Assembly: GCA_013214025.1 (NCBI GenBank)
Contig: JABSRN010000080.1
Coordinates: forward strand, 1 to 64,000
DNA length: 64,000 nucleotides
From: Polyangiaceae bacterium
GTDB taxonomy: Bacteria; Myxococcota_A; Polyangia; Polyangiales; Polyangiaceae
Direction of reading: 5' to 3'
Made by a program: the position numbers and the translations under genes. Under the pieces are notes generated by a model. The model was given only the letters and a program-made list of their open reading frames with translations. It had not been told where the DNA came from and ran no database searches. Position 1 is the first letter of the stretch, and each line of letters starts with the position of its first letter. This document shows, piece by piece, positions 1 to 64,000 of this stretch.

Positions 1-99
1 CGCGATCTTTTTCAGCCGACGCTCTCGCCGCGGATCGCCGAGCTCAGAACCGTCAAACTCAGTCGCCACATCCCCCGCCAGCCACTCCCCGGAATTCAT
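1..99 (-). CDS. IS4/Tn5-type transposase, N-terminal 33 codons (continues past left edge)
   Basis: Reading leftward from an ATG at 99, the frame stays open to the window edge. It contains the pattern W-x8-EF-x4-LGDPRRERRL, which is the N-terminal signature of Tn5/IS4-family DDE transposases (usual form: W..EEF.....LGD.RR..RL). Only 33 residues are visible, so the catalytic DDE core and the element's left end cannot be judged. It belongs to the same family as the remnant at 41531-42209 but differs from it in sequence, so it is a separate element. No clear terminal inverted repeat could be found between this start and the neighbouring gene. Confidence 0.72.
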   Translation of the reverse strand, partial: MNSGEWLAGDVATEFDGSELGDPRRERRLKKIA

Positions 100-205
100 G
101 AACAACGGTAGATCATGCCTGATCAGCAATTACTACTTCTGTATGATCATGAGCCCCTTAGGGTGGGCGGCGCAGCGATCGTCGCACCACCGCTCGATCA
201 GCGGA

Positions 206-220
206 CTGGCCGAAGGCCAG
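206..220 (-). terminator. Hairpin just after the FrzS-like gene
   Basis: A perfect 6-bp stem (CTGGCC/GGCCAG) with a 3-nt loop lies 8 nt beyond the stop codon of the leftward FrzS-like gene. An outer TCAG/CTGA pairing can extend it across an internal loop. There is no U-tract, so it is either a weak intrinsic terminator or a 3'-end stabilising hairpin. Confidence 0.4.
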
Positions 221-227
221 CCCCTGA

Positions 228-2303
228 TTAGGCTTCGATACTTCGCGCTTCGGCTTCTTCGATCTGTGCGAGGGCACCTGCTAAGGCATCCTTGGCGCGT
301 TCCAGCGACGCTTGGTCGTCGGTCCACTTCGTCTTCGCGTGACGGACCTTGGATTTCTCGGAGTCGAGCGACTCTTCCAGCTCGCTCGCGGTCTGCTTGG
401 CGGACGCGAGCTCACCTTCCAAGGAGGCAATTTTGGCGTCACGGCTGACTTCAGCCTCTTCCTTCTCGCTCGTGACCTTGTCCAAGGTCTCCGTAGTGAG
501 AGTCAGATCGGCCTTAGTCGCCTCGTGGGCATCGTCGTGCTCTTTGAGAACCCCTTCGTGGCGTTCCTTGATTTCCGCTTCGAGGCTTTCCAGTGCCGCT
601 TCGTGCTCGGCCTTGAGCTTGCCCATGCCGTCTTCGTTGGCGCGGTGAAGAGCAGCCAACTTGCTGTCGGTCTCTTTCTTGAGTTCCGTTTCTCGTTCTG
701 CGACGGCGGTCGCCTGGGCGGATTCCGCTTCTTCGCCGGCGGTCTTGAGGGCGTCGGCCTTGTCGGCTTCCGCCAGCTCCTCTGCCTCTTTGACGGCGTT
801 GGCTTTCGCTTCGGCGCCAGCTTCCTTGATAGCCTTGATGGCGGTTTCTTTGTCTTCGGCTGCCTTTTCGAGCGCCTCTTGATGTTCGATACGAGTGGAT
901 GCCTCTTTGGCGTCTCGCGTGGCGGATTCTTGGGCGGCGCTCTCTTTGGCTTCCGCCAGCTCGCCGGCCTTCGCTTCGACGTCGCTGTTCAATTTCTCCA
1001 CCTTGCGCTTGAAGTCATCGCCGCGCTTGACGGCTTGCTCCTTGTCGGCGCGAGAGGTTTCGAGAGAGGTCTCAATTTCGTGAAGATCTTTTTCGACCTC
1101 CAGTAGTTTCTCGTCGAGATCGGCTTTGATGCGATCAGCGGCTAGGCTGCCGTCTCGCAGAGTCAGGAGCTCCTTGTCCTTGTGGGTCAGCTGATCCCGC
1201 TGATCCAGGAGCTCCTTGTCCTTCTTGTTGAGAGCCTCTCGCAGATCGAGGAACTCTTTTGGCGTGCCGCCACCCTTGGCTGCGGCTGCGGCATTCGCCT
1301 TGGCTTCGTCGAGATCTCGATTGAGCTTTTTGACTTCGGCTTCGCGAGCCGACAGGGCTTTGCTGTCCGCCTTAGCTTGAGTCTCAAGATCCTCCATTGA
1401 GGCCTTGGTGTGGGCCAGTTGCTCTTCGAGTTGGGCTAGTTTCCGAGCATCGCCCGGTCGCATAGACCCTCCGGCGGGAGGAGCCGACGAGAGATTGGGA
1501 GCCTTCGGGGCTTTGGGCACCTTCGGCGGGGGGGGGGCGTCCGACGGGGGCATGGACGCCATCGCCTCGGCGTCGGCTGTGCTGGCAGCCGGCGCTTCGC
1601 TTTCGGGCTCCGCTTCGAGTTCCTTGAGCTCTTCGACCTCGTCCATCTCGATTTCGTCTTCGGCTTCCTCGTCTAGGACGGCCGCCTCGATCTCTTCGGC
1701 TACGCCGGCCCCGACGGAGGTCTCTTCTTCCTGGTCGGCTGCGGAGGACTCAGCTGAGTCGTCATCCAGCAGTGCGTCGAACGCGTCTTCGGTGAACTGG
1801 TCGACCTCGTCATCGACTTCGTCTTCCACTTCTTCGATGACTTCCACTTCTTCATCGATTTCTTCGATGTCGGCGTCCTCGAATTCGATGTCGTCATCGA
1901 TGAGAATCTCTTCTTCGTCATCGTCGCCGCCGGTCAGCTCGACGAACTTCTCGATCACCTTGGATAGATCCGCAAATGCGATGGGCTTGAGGATGTACTC
2001 TTCGGCGCGCGTTCGCAGACGCCGGTGCTGTTCGAAGGTCTCTTCCGTGGAGTCACTGCTCAGCAAAATGAGCGGCACACCTTTGAGGGACTTGTCTCGC
2101 TTGAGTTTATTGCAAACGGAGAAGCCGTTCATCTTGGGCAGCTCGATGGTGAGCAGGATCAGATCGGGTTTGTCAGCCGATGCCGCCGCTAGACCCTCTG
2201 CGGGATCCTCTACGGTCTTGACCTCACAACCGCGAGCTTCAAGATCACCTTTGAGTTCCGCCGCCAGTGCGGAATCGCTTTCGAATACGAGTACTTTTGC
2301 CAT
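228..2303 (-). CDS. FrzS-like protein: pseudo-receiver domain plus long coiled coil
   Basis: This 691-aa protein has an N-terminal response-regulator fold (about 1-125), an extremely acidic linker (about 125-235), a Pro/Ala segment (about 240-275), and then a coiled coil rich in Lys, Glu and Ala to the C-terminus. The order matches Myxococcus xanthus FrzS, a polar motility protein in which a receiver-like domain precedes a coiled coil. The receiver looks non-phosphorylatable: the phospho-acceptor Asp is Thr52 (context LLTIELPKMNG) and the acidic pair is Glu8-Ser9. The late Lys106 (ILKPI) is kept. It is cytoplasmic, with no signal peptide or membrane segment. A role in polarity or motility is inferred from architecture only. 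Large ORFs on the opposite strand are composition shadows. Confidence 0.8.
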   Translation of the reverse strand: MAKVLVFESDSALAAELKGDLEARGCEVKTVEDPAEGLAAASADKPDLILLTIELPKMNGFSVCNKLKRDKSLKGVPLILLSSDSTEETFEQHRRLRTRAEEYILKPIAFADLSKVIEKFVELTGGDDDEEEILIDDDIEFEDADIEEIDEEVEVIEEVEDEVDDEVDQFTEDAFDALLDDDSAESSAADQEEETSVGAGVAEEIEAAVLDEEAEDEIEMDEVEELKELEAEPESEAPAASTADAEAMASMPPSDAPPPPKVPKAPKAPNLSSAPPAGGSMRPGDARKLAQLEEQLAHTKASMEDLETQAKADSKALSAREAEVKKLNRDLDEAKANAAAAAKGGGTPKEFLDLREALNKKDKELLDQRDQLTHKDKELLTLRDGSLAADRIKADLDEKLLEVEKDLHEIETSLETSRADKEQAVKRGDDFKRKVEKLNSDVEAKAGELAEAKESAAQESATRDAKEASTRIEHQEALEKAAEDKETAIKAIKEAGAEAKANAVKEAEELAEADKADALKTAGEEAESAQATAVAERETELKKETDSKLAALHRANEDGMGKLKAEHEAALESLEAEIKERHEGVLKEHDDAHEATKADLTLTTETLDKVTSEKEEAEVSRDAKIASLEGELASAKQTASELEESLDSEKSKVRHAKTKWTDDQASLERAKDALAGALAQIEEAEARSIEA

Positions 2304-2457
2304 TCTCGGGGGATGCGCTTCCGTGGCTTCTACAGCGCGTTGTACGCCGTTATATGAAGCTCGCCACTACGATATAGACGGGCTCGGGTCGGGTCAAACG
2401 CACCAGGAGCTTTGCATCATGGATTCACCAAGTGCTTATTTGGCTTTGGACCGTCGT

Positions 2458-2475
2458 CCGCACCGAGTGGTGCGG
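2458..2475 (-). terminator. Hairpin downstream of hisIE
   Basis: A perfect 7-bp stem CCGCACC/GGTGCGG with a 4-nt loop lies about 35 nt after the hisIE stop in the 207-bp gap before the FrzS-like gene. A second GC-rich partial stem precedes it. No T-run follows, so termination strength is uncertain. Confidence 0.4.
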
Positions 2476-2510
2476 GCGCCCCGGTGCCCAAAAGCACAAT
2501 GGGGGCTCGG

Positions 2511-3170
2511 TCAGGACGAACGATTCGCCTTTTCGACGTGCCCTCCCACGCCGGAACGGCTTTCCAGTACTTTGATAACGTCGTGCAGCGCCACTCCTCG
2601 CAGTCGCAGTGCAACCATCAAGTGGTACAGGACGTCCGCTGCCTCGCTGGCGACTCGTCCGTTGTCCTCGGTCGCGATAGCGACGGAGAGTTCGTCAGCC
2701 TCTTCCCGGAGCTTTTCGCCAATTTTCTGTGCGCCGGCTTCGAGCAAGTAGCGCGTGTAGCTCTTGTCCGCCGTGCTCTTTTCTCTTTGAGCGATTTCCG
2801 CCTCGAGAAAATACAGGAATGAAGTCGCGTCTGCTTCGGTCTCCACCGATTCGCCATTTTCGTCCAGACGACGGAAGAAACAGGTGGGCCGGCCGGTGTG
2901 ACAGGAGGGGCCAGCGGGTTTTACTAGGACGATGAGCGTATCTTCGTCGCAGTCGGCATAGACCGCGCTGACGGCCATCGTGTTGCCGCTCGACTCGCCC
3001 TTGACCCAGATCTTGTTGCGAGAGCGGCTGAAAAATGTCGCGACTCCGGTCTCCAAGGTCCGGCTCAGGGCCTCCTTATTCATCCACGCCATCATGCGTA
3101 TTTGCCCGGTGCTTTGATCCTGGGAGATGGCAGGGATGAGCCCCTTAGAGTCGAATTTCAGTGTGGTCAC
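2511..3170 (-). CDS. hisIE: Bifunctional phosphoribosyl-AMP cyclohydrolase / phosphoribosyl-ATP pyrophosphatase
   Basis: This cytoplasmic enzyme catalyses histidine biosynthesis steps 2 and 3: hydrolysis of PR-ATP to PR-AMP, then ring opening of PR-AMP. The 219-aa length fits the HisI-HisE fusion. The HisI domain (about 1-110) carries MMAWMNKEAL, the metal-binding YADCDEDTL and the zinc Cys motif SCHTGRPTCFF. The HisE domain (about 120-210) has the helix KIGEKLREEADEL and AADVLYHLMVAL. No other his genes lie in the window, so the pathway is scattered. The gene is transcribed leftward and is divergent from the haem-motif cluster starting at 3387. Confidence 0.96.
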   Translation of the reverse strand: MTTLKFDSKGLIPAISQDQSTGQIRMMAWMNKEALSRTLETGVATFFSRSRNKIWVKGESSGNTMAVSAVYADCDEDTLIVLVKPAGPSCHTGRPTCFFRRLDENGESVETEADATSFLYFLEAEIAQREKSTADKSYTRYLLEAGAQKIGEKLREEADELSVAIATEDNGRVASEAADVLYHLMVALRLRGVALHDVIKVLESRSGVGGHVEKANRSS

Positions 3171-3386
3171 GGCGGCACCCTAACAGTCAGTCCCGGGATA
3201 TTTCGCCCTATCCGCTTCGTGTTTAGGGAACGGGGGTCAGCGACCCCGGGCTAACTCCCAAGTGGGGGACTCCCCCCCGCAGTAGGCTTTCTAAGTATAG
3301 GATATTACTTGTAATGCATGATGGCCCGAGACATGCATTCTCATCGGGCACCGAGCTGGGTCTGCTCCCAGTTAGTAAGGAATCCG
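3171..3386. promoter_or_regulatory. Divergent intergenic region with two GC hairpins and an AT-rich dyad
   Basis: The 216-bp gap lies between the leftward hisIE and the rightward haem-motif lipoprotein. It holds a GGGGTC/GACCCC hairpin (3233-3247), a GGGGG/CCCCC hairpin (3264-3276) and then an AT-rich stretch with the dyad ATTAC-tt-GTAAT (3304-3315). The dyad lies about 70 bp before the chosen start at 3387 and could be an operator or part of a promoter. The positions are direct observation; function is inferred. Confidence 0.35.
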
Positions 3387-5777
3387 ATGCGATTGAGCCA
3401 AAGACTAAACCTCCGACTGGGCAAGCTCCGCCCCCGAAAATTCACTAGCCAAGCGATTCTGCTCGCCGCCATGGGGCTGACCAGCCTCGGGCTGACAGTG
3501 AACTGCACCAGCGAAGCCGAGCCGGAGCAAGCCGGGGAAAACTTCGACCAGGTCGTCTACGTGGTCCGCCAGCACACGACGGTCGACGGCGACACGGTCA
3601 CCATCGATGTCGCTGGGGGCAACGGTCAGATGATGGACTACCTCCGCTACGTGCCGGGTGCCCGTATCGAGGTTCGAAACATTCGCACCGACGCCACCTT
3701 GAACATCCTGCAGGGCGATCGCTACTCCCAGGCCGACGTGGTCGGGCTCGATCTTAGCTTCGACGCGACCAGCGTGGTGTTCGGCATGAAGCTCGACGGC
3801 GGCGACCACTACCATGTGTATTCGGCGACCATCGCCCCCGGGGCTGACGGAGACCATGACGTCACCCAGTTGACCTACGGTCCCCAGGACGACTTGTTCC
3901 CGGTCTGGGTTGCCGGCGGCCGCATCGCCTTCGTGACGAACCAGGCTTACACAGAGATGGGAACTCGAGCAGACGAGTACAACCACTCCCGTAACGTCGG
4001 CCAGATCGCGACCATCGCTGACACCGGTGCTGTGAACCAGGAGGAGCGAACGCTCTGCTCTCAGAACCTGTCGAACACGGTCAACCTGTTTAGCATGGCC
4101 AACGGCCAAGTCGGTTTCTCCAGGTGGGAGCATTTGGAGAACGTTAACGATCTAAAAGCCTTCGCTATGAACCCGGACTGCACGCAGATGGTCGCTCTCA
4201 GCGGTCAGCACGGCAAGCCGGCTAACTCCCTGGGACAGATCACCGAGACGAATACGCCGAACGTGTTCGTGGCCGTCGGTTCTGACCGCGAAAATACAAT
4301 TCAATCCGGTGCGCTCATTCAAATCGATGCGCGCAACATGAACGATCCGTCGCGCTTCGACGAAGAGAACACAGCCTACACAGTGCTCACCCCGGCGGTT
4401 CCCCGCGGACGTGAGGACTCTCCCGTGGGCCGTTACCGGACGCCTGCCGTTCTGCCTGATGGACGCATTCTTGTGTCCTGGGCTGACGGTAGGGTTAACG
4501 ACCGTGACGAGCTATCGCTCACCGCACCGGACTTCGGTATCTACATTTACAATCCGGAGACGCGCGAAAATGAGCGGGTCGTCAACCATAGCGAGACCTG
4601 GGAGCTACACGCTCACGCGGTGGCCGTTCGTGCCGAGCCCCCCGTTCTCGCGCAGATTCAGAACTCCCAGGACCCCACTTTGCCGCTCACTATTGGTTCC
4701 GTGGACATTGCCAACACGTCGCTGGGTTCACTTCACGGCGAGACGGTCTCCGGGGCTCAGTTCGACGGCACGCCCATGGGCGAGGCTCTTCGACAGGCCG
4801 TTAAGGTCCGAATCATCGAGGGCTTCTCAAGCGAAGGCGCTCCCGGCGTGACCATGTTCGGCCTCACGATGGCTGAAGGCGCTGCCATCATCGGCGAGGC
4901 GACGGTCCGGGAGGACGGCTCGTGGGCGGCGGAAATCCCGCCCTTCATTCCAGTTCATCTGCAGGCTGTGGATGAGTTCGAACTCTCGATCCGAAACCAG
5001 ACGACCTGGATCCAGGGCATGCCCGGCGAATCCCGCATCTGCGGCGGTTGCCACGAAGAACGGACGGCTGCCAACACCCTGGCGGACCAGCAACTCACCG
5101 TGGCTATCAACCAAGTGGAAGACTTCATGGCTCCGGTGGCGCAACGTCTAGAGTTCCCCTGGACAGGCACCGACGGCTACGGCGGGGAGGCGGCGGCAGC
5201 CAATGAGATGCAGGCGCTGCTCACCGAAAAATGCGCGGGTTGTCACAACTCGACCACCAACGGCAACGTGCCTCAAGAGTACTACGAGCTCTCGATGGCA
5301 GCGGACGTCGGCAGCGATGCTCCGGCAACCACCTACCGCATTCCGCGTCTCGACCTCTCGGCCACGCCGGTGACAGTTGAGTACGACATGGAAGTCGCTA
5401 CCTGGCCGGCCGCCTACGTTTCGATTTTCTTCCCGGCAGCGCTGGAGATGGAGATGGGTAGTGAGGTGATCGGCAAGGTTCCGCCCATGTGGGGCATCCC
5501 CAGCGACGCTCGCGGCAGCGCGATTGTCGAAAAGCTCAACATTGCTTCTTCTTTGGACGCGAACCGTTACGCCTACGCGATGGGTGAGCCCTTCAGCAAC
5601 CCAGACATCGCCGGTGGGGTGCGCACCTCGCACCCCGAAGATCAGGGCGCGGAGTACGCTCTCACCCGCCAAGAGCGCCAGATGCTCATCCGAACCATCG
5701 ACATGGGCGCGCAGTACTACTCCCGTCAGAACAGCGGTTTTGAACCTTACACAGCAGATCCGCTGGGCACTTACTAG
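3387..5777 (+). CDS. Exported lipoprotein with beta-propeller and two CXXCH haem motifs (HzsA-middle-domain-like)
   Basis: The start at 3387 was chosen because TAAGGAA precedes it and the resulting N-terminus has a basic region, a hydrophobic core and a lipobox-like LTVNC; an upstream in-frame start at 3318 would add 23 unlikely residues. The 796-aa product has a central WD40/TolB-type propeller with repeated DGRI-type strands, such as LPDGRILVSWADGR. It then carries two c-type haem motifs, CGGCH and CAGCH, in the C-terminal third. The layout resembles the propeller-plus-cytochrome middle domain of hydrazine synthase alpha subunits, a domain also found in many non-anammox bacteria, so hydrazine chemistry is not implied. 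It probably acts in the periplasm or at the outer membrane. It is cotranscribed with the next two genes. Confidence 0.75.
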   Translation: MRLSQRLNLRLGKLRPRKFTSQAILLAAMGLTSLGLTVNCTSEAEPEQAGENFDQVVYVVRQHTTVDGDTVTIDVAGGNGQMMDYLRYVPGARIEVRNIRTDATLNILQGDRYSQADVVGLDLSFDATSVVFGMKLDGGDHYHVYSATIAPGADGDHDVTQLTYGPQDDLFPVWVAGGRIAFVTNQAYTEMGTRADEYNHSRNVGQIATIADTGAVNQEERTLCSQNLSNTVNLFSMANGQVGFSRWEHLENVNDLKAFAMNPDCTQMVALSGQHGKPANSLGQITETNTPNVFVAVGSDRENTIQSGALIQIDARNMNDPSRFDEENTAYTVLTPAVPRGREDSPVGRYRTPAVLPDGRILVSWADGRVNDRDELSLTAPDFGIYIYNPETRENERVVNHSETWELHAHAVAVRAEPPVLAQIQNSQDPTLPLTIGSVDIANTSLGSLHGETVSGAQFDGTPMGEALRQAVKVRIIEGFSSEGAPGVTMFGLTMAEGAAIIGEATVREDGSWAAEIPPFIPVHLQAVDEFELSIRNQTTWIQGMPGESRICGGCHEERTAANTLADQQLTVAINQVEDFMAPVAQRLEFPWTGTDGYGGEAAAANEMQALLTEKCAGCHNSTTNGNVPQEYYELSMAADVGSDAPATTYRIPRLDLSATPVTVEYDMEVATWPAAYVSIFFPAALEMEMGSEVIGKVPPMWGIPSDARGSAIVEKLNIASSLDANRYAYAMGEPFSNPDIAGGVRTSHPEDQGAEYALTRQERQMLIRTIDMGAQYYSRQNSGFEPYTADPLGTY

Positions 5778-5787
5778 GAAGCTCGAG

Positions 5788-6756
5788 ATGATTGTTATGA
5801 AACGACTACGAACAACTCGCCTGACTGCTCTGACCTTAGGGGCAGCCTTGCTCTTCGCCGGCTCGCTGATCACGGCATCTTCCGTGGCCCAAGACGAGGC
5901 TGAGGAGCCTGACCAAAACCTCTACGCGGGCCGCGCAGCGGTCTATGAGAACCTAGCGCCAAAGTCCCTGGAGCACATCACCTCACCGGAGCGTATCAAA
6001 CTCGTCGCGACCGGACAGGTGGCGCCGACCGAGATTTGGCGTGCCCTAGAGCATGGCGAACGAGTGGAATGCCTCAGCTGCATCCCCGATGTCGCCACGT
6101 TGCTCTATCACGAAGACTCGAGAGCTCGAGAAATCAGCGCTTGGTGGCTTCGACGACGCATCTTTGGTGTGTTTGGGGTCGGTCAAGTTTACTCCCAGGT
6201 GATTCAGACTCTGGGGGACCAGAGCGCGACAGAGCTTCAACGCGCCTACGCCGCTGAAGCTGTGGGTGAGTTCCTGACTCACGCCGGGGTTCCCGCCCTC
6301 GCTACTGCTGTTCGCACGGACAGTTCCGAGCTGGTTCGAGCTTCTGCCGTGACGGCGCTACGCCGCATGAACTCCGAAGGAGCGGATGGCGAACTGGCCT
6401 TTGCCATGTCGGACTCGGCCGAGGTGGTCCGCTTGGCGGCGCTTGATGCATCGATGCGAGTTCACAGCTTCACCGGCGTAGAAGAAATTGTGCTTCGGTT
6501 GGACGACTCCTCCGCTGCCGTCCGTCGCAGCGCCGTTGAAGCTCTCGGCATGATGCGGGTCGGCGACGCTGTGTATGGTCTGATTGCCTTGACGGCCGAG
6601 GGGACGGAGCCGGACGCGAATGTTCGCAAAGCCGCTGTCGCCTCGTTGGCGATGATCGGTGATCCGGCCGCCAGTGACGCGATTACGCAGGCACTGAATG
6701 ATTCGGATCTGTTTGTGCGAAACGCAGCCAAAATGGCGCGCAACAGTGGGCTGTAG
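5788..6756 (+). CDS. Exported HEAT-repeat protein
   Basis: The frame is open further upstream, but AGGAA overlapping the preceding stop codon and an N-terminal signal peptide (basic start, hydrophobic core LTLGAALLFAGSLITA, then AQD) fix the start at 5788. The 322-aa mature part consists of HEAT/PBS-lyase-like helical repeats of about 30 residues, each with an RxxAxxALxxM-type core (for example VRASAVTALRRM, VRRSAVEALGMM, VRKAAVASLAMI). Such repeats form protein-binding scaffolds. Its place between two propeller/haem-motif lipoproteins, 10 bp after one and 33 bp before the other, suggests it is an adaptor of that exported complex. No catalytic motif is visible. Confidence 0.8.
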   Translation: MIVMKRLRTTRLTALTLGAALLFAGSLITASSVAQDEAEEPDQNLYAGRAAVYENLAPKSLEHITSPERIKLVATGQVAPTEIWRALEHGERVECLSCIPDVATLLYHEDSRAREISAWWLRRRIFGVFGVGQVYSQVIQTLGDQSATELQRAYAAEAVGEFLTHAGVPALATAVRTDSSELVRASAVTALRRMNSEGADGELAFAMSDSAEVVRLAALDASMRVHSFTGVEEIVLRLDDSSAAVRRSAVEALGMMRVGDAVYGLIALTAEGTEPDANVRKAAVASLAMIGDPAASDAITQALNDSDLFVRNAAKMARNSGL

Positions 6757-6789
6757 AAACCCGTCCGTTTTGGGATAGAATCCCAGGCG

Positions 6790-9700
6790 ATGTGGCACTC
6801 GACGGTCTCTCTTCCAGTCTTCGGTCTTCTTCTTCTCGCAGCCCTTGGCTGCACCGAGAAGGAGGCGACCGAGCCAGTTAGCTTTTACGATCGCAGGATC
6901 CAGCCGATCCTTCAGTCCAGTTGCGCGTCGAGCCCCACTCAGTCGGGTTGCCACGTTGGTTTCGACGACCGCGGGAACGCCTTCGGTAATCTCAGTGTGG
7001 AGAGTTTCGAAGATGTAAGTCTACGACGCGATCTCCTAGAGACCTACGGACCCTACGGTGTGCCGGCGCTGCTCCTCAAGGTCGTGCCTTCCCAACCCGT
7101 TCGTCTCACGAGTTGGGATGACTCGGAACCGCTCATCATTGACACTGACATCGCGCATGCCGGTGGGTCCTTGATGGACATCACCAGTTCGTCCTTCACT
7201 CAGATCCAGCGCTGGATCGACCGGGGAGCCACTGCGAGCAACACCGTCCCGGCAGCGGCCGATCTGGCGGCGACGCCTTGCGTGGCGACGCTGGGCGCGG
7301 GGGAGGGTTTCGACAGCTCCGTGGATCCTAGCGCGGCGGACTTTGCGACATTTCGTTCCGAAGTGAGCGGAGTGCTGTCTTCGAGTTGTGTCGCGGGCAA
7401 CTGTCATGGAGCTGTGGCCAACTCTCTTTATCTGACTTGCGGAGATACCGCCGAGCAGGAGCGTTGGAACTATTATGCAGTGCGCGACTACGTTTCTTCG
7501 GAAACTCACTCCAGCGAAATTTTACGTCGGGCGCTCTCGCAAATTGCCGGTGGCAGCTTTCATGAAGGCGGAGCGATATATCAAACTACCAATGACCCTG
7601 GCTATCGGAGCATAGAGCGCTGGGCAGCAGAAAAGGGCGGGCCCAGCAATGTGCCCACGGATCCCGGCTTCGTGTTTTTCGCCGAGCGAGTGCAACCCGT
7701 GCTCGTGAAGAAAGGGTGCATGCAGCTGGGTTGCCACTCCCCATCAATCTTCCACGACTATCGTCTCCGGGGTGGCAGTGGCGGGCACTTTGGGCTTCCC
7801 GCGGCTCTCAAGAATTACGATCTATCGTTGGAGCAGATCAGCCTGTCGTCTCCGGATCCCAACGCCAGCCGCTTGATTCGGAAGAATCTAGCGCCGCGCT
7901 TCGGCGGAGGGATCCGTCATCGCGGAGGCCCTCTGCTCGCCGGCAGCGTTCTGGCGGATTGCGATATGGAGGCCGCGGCAACGGGTCCGGTTAATGATCA
8001 GGACCCCTATTGTGTGATCGCCGCCTGGATCGAGTTGGAGCGGCAAGAATTGATGAGTGGCGAGCTGCCGCTGAGCGCCGTGGTCTACGTGTCGCGGGCT
8101 ACCTTGCCCTCGGCCGACACCCCACAGGATTTCGAGAGTTTCTCTGCAGGTGCGGATTTGGTGCGCGCGTCCGCCGCTATCGATCCGCTGGATGGTTGGA
8201 TCACGCTGTCCGATACGGCCAGCTTGCTCGGACCCTGTGGTCTGGACTTCGCGACCGTAGATTTGCGTCGCCCTCAGGTGTCTTGGGACGGCACCCGCAT
8301 CGCTTTTGCGGCCCGGACTGCGGCGAGCGCGCCGTGGCAAATTTATGTTAGCGATGACACCGGGTGCTCGGCGGAATCCGCGATCAACGCTGCGCCAGTG
8401 GATGTCAACGGCGCCAGCATCCCGGCCAATGGTGAGCTGATTCACAACTTCGATCCCGCCTTCGCGCCCGACGGACGGATCGTCTTTGCCTCCACGCGTG
8501 GCAATGTCATGAACACTAGCGGATTCAGCTACAGCGGTCCCCAGCGAAGCCCCGCCAATCCGAGTCGGCTGAACGCGAACCTTTACATCAGCGAGAGCGG
8601 TGGGATCCGACAGCTTACATTCCTGCTCAACCAAGAACTGCTTCCGTCCTTCATGTCGGATGGCCGGCTGATCTTCACCACCGAGAAACGGGCGCCCAAA
8701 TTTTATCAGCTGGCGGGCCGTCGGATCAATCTGGATGGTGGTGACTATCACCCGCTCTTTGGTCAGCGTTCCACCATTGGATACAGCCAGTTGACGGACG
8801 TCGTCGAATTGTCCGACAAGAATCTCGCAGCGATTTTTAGCGAGCAGGGAGCGGCACACGGTGCCGGTGCGATTGCGATCGTCAATCGCAGCTTGGGCAT
8901 CGATCAGCAGAGCACGGACCCCGCCGACTACACGCAAGATCCGACCGCGATCGACTGGCCGAACCCGGACTTTTACCAGCACTCGATATCTATGCCGGAC
9001 CCCGCCGCGAGCGGACGTCTGGAGAGCACAAACGGGGCGTACCGGAACCCCAGCCCCTTGCCGAACGGTCGAATCCTGGTGAGTTATGCCGCGGCGGAGA
9101 CCGATCTTAGTACGGTGACGACACCCTTCGGACTGGTCGCCCTCGATCCAACGAGCGGCGAACGACGCTCCTTGGTCGCCGGTGGCCCCAATATCGTTTG
9201 GCCGGTGGCAGTCTACGCGCGGGCCAACCACGGCATCTTCACATCGCGCCCTGACGAGCCCAACGGCGTTACGCGAATATCGACGGCGGATGCCATGCAA
9301 GATCGGGCGGAGATCACGTTCCTCGATTTGCCGCTGCTCACCAGCTTGATGTTCCAGAATACCCGGACGGGCCGCGATATCGCGAGTAACCCCCAGCTGG
9401 AGATCTGGGAAAGCCTACCGCCAGCCGCTGGCGTGACAGACTACGCCTCCGGTGGGAATTTCGTGGTCCAAGACGATTTCGGAAGCGTCTATGTGCGCCG
9501 GCGTCTGCTCGGCAAGCCGACTCTGTCTTTGGACGGTTCGAGCAGAGTGCAGGTGCCCGGCGGAGTCCCGTTAGTTTATTCGGCAAACGTGCGGCTCGCC
9601 GGAGATTCGGCGCCGACCCGACACTTCCTCAGGGAAGAGTTGCAGTTCTATCCCGGCGAGATGACCCGGCAATCCTTCCCCCGGTCCATGTTCAATGGCC

Positions 9701-9858
9701 TCTGTGGCGGTTGTCATGGCTCCGTCAGCGGGATGGAAAACGAAATATCGGTGAACCCCGATATTCTCACATCCGCATCCAATGTCTCTGCAGCCAGCCT
9801 GTTGCCGACGGAAATCCTAGACCGCAACGGTGCCGTTCAGGGCCCCCCGTTTCCGTAG
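6790..9858 (+). CDS. Large lipoprotein with beta-propeller and four cytochrome-c-like Cys-His motifs
   Basis: This 1022-aa product has a signal sequence ending in the lipobox LAALGC. The first third resembles planctomycete-type cytochrome C modules (IQPILQSSC...GCH), with spaced Cys-His motifs: CX8CH near residue 50, CX4CH (CVAGNCH) near 205 and CX4CH (CMQLGCH) near 310. A propeller with DGRIVF/DGRLIF/NGRILV strands follows (about 450-850), and a canonical CGGCH lies near residue 975. The propeller-plus-haem layout parallels the gene at 3387, so the two are probable paralogues or partners. Whether the expanded motifs bind haem is unproven. It is likely an outer-membrane or periplasmic electron-transfer or binding protein. 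Confidence 0.72.
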   Translation: MWHSTVSLPVFGLLLLAALGCTEKEATEPVSFYDRRIQPILQSSCASSPTQSGCHVGFDDRGNAFGNLSVESFEDVSLRRDLLETYGPYGVPALLLKVVPSQPVRLTSWDDSEPLIIDTDIAHAGGSLMDITSSSFTQIQRWIDRGATASNTVPAAADLAATPCVATLGAGEGFDSSVDPSAADFATFRSEVSGVLSSSCVAGNCHGAVANSLYLTCGDTAEQERWNYYAVRDYVSSETHSSEILRRALSQIAGGSFHEGGAIYQTTNDPGYRSIERWAAEKGGPSNVPTDPGFVFFAERVQPVLVKKGCMQLGCHSPSIFHDYRLRGGSGGHFGLPAALKNYDLSLEQISLSSPDPNASRLIRKNLAPRFGGGIRHRGGPLLAGSVLADCDMEAAATGPVNDQDPYCVIAAWIELERQELMSGELPLSAVVYVSRATLPSADTPQDFESFSAGADLVRASAAIDPLDGWITLSDTASLLGPCGLDFATVDLRRPQVSWDGTRIAFAARTAASAPWQIYVSDDTGCSAESAINAAPVDVNGASIPANGELIHNFDPAFAPDGRIVFASTRGNVMNTSGFSYSGPQRSPANPSRLNANLYISESGGIRQLTFLLNQELLPSFMSDGRLIFTTEKRAPKFYQLAGRRINLDGGDYHPLFGQRSTIGYSQLTDVVELSDKNLAAIFSEQGAAHGAGAIAIVNRSLGIDQQSTDPADYTQDPTAIDWPNPDFYQHSISMPDPAASGRLESTNGAYRNPSPLPNGRILVSYAAAETDLSTVTTPFGLVALDPTSGERRSLVAGGPNIVWPVAVYARANHGIFTSRPDEPNGVTRISTADAMQDRAEITFLDLPLLTSLMFQNTRTGRDIASNPQLEIWESLPPAAGVTDYASGGNFVVQDDFGSVYVRRRLLGKPTLSLDGSSRVQVPGGVPLVYSANVRLAGDSAPTRHFLREELQFYPGEMTRQSFPRSMFNGLCGGCHGSVSGMENEISVNPDILTSASNVSAASLLPTEILDRNGAVQGPPFP

Positions 9859-9873
9859 ACGCCGTTTCCGTAG
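9847..9873. repeat. 15-bp tandem duplication across the stop codon
   Basis: CCGTTTCCGTAG occurs at 9847-9858 and again at 9862-9873. The first copy contains the stop codon of the large lipoprotein gene and the second supplies another in-frame TAG. It lies in the short gap between convergent genes. Confidence 0.8.
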
Positions 9874-9913
9874 GCAATAGACGCTGCGGCGCCCTCGGTT
9901 TTGGTGACCGCGG

Positions 9914-10573
9914 CTACTCGACGTTCAGCGCGAGGCTGATGTCTTGGCGTTCGATCAGACAGCGATCGTCCGTGCAGACGGAGAAGTAGAGCTTGCCTCG
10001 GAGGGTGGTCTTGCCCGCAGTTTTCGGCACCACGGGGATGTTCAACTGCGCATTCGCGCCGGATATTTTCATGCCTCGGATGGTTGATTCCGTGAGGCCG
10101 AGCTGGGGGTTAGCCTGGAGTTTGAGCTTGTAGGGGTACTCTTCGTTGCATTTATAGGGCTTTTTCGACGCGAGCACGGCGCGCAGAGAGCTGTTCTTGC
10201 CGACGACGAAGGGGCCGGTGCCTTCGAGCCAGGTTGCGAAGCCGTCGCCCGAACGCTTCGTTCCCTGGATGTTCTTGCCCGCGGCAGGCGCCGTCGCCTT
10301 GTATTTTGGAGACCGATCGTTAGCGGCAGGAGCCGCACTCGCCGCGGCTGCACCGGTGGCGATTTCTGGGCTGTCGTCGGCGCGCGGCGGGTCGGCGCTA
10401 GTTTTGTCGGATTCTGTGGCCGCCGCGGCGGGGACGACCGGGGTCGCACTCGGCAGCGTGCCGGCACTTGTCCCCTGGGATGGGTCTGCCGAAGGTTCTT
10501 TTTGACAAGCAAGGGCCGTCAGAGCGACCAACGATGTGATCAGGAAATGGCGATTGTATAGCGACAGTGACAT
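9914..10573 (-). CDS. Lipoprotein with DsbD-N-like C-terminal domain
   Basis: The start at 10573 gives an N-terminal signal peptide ending in the lipobox LTALAC; the frame could begin 8 codons earlier at 10597. A low-complexity Pro/Ala/Ser linker (about 30-105) follows. The C-terminal domain (about 130-219) ends in a beta-rich segment with a Cys pair, FSVCTDDRCLIERQ. This pattern resembles the immunoglobulin-like N-terminal domain of DsbD-type thiol reductases (typically ..AC.....CLPP..), so a periplasmic thiol-disulfide or structural role is possible. No CXXC thioredoxin site is present. The family is not recognised with certainty. It lies 51 bp downstream of the transaldolase-isomerase fusion, on the same strand. 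Confidence 0.6.
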   Translation of the reverse strand: MSLSLYNRHFLITSLVALTALACQKEPSADPSQGTSAGTLPSATPVVPAAAATESDKTSADPPRADDSPEIATGAAAASAAPAANDRSPKYKATAPAAGKNIQGTKRSGDGFATWLEGTGPFVVGKNSSLRAVLASKKPYKCNEEYPYKLKLQANPQLGLTESTIRGMKISGANAQLNIPVVPKTAGKTTLRGKLYFSVCTDDRCLIERQDISLALNVE

Positions 10574-10624
10574 CAGTTGGCTCTCGGGTATCGGCATAGC
10601 CGTTCTCGCATTGACCGTCGAGAG

Positions 10625-13381
10625 TCAGTTCCGGAGGGTTGCCAGGATTCGGCGGAGGGAGTCGTCCGGGTTAGAGCCCAGCTCCACGCGAATGACTCGA
10701 CGACCTCGACGCTCTAGCGACTTCTGGTCGCCAAGAGCTTGGGCGGCTATCAGCGTTTGAAAATCGAAGGCCGTCTCCGGTATCAGCGTCGGCTCCGCAT
10801 CAGCCGACGCTGTCAGCATGAGGAATACACCCGTGTTGGCCCCCCCCTTGTGAAGTTGGCCAGTGGAGTGCAGGAAGCGGGGCCCGTAGCCTAGCGTTGT
10901 GGGGGCTTGGCTGTGAGTTTGAATGGCTAGCCGCAGATCGCTGAACAACTTATCCCGATCTGCTGTCCGCTCCAAATAGGCCGACAACACGATGTAATCG
11001 CCGGCGGCTGCGGACCGCATCAAGGCGACGAGCTTCGGCGAGTCCGGAGAGACAAAGGCGGAGCGCGGAAGCTTGCCCGCGGCTTCGAATTCTTCGATCA
11101 GGGAAGCGGTGGCCTCCTTCGCTTCTGCGACGTTGGGTTGGTCGAAGGGGTTTAGGTTTAGCAGGTGGCATGCGGTGGCAGTGGCGGTTTCCCAGCGAAA
11201 CATTTCTCCGCCCAGGTCAGCTGCGTGCAGCAGACTGAAGCGGGCGACGGGGTAGCCGGCGGCGATCAGTGACTCGACTCGAGCGTCGTCGCCGGCTCCA
11301 TCTCGGCCGCCCCAGCGTAAATGCACGAAGGATCGGTCCGAGCCGTAGCTAGCGGCATCGAGCAATGGCTCGCCATCGACAACGACGATGCCCTTGCCAT
11401 CCTTGCCACTGCTTTCGGCGACGAGCTGTTCAATCCAAGATCCGAAGGAAGCCAGCTCCGGGCTCGCGATGAGCGTTAATTTGTCCACGCCTCGCTGAGC
11501 GAGAGCACCAAGAAAGGCACCGAGGCGCAGTGCAGGATTTTCGCTTGCGGGGACGGCTTCGCAGCAGGCGAGGCCCATGCGGTTTGCATCCTCCAGCAGT
11601 TCGTCTAGCTGTACGCCGATCAACGCGGCGGGGACTAAGCCGAACAAAGACAAGGCCGAGTAGCGACCGCCGATATCGGGGGAGTTGAGGAAGACGCGCC
11701 GGTAGTTTCGCTCGCCGGCGCGTTGGGCCAACGGAGAGTGGGGATCTGTGATCGCGACGAAGTGAGAGGCGGCCTCCGCGCCGAGCGCTGTCTGAGCCCG
11801 TTCCCAGAAATATGCCTCGAAGGAACTGAGCTCCAGCGTCCGACCGCTCTTGCTGGCAACGATGAACAGTGTGCTGGCCGGATCGGCCCAAACGGCTGCG
11901 TGTTGCACGGCGTCCGGGTCGGTGCTGTCGAGCACCCGCAGCTCGAGATGACCCGGGCTGGTTCCGTACACGGCTGCGAACACTTCTGGCCCCAGACTGG
12001 AACCACCCATGCCGAGAAGTAGTACGCGGCGCAGTCCGTCACGGTAGCAGGACTTGGCGAAGCGCTTGAGTTCCTGGATCTGGTCGACCATCAACCGTGG
12101 TGCTTGCAGCCATCCGAAGCGCTCATGAATTCCCGGTACCGCTTCGGGTCTGGGCGAAAACAGTGTGGCGTCGTGATTCCACAGCCGAGCGGCTACCTCA
12201 TTTGATTCGAGCGCGCTGAGGGCGTCGAGAATTTCCCTGGAGTGGCGTCCAAGGGAAATTTTCTGGCGCTCTTCGAGTTGTTCAAGCAGCGCAGCCCTTC
12301 GTGCCGACAAGGTATGAAGCAGGGCGCGCGTTGAGTCCGAAAATATCACGATCCCATCGCTCAGTAGCTGTTCGCAAATTTTCTTTAGGGGGATGCCGCT
12401 CGTTTCCACCTGGTCCAATACCCGCTGGGACTCGCTTGCATGATTTGCCGCGTCTGTCCGAGCCTGACCGTGATCTTGAAAGGCGCTCCAAGTGGCGGGG
12501 GGCAGCGTATTCACGGTACCCGGCAGCGCCAGCTCGTCCACGTAAAGGGTATCGGGGAGATCGGCGTTTTTCGTGCCAGTGGAGGCCCAGAGCAATCGTT
12601 GAGGGCGCGCTCCCAGCTCGGTCAATTTACGGAATGTTTCGTCGCCGAATACCGCGATGGATTTTTGGTAGGCGACACGGGCATTGGCGATCGCGGTCTT
12701 ACCCACCAGAGTCCGGAGCTTGGCCTCTCCCGCGCGCAGTCGTGGATCTACCTCGCTATCGAGTCGGCTGATGAAGAAGCTTGCGACTGAGGCGATCTCT
12801 CGCAGCTCGTGTCCGCCCTGGGATGCGATTTGCAATCCGGCGATGTAGGCTTCGGTCACAGCCAGGTATTGATCGATGCCGAAGATGAGGGTGGCGTTGA
12901 CGCAGATCCCGGTACCGATCAACTGGCGGATGGCCCGGCAGCCCGAGGGGGTTGCCGGGATCTTGATCATCACATTGTCGCGGTGAATCGCTTGGTGGAG
13001 GCGTTTGCCTTCGCCGACCATCGAGTCCGTGTCATCGGCATGTTCAGGCAAGACTTCGATACTGACATAACCGTCGACTCCGCCGGATGCGTCGTAGATA
13101 GGCCTCAGCAGATCCGCGGCATCGCGCACGTCGGCTGCGATGAGATCGTAGTAAATCTCCTCGATACTCCGGGATTCACTGACGAGCCGGCGGAGCGCAT
13201 CGTCGTAGCCGCTCGAATTACGTATGGAGCGCTCAAATATTGTGGGGTTGCTCGTACAGCCGCGGACTCCGGCGTCGATTAACGTCTGAAACTCGCCGGA
13301 CTGCAACAGTGTACGACTGATGTTGTCGTACCAGATGCTCTGATCGAGTTCGCTCCGCAACTTATGCGTGTTCGATCCCAT
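10625..13381 (-). CDS. Bifunctional transaldolase / glucose-6-phosphate isomerase
   Basis: This fusion joins two sugar-phosphate enzymes in one 918-aa cytoplasmic chain. The N-terminal half (about 1-350) is a transaldolase, with SIWYDNISRTLL, GVRGCTSNPTIF and the Schiff-base lysine region NVMIKIPATPSG. The C-terminal half (about 400-918) is a phosphoglucose isomerase with SIS folds, marked by LLLGMGGSSLGPEVF and IVASKSGRTLE. The start at 13381 sits 6 bases after the stop of the upstream GYF gene; it fits the transaldolase N-terminus better than the longer frame from 13474, which overlaps that gene. Such Tal-Pgi fusions are known in some bacteria. It would link the pentose phosphate pathway to glycolysis or gluconeogenesis. 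Confidence 0.93.
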   Translation of the reverse strand: MGSNTHKLRSELDQSIWYDNISRTLLQSGEFQTLIDAGVRGCTSNPTIFERSIRNSSGYDDALRRLVSESRSIEEIYYDLIAADVRDAADLLRPIYDASGGVDGYVSIEVLPEHADDTDSMVGEGKRLHQAIHRDNVMIKIPATPSGCRAIRQLIGTGICVNATLIFGIDQYLAVTEAYIAGLQIASQGGHELREIASVASFFISRLDSEVDPRLRAGEAKLRTLVGKTAIANARVAYQKSIAVFGDETFRKLTELGARPQRLLWASTGTKNADLPDTLYVDELALPGTVNTLPPATWSAFQDHGQARTDAANHASESQRVLDQVETSGIPLKKICEQLLSDGIVIFSDSTRALLHTLSARRAALLEQLEERQKISLGRHSREILDALSALESNEVAARLWNHDATLFSPRPEAVPGIHERFGWLQAPRLMVDQIQELKRFAKSCYRDGLRRVLLLGMGGSSLGPEVFAAVYGTSPGHLELRVLDSTDPDAVQHAAVWADPASTLFIVASKSGRTLELSSFEAYFWERAQTALGAEAASHFVAITDPHSPLAQRAGERNYRRVFLNSPDIGGRYSALSLFGLVPAALIGVQLDELLEDANRMGLACCEAVPASENPALRLGAFLGALAQRGVDKLTLIASPELASFGSWIEQLVAESSGKDGKGIVVVDGEPLLDAASYGSDRSFVHLRWGGRDGAGDDARVESLIAAGYPVARFSLLHAADLGGEMFRWETATATACHLLNLNPFDQPNVAEAKEATASLIEEFEAAGKLPRSAFVSPDSPKLVALMRSAAAGDYIVLSAYLERTADRDKLFSDLRLAIQTHSQAPTTLGYGPRFLHSTGQLHKGGANTGVFLMLTASADAEPTLIPETAFDFQTLIAAQALGDQKSLERRGRRVIRVELGSNPDDSLRRILATLRN

Positions 13382-13386
13382 GAGGC

Positions 13387-15570
13387 TCAGTGGATGGTGA
13401 TTCGTTTGCGAACGGTCACGCGAGAGCCGCTGAACGCCGGAACTCGCGCTCCACGAAGCGTAGACGCGATGCAACCGCCGGTCGCCGTCCCGGCGAAGGG
13501 GGGGCCGTTCAGTAGGGCACGGGTGACTCGTCCGGAGTTGGCAAATGTCACTGACACATGGGCGACGCCCGAGGGATCTCCTGGTCGTCGACAGGCCGAG
13601 GCTTGCGCTGCCACGCTCCGGAGCTGGGCCCTCGCCACGCTGGCGTCGAAGGGACCCGCCATATCGACCTGCTCCTGAGTCGCGGCAGGTTTCGGCTTGG
13701 GCTTGGGGTCGGACGGAGCGGGGGCGGGACTGGTTACACTCGTCGTTGTGGTAGCGGGAGCGGGTTTCGGAGCCCCCGCAGGAGTGGGCGCGTCCGACGT
13801 CGGCTTCTTCTCAAGCGTCTTTATATGTTCGGCGGGCGCGATGGCCGGTGGAGCCGTTTCCGTGGGAGGGCTGACAGTTTCCATGGGATCCGCTGCGGCG
13901 GGCTCCGTCTCGGTTGGGGTCGGAGCTTCGGGAGTGGGGGAAGGAGAGAGCGGCAGCGTCGGCGCTGCGATGGCAGGTGCCGGCGTGGGCGCTGGCGCGT
14001 CGTGGCCGACTTGGGTCATGCCGAAAGCGACGCCGAGCAATACGACGGCGGCGACGGCAAGCGCCAATCCGGGTCCGGAAGATTTTTTAGGGGCTGGTGG
14101 ACGTTGACTGCTCGTGTTTTCGTCTGCGTCGATACCGGCGTCGAGCAGGGCGTCCAGTCGGATGCTCGGCGGCGGCTCGTCAGCGATCTCCTCGGCGTCG
14201 TCAAACTCTTTGTCCTTGGCTTTGTTGGCCAGACCGCTGATGTCGATGGTCGGAGCCTGATCGAAGTTCACCGCGGTGCCACCGAGGTTCGCAATCTCGG
14301 CGTCACGACTGCCAGAGCGGGGGGGCGGCACCACCGAGGTGAGGGCGCCGAGAGCCGGGGAGCCCGCGCTGACGGGTGGCGGCTCGAAACTAGGGCCGGA
14401 GTCCGGCGAGCCGCTGGAGCTGTCGAGCGGCTCGGCGTCGGAGGTCAGTGAGATCGGTGCGGAATTTGGCTCGCTATCTGCGGGGCGTGTGCTGGTTTTG
14501 GGTCGCGTCAGCGTCGAAGGCTCGATGCTGGCGGGTTCCTGTTCCGACGTCGCTGGGCTGGACTCGGGCGCGCTGGCCGTACGCGCACTCTCGGTCGGGG
14601 GCTCGACGCTGTCCCCGCTAGTTTCGTCGGCGCTGTTCGCGTCTGCCGCCTTGTCCTCGGGCTTCTTCCGGGTCTCCACTCCCAGCAGGCCTGGGGATAG
14701 AGCGACAGCCCTGACAGAGTCTGGTGAACCATTACGAACAGAGGCGGGGTCGTCAATTCTGTCGATCGCGTCGAGCGCATCGAGCACATCGCTCTCGTCC
14801 ATCGTATCCGTCGGATCTACCGGGGGGGTCAGGGGTGACGACGGAGGGGCGGAGTCTTCGGCCTTCGGGGTGACGCGAGGGGTCTTGCCCGAGCGGGGTG
14901 GCTTGGGCCCAGAACGAGCGCTGGTATTGGCGTAGTCGGTCATCAGCGCCGGGGGACGCACGTTGCCGGGCTTTGATTCTGTGATCTCTGCGATCACCGA
15001 ATGGGCGGCGGCCTTGGCAGCGACCATCGCCGGAGCCGGTCGTTTGATGGGAGCGGTGATCTCGCCTTCTTCGTCAGCTACTGGCGCGACCTTCGGGAGC
15101 GGGGCTTGTTTCATGCTGGCGGTCAGATCGGGATCTTCTTTCCACCGGCCCTCGCTGATATCGCGATGGTCGTTCCGGCGCTCGACGGTGTCAGAAACGG
15201 CGCCCGGAGCCGGGATAGAGACCCGTTTGAGCGTTACCTTGGCGATTGAGCTGGGGGGCGCTTCTGGCTCGGGGGAGCCGACGGCCGGAAGGCGGCTCGA
15301 GCGAATAGCGTCCGGGCTGGGGAGCGCGAGTCCGCCCCCGCCTTTTGAGCCGACAGGGGGCAGCACGCCGCCTGCCAGGGCTTTCAGGGCGGGAGTATCG
15401 GCGATGGGGAGCCAGTCGTTCATGCCGTCCCGCCAAACGATTGTCTGATGGGTGATCTCGCCACGACCGAGGGCCGCTTCGATACCCGATCGGGAGAGTT
15501 CGCGGTCGTCCGACTCGGCAAAGCTCACGAGCCAGTAAAGTTCGTCGTCGCTGGTGTTGTTTCCGGACAT
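13387..15570 (-). CDS. GYF_2-domain membrane protein with AgmX/PglI-type C-terminus
   Basis: This 727-aa protein begins with a GYF_2-like domain (YWLVSFAESD...WRDGMNDWLPIADTPALKAL, about 12-65). A very long disordered Pro/Ser/Glu region follows, then one membrane helix (LALAVAAVVLLGVAFGM, about 505) and a second Pro-rich linker. The folded C-terminal domain (about 640-727) has two conserved Cys (ASACRRPG and GGCIASTLRG) and ends in GARVPAF-x10-RITIH. This TonB-C-like end is the one annotated in myxobacterial AgmX/PglI gliding-motility proteins. The layout implies a cytoplasmic GYF module linked across the inner membrane to a periplasmic domain. A shorter paralogue ends the window (62415-64000). 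AGGAACG precedes the start. Confidence 0.75.
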   Translation of the reverse strand: MSGNNTSDDELYWLVSFAESDDRELSRSGIEAALGRGEITHQTIVWRDGMNDWLPIADTPALKALAGGVLPPVGSKGGGGLALPSPDAIRSSRLPAVGSPEPEAPPSSIAKVTLKRVSIPAPGAVSDTVERRNDHRDISEGRWKEDPDLTASMKQAPLPKVAPVADEEGEITAPIKRPAPAMVAAKAAAHSVIAEITESKPGNVRPPALMTDYANTSARSGPKPPRSGKTPRVTPKAEDSAPPSSPLTPPVDPTDTMDESDVLDALDAIDRIDDPASVRNGSPDSVRAVALSPGLLGVETRKKPEDKAADANSADETSGDSVEPPTESARTASAPESSPATSEQEPASIEPSTLTRPKTSTRPADSEPNSAPISLTSDAEPLDSSSGSPDSGPSFEPPPVSAGSPALGALTSVVPPPRSGSRDAEIANLGGTAVNFDQAPTIDISGLANKAKDKEFDDAEEIADEPPPSIRLDALLDAGIDADENTSSQRPPAPKKSSGPGLALAVAAVVLLGVAFGMTQVGHDAPAPTPAPAIAAPTLPLSPSPTPEAPTPTETEPAAADPMETVSPPTETAPPAIAPAEHIKTLEKKPTSDAPTPAGAPKPAPATTTTSVTSPAPAPSDPKPKPKPAATQEQVDMAGPFDASVARAQLRSVAAQASACRRPGDPSGVAHVSVTFANSGRVTRALLNGPPFAGTATGGCIASTLRGARVPAFSGSRVTVRKRITIH

Positions 15571-15881
15571 CCGTCGTTCCTAAGCCATCGCCCCGAGGAG
15601 CACGCTCCCCCTTAAGTAAGAGATCCCGTTCACACTGGAGGGGATCATGCTGGTGTAGCGCGAGATGTGAGGAAAGGGGCGAGGAATAGAAAAATGTAGT
15701 TTACCTGATCATCTGGCCAGGCAAACATTGGGCCCAAGGGAGCGGCGGTTCGGGAGGTCTAAATTGGCGTGTCGTGGTTTTTTTACGTGCCCATCAAACG
15801 CCGACGTACCGCTTCCCGATCGATTCGCCCGGTACGGATCTGTAGGCTGATTGCTTCTTCGGATTCCTCCCAAGTATTCTG
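15571..15881. promoter_or_regulatory. Divergent 311-bp intergenic region
   Basis: The region separates the leftward GYF gene from the rightward Ser/Thr kinase gene and must hold both promoters. I see no convincing -35/-10 pair. Visible features are a T7 run (about 15778-15784) and an inverted repeat CGTACCG/CGGTACG at 15805-15811 and 15830-15836, about 45 bp before the kinase start. No coding signal was found. Confidence 0.3.
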
Positions 15882-17870
15882 ATGGCTGGGGTAGATTGCT
15901 CCGCTGATTCAATGACCGCAGAATTCGACGATTCACAGGCCCCTCGGGTCGTGGGGCGCTACGCGCTCTACGGCAAGTTGGCGGCTGGCGGCATGGCGAC
16001 CGTGCACTTCGGGCGCCTCATTGGGCCAGTTGGGTTTTCGCGCACGGTTGCGATCAAGCGTCTGCATCCACAGTTCTCCAAAGATCCAGAATTCGTTGCG
16101 ATGTTTCTCGATGAAGCGCGGATTGCAGCGAGGATCCAGCATCCCAATGTGGTGGCAACGGTGGACGTCGTGGCTATGGAAGAGGAGCTCTTCCTGGTCA
16201 TGGATTATATCCGCGGGGAGTCCTTCTCCCGGCTGGTTCGGCAGTCCAGAAAACGGAATATCCCAGTAGAGCTCGGCACGCTGGGCAGCATCATGGCTGG
16301 CGCGTTGCATGGATTGCATGCCGCGCACGAAGCCAAAGATGAGCGCGGTGTTCCTCTCGAGGTGGTTCACCGGGATGTCTCGCCCCAAAACATCCTGGTG
16401 GGTGTGGATGGTGTGGCGCGGGTGCTCGATTTTGGCGTCGCGAAAGCCGCGGCTCGTGTCCAGGTGACGCGGGATGGCCAGATGAAAGGCAAACTCAGCT
16501 ATATGTCGCCGGAGCAGCTGGCGGGCAGTGGCGTAGACCGTCGAACGGACTTGTTCGCCGCTGCTATCGTGTTTTGGGAGGCGCTGACCGGGCGGCGACT
16601 GTTCGAAGGTTCGGACGCGCGAGCGGTGTTGGAGATGATCCTGACAGCTCCCATATCCTTGCCGAGCTTATTCGATCCGAAGATCCCGCCGGAGTTGGAC
16701 GCGGTGGTGAAGAAAGGCCTCGAACGAGATCCCAACGTTCGCTATCAGACCGCCCGTGAATTCGCCATCGCGATCGAAAACGTCTTGCCGACAGTGCCGG
16801 CTCGCGCCGTGGGCGATTGGGTCGAGGCGGTTGCCGGCGATGTGCTGTCCAATCGCGAAGCCGCGGTCGCTGAGATCGAGAGCATCTCCAGCGTCAGCGA
16901 AATTTCGCTGAACTCTCGTGATTTGACGTCTTCTGTGAGCGGACGTTTTCCGAAGCCACCGGGCAGTGTGCCCAGTGCTCCGGGAGTGCCCGCGCCACTT
17001 CAGAGCGCACCCGCTACTTCTCCGGCTCTACGCCGGCCGCCTCGAAGTACGGGGACCCTGCCGGGACTGCCTCGGGTGCCCGCGCCTCCGCCGTCCATGG
17101 ACGATGACGGGGATGCCGCCACCATGATCCATGGCGGTCTCGACGACGATGAGGCCGCTACCCAGATTCACGGCGGTTTGTCCGACGCTGGTGACAGCGG
17201 TGACGACGATCTGACAGAGGTGCAAGGGGGCGCCGGAGCCGCCTCGGATGCTCGCCGGCGTCCGGCAGCGGGCATGTACCGTTACGGTGAGCGGCCTGTC
17301 CCCAGTGTGGCTCCTCCTCCCCCGGGCGGTAATGGTGCGCTCAACCGCTGGGTGAATCAGAACCCCAGTACTCGATTTGTGAAGCTCGGGGCCCTGGGCG
17401 CTGGCTTTGGTGCAGCGGTACTGGGCGTATTGCTTTTCGTCACAAGTTCGCCGAGCGACGCTGTGACTCCGGCTGCTGCCACGATCGCCGAGGCACCCGC
17501 GCCCCAAGCCACCGCTGCGCTGAAAAAGCCTGAGGCTCCGACGATTACCGATATCAGTGAGCTGCCGAAGGCGGATGAATCGGAGCCAGTGGCAGCGAAG
17601 AAGGTCGTCACTTCCACCAATTCTCTCCCCAAGGCGGAGCCGAAGGCCAAGGCGAAGCCGGCGACTCCGAAATCTGCCGTTAGCCCGAAGCGGACGACAA
17701 AGAAAAAGTCCACTTGGAAACCGAAGCCTAAGGCGACAGCGGCGACGCCTCCGCCCAAGGCCGAGGTCAAGCCTGTGCCTCCGCCGCCACCCAAAGCCGC
17801 TAGTGATTGCGACAACCCGACCTACATCGATGCCAAGGGTATCCGTCGTATCAAGACGGCTTGTTTGTAG
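15882..17870 (+). CDS. Membrane-anchored Ser/Thr protein kinase (PknB-like)
   Basis: The N-terminal kinase domain (about 27-300) shows the Gly-rich loop LAAGGMATVHFG, the VAIK lysine, the catalytic loop HRDVSPQNILVG, DFGVAKAAA and the activation segment ending SPEQL. HRDVSPQN is the form usual in myxobacterial kinases. A Pro/Asp linker with repeated MIHGGLDDDEAATQIHGG-type segments follows, then a single membrane helix (about 501-521) and a Pro/Ala/Lys tail ending in DCDNPTYIDAKGIRRIKTACL-like sequence, split here as DCDNPTYIDAK and GIRRIKTACL. The kinase therefore faces the cytoplasm with a periplasmic tail. An internal start at residue 11 (15912) is possible. Substrate unknown. Confidence 0.92.
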   Translation: MAGVDCSADSMTAEFDDSQAPRVVGRYALYGKLAAGGMATVHFGRLIGPVGFSRTVAIKRLHPQFSKDPEFVAMFLDEARIAARIQHPNVVATVDVVAMEEELFLVMDYIRGESFSRLVRQSRKRNIPVELGTLGSIMAGALHGLHAAHEAKDERGVPLEVVHRDVSPQNILVGVDGVARVLDFGVAKAAARVQVTRDGQMKGKLSYMSPEQLAGSGVDRRTDLFAAAIVFWEALTGRRLFEGSDARAVLEMILTAPISLPSLFDPKIPPELDAVVKKGLERDPNVRYQTAREFAIAIENVLPTVPARAVGDWVEAVAGDVLSNREAAVAEIESISSVSEISLNSRDLTSSVSGRFPKPPGSVPSAPGVPAPLQSAPATSPALRRPPRSTGTLPGLPRVPAPPPSMDDDGDAATMIHGGLDDDEAATQIHGGLSDAGDSGDDDLTEVQGGAGAASDARRRPAAGMYRYGERPVPSVAPPPPGGNGALNRWVNQNPSTRFVKLGALGAGFGAAVLGVLLFVTSSPSDAVTPAAATIAEAPAPQATAALKKPEAPTITDISELPKADESEPVAAKKVVTSTNSLPKAEPKAKAKPATPKSAVSPKRTTKKKSTWKPKPKATAATPPPKAEVKPVPPPPPKAASDCDNPTYIDAKGIRRIKTACL

Positions 17871-17941
17871 TTGAGCGGAGGGGCTCAGGGCAGCCCTGCA
17901 CATGAGTTCTGCCGAGCAGCCAGTCAGTGGGGTGGTGAACC

Positions 17942-18748
17942 GTGGATAGCATCGCTGAGTTTCGACGCCGGCAGGGGAAGCTGTTGGTACTGACCGGCGC
18001 CGGTATTTCTGCTGAGAGCGGGGTGCCAACTTTCCGCGGCCAGGAGGGCTATTGGAAAGTTGGTTCCCAGGACTATCACCCCATGGAGATGGCTACCCAC
18101 CAGGCCTTCGCTGCTATGCCCGAAGAGGTGTGGGCTTGGTACCTATACCGGCGTGCGGTGTGCCTGAACGCTGCTCCGAATGCCGGGCATCGCGCCATTG
18201 CCAGCATGGAAGCGCATCTGCAGGATCGATTCCTATTAGTGACGCAAAATGTCGATGGGCTTCATCTCCGCGGTGGAAGCAGCGAAGAGCGCACGTTTCA
18301 AATCCACGGCAACATTCACTACATGCGCTGTGACGACGGCTCTCCCGAGCTCACTCCGATCCCGGAATACTTCGGTGCCGACTGGGCGAAGGGGCGCGCA
18401 CTGAGCGCGGTGGAGCGAGATACCCTGAGCTGTCCGGCGTGTCCGGGCCTGGCTCGACCTCATGTGCTCTGGTTTGACGAGAGCTATGATGAGCCGTTAT
18501 TTCGATTCGAGAGCAGTTTGAGGGCCGCATCTGAGAGCGACCTACTCTTGGTGATCGGCACCACCGGCTCGACCAACTTGCCGCTTCAAATTGGCGAGAT
18601 GTTCGCGCGTCGAGGCTGCCCAATCATTGTGATCAACCCCGAGCCCAATCCCTTCACGGAATTCGCCGCCAGCTGTGCCGGTGGATTGTTTCTGGAAGGC
18701 ACGGCCGGCGAACACTTGCCCCGGTTGCTCGGGCGGCTGATCGACTGA
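17942..18748 (+). CDS. Sirtuin-family NAD-dependent protein deacylase
   Basis: This 268-aa Sir2 protein removes acyl groups from lysines using NAD+. It has the NAD-binding GAGISAESGVPTFRG (about 19-33), TQNVDGLH, the catalytic His in QIHGN, RPHVLWFDE, GTTGSTN and VINPEPN. The zinc ribbon is incomplete: the second pair is present (CPAC) but the first Cys site has only MRCDDG, leaving three candidate ligands. The start is a GTG at 17942 after a GGTGG-rich leader. It lies 71 bp after the kinase gene on the same strand, so co-regulation is possible. Cellular targets cannot be inferred. Confidence 0.92.
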   Translation: MDSIAEFRRRQGKLLVLTGAGISAESGVPTFRGQEGYWKVGSQDYHPMEMATHQAFAAMPEEVWAWYLYRRAVCLNAAPNAGHRAIASMEAHLQDRFLLVTQNVDGLHLRGGSSEERTFQIHGNIHYMRCDDGSPELTPIPEYFGADWAKGRALSAVERDTLSCPACPGLARPHVLWFDESYDEPLFRFESSLRAASESDLLLVIGTTGSTNLPLQIGEMFARRGCPIIVINPEPNPFTEFAASCAGGLFLEGTAGEHLPRLLGRLID

Positions 18749-18910
18749 GGGCTTGGCATAACTGCTTTCCTAGAACGCTCAGCTGGGTCCCATGACGCCG
18801 AGCGAACCTGGGCCCGGCTATGTTTGGCGACAGCGCCGGCCGCGGTTTTCCGCTGCTTGTTGATGGCGTGATGGTTGTATCTGTTCATCACAAGCGCTTA
18901 GATACGCGTC

Positions 18911-20110
18911 ATGGCAGACGCAGACTGGGGCACCGCATCAGATTTTGAGGACCTCAACGGGCAGGTCGCGATCGTCGGTGTTGGCGAGTCCGAACATACG
19001 AAGGCGTCCGGTAGAAGCGATCTTGAAATCGCTGCTGAGGCCATCGAAAAGGCCCTCAACGATGCGGGCCTCACACCAGCAGATGTAGATGGCATAATGT
19101 TCAATCGCGGCGCGGGCTCGCTTTTTGACGCCGCCGCCTTCCACGCTCACTTTGGAACCAAACACGATATTTGGGAGAGCGATCGCGGAGGTGGAATGGT
19201 TTGGGCGGGCACGGCTCCCTACGCCGCGGCCAAGGCGTTTCGCAACCGCAAGGCGAAAGTCATCGTGAACTCTTTCGCGGTGGCGTGGGCAACACAGCGT
19301 TCGAGCATGACCGGCGGGCCAGGGAAATTTCACGCCGAAGAGCAGTTCAAAGCGAACCTGGAGGTGCCCTTCGGGTTTTTCCCGCAGCCGGTTTACTTCG
19401 CCTCTATCGCGCGGCGCCACATGCACGAATTCGGTACTACGTCGGCGCAGCTGGGCAGCATCGCCGTCTCTTGCCGGCGGCACGCCAATCGGCATCCGGG
19501 TGCAGTGATGCGGGAGAAGACCCTCAGCCTCGATCAGTATTTGAAGCGGCCCTTCTTGGCGGATCCTCTGCGAGTCGAGGATTGCTGTTTGATATCGGAT
19601 GGCGGTGGTGCCTTCGTGATGACGACGGCCGAGCGCGCGCGAGATACTCCCAAGCCGCCCGTGATCGCCGCTGGGGTGGGGCAAGCGCGATCGAAATCCG
19701 GTAGCTACTGGAGTCAGCAGCCGGATTTCACGGCGACCCCCCAAGTGTTCTGCGCGCCCAAGGCCTTTGAGATGGCGGGCATCACCGCGGCCGATGTAGA
19801 CGTGCTGGCACTTTACGATCCCTTCACTATCGCAGCGTTGATGCAGATCGAAGATATGGGGTTTTGCGCCAAGGGCGAGGGCGGCCCCTTCGTGGAAGGA
19901 TCACGACTCGATTTCGACGGCGGCGCACTGCCCTACAACACTCACGGCGGCATGCTGAGCCACGCCTATGTACTGGGGATAGCGCATGTCATTGAACTGG
20001 TACGACAGCTGCGCGGCGAGGCGGCCTCCCAGGTAGGCAACGCGGACATCGCCGTCTACGGCGGATACACCGGGCACATGGCGAGCACTCTGGTGCTTCG
20101 GAGGTCATGA
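18911..20110 (+). CDS. Thiolase-superfamily protein, Ltp2/SCP-x-like (probable acyl-CoA aldolase or thiolase)
   Basis: The 399-aa protein has a thiolase fold: VAIVGVGESEHTKASGRSDLEIAAEA at the N-terminus (quoted here across two segments, VAIVGVGESEHTK and ASGRSDLEIAAEA), DVDVLALYDPFTIAALMQIED near 300, and the late NTHGGMLSHAYVLG. The classical thiolase GHP motif near the C-terminus is replaced by SHAYVLG, like Ltp2-type aldolases that cleave beta-hydroxy-acyl-CoA in steroid side-chain degradation. Those enzymes need a DUF35 partner, and the next gene encodes one 37 bp downstream. The substrate is unknown; an ordinary thiolase is the alternative. It starts a three-gene CoA-ester operon. Confidence 0.82.
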   Translation: MADADWGTASDFEDLNGQVAIVGVGESEHTKASGRSDLEIAAEAIEKALNDAGLTPADVDGIMFNRGAGSLFDAAAFHAHFGTKHDIWESDRGGGMVWAGTAPYAAAKAFRNRKAKVIVNSFAVAWATQRSSMTGGPGKFHAEEQFKANLEVPFGFFPQPVYFASIARRHMHEFGTTSAQLGSIAVSCRRHANRHPGAVMREKTLSLDQYLKRPFLADPLRVEDCCLISDGGGAFVMTTAERARDTPKPPVIAAGVGQARSKSGSYWSQQPDFTATPQVFCAPKAFEMAGITAADVDVLALYDPFTIAALMQIEDMGFCAKGEGGPFVEGSRLDFDGGALPYNTHGGMLSHAYVLGIAHVIELVRQLRGEAASQVGNADIAVYGGYTGHMASTLVLRRS

Positions 20111-20147
20111 CGATGAAACTGAGATTGTCCCGTCCGGAGCGCTGTCA

Positions 20148-20609
20148 ATGAGTCGTTTTCCCTTACCCGACGTGGAATGGGAGCGTACTCAGCCGTATTT
20201 TGAAGGCGCTGTTGTCGGAGAACTGCGACTGCCCCGCTGCGCAAACTGTGCGGGTTACAATTGGTTCCCCCCGGAGCGTTGCTACTACTGCGACTCGGAT
20301 GATTTGAACTGGGAAGCTTGCTCCGGGCAGGGAAGCCTCTTCAGCTATACGGTGGTCAATCGGGCTTTTGTTAAACCCTTCAAGACGGTGACGCCCTATG
20401 TCACAGCTTTGATTAGCTTAGCGGTAGAGCCCCGAGTGAGACTCGTGAGTTACATCGTGGATTGTCCCCCTTCGCTGCTTGAGATGGATATGCCCCTAGA
20501 CGTAGTCTTTCGACCGCTGCCCTTCTTCGACGAGGGCGCCTTGTTTGCGGGCGAAGCCCCTATCGTTGTTCCGATGTTTCGACCTCTAACAGCGGGTTCC
20601 GCGTCGTGA
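20148..20609 (+). CDS. DUF35 zinc-ribbon/OB-fold protein, thiolase partner
   Basis: This 153-aa protein has the two-part DUF35 layout: a rubredoxin-like zinc ribbon (LPRCANCAGYNWFPPERCYYC, Cys at about 27, 30, 41 and 44; written here as CANC and CYYC) followed by an OB fold (GSLFSYTVVNRAF...PYVTALISL). DUF35 proteins form complexes with thiolase-fold enzymes and are needed for activity, as with ChsH2 and Ltp2. Its position directly after the thiolase-like gene supports this pairing. Its stop overlaps the next start by 4 bases (GTGA), indicating translational coupling. Confidence 0.9.
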   Translation: MSRFPLPDVEWERTQPYFEGAVVGELRLPRCANCAGYNWFPPERCYYCDSDDLNWEACSGQGSLFSYTVVNRAFVKPFKTVTPYVTALISLAVEPRVRLVSYIVDCPPSLLEMDMPLDVVFRPLPFFDEGALFAGEAPIVVPMFRPLTAGSAS

Positions 20610-23116
20610 CGGCGTCAGCTGCGTCCTCTGCGCCAAACGGGCCCCCCGCTTCCTTAGCGGGCGGAATTCGGGTGATCGAAATCGGTTCGAGTGTATCGAC
20701 CCAACTGGCGGCCATGGTGATGGCAGACTTCGGCGCCGAAGTGATCCGTGTTGAGCTGGCGGACGTCGATCCGGCACGCCAACACCCGGCCTATCGAATG
20801 CGCCAACGAGGGAAATACTGCTTGCCGTTGGATCTCCGTCAGCCCGACGCGCAACGGGCGATGTCTGGCTGGCTAGAGAGCGCTGATGTTCTGTTGTGCG
20901 GCCTCAAGCCCTCCTCTCGAGCAGCACTGGGCTTAGATCGCGATACGCTAGCGCGGGACTACCCGAAGTTGATCGATTGCGCGGTGAGCGGATTTGGCGC
21001 GGGCAGCCCCTACGACAATATTCCCGCCTACGAGGGCGTGGTCGCTGCCAAAGCGGGTCGCATGTACGAGTTGTCAGTACTCGAGAACGGCGAACGCCCG
21101 GTCTACGCTGGCGTGCCCATCGGGAGTTATGGGGCCGCCATGTTGGCACTTCAGGGCGTGTTCATCGCCTTGCGAACGCGGCTGCGATCGGGCCGGGGTC
21201 AGCGCGTCGAGACCAGCGTTCTGCAGGCACTCACCTGCTACGATCTCGTTAATTGGTTACCGAAAGCACCGATGCGCCTTCGTCTCGGTGACCGACCCTT
21301 TCTACCGTATCTCCCGGCACGGACCCGTGACGGCGTTTGGCTTCAGTTCGCCCAGTTGTCGCCCTCTCAGTTCCGGGCGTTCATGAAGGCCCTCGATCTG
21401 TTGTCGGTTTACGACGACCCCCGCTACGCCAAGCTCCCGCGGGTAGAAGATCCCGAAGCCAACCGAGAGTTGCGGGCTCGCTTGCTTGGCCGCATCGTGG
21501 AGCATGACTGGGCCTATTGGTCGACACGTTTCGCCGGTAGCGACTTTGCCGTTGAGCCCTTCCGGTTGCCGCTAGAGGCTATGAAACACGAGCAATTACG
21601 GCACACCGGGGATGTCGTTCGTGTGCAAGATCCCGAGCTCGGGGAGAGCTGGCAACTCGGAGTGTTGGCAGATTTCTCCGGCGTCGAGGGCCAGCCCCAG
21701 CGATTGCTAGCGCACGTTAACGAGCCGCTGTCTTTCAATTGGCCCGCTTCTGACAGGTCCAGTTCTGATGAGTCCAATTCTGATGGTTTTGCCCGGCGTC
21801 AACACGACGCTGCCGGCGACGCGGGCCGTGCCGTGCCTGTTGATTCAGATCCCCCAGAGGACCCCGCTCTGCCCCTGAAGGGCGTGACAGTACTCGAGCT
21901 GGCTACTTGGGTGGCGACTCCGTTGGGGGCGACTCTACTTAGTGATCTGGGAGCTCGAGTCATCAAAGTCGAGCCGCTAGAGGGGGATCCTTTCCGCCAC
22001 TCCCACGGCGCGTACCTCAAGACGCTGCAAGGCAAAGAAAGCCTCTGTCTCGATCTCAAGACGCCCGAGGGGCGCGACATCATGCACAAGCTCGCAGCCA
22101 CCGCCGACGTGTTGGTTCACAACTACCGCGGAGCGGTGCCCAAACGTCTCGGCATCGACACTGATACGCTCCGGGCGATCAACCCTCGCTTGATTCACGT
22201 TTACGGCGCTTCCTACGGTTCGAGTGGGCCGTCGGCGATGCGTCCTGCCTATCACCCAACTGCCGGTGCCCTGTGTGGCGAGGCATTGCTGGCGGGCGGA
22301 CCCGCCCTATTGCCGACAGCGATGCCGGATCCGGCTCCCGAGGAGCTCGCGCGGGTCTCGCGCTTACTGGAGCTAGCCAATGAGACAACTCCGGATCCTA
22401 GCGCCGGCCTTGCCTTAGCCAGCGCGATTTCGATGGCACTCTATTGCCGCGAACAGAGCGGACGCGCGCCGGCTGTGGAACTGAGAATGATGGGCGCCAA
22501 TGCTTACGTTCTCAGTGGAGAATATATCGACTACGCCGGGCGACCGGAAGCTAGGGTCATGGACACAGAGCGTTTGGGATTGGCTCCGCTCTATCGCCTG
22601 TATCGCGCCAAGACGGGTTGGGTGTTCCTCGCTGCCCCCAGCGACGACGATTTCCGCCAATTGGCGGAGGCCCTCGATCGCTCTGGGTGGCTAGCGGACG
22701 AGCGATACAACAACCGAGGTGCCCGTGCCGACCATCGCGAAGCACTCGAAATTGATCTCGAAGCTCTCTTCAGTCAGCAGGATGCAGACCACTGGGAGGG
22801 CCTCTTGACGGCTCGCGGTGTCGCTTGCGTTCGAGCGGATATCGGTCCGGTTGCACGCTTCGTATTCACCGAGGGGCAGTGGACCGAAGCTCTGGTGTCG
22901 GACGCGCGGACTGCCTCAGGAAAGCCCTATCGACGTTACGCGCCGGGTTTGCGCTTTGCCGACGGCCAAAGCGCAAGAGCTGAGAGTGCGGGAGCGCCAC
23001 GGTTGGGAGCCTCTACCATCGCGATTCTCGAAGAGCTGGGTTACGGCAAGGCGCAGATCGATGAGTGGCTTCAGCGACGGGTCGTTCAGATCCCCAAAGC
23101 GCGGCCGAGCTCCTAG
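20606..23116 (+). CDS. Tandem family III (CaiB/BaiF) CoA-transferase, two domains fused
   Basis: The 836-aa protein holds two CaiB/BaiF copies: about 19-375 (IRVIEIGSSVSTQLAAMVMADFGAEVIRVE, split as IRVIEIGSSVSTQLAA and MVMADFGAEVIRVE) and about 423-825 (VTVLELATWVATPLGATLLSDLGARVIKVE, likewise split VTVLELATWVATPLGA and TLLSDLGARVIKVE), joined by a Ser/Asp linker. Family III enzymes move CoA between carboxylic acids through an aspartyl intermediate. The C-terminal copy keeps an Asp at the expected place (TTPDPSAGLALA, D597). The N-terminal copy has PIGSYGAAML there, with no Asp. One half may therefore be structural. The start is a GTG overlapping the DUF35 stop. It may activate or recycle the CoA ester handled by the two upstream proteins. 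Confidence 0.9.
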   Translation: MTASAASSAPNGPPASLAGGIRVIEIGSSVSTQLAAMVMADFGAEVIRVELADVDPARQHPAYRMRQRGKYCLPLDLRQPDAQRAMSGWLESADVLLCGLKPSSRAALGLDRDTLARDYPKLIDCAVSGFGAGSPYDNIPAYEGVVAAKAGRMYELSVLENGERPVYAGVPIGSYGAAMLALQGVFIALRTRLRSGRGQRVETSVLQALTCYDLVNWLPKAPMRLRLGDRPFLPYLPARTRDGVWLQFAQLSPSQFRAFMKALDLLSVYDDPRYAKLPRVEDPEANRELRARLLGRIVEHDWAYWSTRFAGSDFAVEPFRLPLEAMKHEQLRHTGDVVRVQDPELGESWQLGVLADFSGVEGQPQRLLAHVNEPLSFNWPASDRSSSDESNSDGFARRQHDAAGDAGRAVPVDSDPPEDPALPLKGVTVLELATWVATPLGATLLSDLGARVIKVEPLEGDPFRHSHGAYLKTLQGKESLCLDLKTPEGRDIMHKLAATADVLVHNYRGAVPKRLGIDTDTLRAINPRLIHVYGASYGSSGPSAMRPAYHPTAGALCGEALLAGGPALLPTAMPDPAPEELARVSRLLELANETTPDPSAGLALASAISMALYCREQSGRAPAVELRMMGANAYVLSGEYIDYAGRPEARVMDTERLGLAPLYRLYRAKTGWVFLAAPSDDDFRQLAEALDRSGWLADERYNNRGARADHREALEIDLEALFSQQDADHWEGLLTARGVACVRADIGPVARFVFTEGQWTEALVSDARTASGKPYRRYAPGLRFADGQSARAESAGAPRLGASTIAILEELGYGKAQIDEWLQRRVVQIPKARPSS

Positions 23117-23133
23117 CTCACGGCTGAGCTGGT

Positions 23134-24306
23134 TCAGGGGGCAGGAACGGTGATGCCGTAGTTCCCGGCTGTCACCGTCACCTCGGGGTTCTCAGCGCCG
23201 AAGTCACGAACCAGAAAGCGGCGGGCGCTCCGACGCTTGGACGCGTCTTGACTGAATAGGCTCTCGAAGAAACTGAACGTCGCTACGGTGGTCAGACTGT
23301 GCTGCAATCCGGGTCGCATGGTGCGAGGTATTTGATCGATATCGGTGCACAGTCGAACCCGCTTGGCGGGTGTGATCCCAAACTTTTCGGACACCAGCGC
23401 CCCGAGGTAGTCGGCCGGATTCGACTTGGCTTTGAGTGTTTTTTCGATGTTGGCGCAAGCGACTGTATCGGGGTTGTGCAGCCATCTGAAAATGTAGGCG
23501 GCGATCCCAGCGAAGGCGGTGTGACTGGCCCCTTTGAGGCCAATGAGAACGCTGTCGGGGTCTTTCTTCGGGATCGGTTCCCCGTTGAGCGGGAAGGGAA
23601 CGATGGCGTCGGCTTCTCCTGCGATCATCATGAACGGGACGTCTACGGCGCTGAAAAACTTTTGGTTCATCATGCTAGAGGGGCCAGCGATGGAGACTGC
23701 GCCCTGGATTCGTGGGTCGCGAAGGCGTCCATGAAAACTGACTAGCTGGGTCGTTAAGCCCCCGAGGGATACACCGAGCACTCCGATGCGTTGGGGATCG
23801 ATACGACCTTCGAGACTATCTCCGTCCTTGCCATTGCGTGCCAATACGGAGTCAATCACGAAGTGCACGTCTTCTGGCTGGTGAATGACGTCGTCTACCA
23901 GCGGCCCGCCAGGGGCAAAGTAGTTGGTCAGCGGAAAGCTGACAGCGACGACGACGTAACCGTGGCTCGCGAAAAAGTTCGTCAGGTACGTGCCCTCCAT
24001 GTGGTGTGACATGAAACCGTGGCAGTACACGAGCAGCGGAGCTGGCCCCGACTCAGTAGACGCGGGACGCCACAACTTGCCTTCGAGGACACGGGACGAG
24101 CTGCCGGTAAAATCGCCGTTGCTCTGGGTCTTTCGGCTGGGGTCTGTGACCGCAAAGCTTTCTTCGATGACTTCGTAGGGTCCGACGGCCAAGCGGTGCC
24201 GGCTCTGATCGCCCTGAGGAAGTAGGGCGGGGGGATGAAGCAGTGCCACGGCAGTCCCGAGCATGGCGCCTAGCGCCACGAGAGCTGTGATTGTGATTTT
24301 CTTCAT
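23134..24306 (-). CDS. Exported alpha/beta hydrolase (PAF-acetylhydrolase/chlorophyllase-like)
   Basis: The start at 24306 gives a Lys-Lys N-terminus and hydrophobic segment ITALVALGAMLGTAVALL, typical of an exported or membrane-anchored protein; the longer frame from 24459 overlaps the pgeF gene. The 390-aa product has the oxyanion strand LLVYCHGF, the nucleophile elbow GVSLGGLTT, the acid region GEADAIVPF and a His in GASHTAF. This set marks the dienelactone/PAF-acetylhydrolase-like esterase group. Substrate unknown. It is convergent with the CoA-transferase gene (17 bp apart) and lies 22 bp after pgeF. Confidence 0.82.
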   Translation of the reverse strand: MKKITITALVALGAMLGTAVALLHPPALLPQGDQSRHRLAVGPYEVIEESFAVTDPSRKTQSNGDFTGSSSRVLEGKLWRPASTESGPAPLLVYCHGFMSHHMEGTYLTNFFASHGYVVVAVSFPLTNYFAPGGPLVDDVIHQPEDVHFVIDSVLARNGKDGDSLEGRIDPQRIGVLGVSLGGLTTQLVSFHGRLRDPRIQGAVSIAGPSSMMNQKFFSAVDVPFMMIAGEADAIVPFPLNGEPIPKKDPDSVLIGLKGASHTAFAGIAAYIFRWLHNPDTVACANIEKTLKAKSNPADYLGALVSEKFGITPAKRVRLCTDIDQIPRTMRPGLQHSLTTVATFSFFESLFSQDASKRRSARRFLVRDFGAENPEVTVTAGNYGITVPAP

Positions 24307-24328
24307 GGCAGTCTCGAGCGCTTTCGAC

Positions 24329-25165
24329 TTAGGAGGCTGAACTCGGATCTTTCGATTGGCGTGGTGCGATGGCGGCGAGATGCCGGCCGCTTCGTTTACC
24401 GTCCCGGCGAAACGAGAAATAGCGCTCGGGGTCGCCGACCGTGCAGCCATCGAGATCATCGATGTCCGCAGGATCGAGCCCGGCTGCCTCCAGCTGCGTG
24501 CGTATGATGATTCGAAGATCTGCGTGAGGCCTGGCGCCGGGGATTTCGTGAATGACTTTGGCTGCGGGGGCGAGGGGCCGGAGCTCGGCTGCTACCTCTT
24601 CGGAGATCTCGAAGGCGGTGGCAGAAATATGCGGCCCGATGCAGGCGATGAGCGGGCCGGGACCGTAGTCACTCAGCTGGGCGCAAAGGGCGCCGGCAAT
24701 GTTCATAGCGGTTCCCCGCCAACCGGAGTGGATGGCAGCCACCGCGCCATTGTCGCGATTGGCGAGCAGGATAGGCACGCAGTCGGCGACCCGTACACAG
24801 CAAGCGAAGTCACGGCTATTCGCTTCTGCCAGCAGCGCGTCCCCTTGGATAAACATCGTGGCTCGGTGATCCTCGCTGCCGTTCAGCTTCACGCCCTTCC
24901 GCTCGTGGACTTGTTCGAGGAAATACAGCTTGTCAGCGGGTACACCGATCACCGCGGCGGCCCGGCTGAAATTATCTGCGACAGCTTTCGAGTCGTCACC
25001 GACGGCATAGGAAAAATTCAGGGATGAATAGGGCTCGAGCGATAGACCGCCTTGGCGATGAAAGAAGGCGTGGCGGAAGCCGTGCCGACTGAGCAGCGGG
25101 CTGATTTCATGACCGGCGTGTCCTTCGGCGGTGGGTTGCGTTGAGGGAATATCGTCAAAACTCAA
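24329..25165 (-). CDS. pgeF: YfiH-family laccase-domain protein (purine nucleoside phosphorylase/adenosine deaminase type)
   Basis: The protein contains the family's metal site: CVRVADCVPILLANR with the conserved Cys, then AAIHSGWRGT and a late GPHISATAFEISEEV. Members act on purine nucleosides and in some bacteria edit peptidoglycan precursors. I place the start at a TTG at 25165, because GGAG lies 7 nt upstream and this removes overlap with the divergent kinase gene. That gives 278 aa, the usual family length. The longest frame begins at 25282. It is followed 22 bp later by the exported hydrolase. Confidence 0.88.
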   Translation of the reverse strand: MSFDDIPSTQPTAEGHAGHEISPLLSRHGFRHAFFHRQGGLSLEPYSSLNFSYAVGDDSKAVADNFSRAAAVIGVPADKLYFLEQVHERKGVKLNGSEDHRATMFIQGDALLAEANSRDFACCVRVADCVPILLANRDNGAVAAIHSGWRGTAMNIAGALCAQLSDYGPGPLIACIGPHISATAFEISEEVAAELRPLAPAAKVIHEIPGARPHADLRIIIRTQLEAAGLDPADIDDLDGCTVGDPERYFSFRRDGKRSGRHLAAIAPRQSKDPSSAS

Positions 25166-25259
25166 GGAATATCTCCGTTTTGGGGGTCGGTTACTGATGT
25201 GAGCTCGGAAACGGCGAACCTCGAAGCGGGCATTGAGATCTGATACTACTCGTATCTGC

Positions 25260-26369
25260 ATGCCGCCTAAAGACCCGTTCATCGGTCAGGACATCCTCGG
25301 GGGGCAGTTCCGGATCATCGAGAAGATTGGGACTGGGGGAATGGGATCCGTCTACCGCGCGGAACAACCGGCCATGGAGCGGACGGTTGCGATCAAGATC
25401 CTCCATCCGAAATTAGCGGGTCGTAGTGATCTGGTGACGCGATTCCGGCGGGAAGCCCGGGCCATGAGTCAACTGACTCACCCCAACACAGTCCGCGTAT
25501 TCATGTACGGCGAACTGACCGAGAGTCGCTCGCTCTACATTGTGATGGAGATCCTGGACGGGCGAAATCTGAACCGCGCGGTGAAGCGTGAAGGCCCGTT
25601 GCCCGTGCCGCAGGCGGTGGCCATCCTGATTCAGGTAGCGGGTGCGCTGCAAGAAGCTCACGATAAGGGCATCGTGCATCGGGATCTCAAACCAGAGAAT
25701 ATCTTTTTGGCTCGCCAAGGAGAGGTGAACGACTACCCCAAGGTGTTGGACTTTGGTTTGGCCAAAGTGTCCGACTCCAGCATGCGCCCGGGGAGTGTAC
25801 AGCTCACCCAGGAGGGCATGGTATTCGGCACGCCGGAGTTCATGTCGCCCGAGCAAGCCCAAGGCAAGATCTTGGATGCGCGCAGCGACATCTATTCTCT
25901 CGCGGTCATTTTGTATGAAGCGTTGACCAAAAAGCTGCCTTTCGACGCTCGCACGCCGATGGAGTACATCCAGAAACATGTGGCCGAAGCGCCCATTCTG
26001 CTCAATCAGCGGGTCGAGGGCATGTGCTTTCCTCCGGGGTTGGAGGCGGTGCTCCAACGGGGCATGGCGAAGAACAAAGATCAGCGCTACCAGTCATCCA
26101 TCGAGTTCGCAGCAGCGCTGCGGGAGTTCGCTGGGGACAGAATTGGCGCGCTGGACGCGATTTTTCAGATCTCCCCCAGTCCTAACTCGATGGCGCCCGG
26201 CCCGAGTTCTGTTGACGGGCGTGCTGTGGCGCGACCCGCTCCCCGGGCCGGGCCATTAACCGCACTTGGCAAGCCTCCGAGTACGGCGCTGTTAGTGGCG
26301 GTGGCGGCCTCCTGTCTGGTGGCGGGCATCGCGATCGCCATGGCCGCGATGCACTTCATGGGCAAGTAA
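25260..26369 (+). CDS. Ser/Thr protein kinase with C-terminal membrane anchor
   Basis: This 369-aa kinase (start at 25260; the frame could begin at 25233) has IGTGGMGSVYRA, VAIKIL, the catalytic loop HRDLKPENIFLA, DFGLAKVSD, FGTPEFMSPEQA and DIYSLAVILYEAL. It thus has a complete Hanks-type catalytic core (about 20-285). A short Pro-rich linker and a single C-terminal hydrophobic segment (ALLVAVAASCLVAGIAIAMA, about 340-362) place it at the inner membrane facing the cytoplasm, with almost no periplasmic part. It is divergent from pgeF and 145 bp before the PBP gene, which could make cell-wall synthesis a regulatory target; that is inference. Confidence 0.92.
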   Translation: MPPKDPFIGQDILGGQFRIIEKIGTGGMGSVYRAEQPAMERTVAIKILHPKLAGRSDLVTRFRREARAMSQLTHPNTVRVFMYGELTESRSLYIVMEILDGRNLNRAVKREGPLPVPQAVAILIQVAGALQEAHDKGIVHRDLKPENIFLARQGEVNDYPKVLDFGLAKVSDSSMRPGSVQLTQEGMVFGTPEFMSPEQAQGKILDARSDIYSLAVILYEALTKKLPFDARTPMEYIQKHVAEAPILLNQRVEGMCFPPGLEAVLQRGMAKNKDQRYQSSIEFAAALREFAGDRIGALDAIFQISPSPNSMAPGPSSVDGRAVARPAPRAGPLTALGKPPSTALLVAVAASCLVAGIAIAMAAMHFMGK

Positions 26370-26514
26370 GGTTTCCCCGCCCCGGGGCTGGGCCGAAGCC
26401 TGCGAAGAGCTGGCGCAAATAGGCGGAGCGCAGCTTTGACCGCGCCTTCGCGCGGAAATGTGCGGCTTTGTGGGAGCGATCGACGCGCGGGGCACGAGTC
26501 GCTATGGGTGAGCC

Positions 26515-29076
26515 GTGAGCGATAGCGACCGTCCACCTAGCAGCCCGGGAGATCTCGACCCCACGAAAGGGCAGGAGCCGGACGAGCCGTCGATTGACGC
26601 GCCGTCATCGAACGTGCCTTCGCCGAATGCGCAGTCGCACAGCGAGCGAGCAGCGCATGCCGCATCGCCAAGCGCATCATCCGCGACCGCGCCGTCACCG
26701 ACCGCACCCGCGCTGACCATTCAGAAAGAGCCGTCCAGCTCCGGCGCCCTGCGTTGGCTGAAGCTGGCGGGGGGCGTGTCGTTGTTGCTGGGTGCGTTGG
26801 GTGTGGCTGGCGTAGCGCTCGTGTTCAACCGCTTCACTCAGGATCTACCCAGTGTCGATGAGCTGACATCAAATTACTCCCCGCCCCAGGTGACTCGGGT
26901 GCTCGCCCGGGATGGTGCGTTGCTGGCGAGCCTATTCGTCGAGCGGCGGACCGTTATCGAGCTCGAGCAGGTCCCTAGTGCCGCGAAGCTGGCCTTCCTC
27001 GCGGCGGAAGATGCCGGTTTTTACGAACACGAAGGGCTGAACTATCTGGGCATGTTGCGAGCTCTTGCCGTGAACCTGCGAGCGGGGCGAAAACGTCAAG
27101 GGGGCAGCACCATCACCCAGCAGGTGGTGAAGAACATCCTGTTGGACTCCGAACGTAGCTACCGACGCAAGGTCCGGGAGACTGTGTTGGCGCGTCGCCT
27201 GGAGCAGGAGCTGAGCAAGGACGAGATATTCGGCCTCTACCTGAACCACATTTACATGGGTCACGGTCGATACGGTGTGGAGGAGGCGAGCCGATACTAT
27301 TTCGGGAAGCGCGCGATGGGCCTCAGCCTCAGCGAGGCAGCGCTGCTGGCGGGGCTGACCGCCGCGCCCGAGCGATATTCGCCACGAAAACATCTCGACC
27401 GTGCGCTGCAGAGACGCGCCTACGTGTTGGGGCAGATGCTGAAGAAGAAATTCATCACTCGCGCCTTATACGATGAGGCCAAGGTGGCAGTGGTTCGATT
27501 GGCGCCGCCGGTCGATGCCGAGAGCGAGTTGTCCCCAGAAATCGTAGAGAAGGCGCGCTCGGTGCTCAAGCAGGCGGTGGGCGGTGAGGGCAGCCTCGGT
27601 GGCTACGTAGTCAAGACCACCCTCGACCCTGCCCTCCAGCGTGCGGCCCGGGAGGCCGTGCGCACGGGATTGGACTCCTACAGCACCCGCTACGGTTTGA
27701 AGCCGCCCTACACGCGTAAACATCGAAGGCTCTGGGGTAAGGTGTTCACGGGCACGCCGAAGCGCAACAAGATCTACCTGGGCCGAGTGATGGGCCTCGA
27801 TGACAAACAGTCGACCGTCACGCTACAGGTGGGCCGTCGTATTGGCGAGCTGCGCTTGGATCGCGAGCCACGCTACAACCCGAACAAGCTTCCGCCGTCG
27901 AAGTTCACGAAGCTGGGGGCTGTCCTGCGAGTGGGCGTGCTGGATGTTCCGCAAGGAGACGCGAAATTATCCCTACGGGCCGAACTGGGACCGCAGGCAG
28001 CACTTGTGGCGATCGACGTTCGCTCCCGGGAAGTGCGAGCGCTCATTGGCAGCTACGAAGCGCAAGTCGGCGGACTGGATCGCTCTCGGCATGCTCAGCG
28101 CCAACCCGGATCAGTTTTCAAGGGCCTCTTGTATGCCTACGCTTTGGATACTCGAGGGGTGACGCCGGCCACTGTGCTCAAGGTGAAACCATTCGTCCCT
28201 CACGGACAGAAGGAAGAGATCGACTCGGTGAATCTGCGCGACGCCTTGGCCATGAGTCAAAACGAGGCGAGCGAACAATTGCTGAAACGAGTGGGCGCCG
28301 AGAATGTGGTGCGTTTCGCCCACGCTATGGGCATCGAGAGCAAGCTGGGCGCGACAAAAGCGCTCGCGCTGGGTGCCTACGAGGTGAACCTGTTGGAGAT
28401 GGCCAACGCCTACGCAAGCCTAGCGGCCGGGGGGCGCTTTGAACCCGCGGTATTGATTCTCGGCATACATGATCCCAGCGGCCGCTCGATACCGTTGGCG
28501 CAGCCTTTACCAGCACGGCGAGTGTTGGACGCGGACGTGGCGTACTTGGCGACCAGCTTACTCACGTCAGTGGTGCAGTACGGAACGGGCAAACGAGCGC
28601 GTCGCCTGGGCCGTTCTTTGGCAGGCAAGACGGGAACCACGAACCGGTCGAAGGACGCGTGGTTTGTTGGCTTCTCGCCTGAGATCGTGACGGCAGTGTG
28701 GGTCGGCTACGACGATGCACGTTCGCTGGGTCGCCACGAGTCGGGTGCGTCTGCCGCGCTGCCCATTTGGATTGATTTTATGGAGGTGGCTCATCGGGGG
28801 AGCCCCAAGACCGATTTTGCAGTGCCCGACACTATAGAAACGGCGAAGATCGATCCCGTCAGCGGCCTACTGGCCTACGAAGGACAGGAGATGGCTAGGG
28901 TCGAGCAGTTCCTCCGAGGCACGGTCCCGGCTAAGTTCGCCGAGCCCGATGGGGGAGTGGAGAAGCCCGCAGACCCCGAGTCGCCGGATGCGCCTTCGAG
29001 CCCCGATGAGGGAGCGAGCGGAAATGATGACGGCGATTGGGACGATCCTGGCGACGATCCGCCTCCGCCGTTCTGA
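26515..29076 (+). CDS. Class A penicillin-binding protein (peptidoglycan glycosyltransferase/transpeptidase)
   Basis: The 853-aa PBP1A-type enzyme has an Ala/Pro/Ser-rich cytoplasmic tail (1-75) and a membrane helix (about 83-105). The GT51 glycosyltransferase domain shows EDAGFYEHEG, RQGGSTITQQVVKN and the GKRAMGLSLSEAALLAGL region. The transpeptidase domain has the nucleophile motif SVFK, the SQN motif and KTGTTNRSKDAWFVGF. The C-terminus is an acidic, Pro-rich tail. All catalytic motifs are present. It acts at the periplasmic face of the inner membrane, polymerising and crosslinking glycan. The start is a GTG; a GGTGAG sequence precedes it. Confidence 0.94.
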   Translation: MSDSDRPPSSPGDLDPTKGQEPDEPSIDAPSSNVPSPNAQSHSERAAHAASPSASSATAPSPTAPALTIQKEPSSSGALRWLKLAGGVSLLLGALGVAGVALVFNRFTQDLPSVDELTSNYSPPQVTRVLARDGALLASLFVERRTVIELEQVPSAAKLAFLAAEDAGFYEHEGLNYLGMLRALAVNLRAGRKRQGGSTITQQVVKNILLDSERSYRRKVRETVLARRLEQELSKDEIFGLYLNHIYMGHGRYGVEEASRYYFGKRAMGLSLSEAALLAGLTAAPERYSPRKHLDRALQRRAYVLGQMLKKKFITRALYDEAKVAVVRLAPPVDAESELSPEIVEKARSVLKQAVGGEGSLGGYVVKTTLDPALQRAAREAVRTGLDSYSTRYGLKPPYTRKHRRLWGKVFTGTPKRNKIYLGRVMGLDDKQSTVTLQVGRRIGELRLDREPRYNPNKLPPSKFTKLGAVLRVGVLDVPQGDAKLSLRAELGPQAALVAIDVRSREVRALIGSYEAQVGGLDRSRHAQRQPGSVFKGLLYAYALDTRGVTPATVLKVKPFVPHGQKEEIDSVNLRDALAMSQNEASEQLLKRVGAENVVRFAHAMGIESKLGATKALALGAYEVNLLEMANAYASLAAGGRFEPAVLILGIHDPSGRSIPLAQPLPARRVLDADVAYLATSLLTSVVQYGTGKRARRLGRSLAGKTGTTNRSKDAWFVGFSPEIVTAVWVGYDDARSLGRHESGASAALPIWIDFMEVAHRGSPKTDFAVPDTIETAKIDPVSGLLAYEGQEMARVEQFLRGTVPAKFAEPDGGVEKPADPESPDAPSSPDEGASGNDDGDWDDPGDDPPPPF

Positions 29077-29189
29077 AAACGCGACAATGACGCCCCGCGC
29101 CATGCGCGTACTGACGGGAAAAAGACCCAACCTGGGGTGGATCCAGCCTGCTTCGACGTATGTTGGAGACTAGCGGGAGAGATTTCGGC

Positions 29190-29480
29190 ATGAGTCAGAT
29201 GCGATGGACGATGGGTTTGATGGCCGCAGTGATGCTGGCGGGCAGTGCCGCGGCAACGGCTGCGCCCGTGAACAACTGCACGCAATCCCGTGAGTTCGAA
29301 CAGGTGAAGGCCGCTTGCAAAGAAGGGGGCCGAAAAGCTGCCAAACGCGTGATGAAAGCGGCTGTCCGACGAGCGCGGGCCCAAGGCACGAAGCTCAAGT
29401 GCAAAGGCTGCCACGAAAATCTGGATAGCTGGGCGCTGACGGCGGACGCCGTGGAGAAGCTGCGCCCCTGGATGCAGTAG
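29190..29480 (+). CDS. Small secreted protein with one CXXCH motif
   Basis: The start at 29190 follows GGGAGAG and gives a clean signal peptide (LMAAVMLAGSAAATAA, cleaved before PVNN). The 96-aa product has a basic helical middle (AAKRVMKAAVRRARAQG) and a single CKGCHENLDSW motif. CKGCH matches a covalent c-haem site, with two further Cys earlier (NNCTQ and AACKE). The similarity to the CXXCH proteins at 3.4-9.9 kb is limited to the motif. It could be a monohaem cytochrome or a zinc-binding secreted protein. It stands 113 bp after the PBP gene. Confidence 0.7.
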   Translation: MSQMRWTMGLMAAVMLAGSAAATAAPVNNCTQSREFEQVKAACKEGGRKAAKRVMKAAVRRARAQGTKLKCKGCHENLDSWALTADAVEKLRPWMQ

Positions 29481-29552
29481 TTCTCCGCTCTGAGCCGAAT
29501 CAGGCGCTTCTGGTGTCTAGTCAGCGGGCGGTGCGTGGACTACTCATTGCCC

Positions 29553-30806
29553 ATGAGCGTATCGATGTTCTCCCGATCGAAACTGTCCCTCGTCCTGCTA
29601 GTCGCCAGCGGTGGTTTTGGCTGCGAAGACAAGCCGAAGCCCACTAGCGAAGTGGTGCCAGATGCGGGGACGGAGTCCGTGGCGCAAAACCAGGAGATCG
29701 CCAACGCCGTGCAAGCAGCCGCCCGTCAAGCCGCAGCGGCGGGCACCACGGAAACAGTTGCCGATGGACCGCCCCCGGGAGGCGTGTTCCCGGCGGGCGG
29801 AGCCGACCGTGTCATCCTTGTCGGTGGCGCTCCTAAGGTAGCTCTCGGCAGCGCAGGAGGAGAGCCGACGCTACGGCTCAACGCGCCCTATCGCTTGAGT
29901 GGTGTGACTGCCGATGTATTGGTTCAGCTTCGCTTGGGCCCGCGTCAGAATCTGCCGCCCGTGCAGTTGAAGCTGGCGTTTTCAGCCAGTGACACTGCCG
30001 CGAGTGCCGAAGTTGTGGCAGTGGGGCCCATGGGCGCGATGCAGCGTGTACCCCCTCAACTGAACGCTGCCATCGCGGCTCTGAAAGGTAGCCGATTTCA
30101 GTTGCCGTCGTCCCCTTCCTCCTCATCGAATATTCAACTCCATATCGCTCCGGGTGCGGATCCGGGACTAGCCAAAATCTTGGACGTAGTGGCGAGTGGC
30201 CTGCAGATCGTGCTGGTGCCGTACCCCACCGACGCTCTTGGACCGGACGCTATGTGGATGGTGTCGACTAGAGAAACCGTTCAGGACACTGACGTCATCG
30301 CCCACCGCCTCTTTAAGCTGCGAGTCGCGAACCCCTCGGGTGTTGAGCTGAGCCTCGACATCAAGCGTTACTCGGCAGATCGCGCGCTTCGGGTAGCCGG
30401 CGCGCCGCCCCACACTCTGACTGACTTTCAGGCGCCGGGCCAAGCGACCATCCTGCGGGGTCTGGGTTCGAGCATTCCTATCCGTGCCGAGGTGAGCGAA
30501 CAGTTCGTGGGAGTGATCACGCCGCTCCAAGGAGCCCAGCAAATGAAAGTGGAGTTCCAGTCGTCGGTGAAGTTTAGTTTCCAGCTTCCGACGTCCGCCA
30601 GCGCCCCTGTGGAAACGGGGGTTGCGGGGACTCTAGGGGCCATGGGCTCACCCGCGAAGCCGCCGTCTTCTGCTCCAACAAATCCCGCCGGAGCTAGTGG
30701 GCCAGGCGCTGCCGCGGCGCCCCCTGCTGTTGGGACGCCTCCCGTGGGGACCCCGGCTGTAGGGACACCAGCTGCGGGTACACCGAGCGCGCCGCCCGCA
30801 CCCTGA
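29553..30806 (+). CDS. Predicted lipoprotein of unknown function
   Basis: I do not recognise the family. The start at 29553 gives a 24-residue lipoprotein signal ending in GGFGC; a GTG at 29535 is also in frame and no clear ribosome site decides between them. The mature part has an Ala/Gln-rich region, then a mixed segment (about 80-360) with several beta-strand-like stretches (VSTRETVQDTDVIAHRLFKL; VKFSFQLPTSAS). The C-terminus is low-complexity Pro/Gly/Ala with VGTP repeats. It is convergent with pyrE. Confidence 0.6.
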   Translation: MSVSMFSRSKLSLVLLVASGGFGCEDKPKPTSEVVPDAGTESVAQNQEIANAVQAAARQAAAAGTTETVADGPPPGGVFPAGGADRVILVGGAPKVALGSAGGEPTLRLNAPYRLSGVTADVLVQLRLGPRQNLPPVQLKLAFSASDTAASAEVVAVGPMGAMQRVPPQLNAAIAALKGSRFQLPSSPSSSSNIQLHIAPGADPGLAKILDVVASGLQIVLVPYPTDALGPDAMWMVSTRETVQDTDVIAHRLFKLRVANPSGVELSLDIKRYSADRALRVAGAPPHTLTDFQAPGQATILRGLGSSIPIRAEVSEQFVGVITPLQGAQQMKVEFQSSVKFSFQLPTSASAPVETGVAGTLGAMGSPAKPPSSAPTNPAGASGPGAAAAPPAVGTPPVGTPAVGTPAAGTPSAPPAP

Positions 30807-30816
30807 AGCGCACGAT

Positions 30817-30850
30817 ACTGAGTGCTAGCTAAGGACTGAGTGCTAGCTAA
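30817..30850. repeat. 16-bp tandem direct repeat at the pyrE stop codon
   Basis: ACTGAGTGCTAGCTAA occurs at 30817-30832 and 30835-30850, separated by GG. The pyrE stop lies inside the right-hand copy, and the left-hand copy provides a second in-frame TAG 18 nt later on the minus strand. Confidence 0.85.
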
Positions 30851-31536
30851 ACCGTGCCGCCGTACCGGTCACGATAGGCTTGCATGCTTTGATAGATGGC
30901 GTCCGTCAGCACGACTTTGCCGTTTAGCTCACGCCCCTTGAGGTAGCCCATGACTTCCTCGATGGTGACGATGGCGAAGGTGTTCAAACCGAACTCGTCG
31001 CGCAGCTCTGCCAGCGCGTTCTGCGTGCCCTGACCTCGCTCCATACGATCGACGCTGACGACGAGGCCGCTCAGCTCGACCTTGGCTGCGCCGCGCAGCA
31101 AGGGCACAGATTCCCGGATGGAGGTGCCGGCTGTCGTCACGTCCTCGATGATCAGCACGCGGTCGCCGTCTTTCAGAGAATGACCGACCAGTACGCCGCC
31201 CTCCCCGTGGTCCTTTTTTTCTTTGCGGTTAAAACAAAACGCGCAGTCTTGGCCTGCGCGACCTTGAGCGCCGCGACTCAACGCCATACTGGTGGCAACG
31301 GCGAGGGGAATGCCCTTGTAGGCGGGGCCAAACAGTACGTCGAAGGAATCGCCGAGATGGCTATGGATAGCGGACGCGTAGAAATCGGATAGCTGCGCCA
31401 TCTGAGCGCCGGTTCGGTACTTGCCCGTGTTGATGAAGAATGGCGTCTGGCGGCCGCTCTTGGTCGTAAAGTCACCGAAGGTGAGCACGTCCGCACCCAC
31501 CATGAAATCAATGAACCGTTCCTTGTACTCTTCCAT
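30847..31536 (-). CDS. pyrE: Orotate phosphoribosyltransferase
   Basis: PyrE converts orotate plus PRPP to OMP, the fifth step of pyrimidine synthesis. The 229-aa protein has SGRQTPFFINTGKY near the start and the PRPP-binding loop VLIIEDVTTAGTSIRE (about 131-146), both diagnostic. The start is preceded by GAGAG about 6 nt upstream. It is the second gene of a leftward pair, 57 bp after the YrdC/Sua5-type gene. A strong hairpin separates them (31586-31621), so pyrE expression could be attenuated. Confidence 0.95.
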   Translation of the reverse strand: MEEYKERFIDFMVGADVLTFGDFTTKSGRQTPFFINTGKYRTGAQMAQLSDFYASAIHSHLGDSFDVLFGPAYKGIPLAVATSMALSRGAQGRAGQDCAFCFNRKEKKDHGEGGVLVGHSLKDGDRVLIIEDVTTAGTSIRESVPLLRGAAKVELSGLVVSVDRMERGQGTQNALAELRDEFGLNTFAIVTIEEVMGYLKGRELNGKVVLTDAIYQSMQAYRDRYGGTV

Positions 31537-31585
31537 GCTGGGCTCTCTCTCGTGCGGCTAGTTCTGCGGCATCAGTTCCGCGGTG

Positions 31586-31621
31586 CGGCGACGTCACTCC
31601 ATGAAAGGAGTGACGTCGCCG
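31586..31621 (-). terminator. 15-bp perfect hairpin overlapping the stop of the YrdC/Sua5-type gene
   Basis: CGGCGACGTCACTCC (31586-31600) pairs perfectly with GGAGTGACGTCGCCG (31607-31621) around a 6-nt loop. On the minus strand the 5' arm encodes the last sense codons and the TGA stop (31596-31594) falls in the 3' arm. It lies 50 nt before the pyrE start. No U-tract follows, so it may act as a pause, processing or attenuation hairpin rather than a classical terminator. Confidence 0.6.
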
Positions 31622-32202
31622 GCTCCCTCGCGAATGATCGTGGGGTTGTCGCCGCTGAGATCGATTACGCTAGTGGGTTGAGTGTGGCCTGCGCCACAGT
31701 CGATCACAAGATCGAGTCCGCGAAAGTCGTCATCCAGTTCCCGGGCATCGACGTGAGGAGGCTGGTCGGGCCGGACCGCGGTGGTGGAGATGATCGGCCG
31801 ACCGAGTTCCCGAACGATGGCTCGAGCGACTTCATGATTCGGAATTCTCACACCCACTTGTTTGCGCGTCTTCTGGACGATCTTGGGCACCTCGCGGGTC
31901 GCGTTCAGGATGAAGCAGTAGGGACCGGGCAGATACTGCTTGAGGATCCGATATTCGTAGTCTCCGACCACGGCATACCGAGCCACTTCGCTTAAGTCGG
32001 CACAGACGAAGGCGAGTTGCTGCGACTTGGGCATGCCCTTGATTTGGTACAGACGGTCGACAGCCTTCTTGTTCATTAGATCGCATCCCAAGCCGTAGGC
32101 GGTGTCCGTGGGGTAGGCGATGACTCCGCCTCTTTCGAGGGCTTGTACAGCCTTGGCGATCTTTCTCGGCTCCGGGCCGTGGCTGTGTATTTCGAGCAGC
32201 AT
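31594..32202 (-). CDS. YrdC/Sua5/YciO-family protein (threonylcarbamoyl-AMP synthase type)
   Basis: TsaC/Sua5 proteins make threonylcarbamoyl-AMP for the t6A37 tRNA modification. This 202-aa protein has the family's nucleotide-binding elements GGVIAYPTDTAYGLGC (about 30-45) and KSQQLAFVCADLSEV; the lysine-rich KGMPKSQ is close to the usual KxR-type site. Sequence style (MPKSQQLAFVCADLSE, VGVRIPNHEVAR) is nearest the YciO branch, whose role is less settled. I therefore leave the symbol blank. Its GGAGG ribosome site lies within a hairpin. It leads a leftward pair with pyrE. Confidence 0.86.
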   Translation of the reverse strand: MLLEIHSHGPEPRKIAKAVQALERGGVIAYPTDTAYGLGCDLMNKKAVDRLYQIKGMPKSQQLAFVCADLSEVARYAVVGDYEYRILKQYLPGPYCFILNATREVPKIVQKTRKQVGVRIPNHEVARAIVRELGRPIISTTAVRPDQPPHVDARELDDDFRGLDLVIDCGAGHTQPTSVIDLSGDNPTIIREGAGDVTPFME

Positions 32203-32209
32203 TTCGCGC

Positions 32210-32241
32210 CTCCGTACTACGGAGAAGCTGGAATCTCCAGC
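32210..32241 (-). promoter_or_regulatory. Leader hairpins sequestering the Shine-Dalgarno sequence
   Basis: On the minus strand the leader holds stem 1, GCTGGA-ATT-like loop-TCCAGC (32241-32227), then stem 2, CTCCGTA/TACGGAG (32224-32210). The 3' arm of stem 2 forms part of the GGAGG ribosome site, which lies 7 nt before the ATG. GGAGA in stem 1 can pair instead with TCTCC at stem 2, which would free the ribosome site. Mutually exclusive folds are visible; regulation is inferred. Confidence 0.45.
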
Positions 32242-32286
32242 ATTCTTCTGTTTGGCACAGCTGTTGGAGACGGCCCGGATGCAGGA

Positions 32287-33255
32287 CTATGAAGGGGGCG
32301 GGACAGCCGGCGATTGATTCGTGTCGTCGAGTAACCAGTCGACGGCTTGGGAAGCCATTCCGAGCGCCGCTTTGCGCCCTATATCGATCCGACTCGGGAA
32401 TCCCGCATGCCCACCTCGGTCGAGCTGGCGGACGTCGATTTGTGGCAAATCGCCCGCCAAGGACGGGGTCACGGTCTCGACGGGAATCATCGGATCGTGT
32501 TTGGCGACGATGAGCAGCGTCGGGATCCGGATCTTGTCTAGGTGGGGGCCGACGCTGACTTGTTCGTAGTAGTCGTTCGCGTCGCGGAAGCCGTGGTGCG
32601 GGGCGACGATCTCATCGTCCCATTGCCGAATCGAATCGATTTGGCGGGCCGCGCCCACGGACAGGGGCACCTGACGGCGCGCGGCGACTTCTTGGTAGAT
32701 CTCTCTGAGCCCCTCAAGCAAGTGTCGTCGATAGATAGCGACAGCGGGTCGATCGATAGCGTCCACCGATAGGGACAGATCGAGTGGCGCGCAGATGGCG
32801 CATAGATTGCGCAGATTGGTGGGCAGCGCCTCGGTGCTGTAGCGCAAGCTCACATGGCCGCCGAGGGAGTAGCCCAGCAGGTGCACCTTCTCGTAGCCCG
32901 AAACTAGCTTCGACTCGATGGTGGCTCGGATGTCGTCGGTGAGCCCGCCGTGATAGTAGTCATCGCCTCTTCGGTCGGCGCCCCGAAGATTTAGCCGCAG
33001 TACAGAGGCGCTGGCAGCAGTAGCGGCGGCGGCGGCCCGCTGACAGTAAGGGCTCTCGTGGGATCCACCGAGCCCGTGCACGATCACAATCATGGAGCGC
33101 GCCCCGGGGCTGGGGGTGTAGCGTCCAGTCAGGGCGACAGGCTCGCCGGCGGTAGGAACAAGACAGCGAAAATGTTCAGATGGCGCCAGGGAAACGGGTC
33201 GGAAAAGCTCGGAGTATCGAGGCCAAACTGTGTAAAAGTGTCCTTGCCAATTCAT
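32287..33255 (-). CDS. YheT/EMB8-family alpha/beta hydrolase
   Basis: The protein has the YheT order: an N-terminal segment (FRPVSLAPSEHFRCLVPT), the oxyanion loop IVIVHGLGGSHESPYCQR, the typical RLNLRGADRRGDDYYHGGLTDDI, the nucleophile GYSLGGHVSLR, an acid in VAKHDPMIPV and the His in DRGGHAGF. The start at 33255 (ATG) gives 322 aa; a GTG at 33285 is also in frame. It is cytoplasmic, with no signal peptide. Family members hydrolyse acyl esters; the substrate is unknown. It is divergent from the rlpA-like gene. Confidence 0.88.
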   Translation of the reverse strand: MNWQGHFYTVWPRYSELFRPVSLAPSEHFRCLVPTAGEPVALTGRYTPSPGARSMIVIVHGLGGSHESPYCQRAAAAATAASASVLRLNLRGADRRGDDYYHGGLTDDIRATIESKLVSGYEKVHLLGYSLGGHVSLRYSTEALPTNLRNLCAICAPLDLSLSVDAIDRPAVAIYRRHLLEGLREIYQEVAARRQVPLSVGAARQIDSIRQWDDEIVAPHHGFRDANDYYEQVSVGPHLDKIRIPTLLIVAKHDPMIPVETVTPSLAGDLPQIDVRQLDRGGHAGFPSRIDIGRKAALGMASQAVDWLLDDTNQSPAVPPPS

Positions 33256-33341
33256 CCGATACCCACGTGGGCCTCGACTTAGCACGACGCAATCGCAGCA
33301 CCGTCCAGTTTATTAGGCCGAGCTGGCGCCAGGAACGAATC

Positions 33342-33917
33342 ATGAAGAGATGTTTATCCACAGGTCCTCGGACCGCTTGGCACCTATTGGTGGTGCCCCT
33401 CACGGCGCTGGCCTGCGCCGCTTGTCCCCAGCCTCCCAGCGCTGCGCCCACCAGCTGGCAGGCACCGAACCCGGGGCAAGGCAGCCCCCAGGGCTCGCCC
33501 CCCAGCGCCGGCGGCGGAGCGCCGGGCGGTTCGCCCGAGGCTCATCCCGCTGGCCCAGTGGGGGAACTGGAGCGGCGTTACGCGGGGGCGGCGGTACTCG
33601 AGGTGTTGACGGGCAAGGCGACCTATTACGGCGACTCCCTAGCCGGCAACAAGACAGCGAGCGGTGAAGTGTATGACCCGCTGCAATTCACGGCAGCCCA
33701 CCGAAAGCTTCCCTTCGGCACAGTGGTCCGGGTTATTCGTTTGGGGACGCCCCATGTGACCTATGTGCGCATCACAGATCGTGGCCCCTTTGCAGGACGC
33801 CAGCGCATTATCGATCTATCGAAGATAGCGGCTCGTAAAATCGACATGATTCGCGCCGGGGTGGTGGATGTTCGGGTCGAAGTGGTGCAGTGGCCGGCGG
33901 CTGGGAAGTCTCGCTAG
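33342..33917 (+). CDS. rlpA: RlpA-like septal-ring/lytic transglycosylase lipoprotein
   Basis: AGGAACGA precedes the start at 33342, which yields a lipoprotein signal ending in TALACAAC. A Pro/Gly linker leads to a double-psi beta-barrel domain (about 90-185) with GKATYYGDSLAGNKTASGE, FTAAHRKLPFGTVVRV and RITDRGPF. This is the RlpA signature, including the Asp of the barrel active site (RITDRGPF). No SPOR domain follows; the protein ends after the barrel at 191 aa. RlpA acts on peptidoglycan in the periplasm. It is divergent from the YheT-type gene and 33 bp before a hotdog-like gene. Confidence 0.9.
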   Translation: MKRCLSTGPRTAWHLLVVPLTALACAACPQPPSAAPTSWQAPNPGQGSPQGSPPSAGGGAPGGSPEAHPAGPVGELERRYAGAAVLEVLTGKATYYGDSLAGNKTASGEVYDPLQFTAAHRKLPFGTVVRVIRLGTPHVTYVRITDRGPFAGRQRIIDLSKIAARKIDMIRAGVVDVRVEVVQWPAAGKSR

Positions 33918-33950
33918 CGCTGTTTCGGACAGCCGAGCTATAAGCCCGCC

Positions 33951-34835
33951 ATGGCTCAGGAACCCTCGGACATTGCGCGCTCGGCGGTGATGGAATCTAA
34001 CGTGCGTTTCGAACACGTCGCCCAAGATGGCCGACCCAAAATCGATGCACTGTTGCTGGCGATCGAAGAGTCCGGTTGGGGCGGTTTGTTGCGCCATTTG
34101 AAGTTCCCGATAGGACTCCGCAAGCACGGTTTGTATCCGATCCTCGCTAAGATCCACGCGAAGTCGACAGACGCGAGCATCCGCGCTCGGGGAACGCTGA
34201 GCTCCGTGTCCAATGTCGAACTGGGCTACACACCCGACAAGGGGCAGGGGCGTCGGGAACTGATGCGCATACACACGGATGTACGCGGAACATCGGGGCG
34301 CACTCACGGAGCCAAACCTGAAGACGAAGGGCAAGCCGTCGAGATCGGTCAACTGACGACCGAGTACGTTTGGACGAAACTGTTTGCTGAGCCGGGCCAG
34401 CGCCGAGTGCACACGCTGCCAGAGACGGACTTTGAAGGCGTGCCGCGCGGGCCTTTGCAGTGGTCGGCTCCCGAATCCTTACTGCAGCTCGCAGCCGATG
34501 AGCAGGCACTGGAGTCGGAACTGAGCCCAGATAGCGCGGTGACCCGTGTAGGCCTTACGCACACCGACGCGAACCATCACGTGAATTCCTTTGTCTACCC
34601 GCGACTTTTCGAGGAAGCCGCGCTGCGGAGACTCGCAGGGCTCGGCCGTGCCACTCCCGATCTCTTGGTTCGAGAGGCGCATTTCGCCTTTCAGCGGCCC
34701 GGGCTGGTGGGCATGGAGCTTCAAGTTCGCGCCCGGGCTTTCGAGCGCGACGGCCGCTTGGGGGTCGTGTGCGTTATGGAGAACCGTCTCGAAGAAAAGC
34801 CCTTGCCACGGGTCGTCGGTCGGCTGATATTTTGA
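33951..34835 (+). CDS. Hotdog-fold thioesterase-like protein
   Basis: The C-terminal part (about 195-294) contains GLTHTDANHHVNSFVYPRLFEEAAL, quoted here as THTDANHHVNS and YPRLFEEAAL, followed by EAHFAFQRPGLVGMEL. That is the HxDxNxHVN pattern of acyl-ACP/acyl-CoA hotdog thioesterases. The N-terminal ~190 residues are long enough for a second, divergent hotdog domain, as in acyl-ACP thioesterases with tandem folds, but no motif is clear there. No signal peptide. The 294-aa gene is followed 22 bp later by an unknown gene, probably cotranscribed. Substrate unknown. Confidence 0.65.
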   Translation: MAQEPSDIARSAVMESNVRFEHVAQDGRPKIDALLLAIEESGWGGLLRHLKFPIGLRKHGLYPILAKIHAKSTDASIRARGTLSSVSNVELGYTPDKGQGRRELMRIHTDVRGTSGRTHGAKPEDEGQAVEIGQLTTEYVWTKLFAEPGQRRVHTLPETDFEGVPRGPLQWSAPESLLQLAADEQALESELSPDSAVTRVGLTHTDANHHVNSFVYPRLFEEAALRRLAGLGRATPDLLVREAHFAFQRPGLVGMELQVRARAFERDGRLGVVCVMENRLEEKPLPRVVGRLIF

Positions 34836-34857
34836 GGCTCTGAGCCACTCGGGTCCG

Positions 34858-36018
34858 ATGCGCCACCGATACTTTTCCCCGGACCAAGACCGCGAGACTG
34901 CGGAACAGCTCGCCCATAGTCGGCGGGTCGATGCGCTGTGGCGCGAGTACCCACGACCCGTTAACCGCGGGAGCCTGGGGTCGTTTCAAGCGGCGCTTGA
35001 AGCCTTGCACCCGGACTTGGTCGCCGGCTTGCCGTCGGGAGGAATGAGTTTAGGCGCGCCCGACGATCCGTCGCTATATCCCCTGTGTCAGTCGTTGATC
35101 GCCGCTGCTCCGAAAGCGCTTCGGGATACTCTGGTTCTCGGGGCTCAGCCGCAATCTCTCGACTCGGCGCTGGAAAGCGCTCGTTCGGGATTCGGCTACA
35201 AGTTGAAGGCAATCGCTGGGCGAGCCGGTTTCGGGCGTGGGCACCTGTTGGATGTAACTCTGTTCTGTCACGAGTTTCAGGGGGCGGACGATCTCAATGC
35301 CGAATTGGCGGCGACAGCGCTGGTGCGCGATCTGCTGGGAGAGCAGCTATTCAACGCATGGGTGCGTACGGTGGCTGTGGAAACAAGACCGCGTCCCGGC
35401 GCTCTGAGGGTGGTGAACAACGACGAGAAGGCGGAGAATCGCTTCGGCCTCGATGAGTTGCTGGTGCGGGTGAGTTCCGGAGTGGAGTCAGCGATGGCCG
35501 GATTGCCGGCAAGCCCATGCCACAGCGACTGCGAGCACGCCGAATGGACCCTGTTCGAAATCGAGCCGGAGATGGGGGCCATGGCGGGCGCACAATCGGA
35601 TCTCGTGCTGTGTTCCAGCATGCTGCCCGAAAAACAAAAATGCTTTCTAGAAGGGGCTCCTTTTGCGTCCGAGCGATTCTCTCGGCACGGCGAGACCTTC
35701 TGTTACATCAAGATCGATCCGGGGCCGGGGAGCGCGTCGGATCACTTCGGCGAGAAAGAAGCGTGGGAAGAGCAACTGAATCGTTTGTTGGTGCCCGGAC
35801 GGCTCGGTTGCGTTGTGGGCACCGGACTGGGGTTGCGTTACATCTACATCGATCTCGCGCTGCAAGAGGTTCACTCCAGCGTGGCACTGATCCGCAAAGC
35901 CATGGAACGAATTGGTTTCCCAGAACAAGCGTGGTTGTTGTTCTGTGACTCAAGCCTAGCGCAGGAGTACATCTGTCTGGGAACGAGTGACGTGCCGCCC
36001 GGGTGGGATGAAATCTAG
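34858..36018 (+). CDS. Conserved-looking protein of unknown function
   Basis: I do not recognise this 386-aa protein. It has no signal peptide or membrane segment. It opens with an Arg-rich helical region, a stretch SGFGYKLKAIAGRAGFGRGHLLDVTLF (quoted as SGFGYKLKAIAGR), and a Cys-His cluster PCHSDCEHAEW near 220. The C-terminal 120 residues look like an alpha/beta domain (LGCVVGTGLGLRYIYIDLAL...WLLFCDSSLAQEYI). The Cys-His cluster could bind metal. Good codon structure and the 22-bp spacing after the hotdog gene support its being real and cotranscribed. Confidence 0.6.
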   Translation: MRHRYFSPDQDRETAEQLAHSRRVDALWREYPRPVNRGSLGSFQAALEALHPDLVAGLPSGGMSLGAPDDPSLYPLCQSLIAAAPKALRDTLVLGAQPQSLDSALESARSGFGYKLKAIAGRAGFGRGHLLDVTLFCHEFQGADDLNAELAATALVRDLLGEQLFNAWVRTVAVETRPRPGALRVVNNDEKAENRFGLDELLVRVSSGVESAMAGLPASPCHSDCEHAEWTLFEIEPEMGAMAGAQSDLVLCSSMLPEKQKCFLEGAPFASERFSRHGETFCYIKIDPGPGSASDHFGEKEAWEEQLNRLLVPGRLGCVVGTGLGLRYIYIDLALQEVHSSVALIRKAMERIGFPEQAWLLFCDSSLAQEYICLGTSDVPPGWDEI

Positions 36019-36031
36019 CGGCATGCATCCG

Positions 36032-36053
36032 GGGTGCGACAGCGTTCGCACCC
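36032..36053. terminator. Bidirectional hairpin between convergent genes
   Basis: GGGTGCGA (36032-36039) pairs perfectly with TCGCACCC (36046-36053) around a 6-nt loop. It lies in the 44-bp gap between the unknown rightward gene and the leftward AmgK-like gene, the usual position for a shared terminator. It lacks T-runs. Confidence 0.5.
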
Positions 36054-36062
36054 GCATCGCCC

Positions 36063-37106
36063 TCAGTCGAAGAGTTCCGCCAACAACTCGCCTAGGTCGA
36101 GCAACGCTTTTTCGTCGGTGACCCGCGACAAGCTGAGGCGCGCCTTTTCGATAGTGGATTCGACGAAGGGAAGAAAGTTCGGATTATTTTTCTCTCGATC
36201 GATGAAGACAAATCGCCCGGCGTCTTTGAGTTTCCGTTGGACGGTGACGATGTCGAACTCGCGCACGACCCGCGCGGAGTCAGCCTCGCTCAATCCGAGG
36301 TGGGTGGCGTACTCGTCGAGCCGGGCTTCGACGAAGGCCCGATCGAAGGACTGGTAACTGTCGTTGAGCAAGGCCACGAGATCGTAGACTCGCGGTCCGA
36401 GCAGCGCGTCCTGGAAATCGATCCACACCAATTCTTCTTCATTGTTGTCGTGCTGGCGGACCATCAAGTTGCGGCTTTGGTAGTCCCGGTGAACGAAGCC
36501 TCGGGGCCAAGCGCTCACCGTAGACGCCAGCCATTCTCGGGCGCTATCGAATACCTGGCGTTGAGGGGCCGTCAGTTGGATGCCTCGAGCTTCCAGAGCC
36601 CACTCGCGAAAATGGTCGACTTCCCACGCTAGTAGTTCTTCATCGAAGGCCCGCTCGCGGACAATGCTCTCGGCGGGCAGATCCTGGAGCACGCGTTGGG
36701 CGCGCGCCAGATCGCGAACGGCGATTTGGTACACGTTGGTTTTTCGCTCGGGACGTCGCAGTAGGTAGTTGGCCAGGGTGTCGTCCCCTAGATCCTCCAA
36801 CAGCAGAAAGCCTTGGTCGCAGGCCTCGCCGAGGACCCTTGGAACGGAAATATCTCGGGATGCCATCAGCTCGCGGACCTCAAGAAACGGCCAGCGGCGG
36901 CCGGACTCGTCTACCTTGACGAATTCGTCGGGTTTCCCTACTTCCGGGACGTACATGGCGATGGCCGAAGATCCGTTGGGCATTTCCACGCGGTAATAAC
37001 GACGGGTGGAGGCGCCTCCGGGCATTTCAGTGGCTTGAAGCCCGCAGCTACTTTGGCTGACACGATGTACGAGGGATTCGAGGGCGTCCAGAGGAGGAGT
37101 CGGCAT
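36063..37106 (-). CDS. Aminoglycoside-phosphotransferase-fold kinase, AmgK-like
   Basis: This 347-aa cytoplasmic kinase has the APH catalytic signature FVHRDYQSRNLMV (about 205) and the metal-binding WIDFQDALLGPRVYDLVALL. The HRDY-x-SRNLM and DFQDA-x-x-GP pattern is that of AmgK, the sugar kinase that phosphorylates MurNAc/GlcNAc at C1 for cell-wall recycling. No MurU-type nucleotidyltransferase lies next to it, so the assignment rests on sequence. It is divergent from rsmG with 48 bp between the starts. Confidence 0.8.
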   Translation of the reverse strand: MPTPPLDALESLVHRVSQSSCGLQATEMPGGASTRRYYRVEMPNGSSAIAMYVPEVGKPDEFVKVDESGRRWPFLEVRELMASRDISVPRVLGEACDQGFLLLEDLGDDTLANYLLRRPERKTNVYQIAVRDLARAQRVLQDLPAESIVRERAFDEELLAWEVDHFREWALEARGIQLTAPQRQVFDSAREWLASTVSAWPRGFVHRDYQSRNLMVRQHDNNEEELVWIDFQDALLGPRVYDLVALLNDSYQSFDRAFVEARLDEYATHLGLSEADSARVVREFDIVTVQRKLKDAGRFVFIDREKNNPNFLPFVESTIEKARLSLSRVTDEKALLDLGELLAELFD

Positions 37107-37154
37107 AGCTCTGGTACTACCCGGGTCTGCTCACATCGGGTAGATTTCGGCGAT

Positions 37155-37808
37155 ATGTCGGTTGCACGTCCTCGTGGCGGATGGCGAAAAGCCGTCCAAA
37201 AGCTAAAAAAATGTCTCGATTCAGAGTTAGCGGGCGTGAATTCTCGGCACTCTGACTTGGATCCGAGCAGTCCCGACTTGGAGCGGTACCTCGATCTACT
37301 AGTCGAGTGGGGCGCCCATCACGATTTGATGGCGGCGCGGGATGCTGACGAGCTGGTGGACTTGTCCCTCGCTGATGCCTACGTACTAGCGACGGTGGCC
37401 GCGCCCGATCAACGCTGGGTCGACGTCGGGACTGGGGCCGGGGCGCCCGGTATGCCGCTGGCGCTTCTCCGGGCCGATTTGCAGGTGACCCTAGTGGAGC
37501 CGCGTGTCAAACGTGTGGCGTTTCTCCGCACCGTGATCGGCAGCGTCAACGCTCCCGGACTGTGTGTGGTTCGTGCGAGGAGCGACACCCAGGGGGATGG
37601 CAGTTTCGAAGTGTCGGTCTCTCGGGCGACCTTGCCTCCGCCTCAGTGGCTCGTGGAGGGTAAACGTTTGGCCACTGACTTTGTCTGGCTGATGTTGGCC
37701 AAGTCCGACCCGCCGGCATTGCCGGGCTTGGATCTGGAAATAGATGTCAGATATCCATTGCCCCTAAGCGGCGCGTCGCGCCGATTGGTGGGATATCGTA
37801 GGGGTTAG
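37155..37808 (+). CDS. rsmG: 16S rRNA (guanine527-N7)-methyltransferase
   Basis: RsmG methylates G527 of 16S rRNA using SAM. The start at 37155 gives 217 aa, the usual length, whereas the open frame extends back over the AmgK-like gene. Seen are ERYLDLLVEWGAHHDLMAARD (N-terminal helical region; quoted as LVEWGAHHDLMAARD), the SAM loop VDVGTGAGAPGMPLALL and LVEPRVKRVAFLRTV. The usual NLT after the tryptophan is HDLMA, and the late SRA motif is kept (SVSRATLP). It overlaps the convergent lipoprotein gene by 4 bases. Confidence 0.9.
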   Translation: MSVARPRGGWRKAVQKLKKCLDSELAGVNSRHSDLDPSSPDLERYLDLLVEWGAHHDLMAARDADELVDLSLADAYVLATVAAPDQRWVDVGTGAGAPGMPLALLRADLQVTLVEPRVKRVAFLRTVIGSVNAPGLCVVRARSDTQGDGSFEVSVSRATLPPPQWLVEGKRLATDFVWLMLAKSDPPALPGLDLEIDVRYPLPLSGASRRLVGYRRG

Positions 37809-38134
37809 TTGGCGTCTGCGTCGCTGGCATCGGCGTCGCCGCTATCGCCAGCCTCGAGATCGTCGGACGCATCGGTGTCAGGAGAACCGGTATCGGCGGG
37901 TCCGGTATCGGCGGTGCCGCTGTCCGGGGTGCCAGTGTCGCTTCCGGAGTCGCCCGCTTCGACACTGGCATCGTCGCTGCCAGTCGTGCCGCCTGAGCCC
38001 GCTTCGCCTGAGCCCGCTCCTCCAGCACTCCCATTGATGTCATCGATTCGATCTCTGTCCACGTCAGTGATCAACGTACAAGCACCGACGGCGGAGATAG
38101 TGACGACACAGATGGCGAGTTGGCGCAGCTTCAT
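37805..38134 (-). CDS. Small Asp/Ser/Gly-rich lipoprotein
   Basis: AGGAAACC precedes the start at 38134, and the signal peptide ends in the lipobox SAVGAC. The mature protein begins TLITDVDRDRIDD, a motif I have seen in secreted myxobacterial lipoproteins, and the rest of the 109 residues is low-complexity Gly, Ser, Asp and Thr with TGxPDSGTADTG repeats. It is likely disordered, acidic and possibly Ca2+-binding. Function unknown. Confidence 0.65.
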   Translation of the reverse strand: MKLRQLAICVVTISAVGACTLITDVDRDRIDDINGSAGGAGSGEAGSGGTTGSDDASVEAGDSGSDTGTPDSGTADTGPADTGSPDTDASDDLEAGDSGDADASDADAN

Positions 38135-38267
38135 GTTGGTTTCCTGATCAAGCGAATATGGCCGCATATCATCGTCTGAGGGGTGGGGAGGCGCAAGGCG
38201 GAATTGGTGATCTCGCGCTCCGACGCGCACAATAAGCCCGATTTAACGCGCCCAGAGAGTTCGGTCC

Positions 38268-38292
38268 GGGGGAGCCTCCGAGCAAGGCCCCC
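38268..38292 (-). terminator. GC hairpin downstream of the exonuclease III gene
   Basis: GGGGGAGCC and GGCCCCC can pair with one bulged base around a 9-nt loop in the 245-bp gap between the leftward exonuclease III gene and the small lipoprotein gene. There is no T-run; the remainder of the gap shows no coding signal. Confidence 0.35.
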
Positions 38293-38379
38293 AGGGCTTG
38301 TTTTGTGCCTTCTGGCCGGATCGTTCCAGTGAACGAAGTGCTGGCGGGGGCTCGCGATAGGGCAGGCGATAGGGATGTC

Positions 38380-39153
38380 CTAGGGGGGAATGTCGTAGTC
38401 GATGCGTACCGGCGCATGGTCGCTGAAGAAGCGGCGCTTGTAGATGTCGGCGGCGACCACCCGGGCTCCGAGATCGGGGGTGCAAAGTTGGTAGTCGATG
38501 CGCCACCCCACATTGTTTTCGCGGGCCCGACCTCGGTTGGACCACCACGAGTACAGCTTGGGTTCGGGGCGCGCGACTCGAAAGGCATCGACCCACCCGC
38601 TCCTGAGCAATGCCCCGACCCACTCTCGCTCTTGGGGGAGGAAGCCGGAATTCTTTTGGTTCCCGCGCCAGTTCTCGATGTCGGCTTGGGTATGAGCGAT
38701 GTTGAAGTCGCCGCATAAGATGTACTGTCGGCCGCTCTCGCGCATCCGCTTCAGCCGCGGCTTGAGTCGTTTCATCAGGCGCTCTTTGAACGCTTGTCGC
38801 TCGTCGCCGCTGCTGCCGGAGGGTAGATAGACTGACGCGACACTCAAATTGCCGAAGTCGTACTGCAGGTAACGACCTTCGCGATCGTAGTCAGGTATGC
38901 CCCAGCCCTCGATGATTCGGTCAGGTTCGTGTTTGGAGTAAATCGCGACTCCTGAATAGCCGCGTTTTTCGGCGCAGAAAAACTTCGCGTGGTAGCCTCG
39001 CGGATGGCTCAGTCGACGATCGAGTTGATCGGGCTCAGCTCGGACCTCTTGCATGCAGATCACGTCTGCTTTTTGACGCCGCATCCACGGAAAGAAACCT
39101 TTGCGGTCGGCGGCACGAATGCCGTTGAGATTGATGCTGATGACGCGAAACAT
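38380..39153 (-). CDS. xth: Exodeoxyribonuclease III / AP endonuclease
   Basis: ExoIII cleaves abasic sites and digests 3' ends in base-excision repair. The start at 39153 gives 257 aa, beginning FRVISINLNGIRAADRKGFF. Catalytic residues are visible: MQEVR (metal-binding Glu), the nucleophile-orienting DFNIAH, and the C-terminal SDHAPVRIDYD. It is divergent from the FEN-type exonuclease gene, with repeat copy A between them, so two DNA-repair nucleases flank the element. Confidence 0.95.
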   Translation of the reverse strand: MFRVISINLNGIRAADRKGFFPWMRRQKADVICMQEVRAEPDQLDRRLSHPRGYHAKFFCAEKRGYSGVAIYSKHEPDRIIEGWGIPDYDREGRYLQYDFGNLSVASVYLPSGSSGDERQAFKERLMKRLKPRLKRMRESGRQYILCGDFNIAHTQADIENWRGNQKNSGFLPQEREWVGALLRSGWVDAFRVARPEPKLYSWWSNRGRARENNVGWRIDYQLCTPDLGARVVAADIYKRRFFSDHAPVRIDYDIPP

Positions 39154-39289
39154 AGGGGGCTTTTCCGGGGAATGAGCTCGAGACGCTCGGGCGGGCTGCT
39201 CGAAGCTAGCGCGGATGCTTGCGTCCCGGGACTCGGATTGCACGGTGCTTGGCTAGTCCGGTGAACGAGCTGAGCTCGCCACTACTCAT

Positions 39290-39413
39290 TTCCTCCCCTG
39301 GGGTGAGGGGTGAACTGCTTCGCTCGTTCGCTGCGCTATGGCTCTACCGGAGTTGTTTTCTGGAGGTCCTCGCCCCGGTGGGCCTGCGGCGTCCTCGCTC
39401 CTTCGGAGCTGCG
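39290..39413 (+). repeat. Structured repeat copy A (~124 bp)
   Basis: Copy A consists of a 5' hairpin (TTC/GAA plus CCCC/GGGG, 39290-39314), then CTACCGGAGTTGTTTTCTGG (P2, pairs CCGGA with TCTGG), P3 GCCC/GGGC (39372-39383) and P4 GCTCC-TTC-GGAGC (39397-39409). It shares the core with copy C almost base for base and with copy B at reduced identity. It lies in the divergent gap between xth and the FEN-type exonuclease gene. Confidence 0.85.
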
Positions 39414-39482
39414 CTCCTCGCAAGACCCAAAAAAGCGATTTGTGTCGCTGTCGCCGCTCGATTGATCCAGTGTCCGGCCGCT

Positions 39483-40349
39483 ATGAAAGTGCATCTGCTT
39501 GACGGTACCTACGAACTGTTCCGGGCTTTTTACGGTCCGCCCGGTGCTAAGAGCCCTAGCGGGATGGAAGTCGGCGCCACTCGGGCACTGATGCGCAGTG
39601 TGTTGAGCTTGTTGCGTGAAAAGGACGTCAGCCATGTGGCATGCGCCTTCGACCACACGGTGGAGAGCTTTCGGAACCAGATGTTTGATGGATACAAGAC
39701 GGGGGAGGGCATGGACGCCGACTTGTTCGCTCAATTTGAGCTAGCCGAGCGCGCCTTGTCGGCTCTGGGCGTGGTGGTGTGGCCCATGGTCGAGTTTGAA
39801 GCGGACGACGCACTGGCCACGGCCGCGGGTCGCTACTCGCTTTTGGCGGAGGTCAGTCAAGTCGTGATCTGTTCGCCGGACAAGGACATGTCCCAATGCG
39901 TGCGCGGTCAGAAAGTTATCTGTCGTGATCGTATGCGCGACAAGATCATTGATGAGGACGGGGTTTGGGAGAAGTTCGGTGTCGGGCCCGCGTCGATTCC
40001 AGATTATTTGGCCTTGGTGGGCGACAGCGCCGACGGCATTCCGGGGATCCCGCGTTGGGGAGCCAAGGGCACGTCCGCGGTGCTCAGTCGATTTTCCAAG
40101 ATTGAGGAGATTCCGGCGTCGGCGGATGACTGGGGCTTTAAGCTTCGGGGAGCCGCCACCCTGGCGAAGAACTTAGAAGAAGCTCGCGAAGACGCGTTGC
40201 TCTATCGGCGCTTGGCTACGTTGCGAGAGGACGTGCCCCTCCAGGAGTCGCTGGACGATCTGAAGTACAGCGGGCCCGATCGGAGCGCTTTGACGGCACT
40301 GGCCGAAGAGATCGGGGACACTCGGCTCCTCCAACAGATCCCCAGCTGA
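39483..40349 (+). CDS. FEN-type 5'-3' exonuclease (DNA polymerase I-like N-terminal nuclease)
   Basis: This stand-alone 288-aa 5'-nuclease has the metal-binding acidic residues expected of the family: HLLDGTYELFRAF (first Asp), FEADDALATAA, CSPDKDMSQ and GDSADGIPGIPRWGAKG, the last belonging to the helix-three-turn-helix that binds duplex DNA. It lacks the polymerase domain. Such enzymes remove flaps or RNA primers. The start at 39483 was chosen because the reading begins directly at MKVHLLDGTYE; upstream in-frame sequence runs through repeat copy A. Confidence 0.88.
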   Translation: MKVHLLDGTYELFRAFYGPPGAKSPSGMEVGATRALMRSVLSLLREKDVSHVACAFDHTVESFRNQMFDGYKTGEGMDADLFAQFELAERALSALGVVVWPMVEFEADDALATAAGRYSLLAEVSQVVICSPDKDMSQCVRGQKVICRDRMRDKIIDEDGVWEKFGVGPASIPDYLALVGDSADGIPGIPRWGAKGTSAVLSRFSKIEEIPASADDWGFKLRGAATLAKNLEEAREDALLYRRLATLREDVPLQESLDDLKYSGPDRSALTALAEEIGDTRLLQQIPS

Positions 40350-40507
40350 TCAGGTCGCCTGACGGAACATCTGTCGGAACACGGGACCGCACCTTGGCGA
40401 CCGCGCAGAGACAAGCTGTGCGCTTATACATTCGGTCCACAAGCTGGGTCGCTGTGGGTCCCAAGGGAATTGGGGTTGGTCGGGCTGAGAGCTGCTAGGC
40501 TAGGCCG

Positions 40508-41356
40508 ATGAAGCTCGTTTCGATGTGTGCGCTGCCGCTGGCACTTCTCGTTATTCCTCAGACCGTGTTGGCCCAGAGTTGGGGCAATCAGAATCAGCAG
40601 AACCAGCCGCCGCCAGCTGGGGGTTATGGGCAGCCGTCGTCAGCTGGGCAAATGCAATCGGGCGGCCTGGCGCCGCCGCCGTCGTCCGCAACGAACTCAG
40701 AAGAGGGCCGCACGGAAGCCGATCTGCAAGAGGCTGAAGCAGAAGATTCGGGCCGCGGCCTCGAGTGGTTTTACATCAAGGTGGAGGGCGGCGTGTCTCA
40801 CCTGGCGCTCCAGACTTTCAAGGCCGAGGCCGTGGAGAATATCGGCTTCGTTGCGGAGACGCAGACGGGACCGATGATGGGGGCGGGCTTAGGCTTCCGC
40901 TTAATTTTTATCACCCTCGGTCCCCAAGTTCGCTTGGTCAAAACTGACTCCTACGATCTGTGGACTTTTGATCTGGAAGGTGGCTTGCGCATGCCATTGG
41001 GAAAGATTGAGCCCTACCTGACGGGAGCGGCTGGTTTTGCTGCCATGGGCTCCTTCGAGCTGTCGAACCCGAATGCTGCACCGGAGACCCAGGGCTACAA
41101 CGTACGGCTGGGGATCGGCATGGACGTCTACATAACGGAGACCTTCTCTGTCGGTCTCACGGGAAATGCGGAGCTACTGGGGCTTAGCGTGACCGGCACC
41201 GTTCCGAATGTGGACCGTGCTGCGCCAGATACGACGGATCCCAACGCCGATCCCGCCGCCCTTGAGCAGCAGGGCTTGGACCAACTCGCCGAAGCGAACG
41301 GCTCCACCCTGGGTATCGCCACCACGGCTTCATTAGTCGTGGCCCTGCATTTCTAG
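40508..41356 (+). CDS. Outer-membrane beta-barrel protein
   Basis: The 282-aa product has a signal peptide (CALPLALLVIPQTVLAQ) and a Gln/Pro/Gly-rich disordered N-terminal segment (about 25-75). The rest is alternating beta-strand-like sequence with aromatic residues (GLEWFYIKVEGGVSHLAL; LRFRLIFITLGP-like region; YNVRLGIGMDVYITETFSVG) and ends in LVVALHF, with a terminal Phe as in outer-membrane barrels. It resembles OmpW/opacity-type small barrels. A porin or adhesion role is possible but unassigned. Repeat copy B follows its stop by 20 bp. Confidence 0.75.
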   Translation: MKLVSMCALPLALLVIPQTVLAQSWGNQNQQNQPPPAGGYGQPSSAGQMQSGGLAPPPSSATNSEEGRTEADLQEAEAEDSGRGLEWFYIKVEGGVSHLALQTFKAEAVENIGFVAETQTGPMMGAGLGFRLIFITLGPQVRLVKTDSYDLWTFDLEGGLRMPLGKIEPYLTGAAGFAAMGSFELSNPNAAPETQGYNVRLGIGMDVYITETFSVGLTGNAELLGLSVTGTVPNVDRAAPDTTDPNADPAALEQQGLDQLAEANGSTLGIATTASLVVALHF

Positions 41357-41376
41357 AGCCGCGCTTGACGCTACAC

Positions 41377-41502
41377 ATTTGCCCCCCTTGGGTGAGGGGG
41401 CAAATACTTCGCTCAGTCATGCGGACTTGGTTCTAGTTGGATATTTTCTGTAGGTCCTCGGAGCTTCACTCCTGCGGCGTCCTCGCGCCTTTGGCGCTGC
41501 GG
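41377..41502 (+). repeat. Structured repeat copy B (~126 bp)
   Basis: Copy B opens with a perfect 10-bp hairpin (ATTTGCCCCC/GGGGGCAAAT, loop of 9) and contains P3 GGAG/CTCC (41460-41472) and P4 GCGCC-TTT-GGCGC (41485-41497). The primary sequence differs from copies A and C at the paired positions, while the pairing is kept. It lies just outside the stop of the decayed transposase and in inverted orientation to copy C. Confidence 0.8.
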
Positions 41503-41530
41503 TCTCTTGCAGCGTGGGGCCCCAGCCTGA

Positions 41531-42209
41531 CTAGTGGTCGCATTCTTCTGCGCGTTGTGCCGTCTCAATGGAACCGCGCAGTCGCCAGCCCATTAGCAAT
41601 GTTGCCAGTTCGCGATAGCCGCGGTGTAATACAAGCCAGCCAGGGCTACCGTTGTGTTTGAGATGACCACCGAGTGCGGCGATGGCGAGCAACGCTTTCT
41701 CGATGGTGCAGTCACGCGTAAGTGGGATCCTCGATGTGCGCGGACCAGCGTTGTTGCAGAGCCCCGTTCTTGGTCTTTACCGGTCGGTGGTAGCTGAGAG
41801 CGACAACGCCTTCGGGGCGGTGGCTACTATCGGCGCGAATGGCCAACGAACAGTGAGCAAGAAAGCGTTATTTCAGTCCAGCCTCTCCGACCAAGCCATC
41901 GCGTCCCGCCTCGGTCTTGAATGAAATCACCGAGCTGTCGTGAGCTACCAGAGTCACGTCTTGAGATGTCACACGCTTGAGAGTCTGGCGAACGTGAGGC
42001 GCGATGATGGCATCAGAAGACACCGCCGAACTGCCGAAAAATCGATACGCCGCCTCCAGCTCTGACGGCGGCATGGCTACAGGAAATCTCACATCCGGCT
42101 TGTTGGGCATGCTGTTAGCCAGCTGAAGCACGCGTTGCGCCCGGCGCGAATCGCCGAAATCCGCGCCCGTAAACTCGTCCTCGATGTCCCCGCTCTTGTC
42201 GTTAGCCAC
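41531..42209 (-). pseudogene. Decayed IS4/Tn5-type transposase remnant
   Basis: The N-terminal piece (42209-41868, 113 aa) has the Tn5-type start EDEFTGADFGDSRRAQRVLQLA, quoted as EFTGADFGDSRRAQR, plus AAYRFFG and a probable first catalytic Asp in VAHDSSVISF. The C-terminal piece ends at 41531 and reads LLAIAALGGHLKHNGSPGW...GYRELATLL, the usual Tn5-family tail. Between them the reading shifts frame and meets stops, and the central DDE domain is missing; about 680 bp remain of a usual ~1.4 kb. It is therefore inactive. It is bounded by inverted repeat copies B and C. Confidence 0.85.
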
Positions 42210-42287
42210 CCTCAGCTTTGATCAGGCTCACCGGAATCTTTCAAGAACTTCCGTAGAATCCGTAGGTCGGGGCCCCGGTCGTAACAC

Positions 42288-42413
42288 CCGCAGCGCCGAA
42301 GGAGCGAGGACGCCGCAGCCCAACGGGCCGAGGGCCTCCGGAAAACTCCGGTAGAGCCACAGCGGGAGGACGAAGTGGAGTGACCTGCCCTTGCCCCGAC
42401 TGGGGCAGGTCAC
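42288..42413 (-). repeat. Structured repeat copy C (~126 bp)
   Basis: Read on the minus strand, copy C starts with an 11-bp hairpin (GTGACCTGCCC/GGGCAGGTCAC, 42413-42380). It continues with CTACCGGAGTTTTCCGGAGG (P2, perfect CCGGA/TCCGG), P3 GCCC-GTT-GGGC and P4 GCTCC-TTC-GGCGC, which has one mismatch. It lies upstream of the transposase remnant and in opposite orientation to copy B. Confidence 0.85.
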
Positions 42414-42423
42414 GCAGCGGAGA

Positions 42424-42488
42424 GTGCGGCTCGTAAACCGGTCTGGCCCACCTCGGCCAGGGCCGAAGTGGGCCAGACCGGCCCGCAC
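42424..42488. promoter_or_regulatory. Long near-perfect hairpin before the PrsW-type gene
   Basis: A 14-bp stem (CCGGTCTGGCCCAC/GTGGGCCAGACCGG, 42438-42451 and 42468-42481) continues inward, after one mismatch, as TCGGCC/GGCCGA (6 bp, 2-nt loop), and an outer GTGCGG/CCGCAC flanks it. The hairpin ends 34 nt before the ATG at 42522. It may be a terminator for the upstream strand, a leader regulator, or an element end. Confidence 0.6.
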
Positions 42489-42521
42489 AGGATAGACTGC
42501 GGCTGTGGCGAGGCCCCGCGA

Positions 42522-43661
42522 ATGAAGGATTGGTTGATCGGAATCGCGGTGTGCGCATTGCCGCTGGGCGCCGGCGCATTTCTGTGGCTCCGTCTGCGTC
42601 GCGCGATTTCTCTGAGTCGTCCGGTCGCGATCACCTCGGTGCTGGCGGGTTTTTCGGCGGCCTGGGCGGCTTATTACCTGCAGCTTCGCTTTTGGGGTTG
42701 GACGGGTCTGAGCTTGCAGACCAATCCGCTGGATCCGAGCTCAGCGTTGTTCGCGATGTTCTTGTTCGCGGCTCCCGTGGAGGAGGGCATCAAGACCCTC
42801 GCTGTGTGGCCGCTCTACGTCACTCGGCGCCTGGATACCAGCCAGCGCGGCATGGCGCTCGGCGGCCTGGCAGGTGCAGGTTTTGCTGCGGGGGAGATCC
42901 TCCGGGTGGTGGCGTTCGAAGGCCTATCCAACGAGATGGTGTTGCGCCTCGTCGCGGCAGCTCCGGGCCACGTATTTTTCGCGGGATGCTGGGCGTACTT
43001 CCTCGGAGGCCGCTTGAGAACCTTCTACTACCCTAGTGCGTGGATGGTCTCGATGTTGCTGCACGGGGTGTACAGCCACATCGTGTTCGGTCGCGGACCG
43101 GGATACATCGTGGCGGTGTTGCCCATGCTCGCCGTGATGGCGTGGGTAGCCTACGGCGCGTTGCGTGACATTACGCCGGAACCCCTCGGGCCCCTCTCGC
43201 GCACAGCACCGCTGTTGGCGCTTGCCGAAGCTCCGAGTCTGCGCGAGATGCGGCGTGCCTTGCGCCGAACCGATCAGCCATTGATGCTGCATTGGGTGGT
43301 CGTGGGCGGTTTGGTTACTGTGGGCATCATGATGGTGTCTTTGGCGGGCGCCGTGTACCTGGGTCATCAAGTGGGTATCGATTTTGCCGCGGCGAGCGAA
43401 GCCGACGTCACCTCTAACGGGCCTTTGGTCTTGTTGGGCAGCGCCGTGCTCGGGGCCTTCCCCTGTTCCGGCTACCTGGTCGCTCGGGCGAGTGGGACGA
43501 CCAGCGTTCTCGAACCCGCCATGGGAGCGGCGTTAGCGTTGGTGGCCGTGGTCGCCATGCTCAGCGTGACGGCTCCTATCGCCATTATTTTCGCGCTGGC
43601 GACAGCTCCCATCGCCTTCGGTTTGGCCTGTGGAGGCGCTTGGCTCGGGGTCGCGCGCTAG
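42522..43661 (+). CDS. PrsW-family intramembrane metalloprotease
   Basis: The start at 42522 (MKDWLIGIAVCALPLG) gives 379 aa. The PrsW core is present: PVEEGIKTLAVWPLY (EExxK), GGLAGAGFAAGE, the His-bearing APGHVFFAGCWAYFLG and MLLHGVYSH. These glutamates and histidines form the predicted metal site inside the membrane. At least seven or eight hydrophobic helices are visible. PrsW-type proteases cut membrane-embedded anti-sigma factors or related proteins. No sigma/anti-sigma pair lies nearby, so the target is unknown. The C-terminal extension (about 230-379) is not part of the usual core. Confidence 0.85.
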   Translation: MKDWLIGIAVCALPLGAGAFLWLRLRRAISLSRPVAITSVLAGFSAAWAAYYLQLRFWGWTGLSLQTNPLDPSSALFAMFLFAAPVEEGIKTLAVWPLYVTRRLDTSQRGMALGGLAGAGFAAGEILRVVAFEGLSNEMVLRLVAAAPGHVFFAGCWAYFLGGRLRTFYYPSAWMVSMLLHGVYSHIVFGRGPGYIVAVLPMLAVMAWVAYGALRDITPEPLGPLSRTAPLLALAEAPSLREMRRALRRTDQPLMLHWVVVGGLVTVGIMMVSLAGAVYLGHQVGIDFAAASEADVTSNGPLVLLGSAVLGAFPCSGYLVARASGTTSVLEPAMGAALALVAVVAMLSVTAPIAIIFALATAPIAFGLACGGAWLGVAR

Positions 43662-43792
43662 CTACCGCCCCGATTGGTCCGGCTCCCGCCCCGATGGAGA
43701 CAGCCGTTCAGTAAGCTCTTCCCGATCCGCATTGGCGCAGCCGGACCGGATGCACTACCGATGGCTCCTGAGCCGAGCTATAATCGCGGATC

Positions 43793-44653
43793 GTGGCCGA
43801 TACCCAATTCTCCATGTTTCCCAAGGCTCCGGCCGAGGAGGAGAAAGAGCCGAGCTTGGCGTCGAGGCTGGGCTCTCGAATGTTCGAGCGGCAGCAGGAC
43901 ATGGCACGACTATTCGGCACTTTGATCGGGGCGATGTCATCCATCTTCAGCCCCGGCGACGCGGCTCGCACCGTGTCGGTGAGGGTGGCGATTCGGCAGA
44001 TCTTCTTTACGGGTGTGCAGGCGCTTCCGCTGGTGGGCGTCATCGCAGTGTTTGTTGGCGCCACCACGGTCATCCAAGTCCAGTTGATGGCGGCAGCCCT
44101 CCCGACAGACTTTCTGGGGCGCATCCTGGTTGCGATCATTCTCCGTGAACTCGCGCCATTCGCTACAGCTGTAGTGGTAGCGGGGCGTTCAGGAACTGCG
44201 ATGGCCACCGAGCTCGGCAACATGAAGGCTAACTCTGAGATCCTCGGACTGGCTTCCGTGGGCATCGATCCCCTCCGCTTTATCGTATTTCCTCGCATCG
44301 TAGGAACCGTGGTGAGCGTGCTGGCACTCACCGTTTACTTTGGGGCGATGGCTCTGCTAGCCAGTTATGCCCTCAGTCAGATGATGGGTAGCTCCAGTTT
44401 TTCGGCGCTCAGTGGAGCCTTCAGCGACGCGTTGGTGCCCGAAGACCTCGCGCTGTTTCTGATCAAGGGCACGGGTCTCGGAACGATGGTGGGCTGGCTC
44501 TGCTGCCACTACGGCCTCGAAGTCCAAACCTCACCGACGGAAGTCCCTCAGATGGCAAGCCACGCCGTGGTGATGACCCTGGTGGCTTGTGTCATCTTCA
44601 ACACGGTGGTGACCGCCGGCTTCTACTGGATCGTGGGGCCGCCGGTTCATTAG
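43793..44653 (+). CDS. MlaE-type ABC transporter permease
   Basis: The permease has the MlaE/DUF140 fold signature: GVQALPLVGVIAVFVGATTVIQV, PTDFLGRILVAIILRELAPF, VVVAGRSGTAMATELGNMKANSEI and GIDPLRFIVFPRI. A GTG at 43793 is the start; no better ATG lies nearby. MlaE works with the ATPase MlaF and a periplasmic MCE protein (MlaD) in phospholipid transport between membranes. An ATPase gene lies 99 bp downstream, but no MCE-domain gene follows. Confidence 0.92.
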   Translation: MADTQFSMFPKAPAEEEKEPSLASRLGSRMFERQQDMARLFGTLIGAMSSIFSPGDAARTVSVRVAIRQIFFTGVQALPLVGVIAVFVGATTVIQVQLMAAALPTDFLGRILVAIILRELAPFATAVVVAGRSGTAMATELGNMKANSEILGLASVGIDPLRFIVFPRIVGTVVSVLALTVYFGAMALLASYALSQMMGSSSFSALSGAFSDALVPEDLALFLIKGTGLGTMVGWLCCHYGLEVQTSPTEVPQMASHAVVMTLVACVIFNTVVTAGFYWIVGPPVH

Positions 44654-44734
44654 TAGAGGAATCCCGCAGGATTGTTACTCGGGAGCTGACATTGGTTTGG
44701 CTCCGGGGGCCCTCTAGTTCTATCCTCGCAGGCG

Positions 44735-45457
44735 GTGGCGTCAGGAATTACCATGAGGAGTGTATCGTTCCGGCACGGCGAGACGATCGTGCTGGATAAC
44801 ACGAGTCTTCATGTGCCCAAGGGCGCCATGTGCGTGGTGACGGGCGCCAATGCGTCGGGCAAGTCCACGCTGCTCTATGTCAGCGCCGGGCTGGTTAAAC
44901 CCGAGTCCGGCGACTGCACCTTGGGCGGCCACCGGGCAAACCTCAACCGACCCAGTGAATTGTTCCGCAAGGGGATCCGGCTTGGCCTGGTGTTTCAGGA
45001 GGGGGGCATGCTCTCGAATATGAATGCTTTGGCGAATGTCGCTTTGCCGCTTCGCTATCACGCTGATGTGCTGGGCATTTCGGTTCGCGAGATAGAGCAA
45101 CGAGCCCGGGCCGCGCTGGATCGCGTAGGCCTGACGCGCTCGGAGATGTACTCGTTGCCAGCGCATCTATCTTTCGGTGTACGGAAACGCCTGGCGCTGG
45201 CCCGCGCGATCGCGCTGAATCCGAATTTCTTCTTCTTTGACGACCCTGATGTGGGGTTGGACCAGGACACCGCCGCCATTGTGCAAGAAATATTGTGTCG
45301 CTATCGAGACGATCCGGAGGTGACGTGTTTGGTCGCGACCAATCGAGACATCTTGGTGGATCGACTCGGGGTACCGGGCTACACCCTCCAAAATGGACGT
45401 CTGTATGAACGGGTTCGCCCCCGATCGGTGCCTCCGAGTTCCCAACGCCTCGCGTAG
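44735..45457 (+). CDS. ABC transporter ATP-binding protein, degenerate MlaF-like
   Basis: This 240-aa protein has Walker A (GANASGKSTLL, about 38-48), a Q-loop (FQEGGML), the signature LSFGVRKRLALARA and Walker B FFFFDDPDVGLD. Three departures stand out: LSGG is LSFG, the catalytic Glu after Walker B is Asp170, and the H-loop His is Asn203 (VATNRDI). ATP hydrolysis is probably weakened. It is the ATPase partner expected for the MlaE-type permease just upstream. The GTG start at 44735 preserves the first beta-strand; an ATG at 44753 has an AGGAA site and is a competing start. Confidence 0.85.
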   Translation: MASGITMRSVSFRHGETIVLDNTSLHVPKGAMCVVTGANASGKSTLLYVSAGLVKPESGDCTLGGHRANLNRPSELFRKGIRLGLVFQEGGMLSNMNALANVALPLRYHADVLGISVREIEQRARAALDRVGLTRSEMYSLPAHLSFGVRKRLALARAIALNPNFFFFDDPDVGLDQDTAAIVQEILCRYRDDPEVTCLVATNRDILVDRLGVPGYTLQNGRLYERVRPRSVPPSSQRLA

Positions 45458-46102
45458 GTGGCTGGCGTCGTGAAAGGGCCGATACTCGATCCCGAGCTGG
45501 AAGCGGATCTACGACGCCGGGCCAAGATCGCCTTGCGAAAGCGTTACCGTGCGCTTCGCGCGTCGGTGCCGGCGCCTGCCCGCCTGATCCGTAGCCAACG
45601 CATCTGCGAATTCGCGGCTCAGCTTGAGGCCTTCCGCGCAGCCCGGTCGGTGGCCTTGTACTGGCCCGTTGCCGATAGCGGGGAGGTCGACCTAGGCGGT
45701 CTTGACGCTCTGGCGAGAGAGCAGGGCAAACAGGTTTATTATCCCTGTATGGCTCCCATCGACGGCGGATTCAGCACGGGGTTTCGCGCGACGGACAACG
45801 TGGAACAACTGCAGCTCCGTGGACAAAAGTTTTGCGAGCCGGAACCCACCGCTGCGCTGGCCACTCGCGATGACATCGATCTCGTATTTGTGCCCGCCCT
45901 GGCGATTGATCCCCGGGGCTACCGTTTGGGTTTTGGCTCAGGCTTCTATGACGTGACCTTGCCAGATCATTGCCCGCCCGCTTCCACTGTGGCGGTGGTC
46001 TTCGATTTTCAGATGGTGGGGGAGCTACCCAATGAACCCCATGACGTGCTGATTGACAGCTGGGTGACAGATCGCGGCAGCTACCAGCGTGCCGAGTCCT
46101 AG
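45458..46102 (+). CDS. 5-formyltetrahydrofolate cyclo-ligase
   Basis: The enzyme converts 5-formyl-THF plus ATP to 5,10-methenyl-THF in one-carbon metabolism. The 214-aa protein shows RKRYRALRASVP near the N-terminus, the middle strand ALYWPVADSGEV and the late RLGFGSGFYDVTL, the family's GxGxGYYD loop. A GTG starts immediately after the ABC ATPase stop, so it may be translationally coupled, although the functions are unrelated. Confidence 0.9.
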   Translation: MAGVVKGPILDPELEADLRRRAKIALRKRYRALRASVPAPARLIRSQRICEFAAQLEAFRAARSVALYWPVADSGEVDLGGLDALAREQGKQVYYPCMAPIDGGFSTGFRATDNVEQLQLRGQKFCEPEPTAALATRDDIDLVFVPALAIDPRGYRLGFGSGFYDVTLPDHCPPASTVAVVFDFQMVGELPNEPHDVLIDSWVTDRGSYQRAES

Positions 46103-46131
46103 TCAGCGCCGAGTCCCGCGCAGCCGTTGGG

Positions 46132-46677
46132 TTATTCCGCGGTCGATTCGCAGCACTTCCGGCACATGCCGTATAGCTCGTGTCGGTGGCTCGTCACTTT
46201 GAAGCCATGACGCTGGGCGACGCGGTCTTGTAGCTCCTCGATCAGGGGTTCTTCGAACTCGGTAATGTGCCCACAGCGCTGACAAATCAAATGGTCGTGA
46301 TGGTGGGATTCGTCGGAGATCTCGTAGCGCGTATAGCCGTCGCCAAACTTTCTCTCCTCCACCACGCCGGCTTCGGTCAGCATCTTCATGGTGCGGTAAA
46401 CCGTGGCGTAACCGATATGTTTGTCGGTTTTTCGGACGGTTTCTAGGAGTTCGTCGAGGGTGCTGTGCTCGGGGGCGTTGATGATCGTCGTCAGAATCGC
46501 GCGGCGTTGCCCGGTGAGTCGGAGCCCTCGGCGGTCCATATACTCGGTGAGTTTGGTCCAGAGCGCGGCACCGGCGTCATGTCGGCTCTCTTGGGCGGCT
46601 GAGGAATCGGTGCTTGAGGAATCCGGCCTACCCGGCGGAGCCGAGGATGCGGTGGTCTTGCTGTCCCCGGTAGCCAC
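46132..46677 (-). CDS. fur: Fur-family metalloregulator
   Basis: The winged-helix DNA-binding domain (about 35-110) contains LRLTGQRRAILTTII, DELLETVRKTDKHIGYATVYRTM (quoted as KHIGYATVYRTM) and GVVEERKFGDGYTRYEI. The dimerisation domain has HHHDHLICQRCGHITEF and a C-terminal CRKC, giving two Cys pairs for structural zinc and a His-rich metal site. The Fur family includes Fur, Zur, Mur and PerR; which metal it senses cannot be read from this sequence. A Ser/Ala-rich N-terminal extension is present. It lies 34 bp after the degenerate P-type ATPase. Confidence 0.9.
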   Translation of the reverse strand: MATGDSKTTASSAPPGRPDSSSTDSSAAQESRHDAGAALWTKLTEYMDRRGLRLTGQRRAILTTIINAPEHSTLDELLETVRKTDKHIGYATVYRTMKMLTEAGVVEERKFGDGYTRYEISDESHHHDHLICQRCGHITEFEEPLIEELQDRVAQRHGFKVTSHRHELYGMCRKCCESTAE

Positions 46678-46711
46678 TCTGAACTGGGTATGGGGCTTTG
46701 TGGCCTTGCGG

Positions 46712-48895
46712 TCAAGGACGTCGAATCAGGGAAACAGCGGCTCCGGTGCCAAACAGGGTCGCCAGGGGCGCTAGTAGGGCGGGGGCGCCGAGAGCGACAG
46801 CTAAACAGGCGGTGGCGGCTGGGGCCCCAACAGCGAGCAATCCCAGACGCGCGTCCCGCCTCGAGCGCTTGGCTACTCGGATGGCTGATGCGGCGCCACG
46901 GACGTCGCTGGAGGCGAGCTGGACGTGATACTCGGCCCAGCTGGACCCAGCCACGCCCAGAACGACCGATACGTTTGCCGCCGCGAGGCTGGCGTCGTCC
47001 CTGGGACTGGTGCCGATGGCAGCGACGACGGCGCCGCTGTCGACGAGACGTGTGACCTCGGCTCCACGATCTCCAGGCAATACTTCGGGTCGCAGATGCT
47101 CGATGTCGACCGCACGGCCCAAGGCCTCGCAGGTATCGCGGGAATCCCCGGAGAGAAGGACGGGCTCGACCCCCACATCCAGCAGGTACTGTACGGCGGC
47201 TCGGGCTCCCGGGCGCAGTCCGTCCTGGAGACTCAGCATGCCCACCACTCGGCTACCGAGGGCGATCAACCGCACGCTGCGCCCCATGGCTTCATGCGAG
47301 TTGATGCGTGCCTCGACCGACGCGACACTTATTCGCTCGCGCAGCATCAGTCCACGCGTACCCGAGGTGAGAGCTTCTCCTGAAGAAGCGACCGCCGTGA
47401 CGCCGAGTCCCGGGATTCGATCGTGGCTGCGTACGGCGTCCGCGACGATGTCACGATCTCTCGCGGCCCGTTGAATTGCGATGCCGATTGGGTGTGTACT
47501 GCCTGCCTCTGCGCCCGCGAGTAGAGACAACACATTGTTGGCGCTATGTTTGCCGAAGGATTCGACCCCCGCCACCTCCGGTTCACCGAGGAGCAGAGTG
47601 CCGCGAGCGCAAAACACCGCGCTGGTGACGCGCCCGGCATGTTCGAAAGCTTCGGCCGTGCGGAACGCGATTCCCTTGCGTAGAGCCCGGAGCACTCCGG
47701 ACAGGGCGTGCACCGCGGCGATTTCCGCCACACCGGCTCCGGCGAAGGCACTGAAGGTCGCCAGCCCAGCAGCTGCGGCAACCACCCCATCGACCTCACC
47801 GAGGTAGGCGGTCCCCAGAGTGACGAGGGCGGCTAAGGCTCCCCCCCGCACAGCGCCGCGGCGACCCAATTGAGCCAGAGGGGCGCTGAGATCCGCCCGT
47901 CGATGGGGGTCGGTTACCAAACGCATCCAGGCGCAGTCGGTCCCTGTCCACGATGCCACCAGGCGCAGAGTCCCCGTTCGAATTTTAGCGCCGGCAGTGA
48001 GCGGGTCGCCGACGGTGCGGGCCTCAGTGGTTTCGGCGCCGCGGAACGGTGCGACCTCCGCGTCTCCCGCCACGACGGTCGCGTCCACGGGCACGATATC
48101 TCCGGCGCGCACGATGATCTCTTCGCCCGGTCGGATCTCGGTGGCTTCGACGGGGGCGGTTTCGGAGCCAAACACGCGGGTTGCGACACCGCTCAAGTCT
48201 CGGCGGATCTGTTCGCGTTCGACCTTGAGTGGTCGCGAGACCCGGCGAATGAGCCACTGCTGGGTGGCAACCGCGGCGATCACCACGCCCGTCGTCGCGA
48301 GTACGGCGCTAGTTTCTGGGTCTCCGCTGAGGCGAGCGTAGAGCGCCAAGGCGCACAGAAGCATCGGCCCGCCTAGCTCTACTGCCGGCTGTAGTTCGAC
48401 GGGATCCCGTTCACGTAGAACCGCCCGGGCGAGCAGCGCGCCCAGCCCGATGAGCGCGAGCGACAACCGTGCGTTGAGGGCACCGCTGGTGCTGCCGGCC
48501 AGGCTGAGGGCCAGGCAGAGCGAACCGCAGCCGGCGGCGCCCCCCTGCAGGATTTCGCTCAGATTGCGGGGCTCGGAGGCTAGCGTTTCATCGGCCGTAT
48601 CCAAGGGCGGCCCAGGCGACCACGATTCGACCGAATCCGGCAGCGGGAGATTGGCCGGATCGCTTCCGTGGCCGGGAGCTGCCGACGGGCGGTCCACCCC
48701 GAGCTCGAAGAGTACGGGGTCCGGTTCCGGTGGTTCATACTCGGTGCGGCAGGGTACGCTGCAAAAGTAGTGGAAGCGGTCGTCAAAGATGGCGACTCGC
48801 ATGGCCCGCAAAGGGTCCACGGGGCCATCGCAGCCCGAACATCTCCCGCCCTCGTTCCGCGGAAGATCCGCGGTGTCGAGAAAGCCTTCAGCCAT
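46712..48895 (-). CDS. Degenerate P1B-type ATPase with N-terminal zinc-ribbon (pseudo-ATPase)
   Basis: The 727-aa frame keeps the heavy-metal ATPase plan: an N-terminal Cys-x2-Cys...Cys-x3-Cys ribbon (CSGC and CSVPC, about 19-50), membrane helices, an actuator (GEEIIVRAGDIVPVDA), P and N domains (THPIGIA, LLSGDSRDT) and a final helix pair. The catalytic motifs are altered. The phospho-Asp of DKTGT is Cys429 (VFCARGT), the CPC of helix 6 is Ala-Gly-Ala (385-387), TGES is not recognisable, and GDGxND is GTSPRD (628-633). Metal transport by the normal mechanism is unlikely. It overlaps the argF stop by 8 bases and is followed by a Fur-type regulator. Confidence 0.85.
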   Translation of the reverse strand: MAEGFLDTADLPRNEGGRCSGCDGPVDPLRAMRVAIFDDRFHYFCSVPCRTEYEPPEPDPVLFELGVDRPSAAPGHGSDPANLPLPDSVESWSPGPPLDTADETLASEPRNLSEILQGGAAGCGSLCLALSLAGSTSGALNARLSLALIGLGALLARAVLRERDPVELQPAVELGGPMLLCALALYARLSGDPETSAVLATTGVVIAAVATQQWLIRRVSRPLKVEREQIRRDLSGVATRVFGSETAPVEATEIRPGEEIIVRAGDIVPVDATVVAGDAEVAPFRGAETTEARTVGDPLTAGAKIRTGTLRLVASWTGTDCAWMRLVTDPHRRADLSAPLAQLGRRGAVRGGALAALVTLGTAYLGEVDGVVAAAAGLATFSAFAGAGVAEIAAVHALSGVLRALRKGIAFRTAEAFEHAGRVTSAVFCARGTLLLGEPEVAGVESFGKHSANNVLSLLAGAEAGSTHPIGIAIQRAARDRDIVADAVRSHDRIPGLGVTAVASSGEALTSGTRGLMLRERISVASVEARINSHEAMGRSVRLIALGSRVVGMLSLQDGLRPGARAAVQYLLDVGVEPVLLSGDSRDTCEALGRAVDIEHLRPEVLPGDRGAEVTRLVDSGAVVAAIGTSPRDDASLAAANVSVVLGVAGSSWAEYHVQLASSDVRGAASAIRVAKRSRRDARLGLLAVGAPAATACLAVALGAPALLAPLATLFGTGAAVSLIRRP

Positions 48896-49805
48896 CGTCT
48901 TCGAGGGCCCAAGCGAGAGCGGCTTTTGCGGTGTGCAAACGAGCCTCTGCTTGATCCCACACGAAACTGCGCGGGCCGTCGATCACTTCGGCACTGATTT
49001 CTTCCCCGCGATGGGCCGGAAGGCAGTGAAGCACCATGACCTCAGGGCTGGCGACGTCAACGAGGACCTGGTTCACCTGCGTGCCAGCGAAGGCCGCCAG
49101 GCGTTGGGCGGCCTCTTCTTCTTGTCCCATGCTGGCGAAGACGTCGGTGCTGATGACGTCAGCTTCTCGGCAGGCCTCCTTGGGGTCCCGCAGAATGCTG
49201 ATCTTGCCGCCGCGTTCTTTGGCGAGGGAGACTTGCTTGGGATCGGGATCGTAACCCTCCGGGCACGCGAGACGCAGATCTAGCTGCAGTAGCCCGGCGG
49301 CTTCGATCCAACTATTCGCCATATTGTTGCCGTCGCCGACCCAGACGAATTGCAGCCCGTCCAGTTGCTTTCGTACGCCGCAGACGGTTTGCAGATCGGC
49401 GAGCAGCTGCATGGGGTGCCCGCTATCGGACAGGGCGTTGAGCACTGGGACACTCGAGTGCTCGGCCATGGATTCTAGGCGATCGTGCCCGAAGGTACGA
49501 AAGGTCACCCCGTGCACCATGCGAGACAAGACGCGGCTGGTATCGGAAATAGGCTCGCCCCGACCGAGTTGAATGGCAGAACTCGTCAGCGCAATGGGGT
49601 TCCCGCCCAGTTCGGCGACGGCGACCTCTAGGGACAGCCGGGTACGAGTTGACGCTTTCTCGAACACCAGGGCGATGGATTTCCCTGTGAGCGGTTTGGC
49701 GTGTTTGTCCGTACCCCGCACGGATTTGAAGTGGTCGGCGGAATCGAGCATGGCGAGCAGTCCGTCGCGCCCGAGATCTGAAAGGCTGAGTAGATGTCGT
49801 GTCAT
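48888..49805 (-). CDS. argF: Ornithine carbamoyltransferase
   Basis: ArgF makes citrulline from ornithine and carbamoyl phosphate in arginine synthesis. The 305-aa protein has the carbamoyl-phosphate loop STRTRLSLEVA (about 53), FRTFGHDRLE, and the ornithine-side HCLPAHRGEEIS (about 265). Its ATG overlaps the argD stop by 4 bases, and its 3' end overlaps the P-type ATPase start, so all three are translationally coupled. Confidence 0.97.
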   Translation of the reverse strand: MTRHLLSLSDLGRDGLLAMLDSADHFKSVRGTDKHAKPLTGKSIALVFEKASTRTRLSLEVAVAELGGNPIALTSSAIQLGRGEPISDTSRVLSRMVHGVTFRTFGHDRLESMAEHSSVPVLNALSDSGHPMQLLADLQTVCGVRKQLDGLQFVWVGDGNNMANSWIEAAGLLQLDLRLACPEGYDPDPKQVSLAKERGGKISILRDPKEACREADVISTDVFASMGQEEEAAQRLAAFAGTQVNQVLVDVASPEVMVLHCLPAHRGEEISAEVIDGPRSFVWDQAEARLHTAKAALAWALEDDG

Positions 49806-51013
49806 GACAATTCTCCAAGTACCTGGTCTACGATGTCGACGCCCTCACCTAATTGTTCGGTCGTGACCGTGAGACAGGGCGAGAAGCGCAGAGATTGGCC
49901 GCCCGCAAGAGTGAGCAGCAGCCCCTTCTCGCGGAGAGATCCGAGCACGCTACGGGCGTCTACGGTGTCGGCCAGTTCGACGGCTTGTAGGAGTCCAATG
50001 CCCCGGGTGGCCGCAACGTGCTTGGGGTGTTTTTTCTGAAGCGCAGTGAGCTTCGTCGCTAGCCACTCGCCCTTCGTTTTGGCCTGACCCATCAGGTCGT
50101 CCTTTTCCAAGGTTCGCAGCACCGCGAGGGCGACAGCTGAGCACAGCGGGTTCCCGCCAAAGGTAGAGCCGTGGCTGCCCGGGGGCAGGGCGTCGGCAAG
50201 TTTTTCCTGACACAACATGGCGCCGATGGGCACGCCGCCGCCGAGGGCTTTGGCCAGAGCGACCGCGTCCGCTTTGACCCCGAAGTGGTGAGCGGCGAGG
50301 AAGGAGCCGGTGCGCCCGACACCCGTCTGCACTTCGTCAAAAATTAACAGTGCGCCGTGATCGTCGGCGAGCTTTCGGAGCGTCGCTAGAAAACCATCGG
50401 GTGCGGGACGGACACCCCCTTCGCCTTGAATCGGCTCGACGAGAATGGCGGCGACATCGGGGCCCATCGCAGCGCTTACCGCATCGGCATCGCCGAAGGG
50501 CACATGGGTCACGCCGCCGATGGGACCGAAGCCCTCGCGGTATCCGGCCTGACCGGTCGCCGTCAGTGCGCCGAGGGTACGACCGTGAAATGATTTTTCG
50601 AAGGCGATGACGCGGTGGCGGTTCTTGTCACCCTGATTCCAAAAATGGCGACGGCTCAACTTCAGCAATGCTTCGATGGCCTCCGTTCCGGAATTGCAAA
50701 ATAGCGCGCGGCTCATGCCGGCGAGTCGACAGAGGACCTCTGCCAGCTGGAGGTTTTTGTCCGTGTAGTAGTAGTTGGACACGTGCATGAGGCTCGCTGC
50801 CTGATCGCTGATCGCAGAGACGATGGCGGGATGGGCGTGCCCCAAGGTGTTGACGGCAATGCCGGCGTACAGGTCCAGGTAGCGCTTGCCGCTCAGATCC
50901 CACATCTCCGCACCATCGCCGCGGACCATCACGAGCTCAGGCTGGCGATAATTCGGGTACAGGTTTTTGGACAGCGGGAGGAGCTCCGCGCTGTTCGAAT
51001 CTGTGGCTGTCAT
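49802..51013 (-). CDS. argD: Acetylornithine aminotransferase
   Basis: ArgD is a PLP enzyme converting N-acetylglutamate semialdehyde to N-acetylornithine. The 403-aa class III aminotransferase has ALFCNSGTEAIEALLKLSRR (quoted as LFCNSGTEAIEALLK), the cofactor-binding LLIFDEVQTGVGRTG and the Schiff-base lysine in ALAKALGGGVPIG. It sits at the head of the argD-argF pair, 59 bp after a HAD phosphatase gene. No promoter for it was evident in that gap. Confidence 0.95.
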   Translation of the reverse strand: MTATDSNSAELLPLSKNLYPNYRQPELVMVRGDGAEMWDLSGKRYLDLYAGIAVNTLGHAHPAIVSAISDQAASLMHVSNYYYTDKNLQLAEVLCRLAGMSRALFCNSGTEAIEALLKLSRRHFWNQGDKNRHRVIAFEKSFHGRTLGALTATGQAGYREGFGPIGGVTHVPFGDADAVSAAMGPDVAAILVEPIQGEGGVRPAPDGFLATLRKLADDHGALLIFDEVQTGVGRTGSFLAAHHFGVKADAVALAKALGGGVPIGAMLCQEKLADALPPGSHGSTFGGNPLCSAVALAVLRTLEKDDLMGQAKTKGEWLATKLTALQKKHPKHVAATRGIGLLQAVELADTVDARSVLGSLREKGLLLTLAGGQSLRFSPCLTVTTEQLGEGVDIVDQVLGELS

Positions 51014-51072
51014 CCGAGACTTTTAGCGCCAGCGAGGCGCTGAGTCGAGCCTGAGCGTGCCCTGGCGAGCGC

Positions 51073-51852
51073 TTATTGTCGCCGGAGTCGACAAAGATGG
51101 CCAGCGGCCTCGGCAAATCCACGTCCGTATCCGCTGGGGGTCAAATATCGGGGAGGTACCGAGGGACGGCCGCAAAAGTTGTTCACAGCGATAGTCGTGT
51201 GGAATGCGGCGAAGCAAGGTCCGTCATTGTCGCTATCCCCGATGAAGGCGAAGCGGTGACGTGCAGAGGTTTCGTCGACTCCCCGGGCGGACAGAAATCC
51301 TATCGCGCCGGTCGCCTTGTCGGAGCGCTCAAAACTGACGTGTAAATGCAGGCTCGATCGCGTGACCCAGGCGCCCTGGGCGCGTGCGATTTCCGTTGCT
51401 CGCTCCACCAGTGTGGGCTCTGGCTGACGGTATTCGCCAATGTCGTAGGTGAAATCGCTGCGCCGGAGATGGGCATCGGTGCTCGGCCGTAGCTCCGGGC
51501 ACTGCTGCTGGATGTCTCGACACAACGCTTGGAGCTGACGGTTGTGGCGTTGGCGGTGTTCGTTTGAGAGCGGATCTATGGCCTGATCTTGTTGGGTTCC
51601 CGGCAGCACGGAGAGCGCGCCGTTCTCGGCGATGGCACCCGCGATGGGCCACTGTTGCCCGATCATCTCGGCGAAGCTGGCGGAGCGGCCTGTTACGGCG
51701 ATCAATTCAAGCCCAGCGGTGGCGAGCTGGTGCAGGGCACTGAAGGCGGGCTCGGTCAGCTTGCCACGAGTGAGCAGGGTATCGTCGACGTCGAACAAGA
51801 GTCCGTGAAGGCACGTGGCCTCGCTGGCACCGAGCTCGCTGAGAGGGCGCAC
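51073..51852 (-). CDS. HAD-superfamily phosphatase (Cof/type IIB-like)
   Basis: The N-terminal motif LLFDVDDTLLTRGK (DxDxT) carries the nucleophile and acid Asp; VTGRSASF is motif II; the late FIGDSDNDGPCF is motif IV (GDxxND). This order and the ~260-residue length match cytoplasmic type IIB HAD phosphatases (Cof, sucrose-phosphate phosphatase, phosphomannomutase-like). Substrate not assigned. The GTG start directly abuts the stop of the RlmI-like gene. Confidence 0.86.
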   Translation of the reverse strand: MRPLSELGASEATCLHGLLFDVDDTLLTRGKLTEPAFSALHQLATAGLELIAVTGRSASFAEMIGQQWPIAGAIAENGALSVLPGTQQDQAIDPLSNEHRQRHNRQLQALCRDIQQQCPELRPSTDAHLRRSDFTYDIGEYRQPEPTLVERATEIARAQGAWVTRSSLHLHVSFERSDKATGAIGFLSARGVDETSARHRFAFIGDSDNDGPCFAAFHTTIAVNNFCGRPSVPPRYLTPSGYGRGFAEAAGHLCRLRRQ

Positions 51853-53040
51853 CTAGATCCGTCGTAGCTGAACGATAAGGGTCTTGAGGTAGAGACCCTC
51901 ACGGAACGCCGCAGAGACGGGATGATCGGCGCCCTGGAATAGACGTTCCCGGACGATGGCTGTGTAGCCGGCGTCGCGGGTGCCCAGCGCCATCGCTCGG
52001 GTGAGATCATCGATATCGATGGTGCCGGAACAGCAGCTCAACACGAGCAGACCGCCGTCTCGGGTCGCCTTGGCGCCGGATTTCGCGATCCCGCGCAGTT
52101 TGCCGAGACCCACCCGTTTGTGCTTTCGCTGAGGGGCGAGCTTAGGTGGATCGCAAATCACGATGTCGTAGGGATTGTTTGCGGCTTCTGCGAGGGCGTC
52201 GGCTGCGTCGCCTGCACGGAACTCCATGCGATCGTCGCATTCGTTGAGGTGCGCGCAATGCTTGCCCGCTTTGACGACCTCGGCATTCTTCTCGATGGCC
52301 AGCACGCGCGACGCGCCTCCGCGGGCGGCGGCGATTCCCAAGGATCCCGTGTAGCAATAGGTGTCGAGAACCCGTCGACCTTGGGAGAGCTGCATGAGCC
52401 TTTCCCGAAGCGGCCGTTGGTCGAAGTAGAAGCCCGTCTTCTGTTGTAGTGAACTGGGGATCTCGTAGCGGATGCCCAGCTCTTCGAAGCGCTGCACATC
52501 GGAAAGCTCACCGTGCAGCACACGTTCGCCGATTTCGAAGCCCTCCAGCTTCGCGGCGATCGGCGGGGTCAGATCCAGTATTACTTTTGGCGAGTACTGC
52601 TCAAGCAGCGCCGTGATGACTTGCGCTTGTCGCTGCTTCATCCCGGCTGTACCGAATTGAACCGACAGGCAATCGCCCAATCGGTCCACCACCAAGCCCG
52701 GTAGGGCGTCTCCTTCGGCGTACACAGCGCGGTATCCAGGATTGTCGCCCGACACCAAGCCAAGCTCTGCGCGCAGCACATCGGCGGCGGCGATCCGGGA
52801 GGCGATCAAGCCCGCATCCAAACTCACGTCGGGGCCGCCGTGCAGGCGGACGGCGATCGCCGACTTCGGCGAATACAGGCCTCGACCCAACTGGTTGCCC
52901 TTGGCATCCACCAGCACGACCTCCGCACCTGCGGCGGGCGTCGATTTACTGCGCTCTAGCGCCTGGGCGTAGACCCAGGGGTGTCCGGCCCACACGGGCA
53001 GCACATGACCGGCCTTGAGCTTGAGAATGGGGACTGTCAT
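51853..53040 (-). CDS. rlmI: RlmI-like 23S rRNA cytosine methyltransferase
   Basis: The start at 53040 (TVPILKLKAGHVLPVWAGHPWVY) gives a PUA domain followed by a class I SAM methyltransferase: 395 aa, the RlmI length. The central VLDTYCYTGSLGIAAARGG is the SAM loop, and the late VICDPPKLAPQRK is the NPPY-type motif region. RlmI methylates C1962 of 23S rRNA. It leads the leftward array HAD-argD-argF. A longer frame to 53085 is not preferred. Confidence 0.88.
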   Translation of the reverse strand: MTVPILKLKAGHVLPVWAGHPWVYAQALERSKSTPAAGAEVVLVDAKGNQLGRGLYSPKSAIAVRLHGGPDVSLDAGLIASRIAAADVLRAELGLVSGDNPGYRAVYAEGDALPGLVVDRLGDCLSVQFGTAGMKQRQAQVITALLEQYSPKVILDLTPPIAAKLEGFEIGERVLHGELSDVQRFEELGIRYEIPSSLQQKTGFYFDQRPLRERLMQLSQGRRVLDTYCYTGSLGIAAARGGASRVLAIEKNAEVVKAGKHCAHLNECDDRMEFRAGDAADALAEAANNPYDIVICDPPKLAPQRKHKRVGLGKLRGIAKSGAKATRDGGLLVLSCCSGTIDIDDLTRAMALGTRDAGYTAIVRERLFQGADHPVSAAFREGLYLKTLIVQLRRI

Positions 53041-53239
53041 CGTATCTTTCTGTTCGAACACCCAGCGTCCCGGAAGCCGACACACAAAACAACTGGCCCC
53101 CGAAGCTTACGTTCCTGGGAACGAAGTTCGGGGACCGGAAGTGTGAAAGGCGAGAGCGGACTAATTCCGCACTGCTCGGACTATCACTGGAAGATTCCCG
53201 GCAATCGCGCTGTTCAGGCGACGACTGCTGGGAGAGTTA

Positions 53240-53551
53240 TCACTGAACCAGATCTTTGAGCGCTTTGAGTGCAGTTGCCCGCACCTTCTTGCTCGCCGGT
53301 TTTGCCGGGATCGTGATCGGCTCCTTGGTGAAAGGATTGATGCCGGGACGCTCTTTCGTCGCCTCTTTGTTCACAACTCGCAGCTTAACGAGACCAGGGA
53401 TAACAAATTCCCCTGGACCGTCTCCGGTGAGTTGCCCTTGAATGATGTCGTTGAGCGCATCAAATACCCGATTGACGGTCTTTTTGTCGAAATCGGTCTT
53501 GGTCGCGATCTCGGATATGACCTGAGCCTTGGTCAGTCTCTTGGCAGCCAT
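53240..53551 (-). CDS. HU/IHF-family DNA-binding protein
   Basis: GGAGG stands 7 nt before the start at 53551. The 103-aa product has the HU fold: KAQVISEIATKTDFDKKTV, the beta-arm sequence GPGEFVIPGLVKLRVV and RPGINPFTKEPITIPAKPASKKVRAT, quoted as INPFTKEPITIPAKPA. It binds DNA as a dimer, bending it. It has a Lys/Ala-rich tail. The gene stands alone on the minus strand with a long AT-rich leader. Confidence 0.93.
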   Translation of the reverse strand: MAAKRLTKAQVISEIATKTDFDKKTVNRVFDALNDIIQGQLTGDGPGEFVIPGLVKLRVVNKEATKERPGINPFTKEPITIPAKPASKKVRATALKALKDLVQ

Positions 53552-53973
53552 TTGACTTCCTCCTGGACGAAATTTCTTGTGCCGGTTTCCCGCCCTCAAG
53601 GCTCCCAAACAGCGATAAATCGTGCTGAAAACCTCACTTAGGCTGGGATGAGGTAACAAGCCCCCTAAAGCCTTTCAAGGGAAAACCCCTGGTCCCGAGC
53701 CCGGCCGTCACTCCCGGCGGGGGGAATCGACGGCAACTTATTGCAGAGATTCGCACAGAGTTTCGCGATTGTACGGAGTCGGCGGCGGCTGACTCTGCGG
53801 CGCTATAAGAATATTAGTCTATTAGTAACAAATACTTACGAGAAGATAGGGAGGCACTGGGGGGCCCCCGGCTCAGCGGACCGGTAGTCCCAGGTCGCCG
53901 GGCAGCCCGCTGGCCGGTCCCGGCGTCCGCCCGCAGAAAAAACCCGGGAAAAATCCAGCTCAGAGGTGCGGGC
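53552..53973. promoter_or_regulatory. Leader/intergenic region between ybeY and HU
   Basis: The 422-bp gap contains an AT-rich stretch (about 53806-53840), TTGTTACTAATAGACTAATA on the minus strand, which is unusual in this GC-rich sequence and lies about 260 bp before the HU start. It could be a promoter or curved DNA, but no -10/-35 pair is convincing. A CCCGCA/TGCGGG inverted repeat with T-runs lies nearer ybeY and may terminate that gene. No ORF is supported. Confidence 0.35.
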
Positions 53974-54432
53974 CTATGGGCCGTCTGCGCCGGCCTGTCC
54001 GCCGCATGCCGCGACCAGTTCGTGGGTTCGCCGGGTCATTTCCCGCTCCTCCGCGTCCGTTTGGTGATCGTAGCCGTTGAGATGCAGCAGTCCGTGGGCG
54101 AGCAAGAAGGTGATCTCGCCGCGCAAGTCGTGACACCGCTTCTTGGACTGTCGCAGGGCGGTGTCGATGGAGATCACCACATCGCCGAGCACACGTCCGG
54201 TGGCTGGCAACGATGGATCGTCGTCCATGGGGAAAGCGAGCACATCCGTCGCCTTGTCCTTGCCGCGATGCTCGCTGTTCAACGCACGAATTTGCTCGTC
54301 GTCGGTTAGCAGAACACTGAGCTCTGCCTCGCTCAGCTCCAAGAAGCCCAGCATGCGGTCAGCGATGCGTCGCACCGTATCCGAGCTGAACTCCGGGGAG
54401 TGTGGCGCCTGCCGACGAGCGAAAGTCGGCAT
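53974..54432 (-). CDS. ybeY: YbeY endoribonuclease
   Basis: YbeY is a metal-dependent single-strand RNase that matures 16S rRNA and takes part in ribosome quality control. The 152-aa protein contains LNSEHRGKDKATDVLAFPM and HGLLHLNGYDH, the HxxxHxxxxxH zinc-binding signature. It is 4 bp after the Fsa-type aldolase gene, on the same strand. Confidence 0.94.
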   Translation of the reverse strand: MPTFARRQAPHSPEFSSDTVRRIADRMLGFLELSEAELSVLLTDDEQIRALNSEHRGKDKATDVLAFPMDDDPSLPATGRVLGDVVISIDTALRQSKKRCHDLRGEITFLLAHGLLHLNGYDHQTDAEEREMTRRTHELVAACGGQAGADGP

Positions 54433-54436
54433 GAAT

Positions 54437-55084
54437 TCAGGATTTCGGAATCTTCTTGGCGTCTTCGAGGAACTTCGCCAGACCGATGTCCGTCAGTGGG
54501 TGCTTTGCCAGCTGGGTGATCACCTTGAACGGGATGGTCGCAACGTCCGCCCCAATCAGCGCGGCTTGGGTCACATGTAGCGGACTGCGGATGCTCGCAA
54601 CGAGTACTTCCGTTGCAAAACCGTAGTTCGAGTAGATGGTCGTGATCTGCTCGATGAGTTCCATGCCCTCGCCCGAGAGATCGTCTAGCCGCCCGATGAA
54701 CGGAGAAATGTAGGTGGCGCCGGCTTTCGCGGCCAACAGTGCCTGAGTCGGGGAAAAGCAGAGGGTGACGTTGGTCTTGATCTTCTCTTTCGTGAACACC
54801 TGAACCGCCTTGAGGCCGTCCACGATGAGCGGCACCTTGACCACGACATTCGGATGGATCTTGGCGAGCTCCCGTCCCTCATCGAGGATGCCCTGGGTGT
54901 CCGTGGCCAGCACCTCGGCGGAGATCGGACCGTCGACTAGTTCGCAGATCTCGGCAATTGCTTGTTTAGTGGGTTTTCCGCCCTTGGAGAGCAAGGAAGG
55001 ATTGGTCGTTACGCCGTCGATGGCGCCCATAGCCTGCGCCTCATGGATCTCACCGAGGTCACCACTGTCGATAAAAAACTTCAT
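54437..55084 (-). CDS. Transaldolase/fructose-6-phosphate aldolase (TalC/Fsa type)
   Basis: This 215-aa enzyme belongs to the short transaldolase/F6P-aldolase class. It has [26 protein letters not shown], the Schiff-base lysine region [12 protein letters not shown] and [11 protein letters not shown]. It is a second transaldolase in the window, alongside the Tal-Pgi fusion. Chemistry (transaldolase versus F6P aldolase) cannot be decided from these motifs. It is followed by ybeY. Confidence 0.92.
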
Positions 55085-55262
55085 AGCTGGGTCCTGTCCT
55101 TCTTGCGGGGAAAGTGCCGGGCTGAGCTGTCACGGACACTGTGCGCGAACTAGCTGCTTCGGCTGCGCGGGACAAGCGGGGCGTTGGGGGCTCCGACGAT
55201 TTCCTGATCGGGTCAGCAAAGTCGTGGGGGTTCGAGGCTTTCCGTGCGGCAGTGGGCGTAGT

Positions 55263-56483
55263 CTAAAGGCCGGGAGTCGGCGGTCGATCGATCTTGATCA
55301 GTCCCTTGAGGCGCTCGCTGACCCAGACCTTGTTGTCTTGGTCCACGATCACAGCCCCGACGCCCGGCAAGGATTCCACCAGTTCGAGTCCGCGGGAGGC
55401 GCCTAGAATGAACACTGCGTCGTCGATGGCATCGGCTTCAAACGCGGTTTTTGCCCACACCGTGACGCTGCGGGAGAGCGCGGCGGGGTAGCCCGTGTTC
55501 GGATCGATGATGTGGTGGTAGCGCTTGCCGTCCAAGACGAAGGCACGAGCGTAGTCCCCAGCCGTGGAGAAGGCGCGGTCGCTGAGTTCGATAGTCGCAA
55601 AGTAGCTGTCGTCTGCCCCCCGCGGATCCCGGATGCCGCTCACCCATGCGCTGCCGTCCGGTTTTCGTCCTGCCCCGAGTAAATCGCCACCTGCTTGGGC
55701 GAGGAAATTGTGGATACCCGCCGCGCGCAGCACGGCGGCGGCTTGATCCAGCACGTAGCCCTTGGCAATGCCCCCGAGTCCGATACGCATATCGGCAGGC
55801 AGCGTGATTGTCCGCTGACGATGATCGAGTTGGATCTTCCGGTAGTCGATGAGTTGACGCAGCCGGTCCAATTCTTTTCCATCCGGCAGGGTAGGATTTT
55901 GTTTTTGTGCGTCACCAAAACGCCACTGAGTGCTCATTACCTGAAAGCTGATGTCGAACGCGCCATCGGACAGCTCGCTGATCCATTGGCTTTTCTGAAT
56001 GATGGCGAAACAATTGGCGTCCACCACGGTGGGCTTGCCGCCGGCGCGATTGATCGCGGACACCTGGCTGTCGTCTCGCCAGGCGCTCAGTTGTTGTTCG
56101 AGATCCGCGATTCGATCCATCGCCTGTTTCATCGCCTGCTCTAGGCGAGCTTTGGGCATCTCGGGCGTCGAGTAGGCGACGAATCGGATTGTCGTTCCCA
56201 TAGCGCTGGCTTCAAAGTTCACCTTCGTTGCGTTCAGCCACCAATGTTTCGGCCAGCGGTTGGGGGCTTGCTTGCCCGATGCGACAGATGCCAGGGTGCC
56301 CGATGCGGAGACCTTCCACGCGCTGGGGCGGGGGGAGGCTGTGGCGGTGGAGCTGGCAGTGGAGCTGGCAGTGGACCCGACCCCGGTCGGCGGCGTGCCC
56401 GACTGGCACGCGACGGCGCTAAGCAGCGAGCTCAGACCGAGCAGCAGCCAGCAGCGATCTCCAAGGCTCAAGCGGCGGTACAT
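55263..56483 (-). CDS. apbE: FAD:protein FMN transferase (ApbE) lipoprotein
   Basis: ApbE attaches FMN covalently to a Thr of flavoproteins in the periplasm. The start at 56483 gives a lipoprotein signal (LLLGLSSLLSAVACQ) and a 406-aa protein. The Mg2+/FAD site is seen in VDANCFAIIQ, IGLGGIAKGYVLDQAAA and HHIIDPNTGYPAA, each typical of the family. It lies 11 bp after the enoyl-CoA hydratase gene. No Nqr/Rnf or other acceptor flavoprotein is in the window. Confidence 0.92.
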   Translation of the reverse strand: MYRRLSLGDRCWLLLGLSSLLSAVACQSGTPPTGVGSTASSTASSTATASPRPSAWKVSASGTLASVASGKQAPNRWPKHWWLNATKVNFEASAMGTTIRFVAYSTPEMPKARLEQAMKQAMDRIADLEQQLSAWRDDSQVSAINRAGGKPTVVDANCFAIIQKSQWISELSDGAFDISFQVMSTQWRFGDAQKQNPTLPDGKELDRLRQLIDYRKIQLDHRQRTITLPADMRIGLGGIAKGYVLDQAAAVLRAAGIHNFLAQAGGDLLGAGRKPDGSAWVSGIRDPRGADDSYFATIELSDRAFSTAGDYARAFVLDGKRYHHIIDPNTGYPAALSRSVTVWAKTAFEADAIDDAVFILGASRGLELVESLPGVGAVIVDQDNKVWVSERLKGLIKIDRPPTPGL

Positions 56484-56494
56484 AGTTGGGGGGG

Positions 56495-57277
56495 CTACTC
56501 TCCGGTGAAGACCGGCGAACGTTTTTCGAGCAGTGCGGTGAGGGCTTCTACGCGATCTTGGGTCTGCAGACACTCTTCGTAGCAGGCGCGTTCGTGACTG
56601 AGCCCCTCGTCGAGGGGGCGGCCCGAAGTACCGCGGATGGCGCGGAGAGCGGCAGACTGAGCGACGGGAGCTCCATGCCGTATCGGGCTGAGCCAGTCCA
56701 TGGCGTCCTCGTACACGTTGAGGGCGCTCGGGGTGACGCGGTTGAGCAATCCGTACTGCTTCCCCGTGGCCGCATCGATTGTGCTGCCGAGTAGTATAAG
56801 CTCGAGGGCCCGGGTCTCGCCGATCAGTCGGCTCAGGCGCTGCGTCCCTCCTGCGCCGGGAATGATCGCCAGCCGGGTCTCGGGGAACGCTAATTTGGCG
56901 TCCTCGGTGGCGATTCGGAAATCACACATCAATGCGAGCTCCAGTCCGCCGCCGAGGGCAGAGCCGTTGAGCACGGCGACTGTGGGAAAACGACTGAGCT
57001 CGAGCCACGATAGCTCGCTGCGATACAAGTCGAGCCGTTCTCGGATGTCGGATTCATCCATGCCTTCCCGTTCCTTGAGATCTGCGCCGGCGCAAAACAC
57101 GTCCCCTTCACCGATCAGCATCACCAGACGAATATTCGTATCGTTAGCGATTTCTCTTCCGATGGCGCCTAGAGCGTTGAGCAGGTTCAGATCCAACGCA
57201 TTTTTCCGTTCCGGTCGGTTCAGACGCAGCACGGCGGCGCCATCGTCGATGGTATACAGGACTGGCTCGTCGCTCAT
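56495..57277 (-). CDS. Enoyl-CoA hydratase/isomerase (crotonase family)
   Basis: The 260-aa crotonase-fold protein starts at 57277 behind AAGGAA. It has VLRLNRPERKNALDLNLLN, the oxyanion hole FCAGADLKE, ALGGGLELALMCDFRIATED and PGAGGTQRLSRLIG with the catalytic-type Glu region LAFPETRLAIIPGAGG. It resembles enoyl-CoA hydratases of fatty acid degradation, but crotonase members also catalyse isomerisation, so the substrate is open. It is cotranscribed with apbE. Confidence 0.9.
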   Translation of the reverse strand: MSDEPVLYTIDDGAAVLRLNRPERKNALDLNLLNALGAIGREIANDTNIRLVMLIGEGDVFCAGADLKEREGMDESDIRERLDLYRSELSWLELSRFPTVAVLNGSALGGGLELALMCDFRIATEDAKLAFPETRLAIIPGAGGTQRLSRLIGETRALELILLGSTIDAATGKQYGLLNRVTPSALNVYEDAMDWLSPIRHGAPVAQSAALRAIRGTSGRPLDEGLSHERACYEECLQTQDRVEALTALLEKRSPVFTGE

Positions 57278-57422
57278 TCTCGGATTCCTTGGGGGGGGCT
57301 TGCGGCTTTGGGAGCCCCGTGATGTTGGGAGCCTAGCGGCTTCGGCCCAGAAGAGCACGCGGAACTAGCGCCGCTTGGCGGGCGCCCGGATTTCCCGGAG
57401 CTGGGACTTCCTCGGCCGCCTC

Positions 57423-60023
57423 TCAGCTCTTGGATGCCCTTTTCGAATCGGTTTTGGTTTTGGTTTTGGTTTTGGTTTTGGAACGGGACTTCGTCGAGCG
57501 GGCCTCGAGTTTGGCGAGTCGGGTGCTCAGCTCCACCACTTCCTTTTTTACGCCTGTCAGCTCGTCCTGGAGGCGCTTGGCTTCAGCACTCTGAGAGTCG
57601 CGCATGGTTCGCAGCGTTTCGCGGATCCGTCGGATGACCCGGCCATCTTGCTCTCGGCGCAGGTGGCTCACTAGGACGCGGCGGCTCTTGGGGTCGCCCA
57701 TTCTGCCCAGGGCTTGAACCACAGAGATGCGCAAATGGGGGTCTGGTTCGTCCAGCAATGCGGTGAGGGCCTTGCGTGTTTTGGGAGAATCGCTCAGCTG
57801 GGAGGCAGCCATGATCGCCGAGCGGCGGGCACGGCTGGGCGTTCCGTATTGAGTGAGTTTCAACACTGCGTCGATGCTCTGATCGTCGTCCAGGGACGCG
57901 AGCCCTGCCAGGGCACCGCTGGCGACGACACTCGCCCAGGAGTCCTTCTTCAGCAACGACAAGAGCGGCTTCTTGGCGGACTCGTGTTTCGACGCGCCGA
58001 GGGCGCGAGCCGCGGCTGCGGCCACCAGATAGCTGTCATCTTTGTTGGCGCGTTGGGTCAAGCGCGCGACATTATCGGTTCCGCGAAACTCACCGATGGC
58101 CGCGGTCACGGCAACGCGCACTTTCGGATCCTTCGCGGTGAGCTCCGCGCGGAGCAGACGGACTGACTCGTCGCCGCGGATATCCCCTAGGGCTGCTGCC
58201 GCTGCCGTTCGAACGATCCAGTGTTCTTTCTTGCGGCTCAGAGCGGTACCGAGAGCGGCGATGGTGCTGGGGCCGCGGCGGGAAGCCAGTGCGCGTGCGG
58301 CGGTGGCTCGGACGCGCTCCGAACTGCCGTGTTTGAGCTGGCTGTGGAGCATATCGGAGGGGGCATCCAAGCTAATTTTCCCGACCATTCGCAACTCGGG
58401 ATCCACCGCTACGTAGCTGGGGCGATCGCGCAGCATGACGATCAAGCTGTCGTGGCTATCGGATACTTGTTTCTCGACGCGGCGAATTTTGCCGCCTTCG
58501 GTGCGGATCTCAATCTCCAGTGGAAAATCGAAGAGCGGTACCTCATTCGTCTTCTGGCTTTGGTGAACTGACACCACGAGTTGTCCCCGGCTGTAGCGGA
58601 CCTTGACTTTGACCTTTGGATGTCCCGGATGATACGCCCACGAATCAAAAAATCGTTCCAGTGACGTGCCGCTTGCGTTCTCAAGAGCTGCTCGAAGATC
58701 CCGGGTTTCGACGATACCGTCGCGGTGCTCGGCGAGATAGCCCCGCACGCCCTCCCAGAACACTGAATCGCCGAGCTCGGAGCGCAACATGTGGAGTAGG
58801 AGGCCGCCTTTTTCGTATAGATGACGGTCAAATAAATCCAGAGGCTCAGCGTAGTACCGGCATACGATCGGACGCTGGTAGCGTGAGCTGGCCTCGTTCA
58901 AGTAGCTGTTGAGATCTGTCTCGACGCCGTGCAAGTACTCGGCCCGTCCCAGGCGGTTCTCCTTTTCGAGGTGTTCGAAGTAGGTAGCGAAGCCTTCGTT
59001 CAGCCAGGCGTGGGACCAATCCCGGCAGGTGACGAGATCACCGAACCATTGATGGGCGAGCTCGTGCGCCACCAGATCGTGACTGCTGATATCGAGCCCG
59101 GCTTTCTCGTCGAGCATTACGTGCTCATACATCGTCGTGCAGCTGGTGTTCTCCATACCGCCGAACACAAAATCGCTGACGACTACTTGGCTGTAGCGGG
59201 ACCAGGGGTAGGGGGTGCCGGTGAGTTGACTGAACAACTCGATCATATTCGGAGTCTCACCGAAGCTCCGCTGTGAATCTTTCGCTCGACCCTCTGGCAC
59301 GAAGTAGTGCACGGGGATTTCGCGGTCCCCGACTATCGCGGGGCGATCTTCGACGCGGTCGAATTTTCCGACGACCAATGTGACGAGATAGCTCGGCAGG
59401 GGGCCGGGCATGTCGTACGCGAATTTCCAGTTCTGTTTCTTGCTCGCAGGAACGCTTTGCTGAACGGGCTCACCGTTGGAGATGGCTGTGAAACCGTGAG
59501 GAACCTCGACGGTGAGAGAGAAGCCCATTTTGACGTGAGGTTTGTCGTGGCACGGAAACCAGTGGCGGGCGTCCTCGTCTTGGCATTGGCTCCAGACCTG
59601 AAGCGGGCGATCCGGCACTTCCTTGTCGGGCCGAAGGAAGTACAGCCCCCGCTCCGGCGTGGCCGAGTAGCGGATGATCAACTGACCGGCTTTTGCCTTC
59701 AGCGGAATCGAGATGACGAGTTGGTCGCCGTCGTAAGAGTAGGCCGGTTTTATTGCGCCGCTGGGAAGTTTGAGCTGACAGCTCAGCTTCTCGAAATTTA
59801 TCGCGTCGAGCACGAGTTCGGTGCCGTCTGGGCTGGCCCGTTCAAAATCGATCACGGCGCGCCCGCGAAGCTGCCCTTTCTCCAAGTCGAGTTTGAGATC
59901 GAGCGCCAACTTGCGAATCGGAAATGGGCGGGCTCGTTCGTACTGTCGTTCAGTGCCGGGAAGCGCGAAGGGGCCTTTTTGACCGCCGGCACAACAGCTG
60001 TGATGTCGCTCGGAGAAATGCAT
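57423..60023 (-). CDS. M1-family metallo-aminopeptidase with HEAT-repeat C-terminus
   Basis: The start at 60023 gives 866 aa with no signal peptide. The N-terminal beta domain and thermolysin-like domain carry GGMENTSC (the GAMEN exopeptidase motif) and HELAHQWFGDLVTCRDW...NEGFATYFE (HEXXH-x18-E zinc site). The last third consists of HEAT/PBS-lyase-like repeats (for example VRATAARALASRR, VRTAAAAALGDIRG), then a coiled segment. The C-terminal tail is Lys/Thr repeats encoded by a hexanucleotide repeat (57450-57481). It is probably a cytoplasmic peptidase; HEAT repeats may recruit partners. Confidence 0.9.
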   Translation of the reverse strand: MHFSERHHSCCAGGQKGPFALPGTERQYERARPFPIRKLALDLKLDLEKGQLRGRAVIDFERASPDGTELVLDAINFEKLSCQLKLPSGAIKPAYSYDGDQLVISIPLKAKAGQLIIRYSATPERGLYFLRPDKEVPDRPLQVWSQCQDEDARHWFPCHDKPHVKMGFSLTVEVPHGFTAISNGEPVQQSVPASKKQNWKFAYDMPGPLPSYLVTLVVGKFDRVEDRPAIVGDREIPVHYFVPEGRAKDSQRSFGETPNMIELFSQLTGTPYPWSRYSQVVVSDFVFGGMENTSCTTMYEHVMLDEKAGLDISSHDLVAHELAHQWFGDLVTCRDWSHAWLNEGFATYFEHLEKENRLGRAEYLHGVETDLNSYLNEASSRYQRPIVCRYYAEPLDLFDRHLYEKGGLLLHMLRSELGDSVFWEGVRGYLAEHRDGIVETRDLRAALENASGTSLERFFDSWAYHPGHPKVKVKVRYSRGQLVVSVHQSQKTNEVPLFDFPLEIEIRTEGGKIRRVEKQVSDSHDSLIVMLRDRPSYVAVDPELRMVGKISLDAPSDMLHSQLKHGSSERVRATAARALASRRGPSTIAALGTALSRKKEHWIVRTAAAAALGDIRGDESVRLLRAELTAKDPKVRVAVTAAIGEFRGTDNVARLTQRANKDDSYLVAAAAARALGASKHESAKKPLLSLLKKDSWASVVASGALAGLASLDDDQSIDAVLKLTQYGTPSRARRSAIMAASQLSDSPKTRKALTALLDEPDPHLRISVVQALGRMGDPKSRRVLVSHLRREQDGRVIRRIRETLRTMRDSQSAEAKRLQDELTGVKKEVVELSTRLAKLEARSTKSRSKTKTKTKTKTDSKRASKS
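57450..57481. repeat. Tandem GGTTTT hexanucleotide repeat
   Basis: Five GGTTTT units and a closing GG, giving about 32 bp of pure repeat, lie in the 3' end of the M1 peptidase gene. They code for alternating Lys/Thr residues on the minus strand. Being in frame with a 6-bp unit, length changes would keep the reading frame. Confidence 0.9.
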
Positions 60024-60250
60024 AGGTCGATTTCGTAGCGTGGGCCAAGGCGTCAGGCAAGCCGCTCTGCGGGTGTGGACGCGGTGGGCGGCGGACCGAT
60101 GCGGTTCACCGCCGCCCACCGTGGGGTCTCCGACTGCCGTCTGCGGGATTTCGGGCGCAGGGCTCGCCCCTTGTCGGCTGGCAGCTTGCCGACCCGCGTC
60201 CCTTCATCTACGAATCGAGGGGTCGCGGGCGGGCCGCGAGGGATCCCTTT

Positions 60251-62377
60251 GTGACGAACATTAGCGGCGAGGTAGAGCGCGTAACCTTCGAGAATGACGA
60301 AACGGGATTTCGTGTGCTCAAGGTGAATGTCACAGGAAGGGGTGTGTTGCCGGTGGTGGGGGTATTTCAGGCCGTCGGCGCGGGCACCCGAGTGAGCGTT
60401 ACCGGTGAGTATGTTCAGGACAAAAAACACGGGGAGCAATTTCGGGCGACCGCACTCGTTCCGCTGTTGCCGGATACGCTGGTGGGCCTCGAACGCTACT
60501 TGGGCTCTGGACTCATTCCCGGGGTCGGTCCCGGATTTGCGAAAAAAATTGTTTCCACCTTCGGGCTGAACACGCTCAAGGTGCTCGACGATCAGCCGGA
60601 TCTGTTAAGAACTGTGAAAGGCTTGGGCCCCGCCCGGGCGGAACAGATCCACCTACGCTGGGTGCAGCAGCGATCCATTTCTGACGTAATGATGCTGTTA
60701 CAGGCCCACGGTGCTTCCCCAGCTCTCGCGGTTCGTATCTTCAAACAATACGGCGACCGTGCCGCTTCGGTGGTGCAATCGTCGCCGTATCGGTTGGCGA
60801 TGGAGGTGAGGGGCATTGGTTTCAAGACTGCCGACATGTTGGCGCGGTCTCTAGGGATTTCCGGCGATCACCCGGATAGGGCCCGGGCGGGAGTGCTGCA
60901 TCAACTGGGACAGTTGGCAGACTCCGGGCATGTCTGTGTTCCTCGGGATGAATTGCTGGAAAGTACCATGGCGATGCTGGAGGTCGACGCGGGTCATGTA
61001 GCAGCGGCCGTCGACGCTCTGTGGGGACAAGAACGGGTCGTAGTGGTGGAGGGTCAGGTGTATCTGACCAAGCTGCACACAGCGGAGCTGGAGATTCGCG
61101 ATAGTCTCTTTCGGCTGATGACCAGTCCTGGCAAGAAGCTGGAGGCTGGCAGCGCGATTGCCCGCTTTGAATCGAGCGCCGGTCTCGTGTTGGCGGCGGA
61201 GCAACGCGTCGCAGTTGAGATGGCCGCGGAGCACAAGGTATTGGTGCTGACCGGAGGGCCCGGCGTGGGCAAGACCACCATTGTCCGCGCCATGCTGGAA
61301 GTGTTTCTGTCCGCGAAGTTGACGGTTCGCATGGGGGCCCCAACGGGGCGGGCTGCCAAACGTATGGCTGAGGCCACGGGAACGGAGGCCAGCACCCTGC
61401 ACCGCATGCTGGAGTACGATCCGCGGGCGCGCTTGTTTCAGCGCAACGAGGACAAAGTGCTCGATGCGGAAGTCATTATTGTCGACGAGGCGTCCATGTT
61501 GGATGTGGAGCTGGCGGCTAGTCTACTGCGGGCCATCGGCAGCGAGTCGCGCCTGATACTAGTGGGCGATGTGGACCAGCTGCCCAGCGTGGGCCCGGGC
61601 GCCGTATTGAGGGACGTGATTAGCAGCGGGCAGGTACCGACAGCCAAGCTGGAGCGGGTGTTCCGTCAAGATGCCGAGAGCGGAATCATCGGAAACGCTT
61701 ACAAGATATTGCATGGAGAGATGCCGGAGGGAGCCGTTGATCAGCCGGGTGCGGACTTCTTCGTGATCGAGCGAACGGATCCCGAGGCCGCCGCCAGCGT
61801 GATTCGCGAGTTGGTGTGCGAGCGCATACCCAAGCGTTTCGGGTTCGCGGCTCGGGACGACATTCAAGTGCTCACGCCGATGCATCGCGGCGCGGCGGGT
61901 ACCATCGCCCTCAACGAAATGCTGCAACAAGCTTTGAACCCGCGAGGGATCGAGATCAAGCGGCGCGGCCAAGTGTACCGCCGGGGCGACAAGGTGATGC
62001 AAACGCGCAACGATTATGAGCGCGATGTGTTTAACGGCGATGTTGGCGTGGTGCACGGCGTGGACAGCGAGCAGAGCCAGCTATCTGTGCGATTCGGCAG
62101 TCGCTTGGTGCACTATGCGGACTCGGAACTCGACGCATTGAACTTGGCTTACGCCACCAGCATTCACAAGAGTCAGGGGAGCGAATACTCAGCGGTCGTG
62201 ATCCCGATGTTGACGAGTCATTTTGTCATGTTGTCTCGCAACCTGCTCTACACTGCTGTGACAAGAGCGAAAAAGCTATGTGTCTTGGTTGCCGACCCCA
62301 AGGCCTTAGGCATCGCTCTCGGCGAGGTGCGGCGGGAGCAGCGACAAACCCGGCTGGCGGAGTTGCTGAGGCGCTAG
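60251..62377 (+). CDS. recD2: RecD2-like ATP-dependent DNA helicase
   Basis: RecD2 is a 5'-3' SF1B helicase without RecBC. The 708-aa protein has the N-terminal OB/helix-hairpin-helix region of this class (GLERYLGSGLIPGVGPGFAKK, quoted as YLGSGLIPGVGPGFAK, and RGIGFKTADMLARSLG). The helicase core has Walker A LTGGPGVGKTTIV (about 333), Walker B VIIVDEASML and later motifs, ending ATSIHKSQGSEYSAV. A GTG start. It is divergent from the M1 peptidase gene. Confidence 0.92.
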   Translation: MTNISGEVERVTFENDETGFRVLKVNVTGRGVLPVVGVFQAVGAGTRVSVTGEYVQDKKHGEQFRATALVPLLPDTLVGLERYLGSGLIPGVGPGFAKKIVSTFGLNTLKVLDDQPDLLRTVKGLGPARAEQIHLRWVQQRSISDVMMLLQAHGASPALAVRIFKQYGDRAASVVQSSPYRLAMEVRGIGFKTADMLARSLGISGDHPDRARAGVLHQLGQLADSGHVCVPRDELLESTMAMLEVDAGHVAAAVDALWGQERVVVVEGQVYLTKLHTAELEIRDSLFRLMTSPGKKLEAGSAIARFESSAGLVLAAEQRVAVEMAAEHKVLVLTGGPGVGKTTIVRAMLEVFLSAKLTVRMGAPTGRAAKRMAEATGTEASTLHRMLEYDPRARLFQRNEDKVLDAEVIIVDEASMLDVELAASLLRAIGSESRLILVGDVDQLPSVGPGAVLRDVISSGQVPTAKLERVFRQDAESGIIGNAYKILHGEMPEGAVDQPGADFFVIERTDPEAAASVIRELVCERIPKRFGFAARDDIQVLTPMHRGAAGTIALNEMLQQALNPRGIEIKRRGQVYRRGDKVMQTRNDYERDVFNGDVGVVHGVDSEQSQLSVRFGSRLVHYADSELDALNLAYATSIHKSQGSEYSAVVIPMLTSHFVMLSRNLLYTAVTRAKKLCVLVADPKALGIALGEVRREQRQTRLAELLRR

Positions 62378-62405
62378 AGTCGCTGTCCGATTTGATGCGC
62401 AGCGC

Positions 62406-62432
62406 ATTCGGAAACTAGGGGATTCGGAAACT
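62406..62432. repeat. 11-bp direct repeat at the end of the AgmX-type gene
   Basis: ATTCGGAAACT occurs at 62406-62416 and 62422-62432 (16-bp period), covering the stop codon region of the leftward gene in the convergent gap with recD2. Confidence 0.75.
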
Positions 62433-64000
62433 CTTGGAGACGGTCACCGGGTTACCTGAAAATGGCGGGACGCGGGCGCCGCGGAAAGTACGAGCGACAC
62501 AACCGCCCGTGGTCGTACCGCCGAAGTTGCCGGCAATGACGTTGGCGCTGGTCACCCGCCCGCTGGTGGAAAAGGTAATCTGCACTTTGCCTTTGCCGGT
62601 GGGGCCATCGGGCTTCTTACAGGATTTGGCTCTACCGGACGCGGCGCTGAGCGCGGCTTTGGCTGCGCTGGTATTGAATGGGGGTTTCTCCTCCGGCGCT
62701 GCGGGCTCTGCTGCGGCAGGCTCTGCTGCGGCAGGCTCTGCTGCGCCTGCCGCAGCAGAGCCTGCCGGCGTCCCTGGAGACGGAGTCGTAGCCGGGGTAG
62801 CGGGCGCTGACTGCGGGGCCTTGGCGGCGGCTTGGGCTGTCGCTGGGGCTTCAGCAGCTTTAACGGGGGCAGTCTTGGGCTCGGGTTCGGCTTTCGCGAG
62901 ATCTTCTACGGAGGTTGTCGGTGGCTCGGCGGTCGCGGTCGCGGCAGTTGTAGGCGGAGCGGCCGCCGGGCTCGTGGGCTTTGGCGCCATCTCTGCGGCA
63001 GCAGCCGCTGCCGGGGGTTGGACCGCAGCTAATTGTGCTGACGGGGCGTCGGCGCGATTGCGTAGGAAGAGAAATGCGCCCGCTGCCACCAACAAGCCAA
63101 TGGCGGCACCGCCGACGAGCACTAATTTCTCCTTGCCACCACTGCTTGTGGGTTTGTTGGCTTCGGGCGCGATCTGGATGCTCGGCTCGTGCAAATTGCC
63201 CGACGACGGCGGGGGCGTAGATTTTACGGGGGCTGTGAGCAGAGCCTGGTTGTCCGGCTCTGATGCTATGTCGGCTGTCGCGGTGAGCAGGGCCAGATCG
63301 CTCAGGGGCGTAGCGGACTGCACTGGCGCCTGGTCGCCGGCATTGCGCGACGCTCCTGCTTTGAGCGCGTCCAAAGAAAACAGCACCGAATTCTCGTTGC
63401 GGGCTCCGGTGGCGCTCTCCACCGAAGGGTCCTGAATCACTTCTCGGGAGGCGATGCCGTCCTCTGCGCTACCAGCTAGGTTGTGATCGGCGAACAGATC
63501 CGGGGCTTTTGTTGACGAGGCTTCTGCAGTGAGATTCGCCAGGGCCGCGGGGGCCGGGGGAGCGACGGCGGCTGGTGCTGGTCCCAATATCGCTTTGAGC
63601 TCGGGTACTTCCTGCACCAGGACCCAGTCGCCCATGCCTTCGCGCCAAACATAGACTTCGCTCGTGATGCGCCCGGAGGCCCAGCCCTCCGCTATTTGAG
63701 TTGGGGTCATCGTCTCTGGTTCGTCGTCGCCGAGGTTGACCGACCATTCCGGCTCTGCGGTTATTGCGGCTTGGGTGGCTGACGCGATGGCCGCTTGCAC
63801 TTCCGGACTGTTGAACATCTCGGCACTCATGACCTGGGTGGCCTCTTCGCGCTCGTCCTCTTCTTCCGGCGCGTAGGCGGCTACGGTCACATCTTCGGGA
63901 GGTTTCGTGCCGTCAACCTTGATCATGTAGTCGCAGTTGCGACAGCGAATTTTGACCCGGCGACCCTGCACCCGGTCGTCGGGGATCTTGTAATTAAACC
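62415..64000 (-). CDS. Zinc-ribbon/GYF_2/AgmX-type membrane protein (5' end beyond window)
   Basis: The frame remains open to the right edge. The visible N-terminus, FNYKIPDDRVQGRRVKIRCRNCDYMIKV (quoted as IPDDRVQGRRVKIRCRNC), is the second half of an MJ0042-type zinc ribbon, so the true start and the first CxxC lie outside the window. A GYF_2 segment follows (WREGMGDWVLVQEVPELKAIL), then a long linker, one membrane helix (LVLVGGAAIGLLVAAGAFLFL), a Pro/Ala/Glu linker and the AgmX/PglI-type C-terminal domain with SCKKPDGP and GGCVARTFRGARVPPFSG. It is a paralogue of the protein at 13387-15570. The product probably spans the inner membrane. Confidence 0.78.
   Translation of the reverse strand, partial: FNYKIPDDRVQGRRVKIRCRNCDYMIKVDGTKPPEDVTVAAYAPEEEDEREEATQVMSAEMFNSPEVQAAIASATQAAITAEPEWSVNLGDDEPETMTPTQIAEGWASGRITSEVYVWREGMGDWVLVQEVPELKAILGPAPAAVAPPAPAALANLTAEASSTKAPDLFADHNLAGSAEDGIASREVIQDPSVESATGARNENSVLFSLDALKAGASRNAGDQAPVQSATPLSDLALLTATADIASEPDNQALLTAPVKSTPPPSSGNLHEPSIQIAPEANKPTSSGGKEKLVLVGGAAIGLLVAAGAFLFLRNRADAPSAQLAAVQPPAAAAAAEMAPKPTSPAAAPPTTAATATAEPPTTSVEDLAKAEPEPKTAPVKAAEAPATAQAAAKAPQSAPATPATTPSPGTPAGSAAAGAAEPAAAEPAAAEPAAPEEKPPFNTSAAKAALSAASGRAKSCKKPDGPTGKGKVQITFSTSGRVTSANVIAGNFGGTTTGGCVARTFRGARVPPFSGNPVTVSKSFRIP
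62715..62766. repeat. 21-bp inverted repeat with tandem Ala/Glu-Pro codons
   Basis: The sequence at 62715-62735 is repeated in reverse complement at 62746-62766, with 10 bases between. The left arm includes tandem CTCTGCTGCGGCAGG units that encode repeated AAEPA blocks. The transcript of the AgmX-type gene could form a strong hairpin here. Confidence 0.8.

Follow-up and report, generated by a model that had tools for sequence, protein, structure and literature searches.

P-type ATPases are known from textbooks as active pumps. The locus described here raises the question of what such a pump becomes, and what it may be doing, once its catalytic motifs have been replaced. The window (the whole stretch of DNA that was analysed, 64,000 nucleotides) carries on its minus strand a gene that had been interpreted, from the letters alone, as a heavy-metal P1B-type ATPase repurposed after loss of its catalytic residues. 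We examined the gene, its relatives and its surroundings.

An intact reading frame with a P1B fold

46712..48895, minus strand: pseudo-P1B-ATPase gene (727-aa open reading frame, AlphaFold2 model, structural match to CopA)

The frame begins with ATG and, as had been claimed, runs through 727 codons without an internal stop. In Pfam, the 727-aa protein scores above the cut-offs for both the E1-E2 ATPase and the HAD hydrolase domains. Against the NCBIfam model for heavy-metal P-type ATPases (TIGR01525) it reaches 185.7 bits and does not meet the cut-off of 346.25 bits. An AlphaFold2 model built from a 44-member family alignment (pLDDT 91.2, pTM 0.82; low confidence in the linker at residues 60-107 and in the first 13 residues) has the A, P and N domains and the eight membrane helices by which we recognise a P1B fold. 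The P/N head of the model superimposes on nucleotide-bound Archaeoglobus fulgidus CopA with a Z score of 28.7 and an rmsd of 1.5 Å over 264 residues at 30% identity, and the whole chain matches CopA (7R0G) with a Z score of 26.4 over 608 residues. The recognisable P1B fold of the sequence-only reading is therefore borne out by the predicted model and its structural match.

Catalytic and transport motifs are replaced across the family

We placed the motifs by alignment with the solved CopA structure and counted their states in 95 non-redundant relatives and in 13 canonical controls that have full DKTGT, CPC and GDGxND motifs.

48035..48043, minus strand: actuator TGE replaced by RGA, residues 285-287 (CopA alignment; SGE in CopA)
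47735..47743, minus strand: metal-transport CPC replaced by AGA, residues 385-387 (CopA alignment)
47597..47611, minus strand: DKTGT replaced by CARGT, residues 429-433 (alignment and relatives)
46997..47014, minus strand: GDGxND replaced by GTSPRD, residues 628-633 (aligned with GDGIND of CopA)

Three of these replacements, CARGT with Cys429 at the phosphorylation site, AGA at the CPC position and GTSPRD, had been named beforehand, and the CopA alignment puts all three where they were said to be. The fourth, TGES, had been called unrecognisable; the site can in fact be placed, with Ala standing for the catalytic Glu. The phosphorylated Asp and the CPC motif occur in none of the 95 relatives and in all 13 controls. 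Likewise, the Glu of TGE is missing from all 95 relatives (Ala in 77) and present in 13 of 13 controls.

Within the P domain of the family, Arg or His occupies former catalytic positions. The Thr of DKTGT is Arg431 in 83 of 95 relatives (some families lack Arg there), the P-domain Lys is Arg610 in 86 and the first Asp of GDGxND, position 629, is His or Arg in 79, the window protein having Thr instead. Such swaps, read from the alignment only, turn an acidic Mg2+/phosphate site into a basic one, and by inference the resulting pocket may hold an anion. G432, T433, D558, G583 and D633 are retained, D633 being the last Asp of GDGxND and kept in 91 of 95 relatives. Apart from this Asp, the alignments show that nothing remains of the residues with which pumps form and remove the phosphoenzyme, bind Mg2+ or transport metal. 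No sequence evidence could make the loss of catalysis more certain, although the absence of activity is itself an inference. With catalytic motifs lost and a fold retained under purifying selection (see below), the protein qualifies as a pseudoenzyme.

The gene accompanies arginine biosynthesis genes

49802..51013, minus strand: argD, acetylornithine aminotransferase (named from sequence; upstream in the same operon)
48888..49805, minus strand: argF, ornithine carbamoyltransferase (overlaps the start of the pseudo-P1B gene by 8 nt)
46132..46677, minus strand: Fur-family regulator (PF01475, E=3.5e-37)

The 8-nt overlap substantiates the coupling to argF that had been noticed earlier; argD and argF themselves overlap by 4 nt. 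The Fur-family regulator said to follow the gene does so, 34 nt downstream on the same strand. In Polyangiaceae, the gene comes after argD or argD-argF, the ends frequently overlapping, and a Fur-family gene is often next. In other families of Polyangiales it precedes argH-lysA (confirmed with NCBIfam) or is divergent from argH. Among 94 representative loci, argD, argF or argH adjoins the gene in 77 of the 84 copies that could be assessed; at one further locus, where the ORF is split, argD lies about 1 kb away. A fur gene is found within 900 bases in 33 copies (26 on the same strand, 7 on the opposite one), and its occurrence is patchy. None of the 13 canonical P1B loci showed argD, argF, argH or fur markers in their flanks, mostly of 1.5 kb. 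In a Labilithrix-like subgroup (loci L040, L043, L131, L132, L134 and others), the place of fur directly downstream is taken by one or two long ORFs (about 900-1300 aa) that belong to a recurring cluster, c2.

The linkage to arginine genes is strong but is not an independent statistic because gene order is inherited; it may stem from a few insertion events and persist without functional coupling. We looked in related orders for a single ancestral argD-argF-X-argH cluster and, within 1.5 kb flanks, found neither argD nor argF just upstream of argH, although argH-lysA is common there. Two separate associations within Polyangiales are therefore plausible, though not shown. The order-wide arginine linkage is the strongest functional lead that we have, and it goes beyond what had been read from the window.

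Ribbon and nucleotide pocket are kept while the membrane part varies

48740..48847, minus strand: TRASH-like four-Cys ribbon, residues 17-52, with C19, C22, C45 and C49 (relatives and weak Pfam matches)
47402..47509, minus strand: N-domain adenine pocket, residues 463-498, with E463, H468, G496 and G498 (relatives and CopA structural match)

All four cysteines of the N-terminal ribbon are present, in agreement with the earlier claim that it is kept, and each is found in 87-88 of the 88-89 relatives whose sequence extends this far. Their spacing, CxxC...CxxxC, satisfies the four-ligand pattern of the TRASH/YHS domain. The label itself rests on weak Pfam matches (TRASH, DUF7576 and zf-FCS): the window protein scores 14.7 bits against DUF7576, for which the cut-off is 27, and TRASH_HVO_1752_C matches 7 of 44 family members with a best E value of 2.3e-5. 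The adenine pocket comprises E463 (81 of 95 relatives), H468 (67), G496 (92) and G498 (93), which we take to be the adenine-recognising positions of CopA. Conservation among relatives does not extend to Ser466 of the ATP-site motif.

We then compared conservation between the family and working pumps, a comparison that is only indicative given the small control set and differing divergence. In the N domain, the family keeps 12 of 17 columns conserved in pumps. In the three membrane blocks it keeps 0 of 11, 0 of 24 and 1 of 24, and among the columns lost are those of CPC and of Y, N and S in M5/M6. Mean conservation in the N and P domains is 0.62-0.69 in the family versus 0.63-0.73 in pumps; in the membrane parts it is 0.43-0.49 versus 0.64-0.81. 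As judged from these alignments, constraint on the membrane pathway appears to have collapsed.

This pattern bears on two alternatives. The cysteine ribbon might work alone, as a metal buffer or chaperone that delivers or stores metal, with the remainder an inert membrane anchor. The near-invariant ribbon cysteines and the 33 adjoining fur genes speak for such a role, but an inert anchor has no need of N and P domains as constrained as those of working pumps, and we regard it as unlikely. Less likely still is an ATP-independent channel or carrier that uses the P-type membrane fold to move, for example, ornithine, arginine or a polyamine: the arginine-gene linkage and the membrane helices retained in the model would fit, but the membrane segments are less conserved than any other structured part of the protein and only 1 of 59 pump-conserved membrane columns survives.

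Neither a new nucleophile nor a partner pump is likely to account for the family

A third alternative holds that the protein is still an enzyme whose nucleophile has moved or changed, with Cys429 in place of Asp. When homologues were checked for this substitution, the loss of Asp held in 95 of 95 relatives and the Cys itself in only 67; Ser is found in 12 and the rest are mixed, with Leu, Ala, Asn and Val among them. Cys is thus the commonest residue there, but the position is variable, which rules out Cys429 as a conserved nucleophile. With the Mg2+-binding Asp turned into His or Arg, the Lys into Arg and the TGE Glu missing throughout, we give any altered enzyme very little credence.

The protein could also act as partner to an active P1B pump of its own cell and regulate it. 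Most relatives' genomes do encode canonical P1B pumps, but none was found in the window genome (97% complete) or in genome G169 (98% complete), and the gene sits with arginine genes rather than pumps. Two near-complete genomes without such a pump imply that no partner pump is needed; dependence on one is ruled out, and a partner role of any kind seems highly improbable. The only other match in the window genome is a long P-type ATPase on a different contig. Outside the window, locus L081 (G000 contig 129, ~44152-45987) holds an ORF for a P-type ATPase, about 1300-1500 aa long, whose C-terminal half carries, by eye, DKTGT, TGES and GDGAND. Its N-terminal half resembles, also by eye, a second, degenerate P-type module with VVLDSDVV at the expected place of DKTGT, a two-module layout that presumably recalls mycobacterial CtpI.

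A single clade of Polyangiales under purifying selection

A search of 59 related genomes returned full-length relatives at 30-55% identity. Counting pieces at contig edges, 53 of the 59 carry a copy. Twelve apparent absences and two edge fragments were re-checked; several turned out to be contig-end pieces or copies that have diverged, argH lying next to two of them, and in six genomes the gene seems to be genuinely absent. The relatives include Sorangium, Polyangium, Minicystis, Byssovorax and Labilithrix, and the taxon records, which cover part of the set, point in every case to Polyangiales/Polyangiaceae or to myxobacterial metagenome-assembled genomes. Polyangiales are an order of soil bacteria. 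When a profile built from 44 family members was run against the class and the phylum, scores of about 500 bits and above occurred only within this order, and no match outside it exceeded 326 bits. The ten best matches of the class scan, examined as possible occurrences beyond Polyangiales, proved to be canonical pumps.

A tree that set 23 family members against 16 canonical P-type ATPases, E. coli CopA, ZntA and KdpB among them, separated the family as a single clade with 100/100 support. Between close pairs, dN/dS is 0.07-0.30, which indicates purifying selection and therefore that selection maintains the protein. In the sample searched, this is an ancient, vertically kept pseudo-P1B family confined to Polyangiales. 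Canonical motifs in relatives, or a broken gene in sister strains, would have refuted the sequence-only reading; that refutation fails, DKTGT and CPC being absent from the relatives. A decaying pseudogene or a sequencing artefact would explain why every catalytic motif is lost, but it is refuted by clade-wide conservation, by the dN/dS values and by reading frames that stay open in almost every relative, across independent assemblies.

At locus L111 (positions 2291-4795, a Sorangium metagenome-assembled genome) the gene appears as two neighbouring ORFs; an assembly or sequencing frameshift is the probable cause, because sister Sorangium copies are intact. Two further copies beside argH, L219 (G037, contig 30) and L220 (G054, contig 248), are very divergent or at contig edges. 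DKTGT was not found in either, and their divergence suggests faster evolution of the protein in some lineages.

Discussion

The family shares with the copper pump CopA (A. fulgidus 3A1C, 3A1D and 3A1E; 7R0G) the whole fold, with A, P and N domains and eight helices, as well as the E-H-GxG adenine pocket. Unlike CopA, it lacks DKTGT, TGE, CPC, GDGxND and the copper-site residues of the membrane, and it bears an N-terminal TRASH-like ribbon. The ribbon itself resembles TRASH/YHS metal-binding domains such as L24e and the YHS domain of Mycobacterium phlei adenylyl cyclase: it has the CxxC...CxxxC arrangement and the four-Cys ligand set described for L24e, a Cd2+-bound structure of which is cited in PMC4626032. 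The window protein's ribbon differs in falling below the Pfam cut-off and in being fused to a dead pump rather than to an active enzyme or a ribosomal protein.

Degenerate P-type proteins are already known in eukaryotes. Human TMEM94/ERMA has, like our family, a P-type-like architecture without TGES, and its structure argues against a P-type phosphorylation cycle; its transport role is disputed (PMC12134183). It differs in having ten helices, in residing in the eukaryotic ER and in retaining Asp (D417) at the phosphorylation site (PMC12134183). Plasmodium GCβ (PfGCβ) likewise contains a degenerate P-type domain with most signature residues lost, but of the P4 class, fused to a guanylate cyclase and in a eukaryotic parasite (PMC6592433). 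In the literature searched, which covered few subscription papers, neither a bacterial P1B pseudoenzyme family nor an arginine link turned up.

The clade-wide loss of catalysis, intact frames, purifying selection and retained ribbon and nucleotide-pocket residues support the earlier proposal that the pump was repurposed, and suggest that its new role lies in regulation or binding. A membrane metal sensor or scaffold, the example given in that proposal, is a putative role that the anatomy would fit. A regulatory pseudo-ATPase explains the family better than a metal chaperone, a passive carrier, an altered nucleophile or a pump partner would. Most likely, the protein is anchored in the membrane, responds to metal and nucleotide, and acts as a regulator or scaffold linked to arginine biosynthesis, an inference from anatomy and gene order only. 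The eight helices would serve only as a membrane anchor, the four-Cys ribbon would bind a transition metal, and the N domain would bind a nucleotide that it could not hydrolyse. Arg431, Arg610 and His/Arg629, in place of the acidic site, may bind an anion, for instance the phosphates of that nucleotide. On this view the head would alternate between open and closed states and so signal the state of metal and energy to a partner protein. The likeliest partner is encoded in the same operon (ArgD/ArgF or ArgH), and the Fur-family regulator is a further possibility. Ligand, partner and direction of regulation are inferred. A dead P1B family whose metal- and nucleotide-responsive head reports to an operon partner is our best explanation, one that we hold to be somewhat more likely than not but far from secure, since all binding is inferred. 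A bolder version is possible but doubtful: a membrane integrator that senses metal through the ribbon and a nucleotide or other phosphate-bearing ligand through the basic pocket, in which no Mg2+ would be bound, and that adjusts arginine biosynthesis directly throughout the order. If true, it would be the pseudo-ATPase counterpart of pseudokinase regulation.

The P-type ATPase domain matches make proteins of this family easily mistaken for heavy-metal pumps, a warning for annotation. With fold, ribbon and nucleotide pocket but no catalytic cycle, the family offers a natural test of a P-type head that lacks phosphorylation, and its steady linkage to arginine genes makes its function directly testable.
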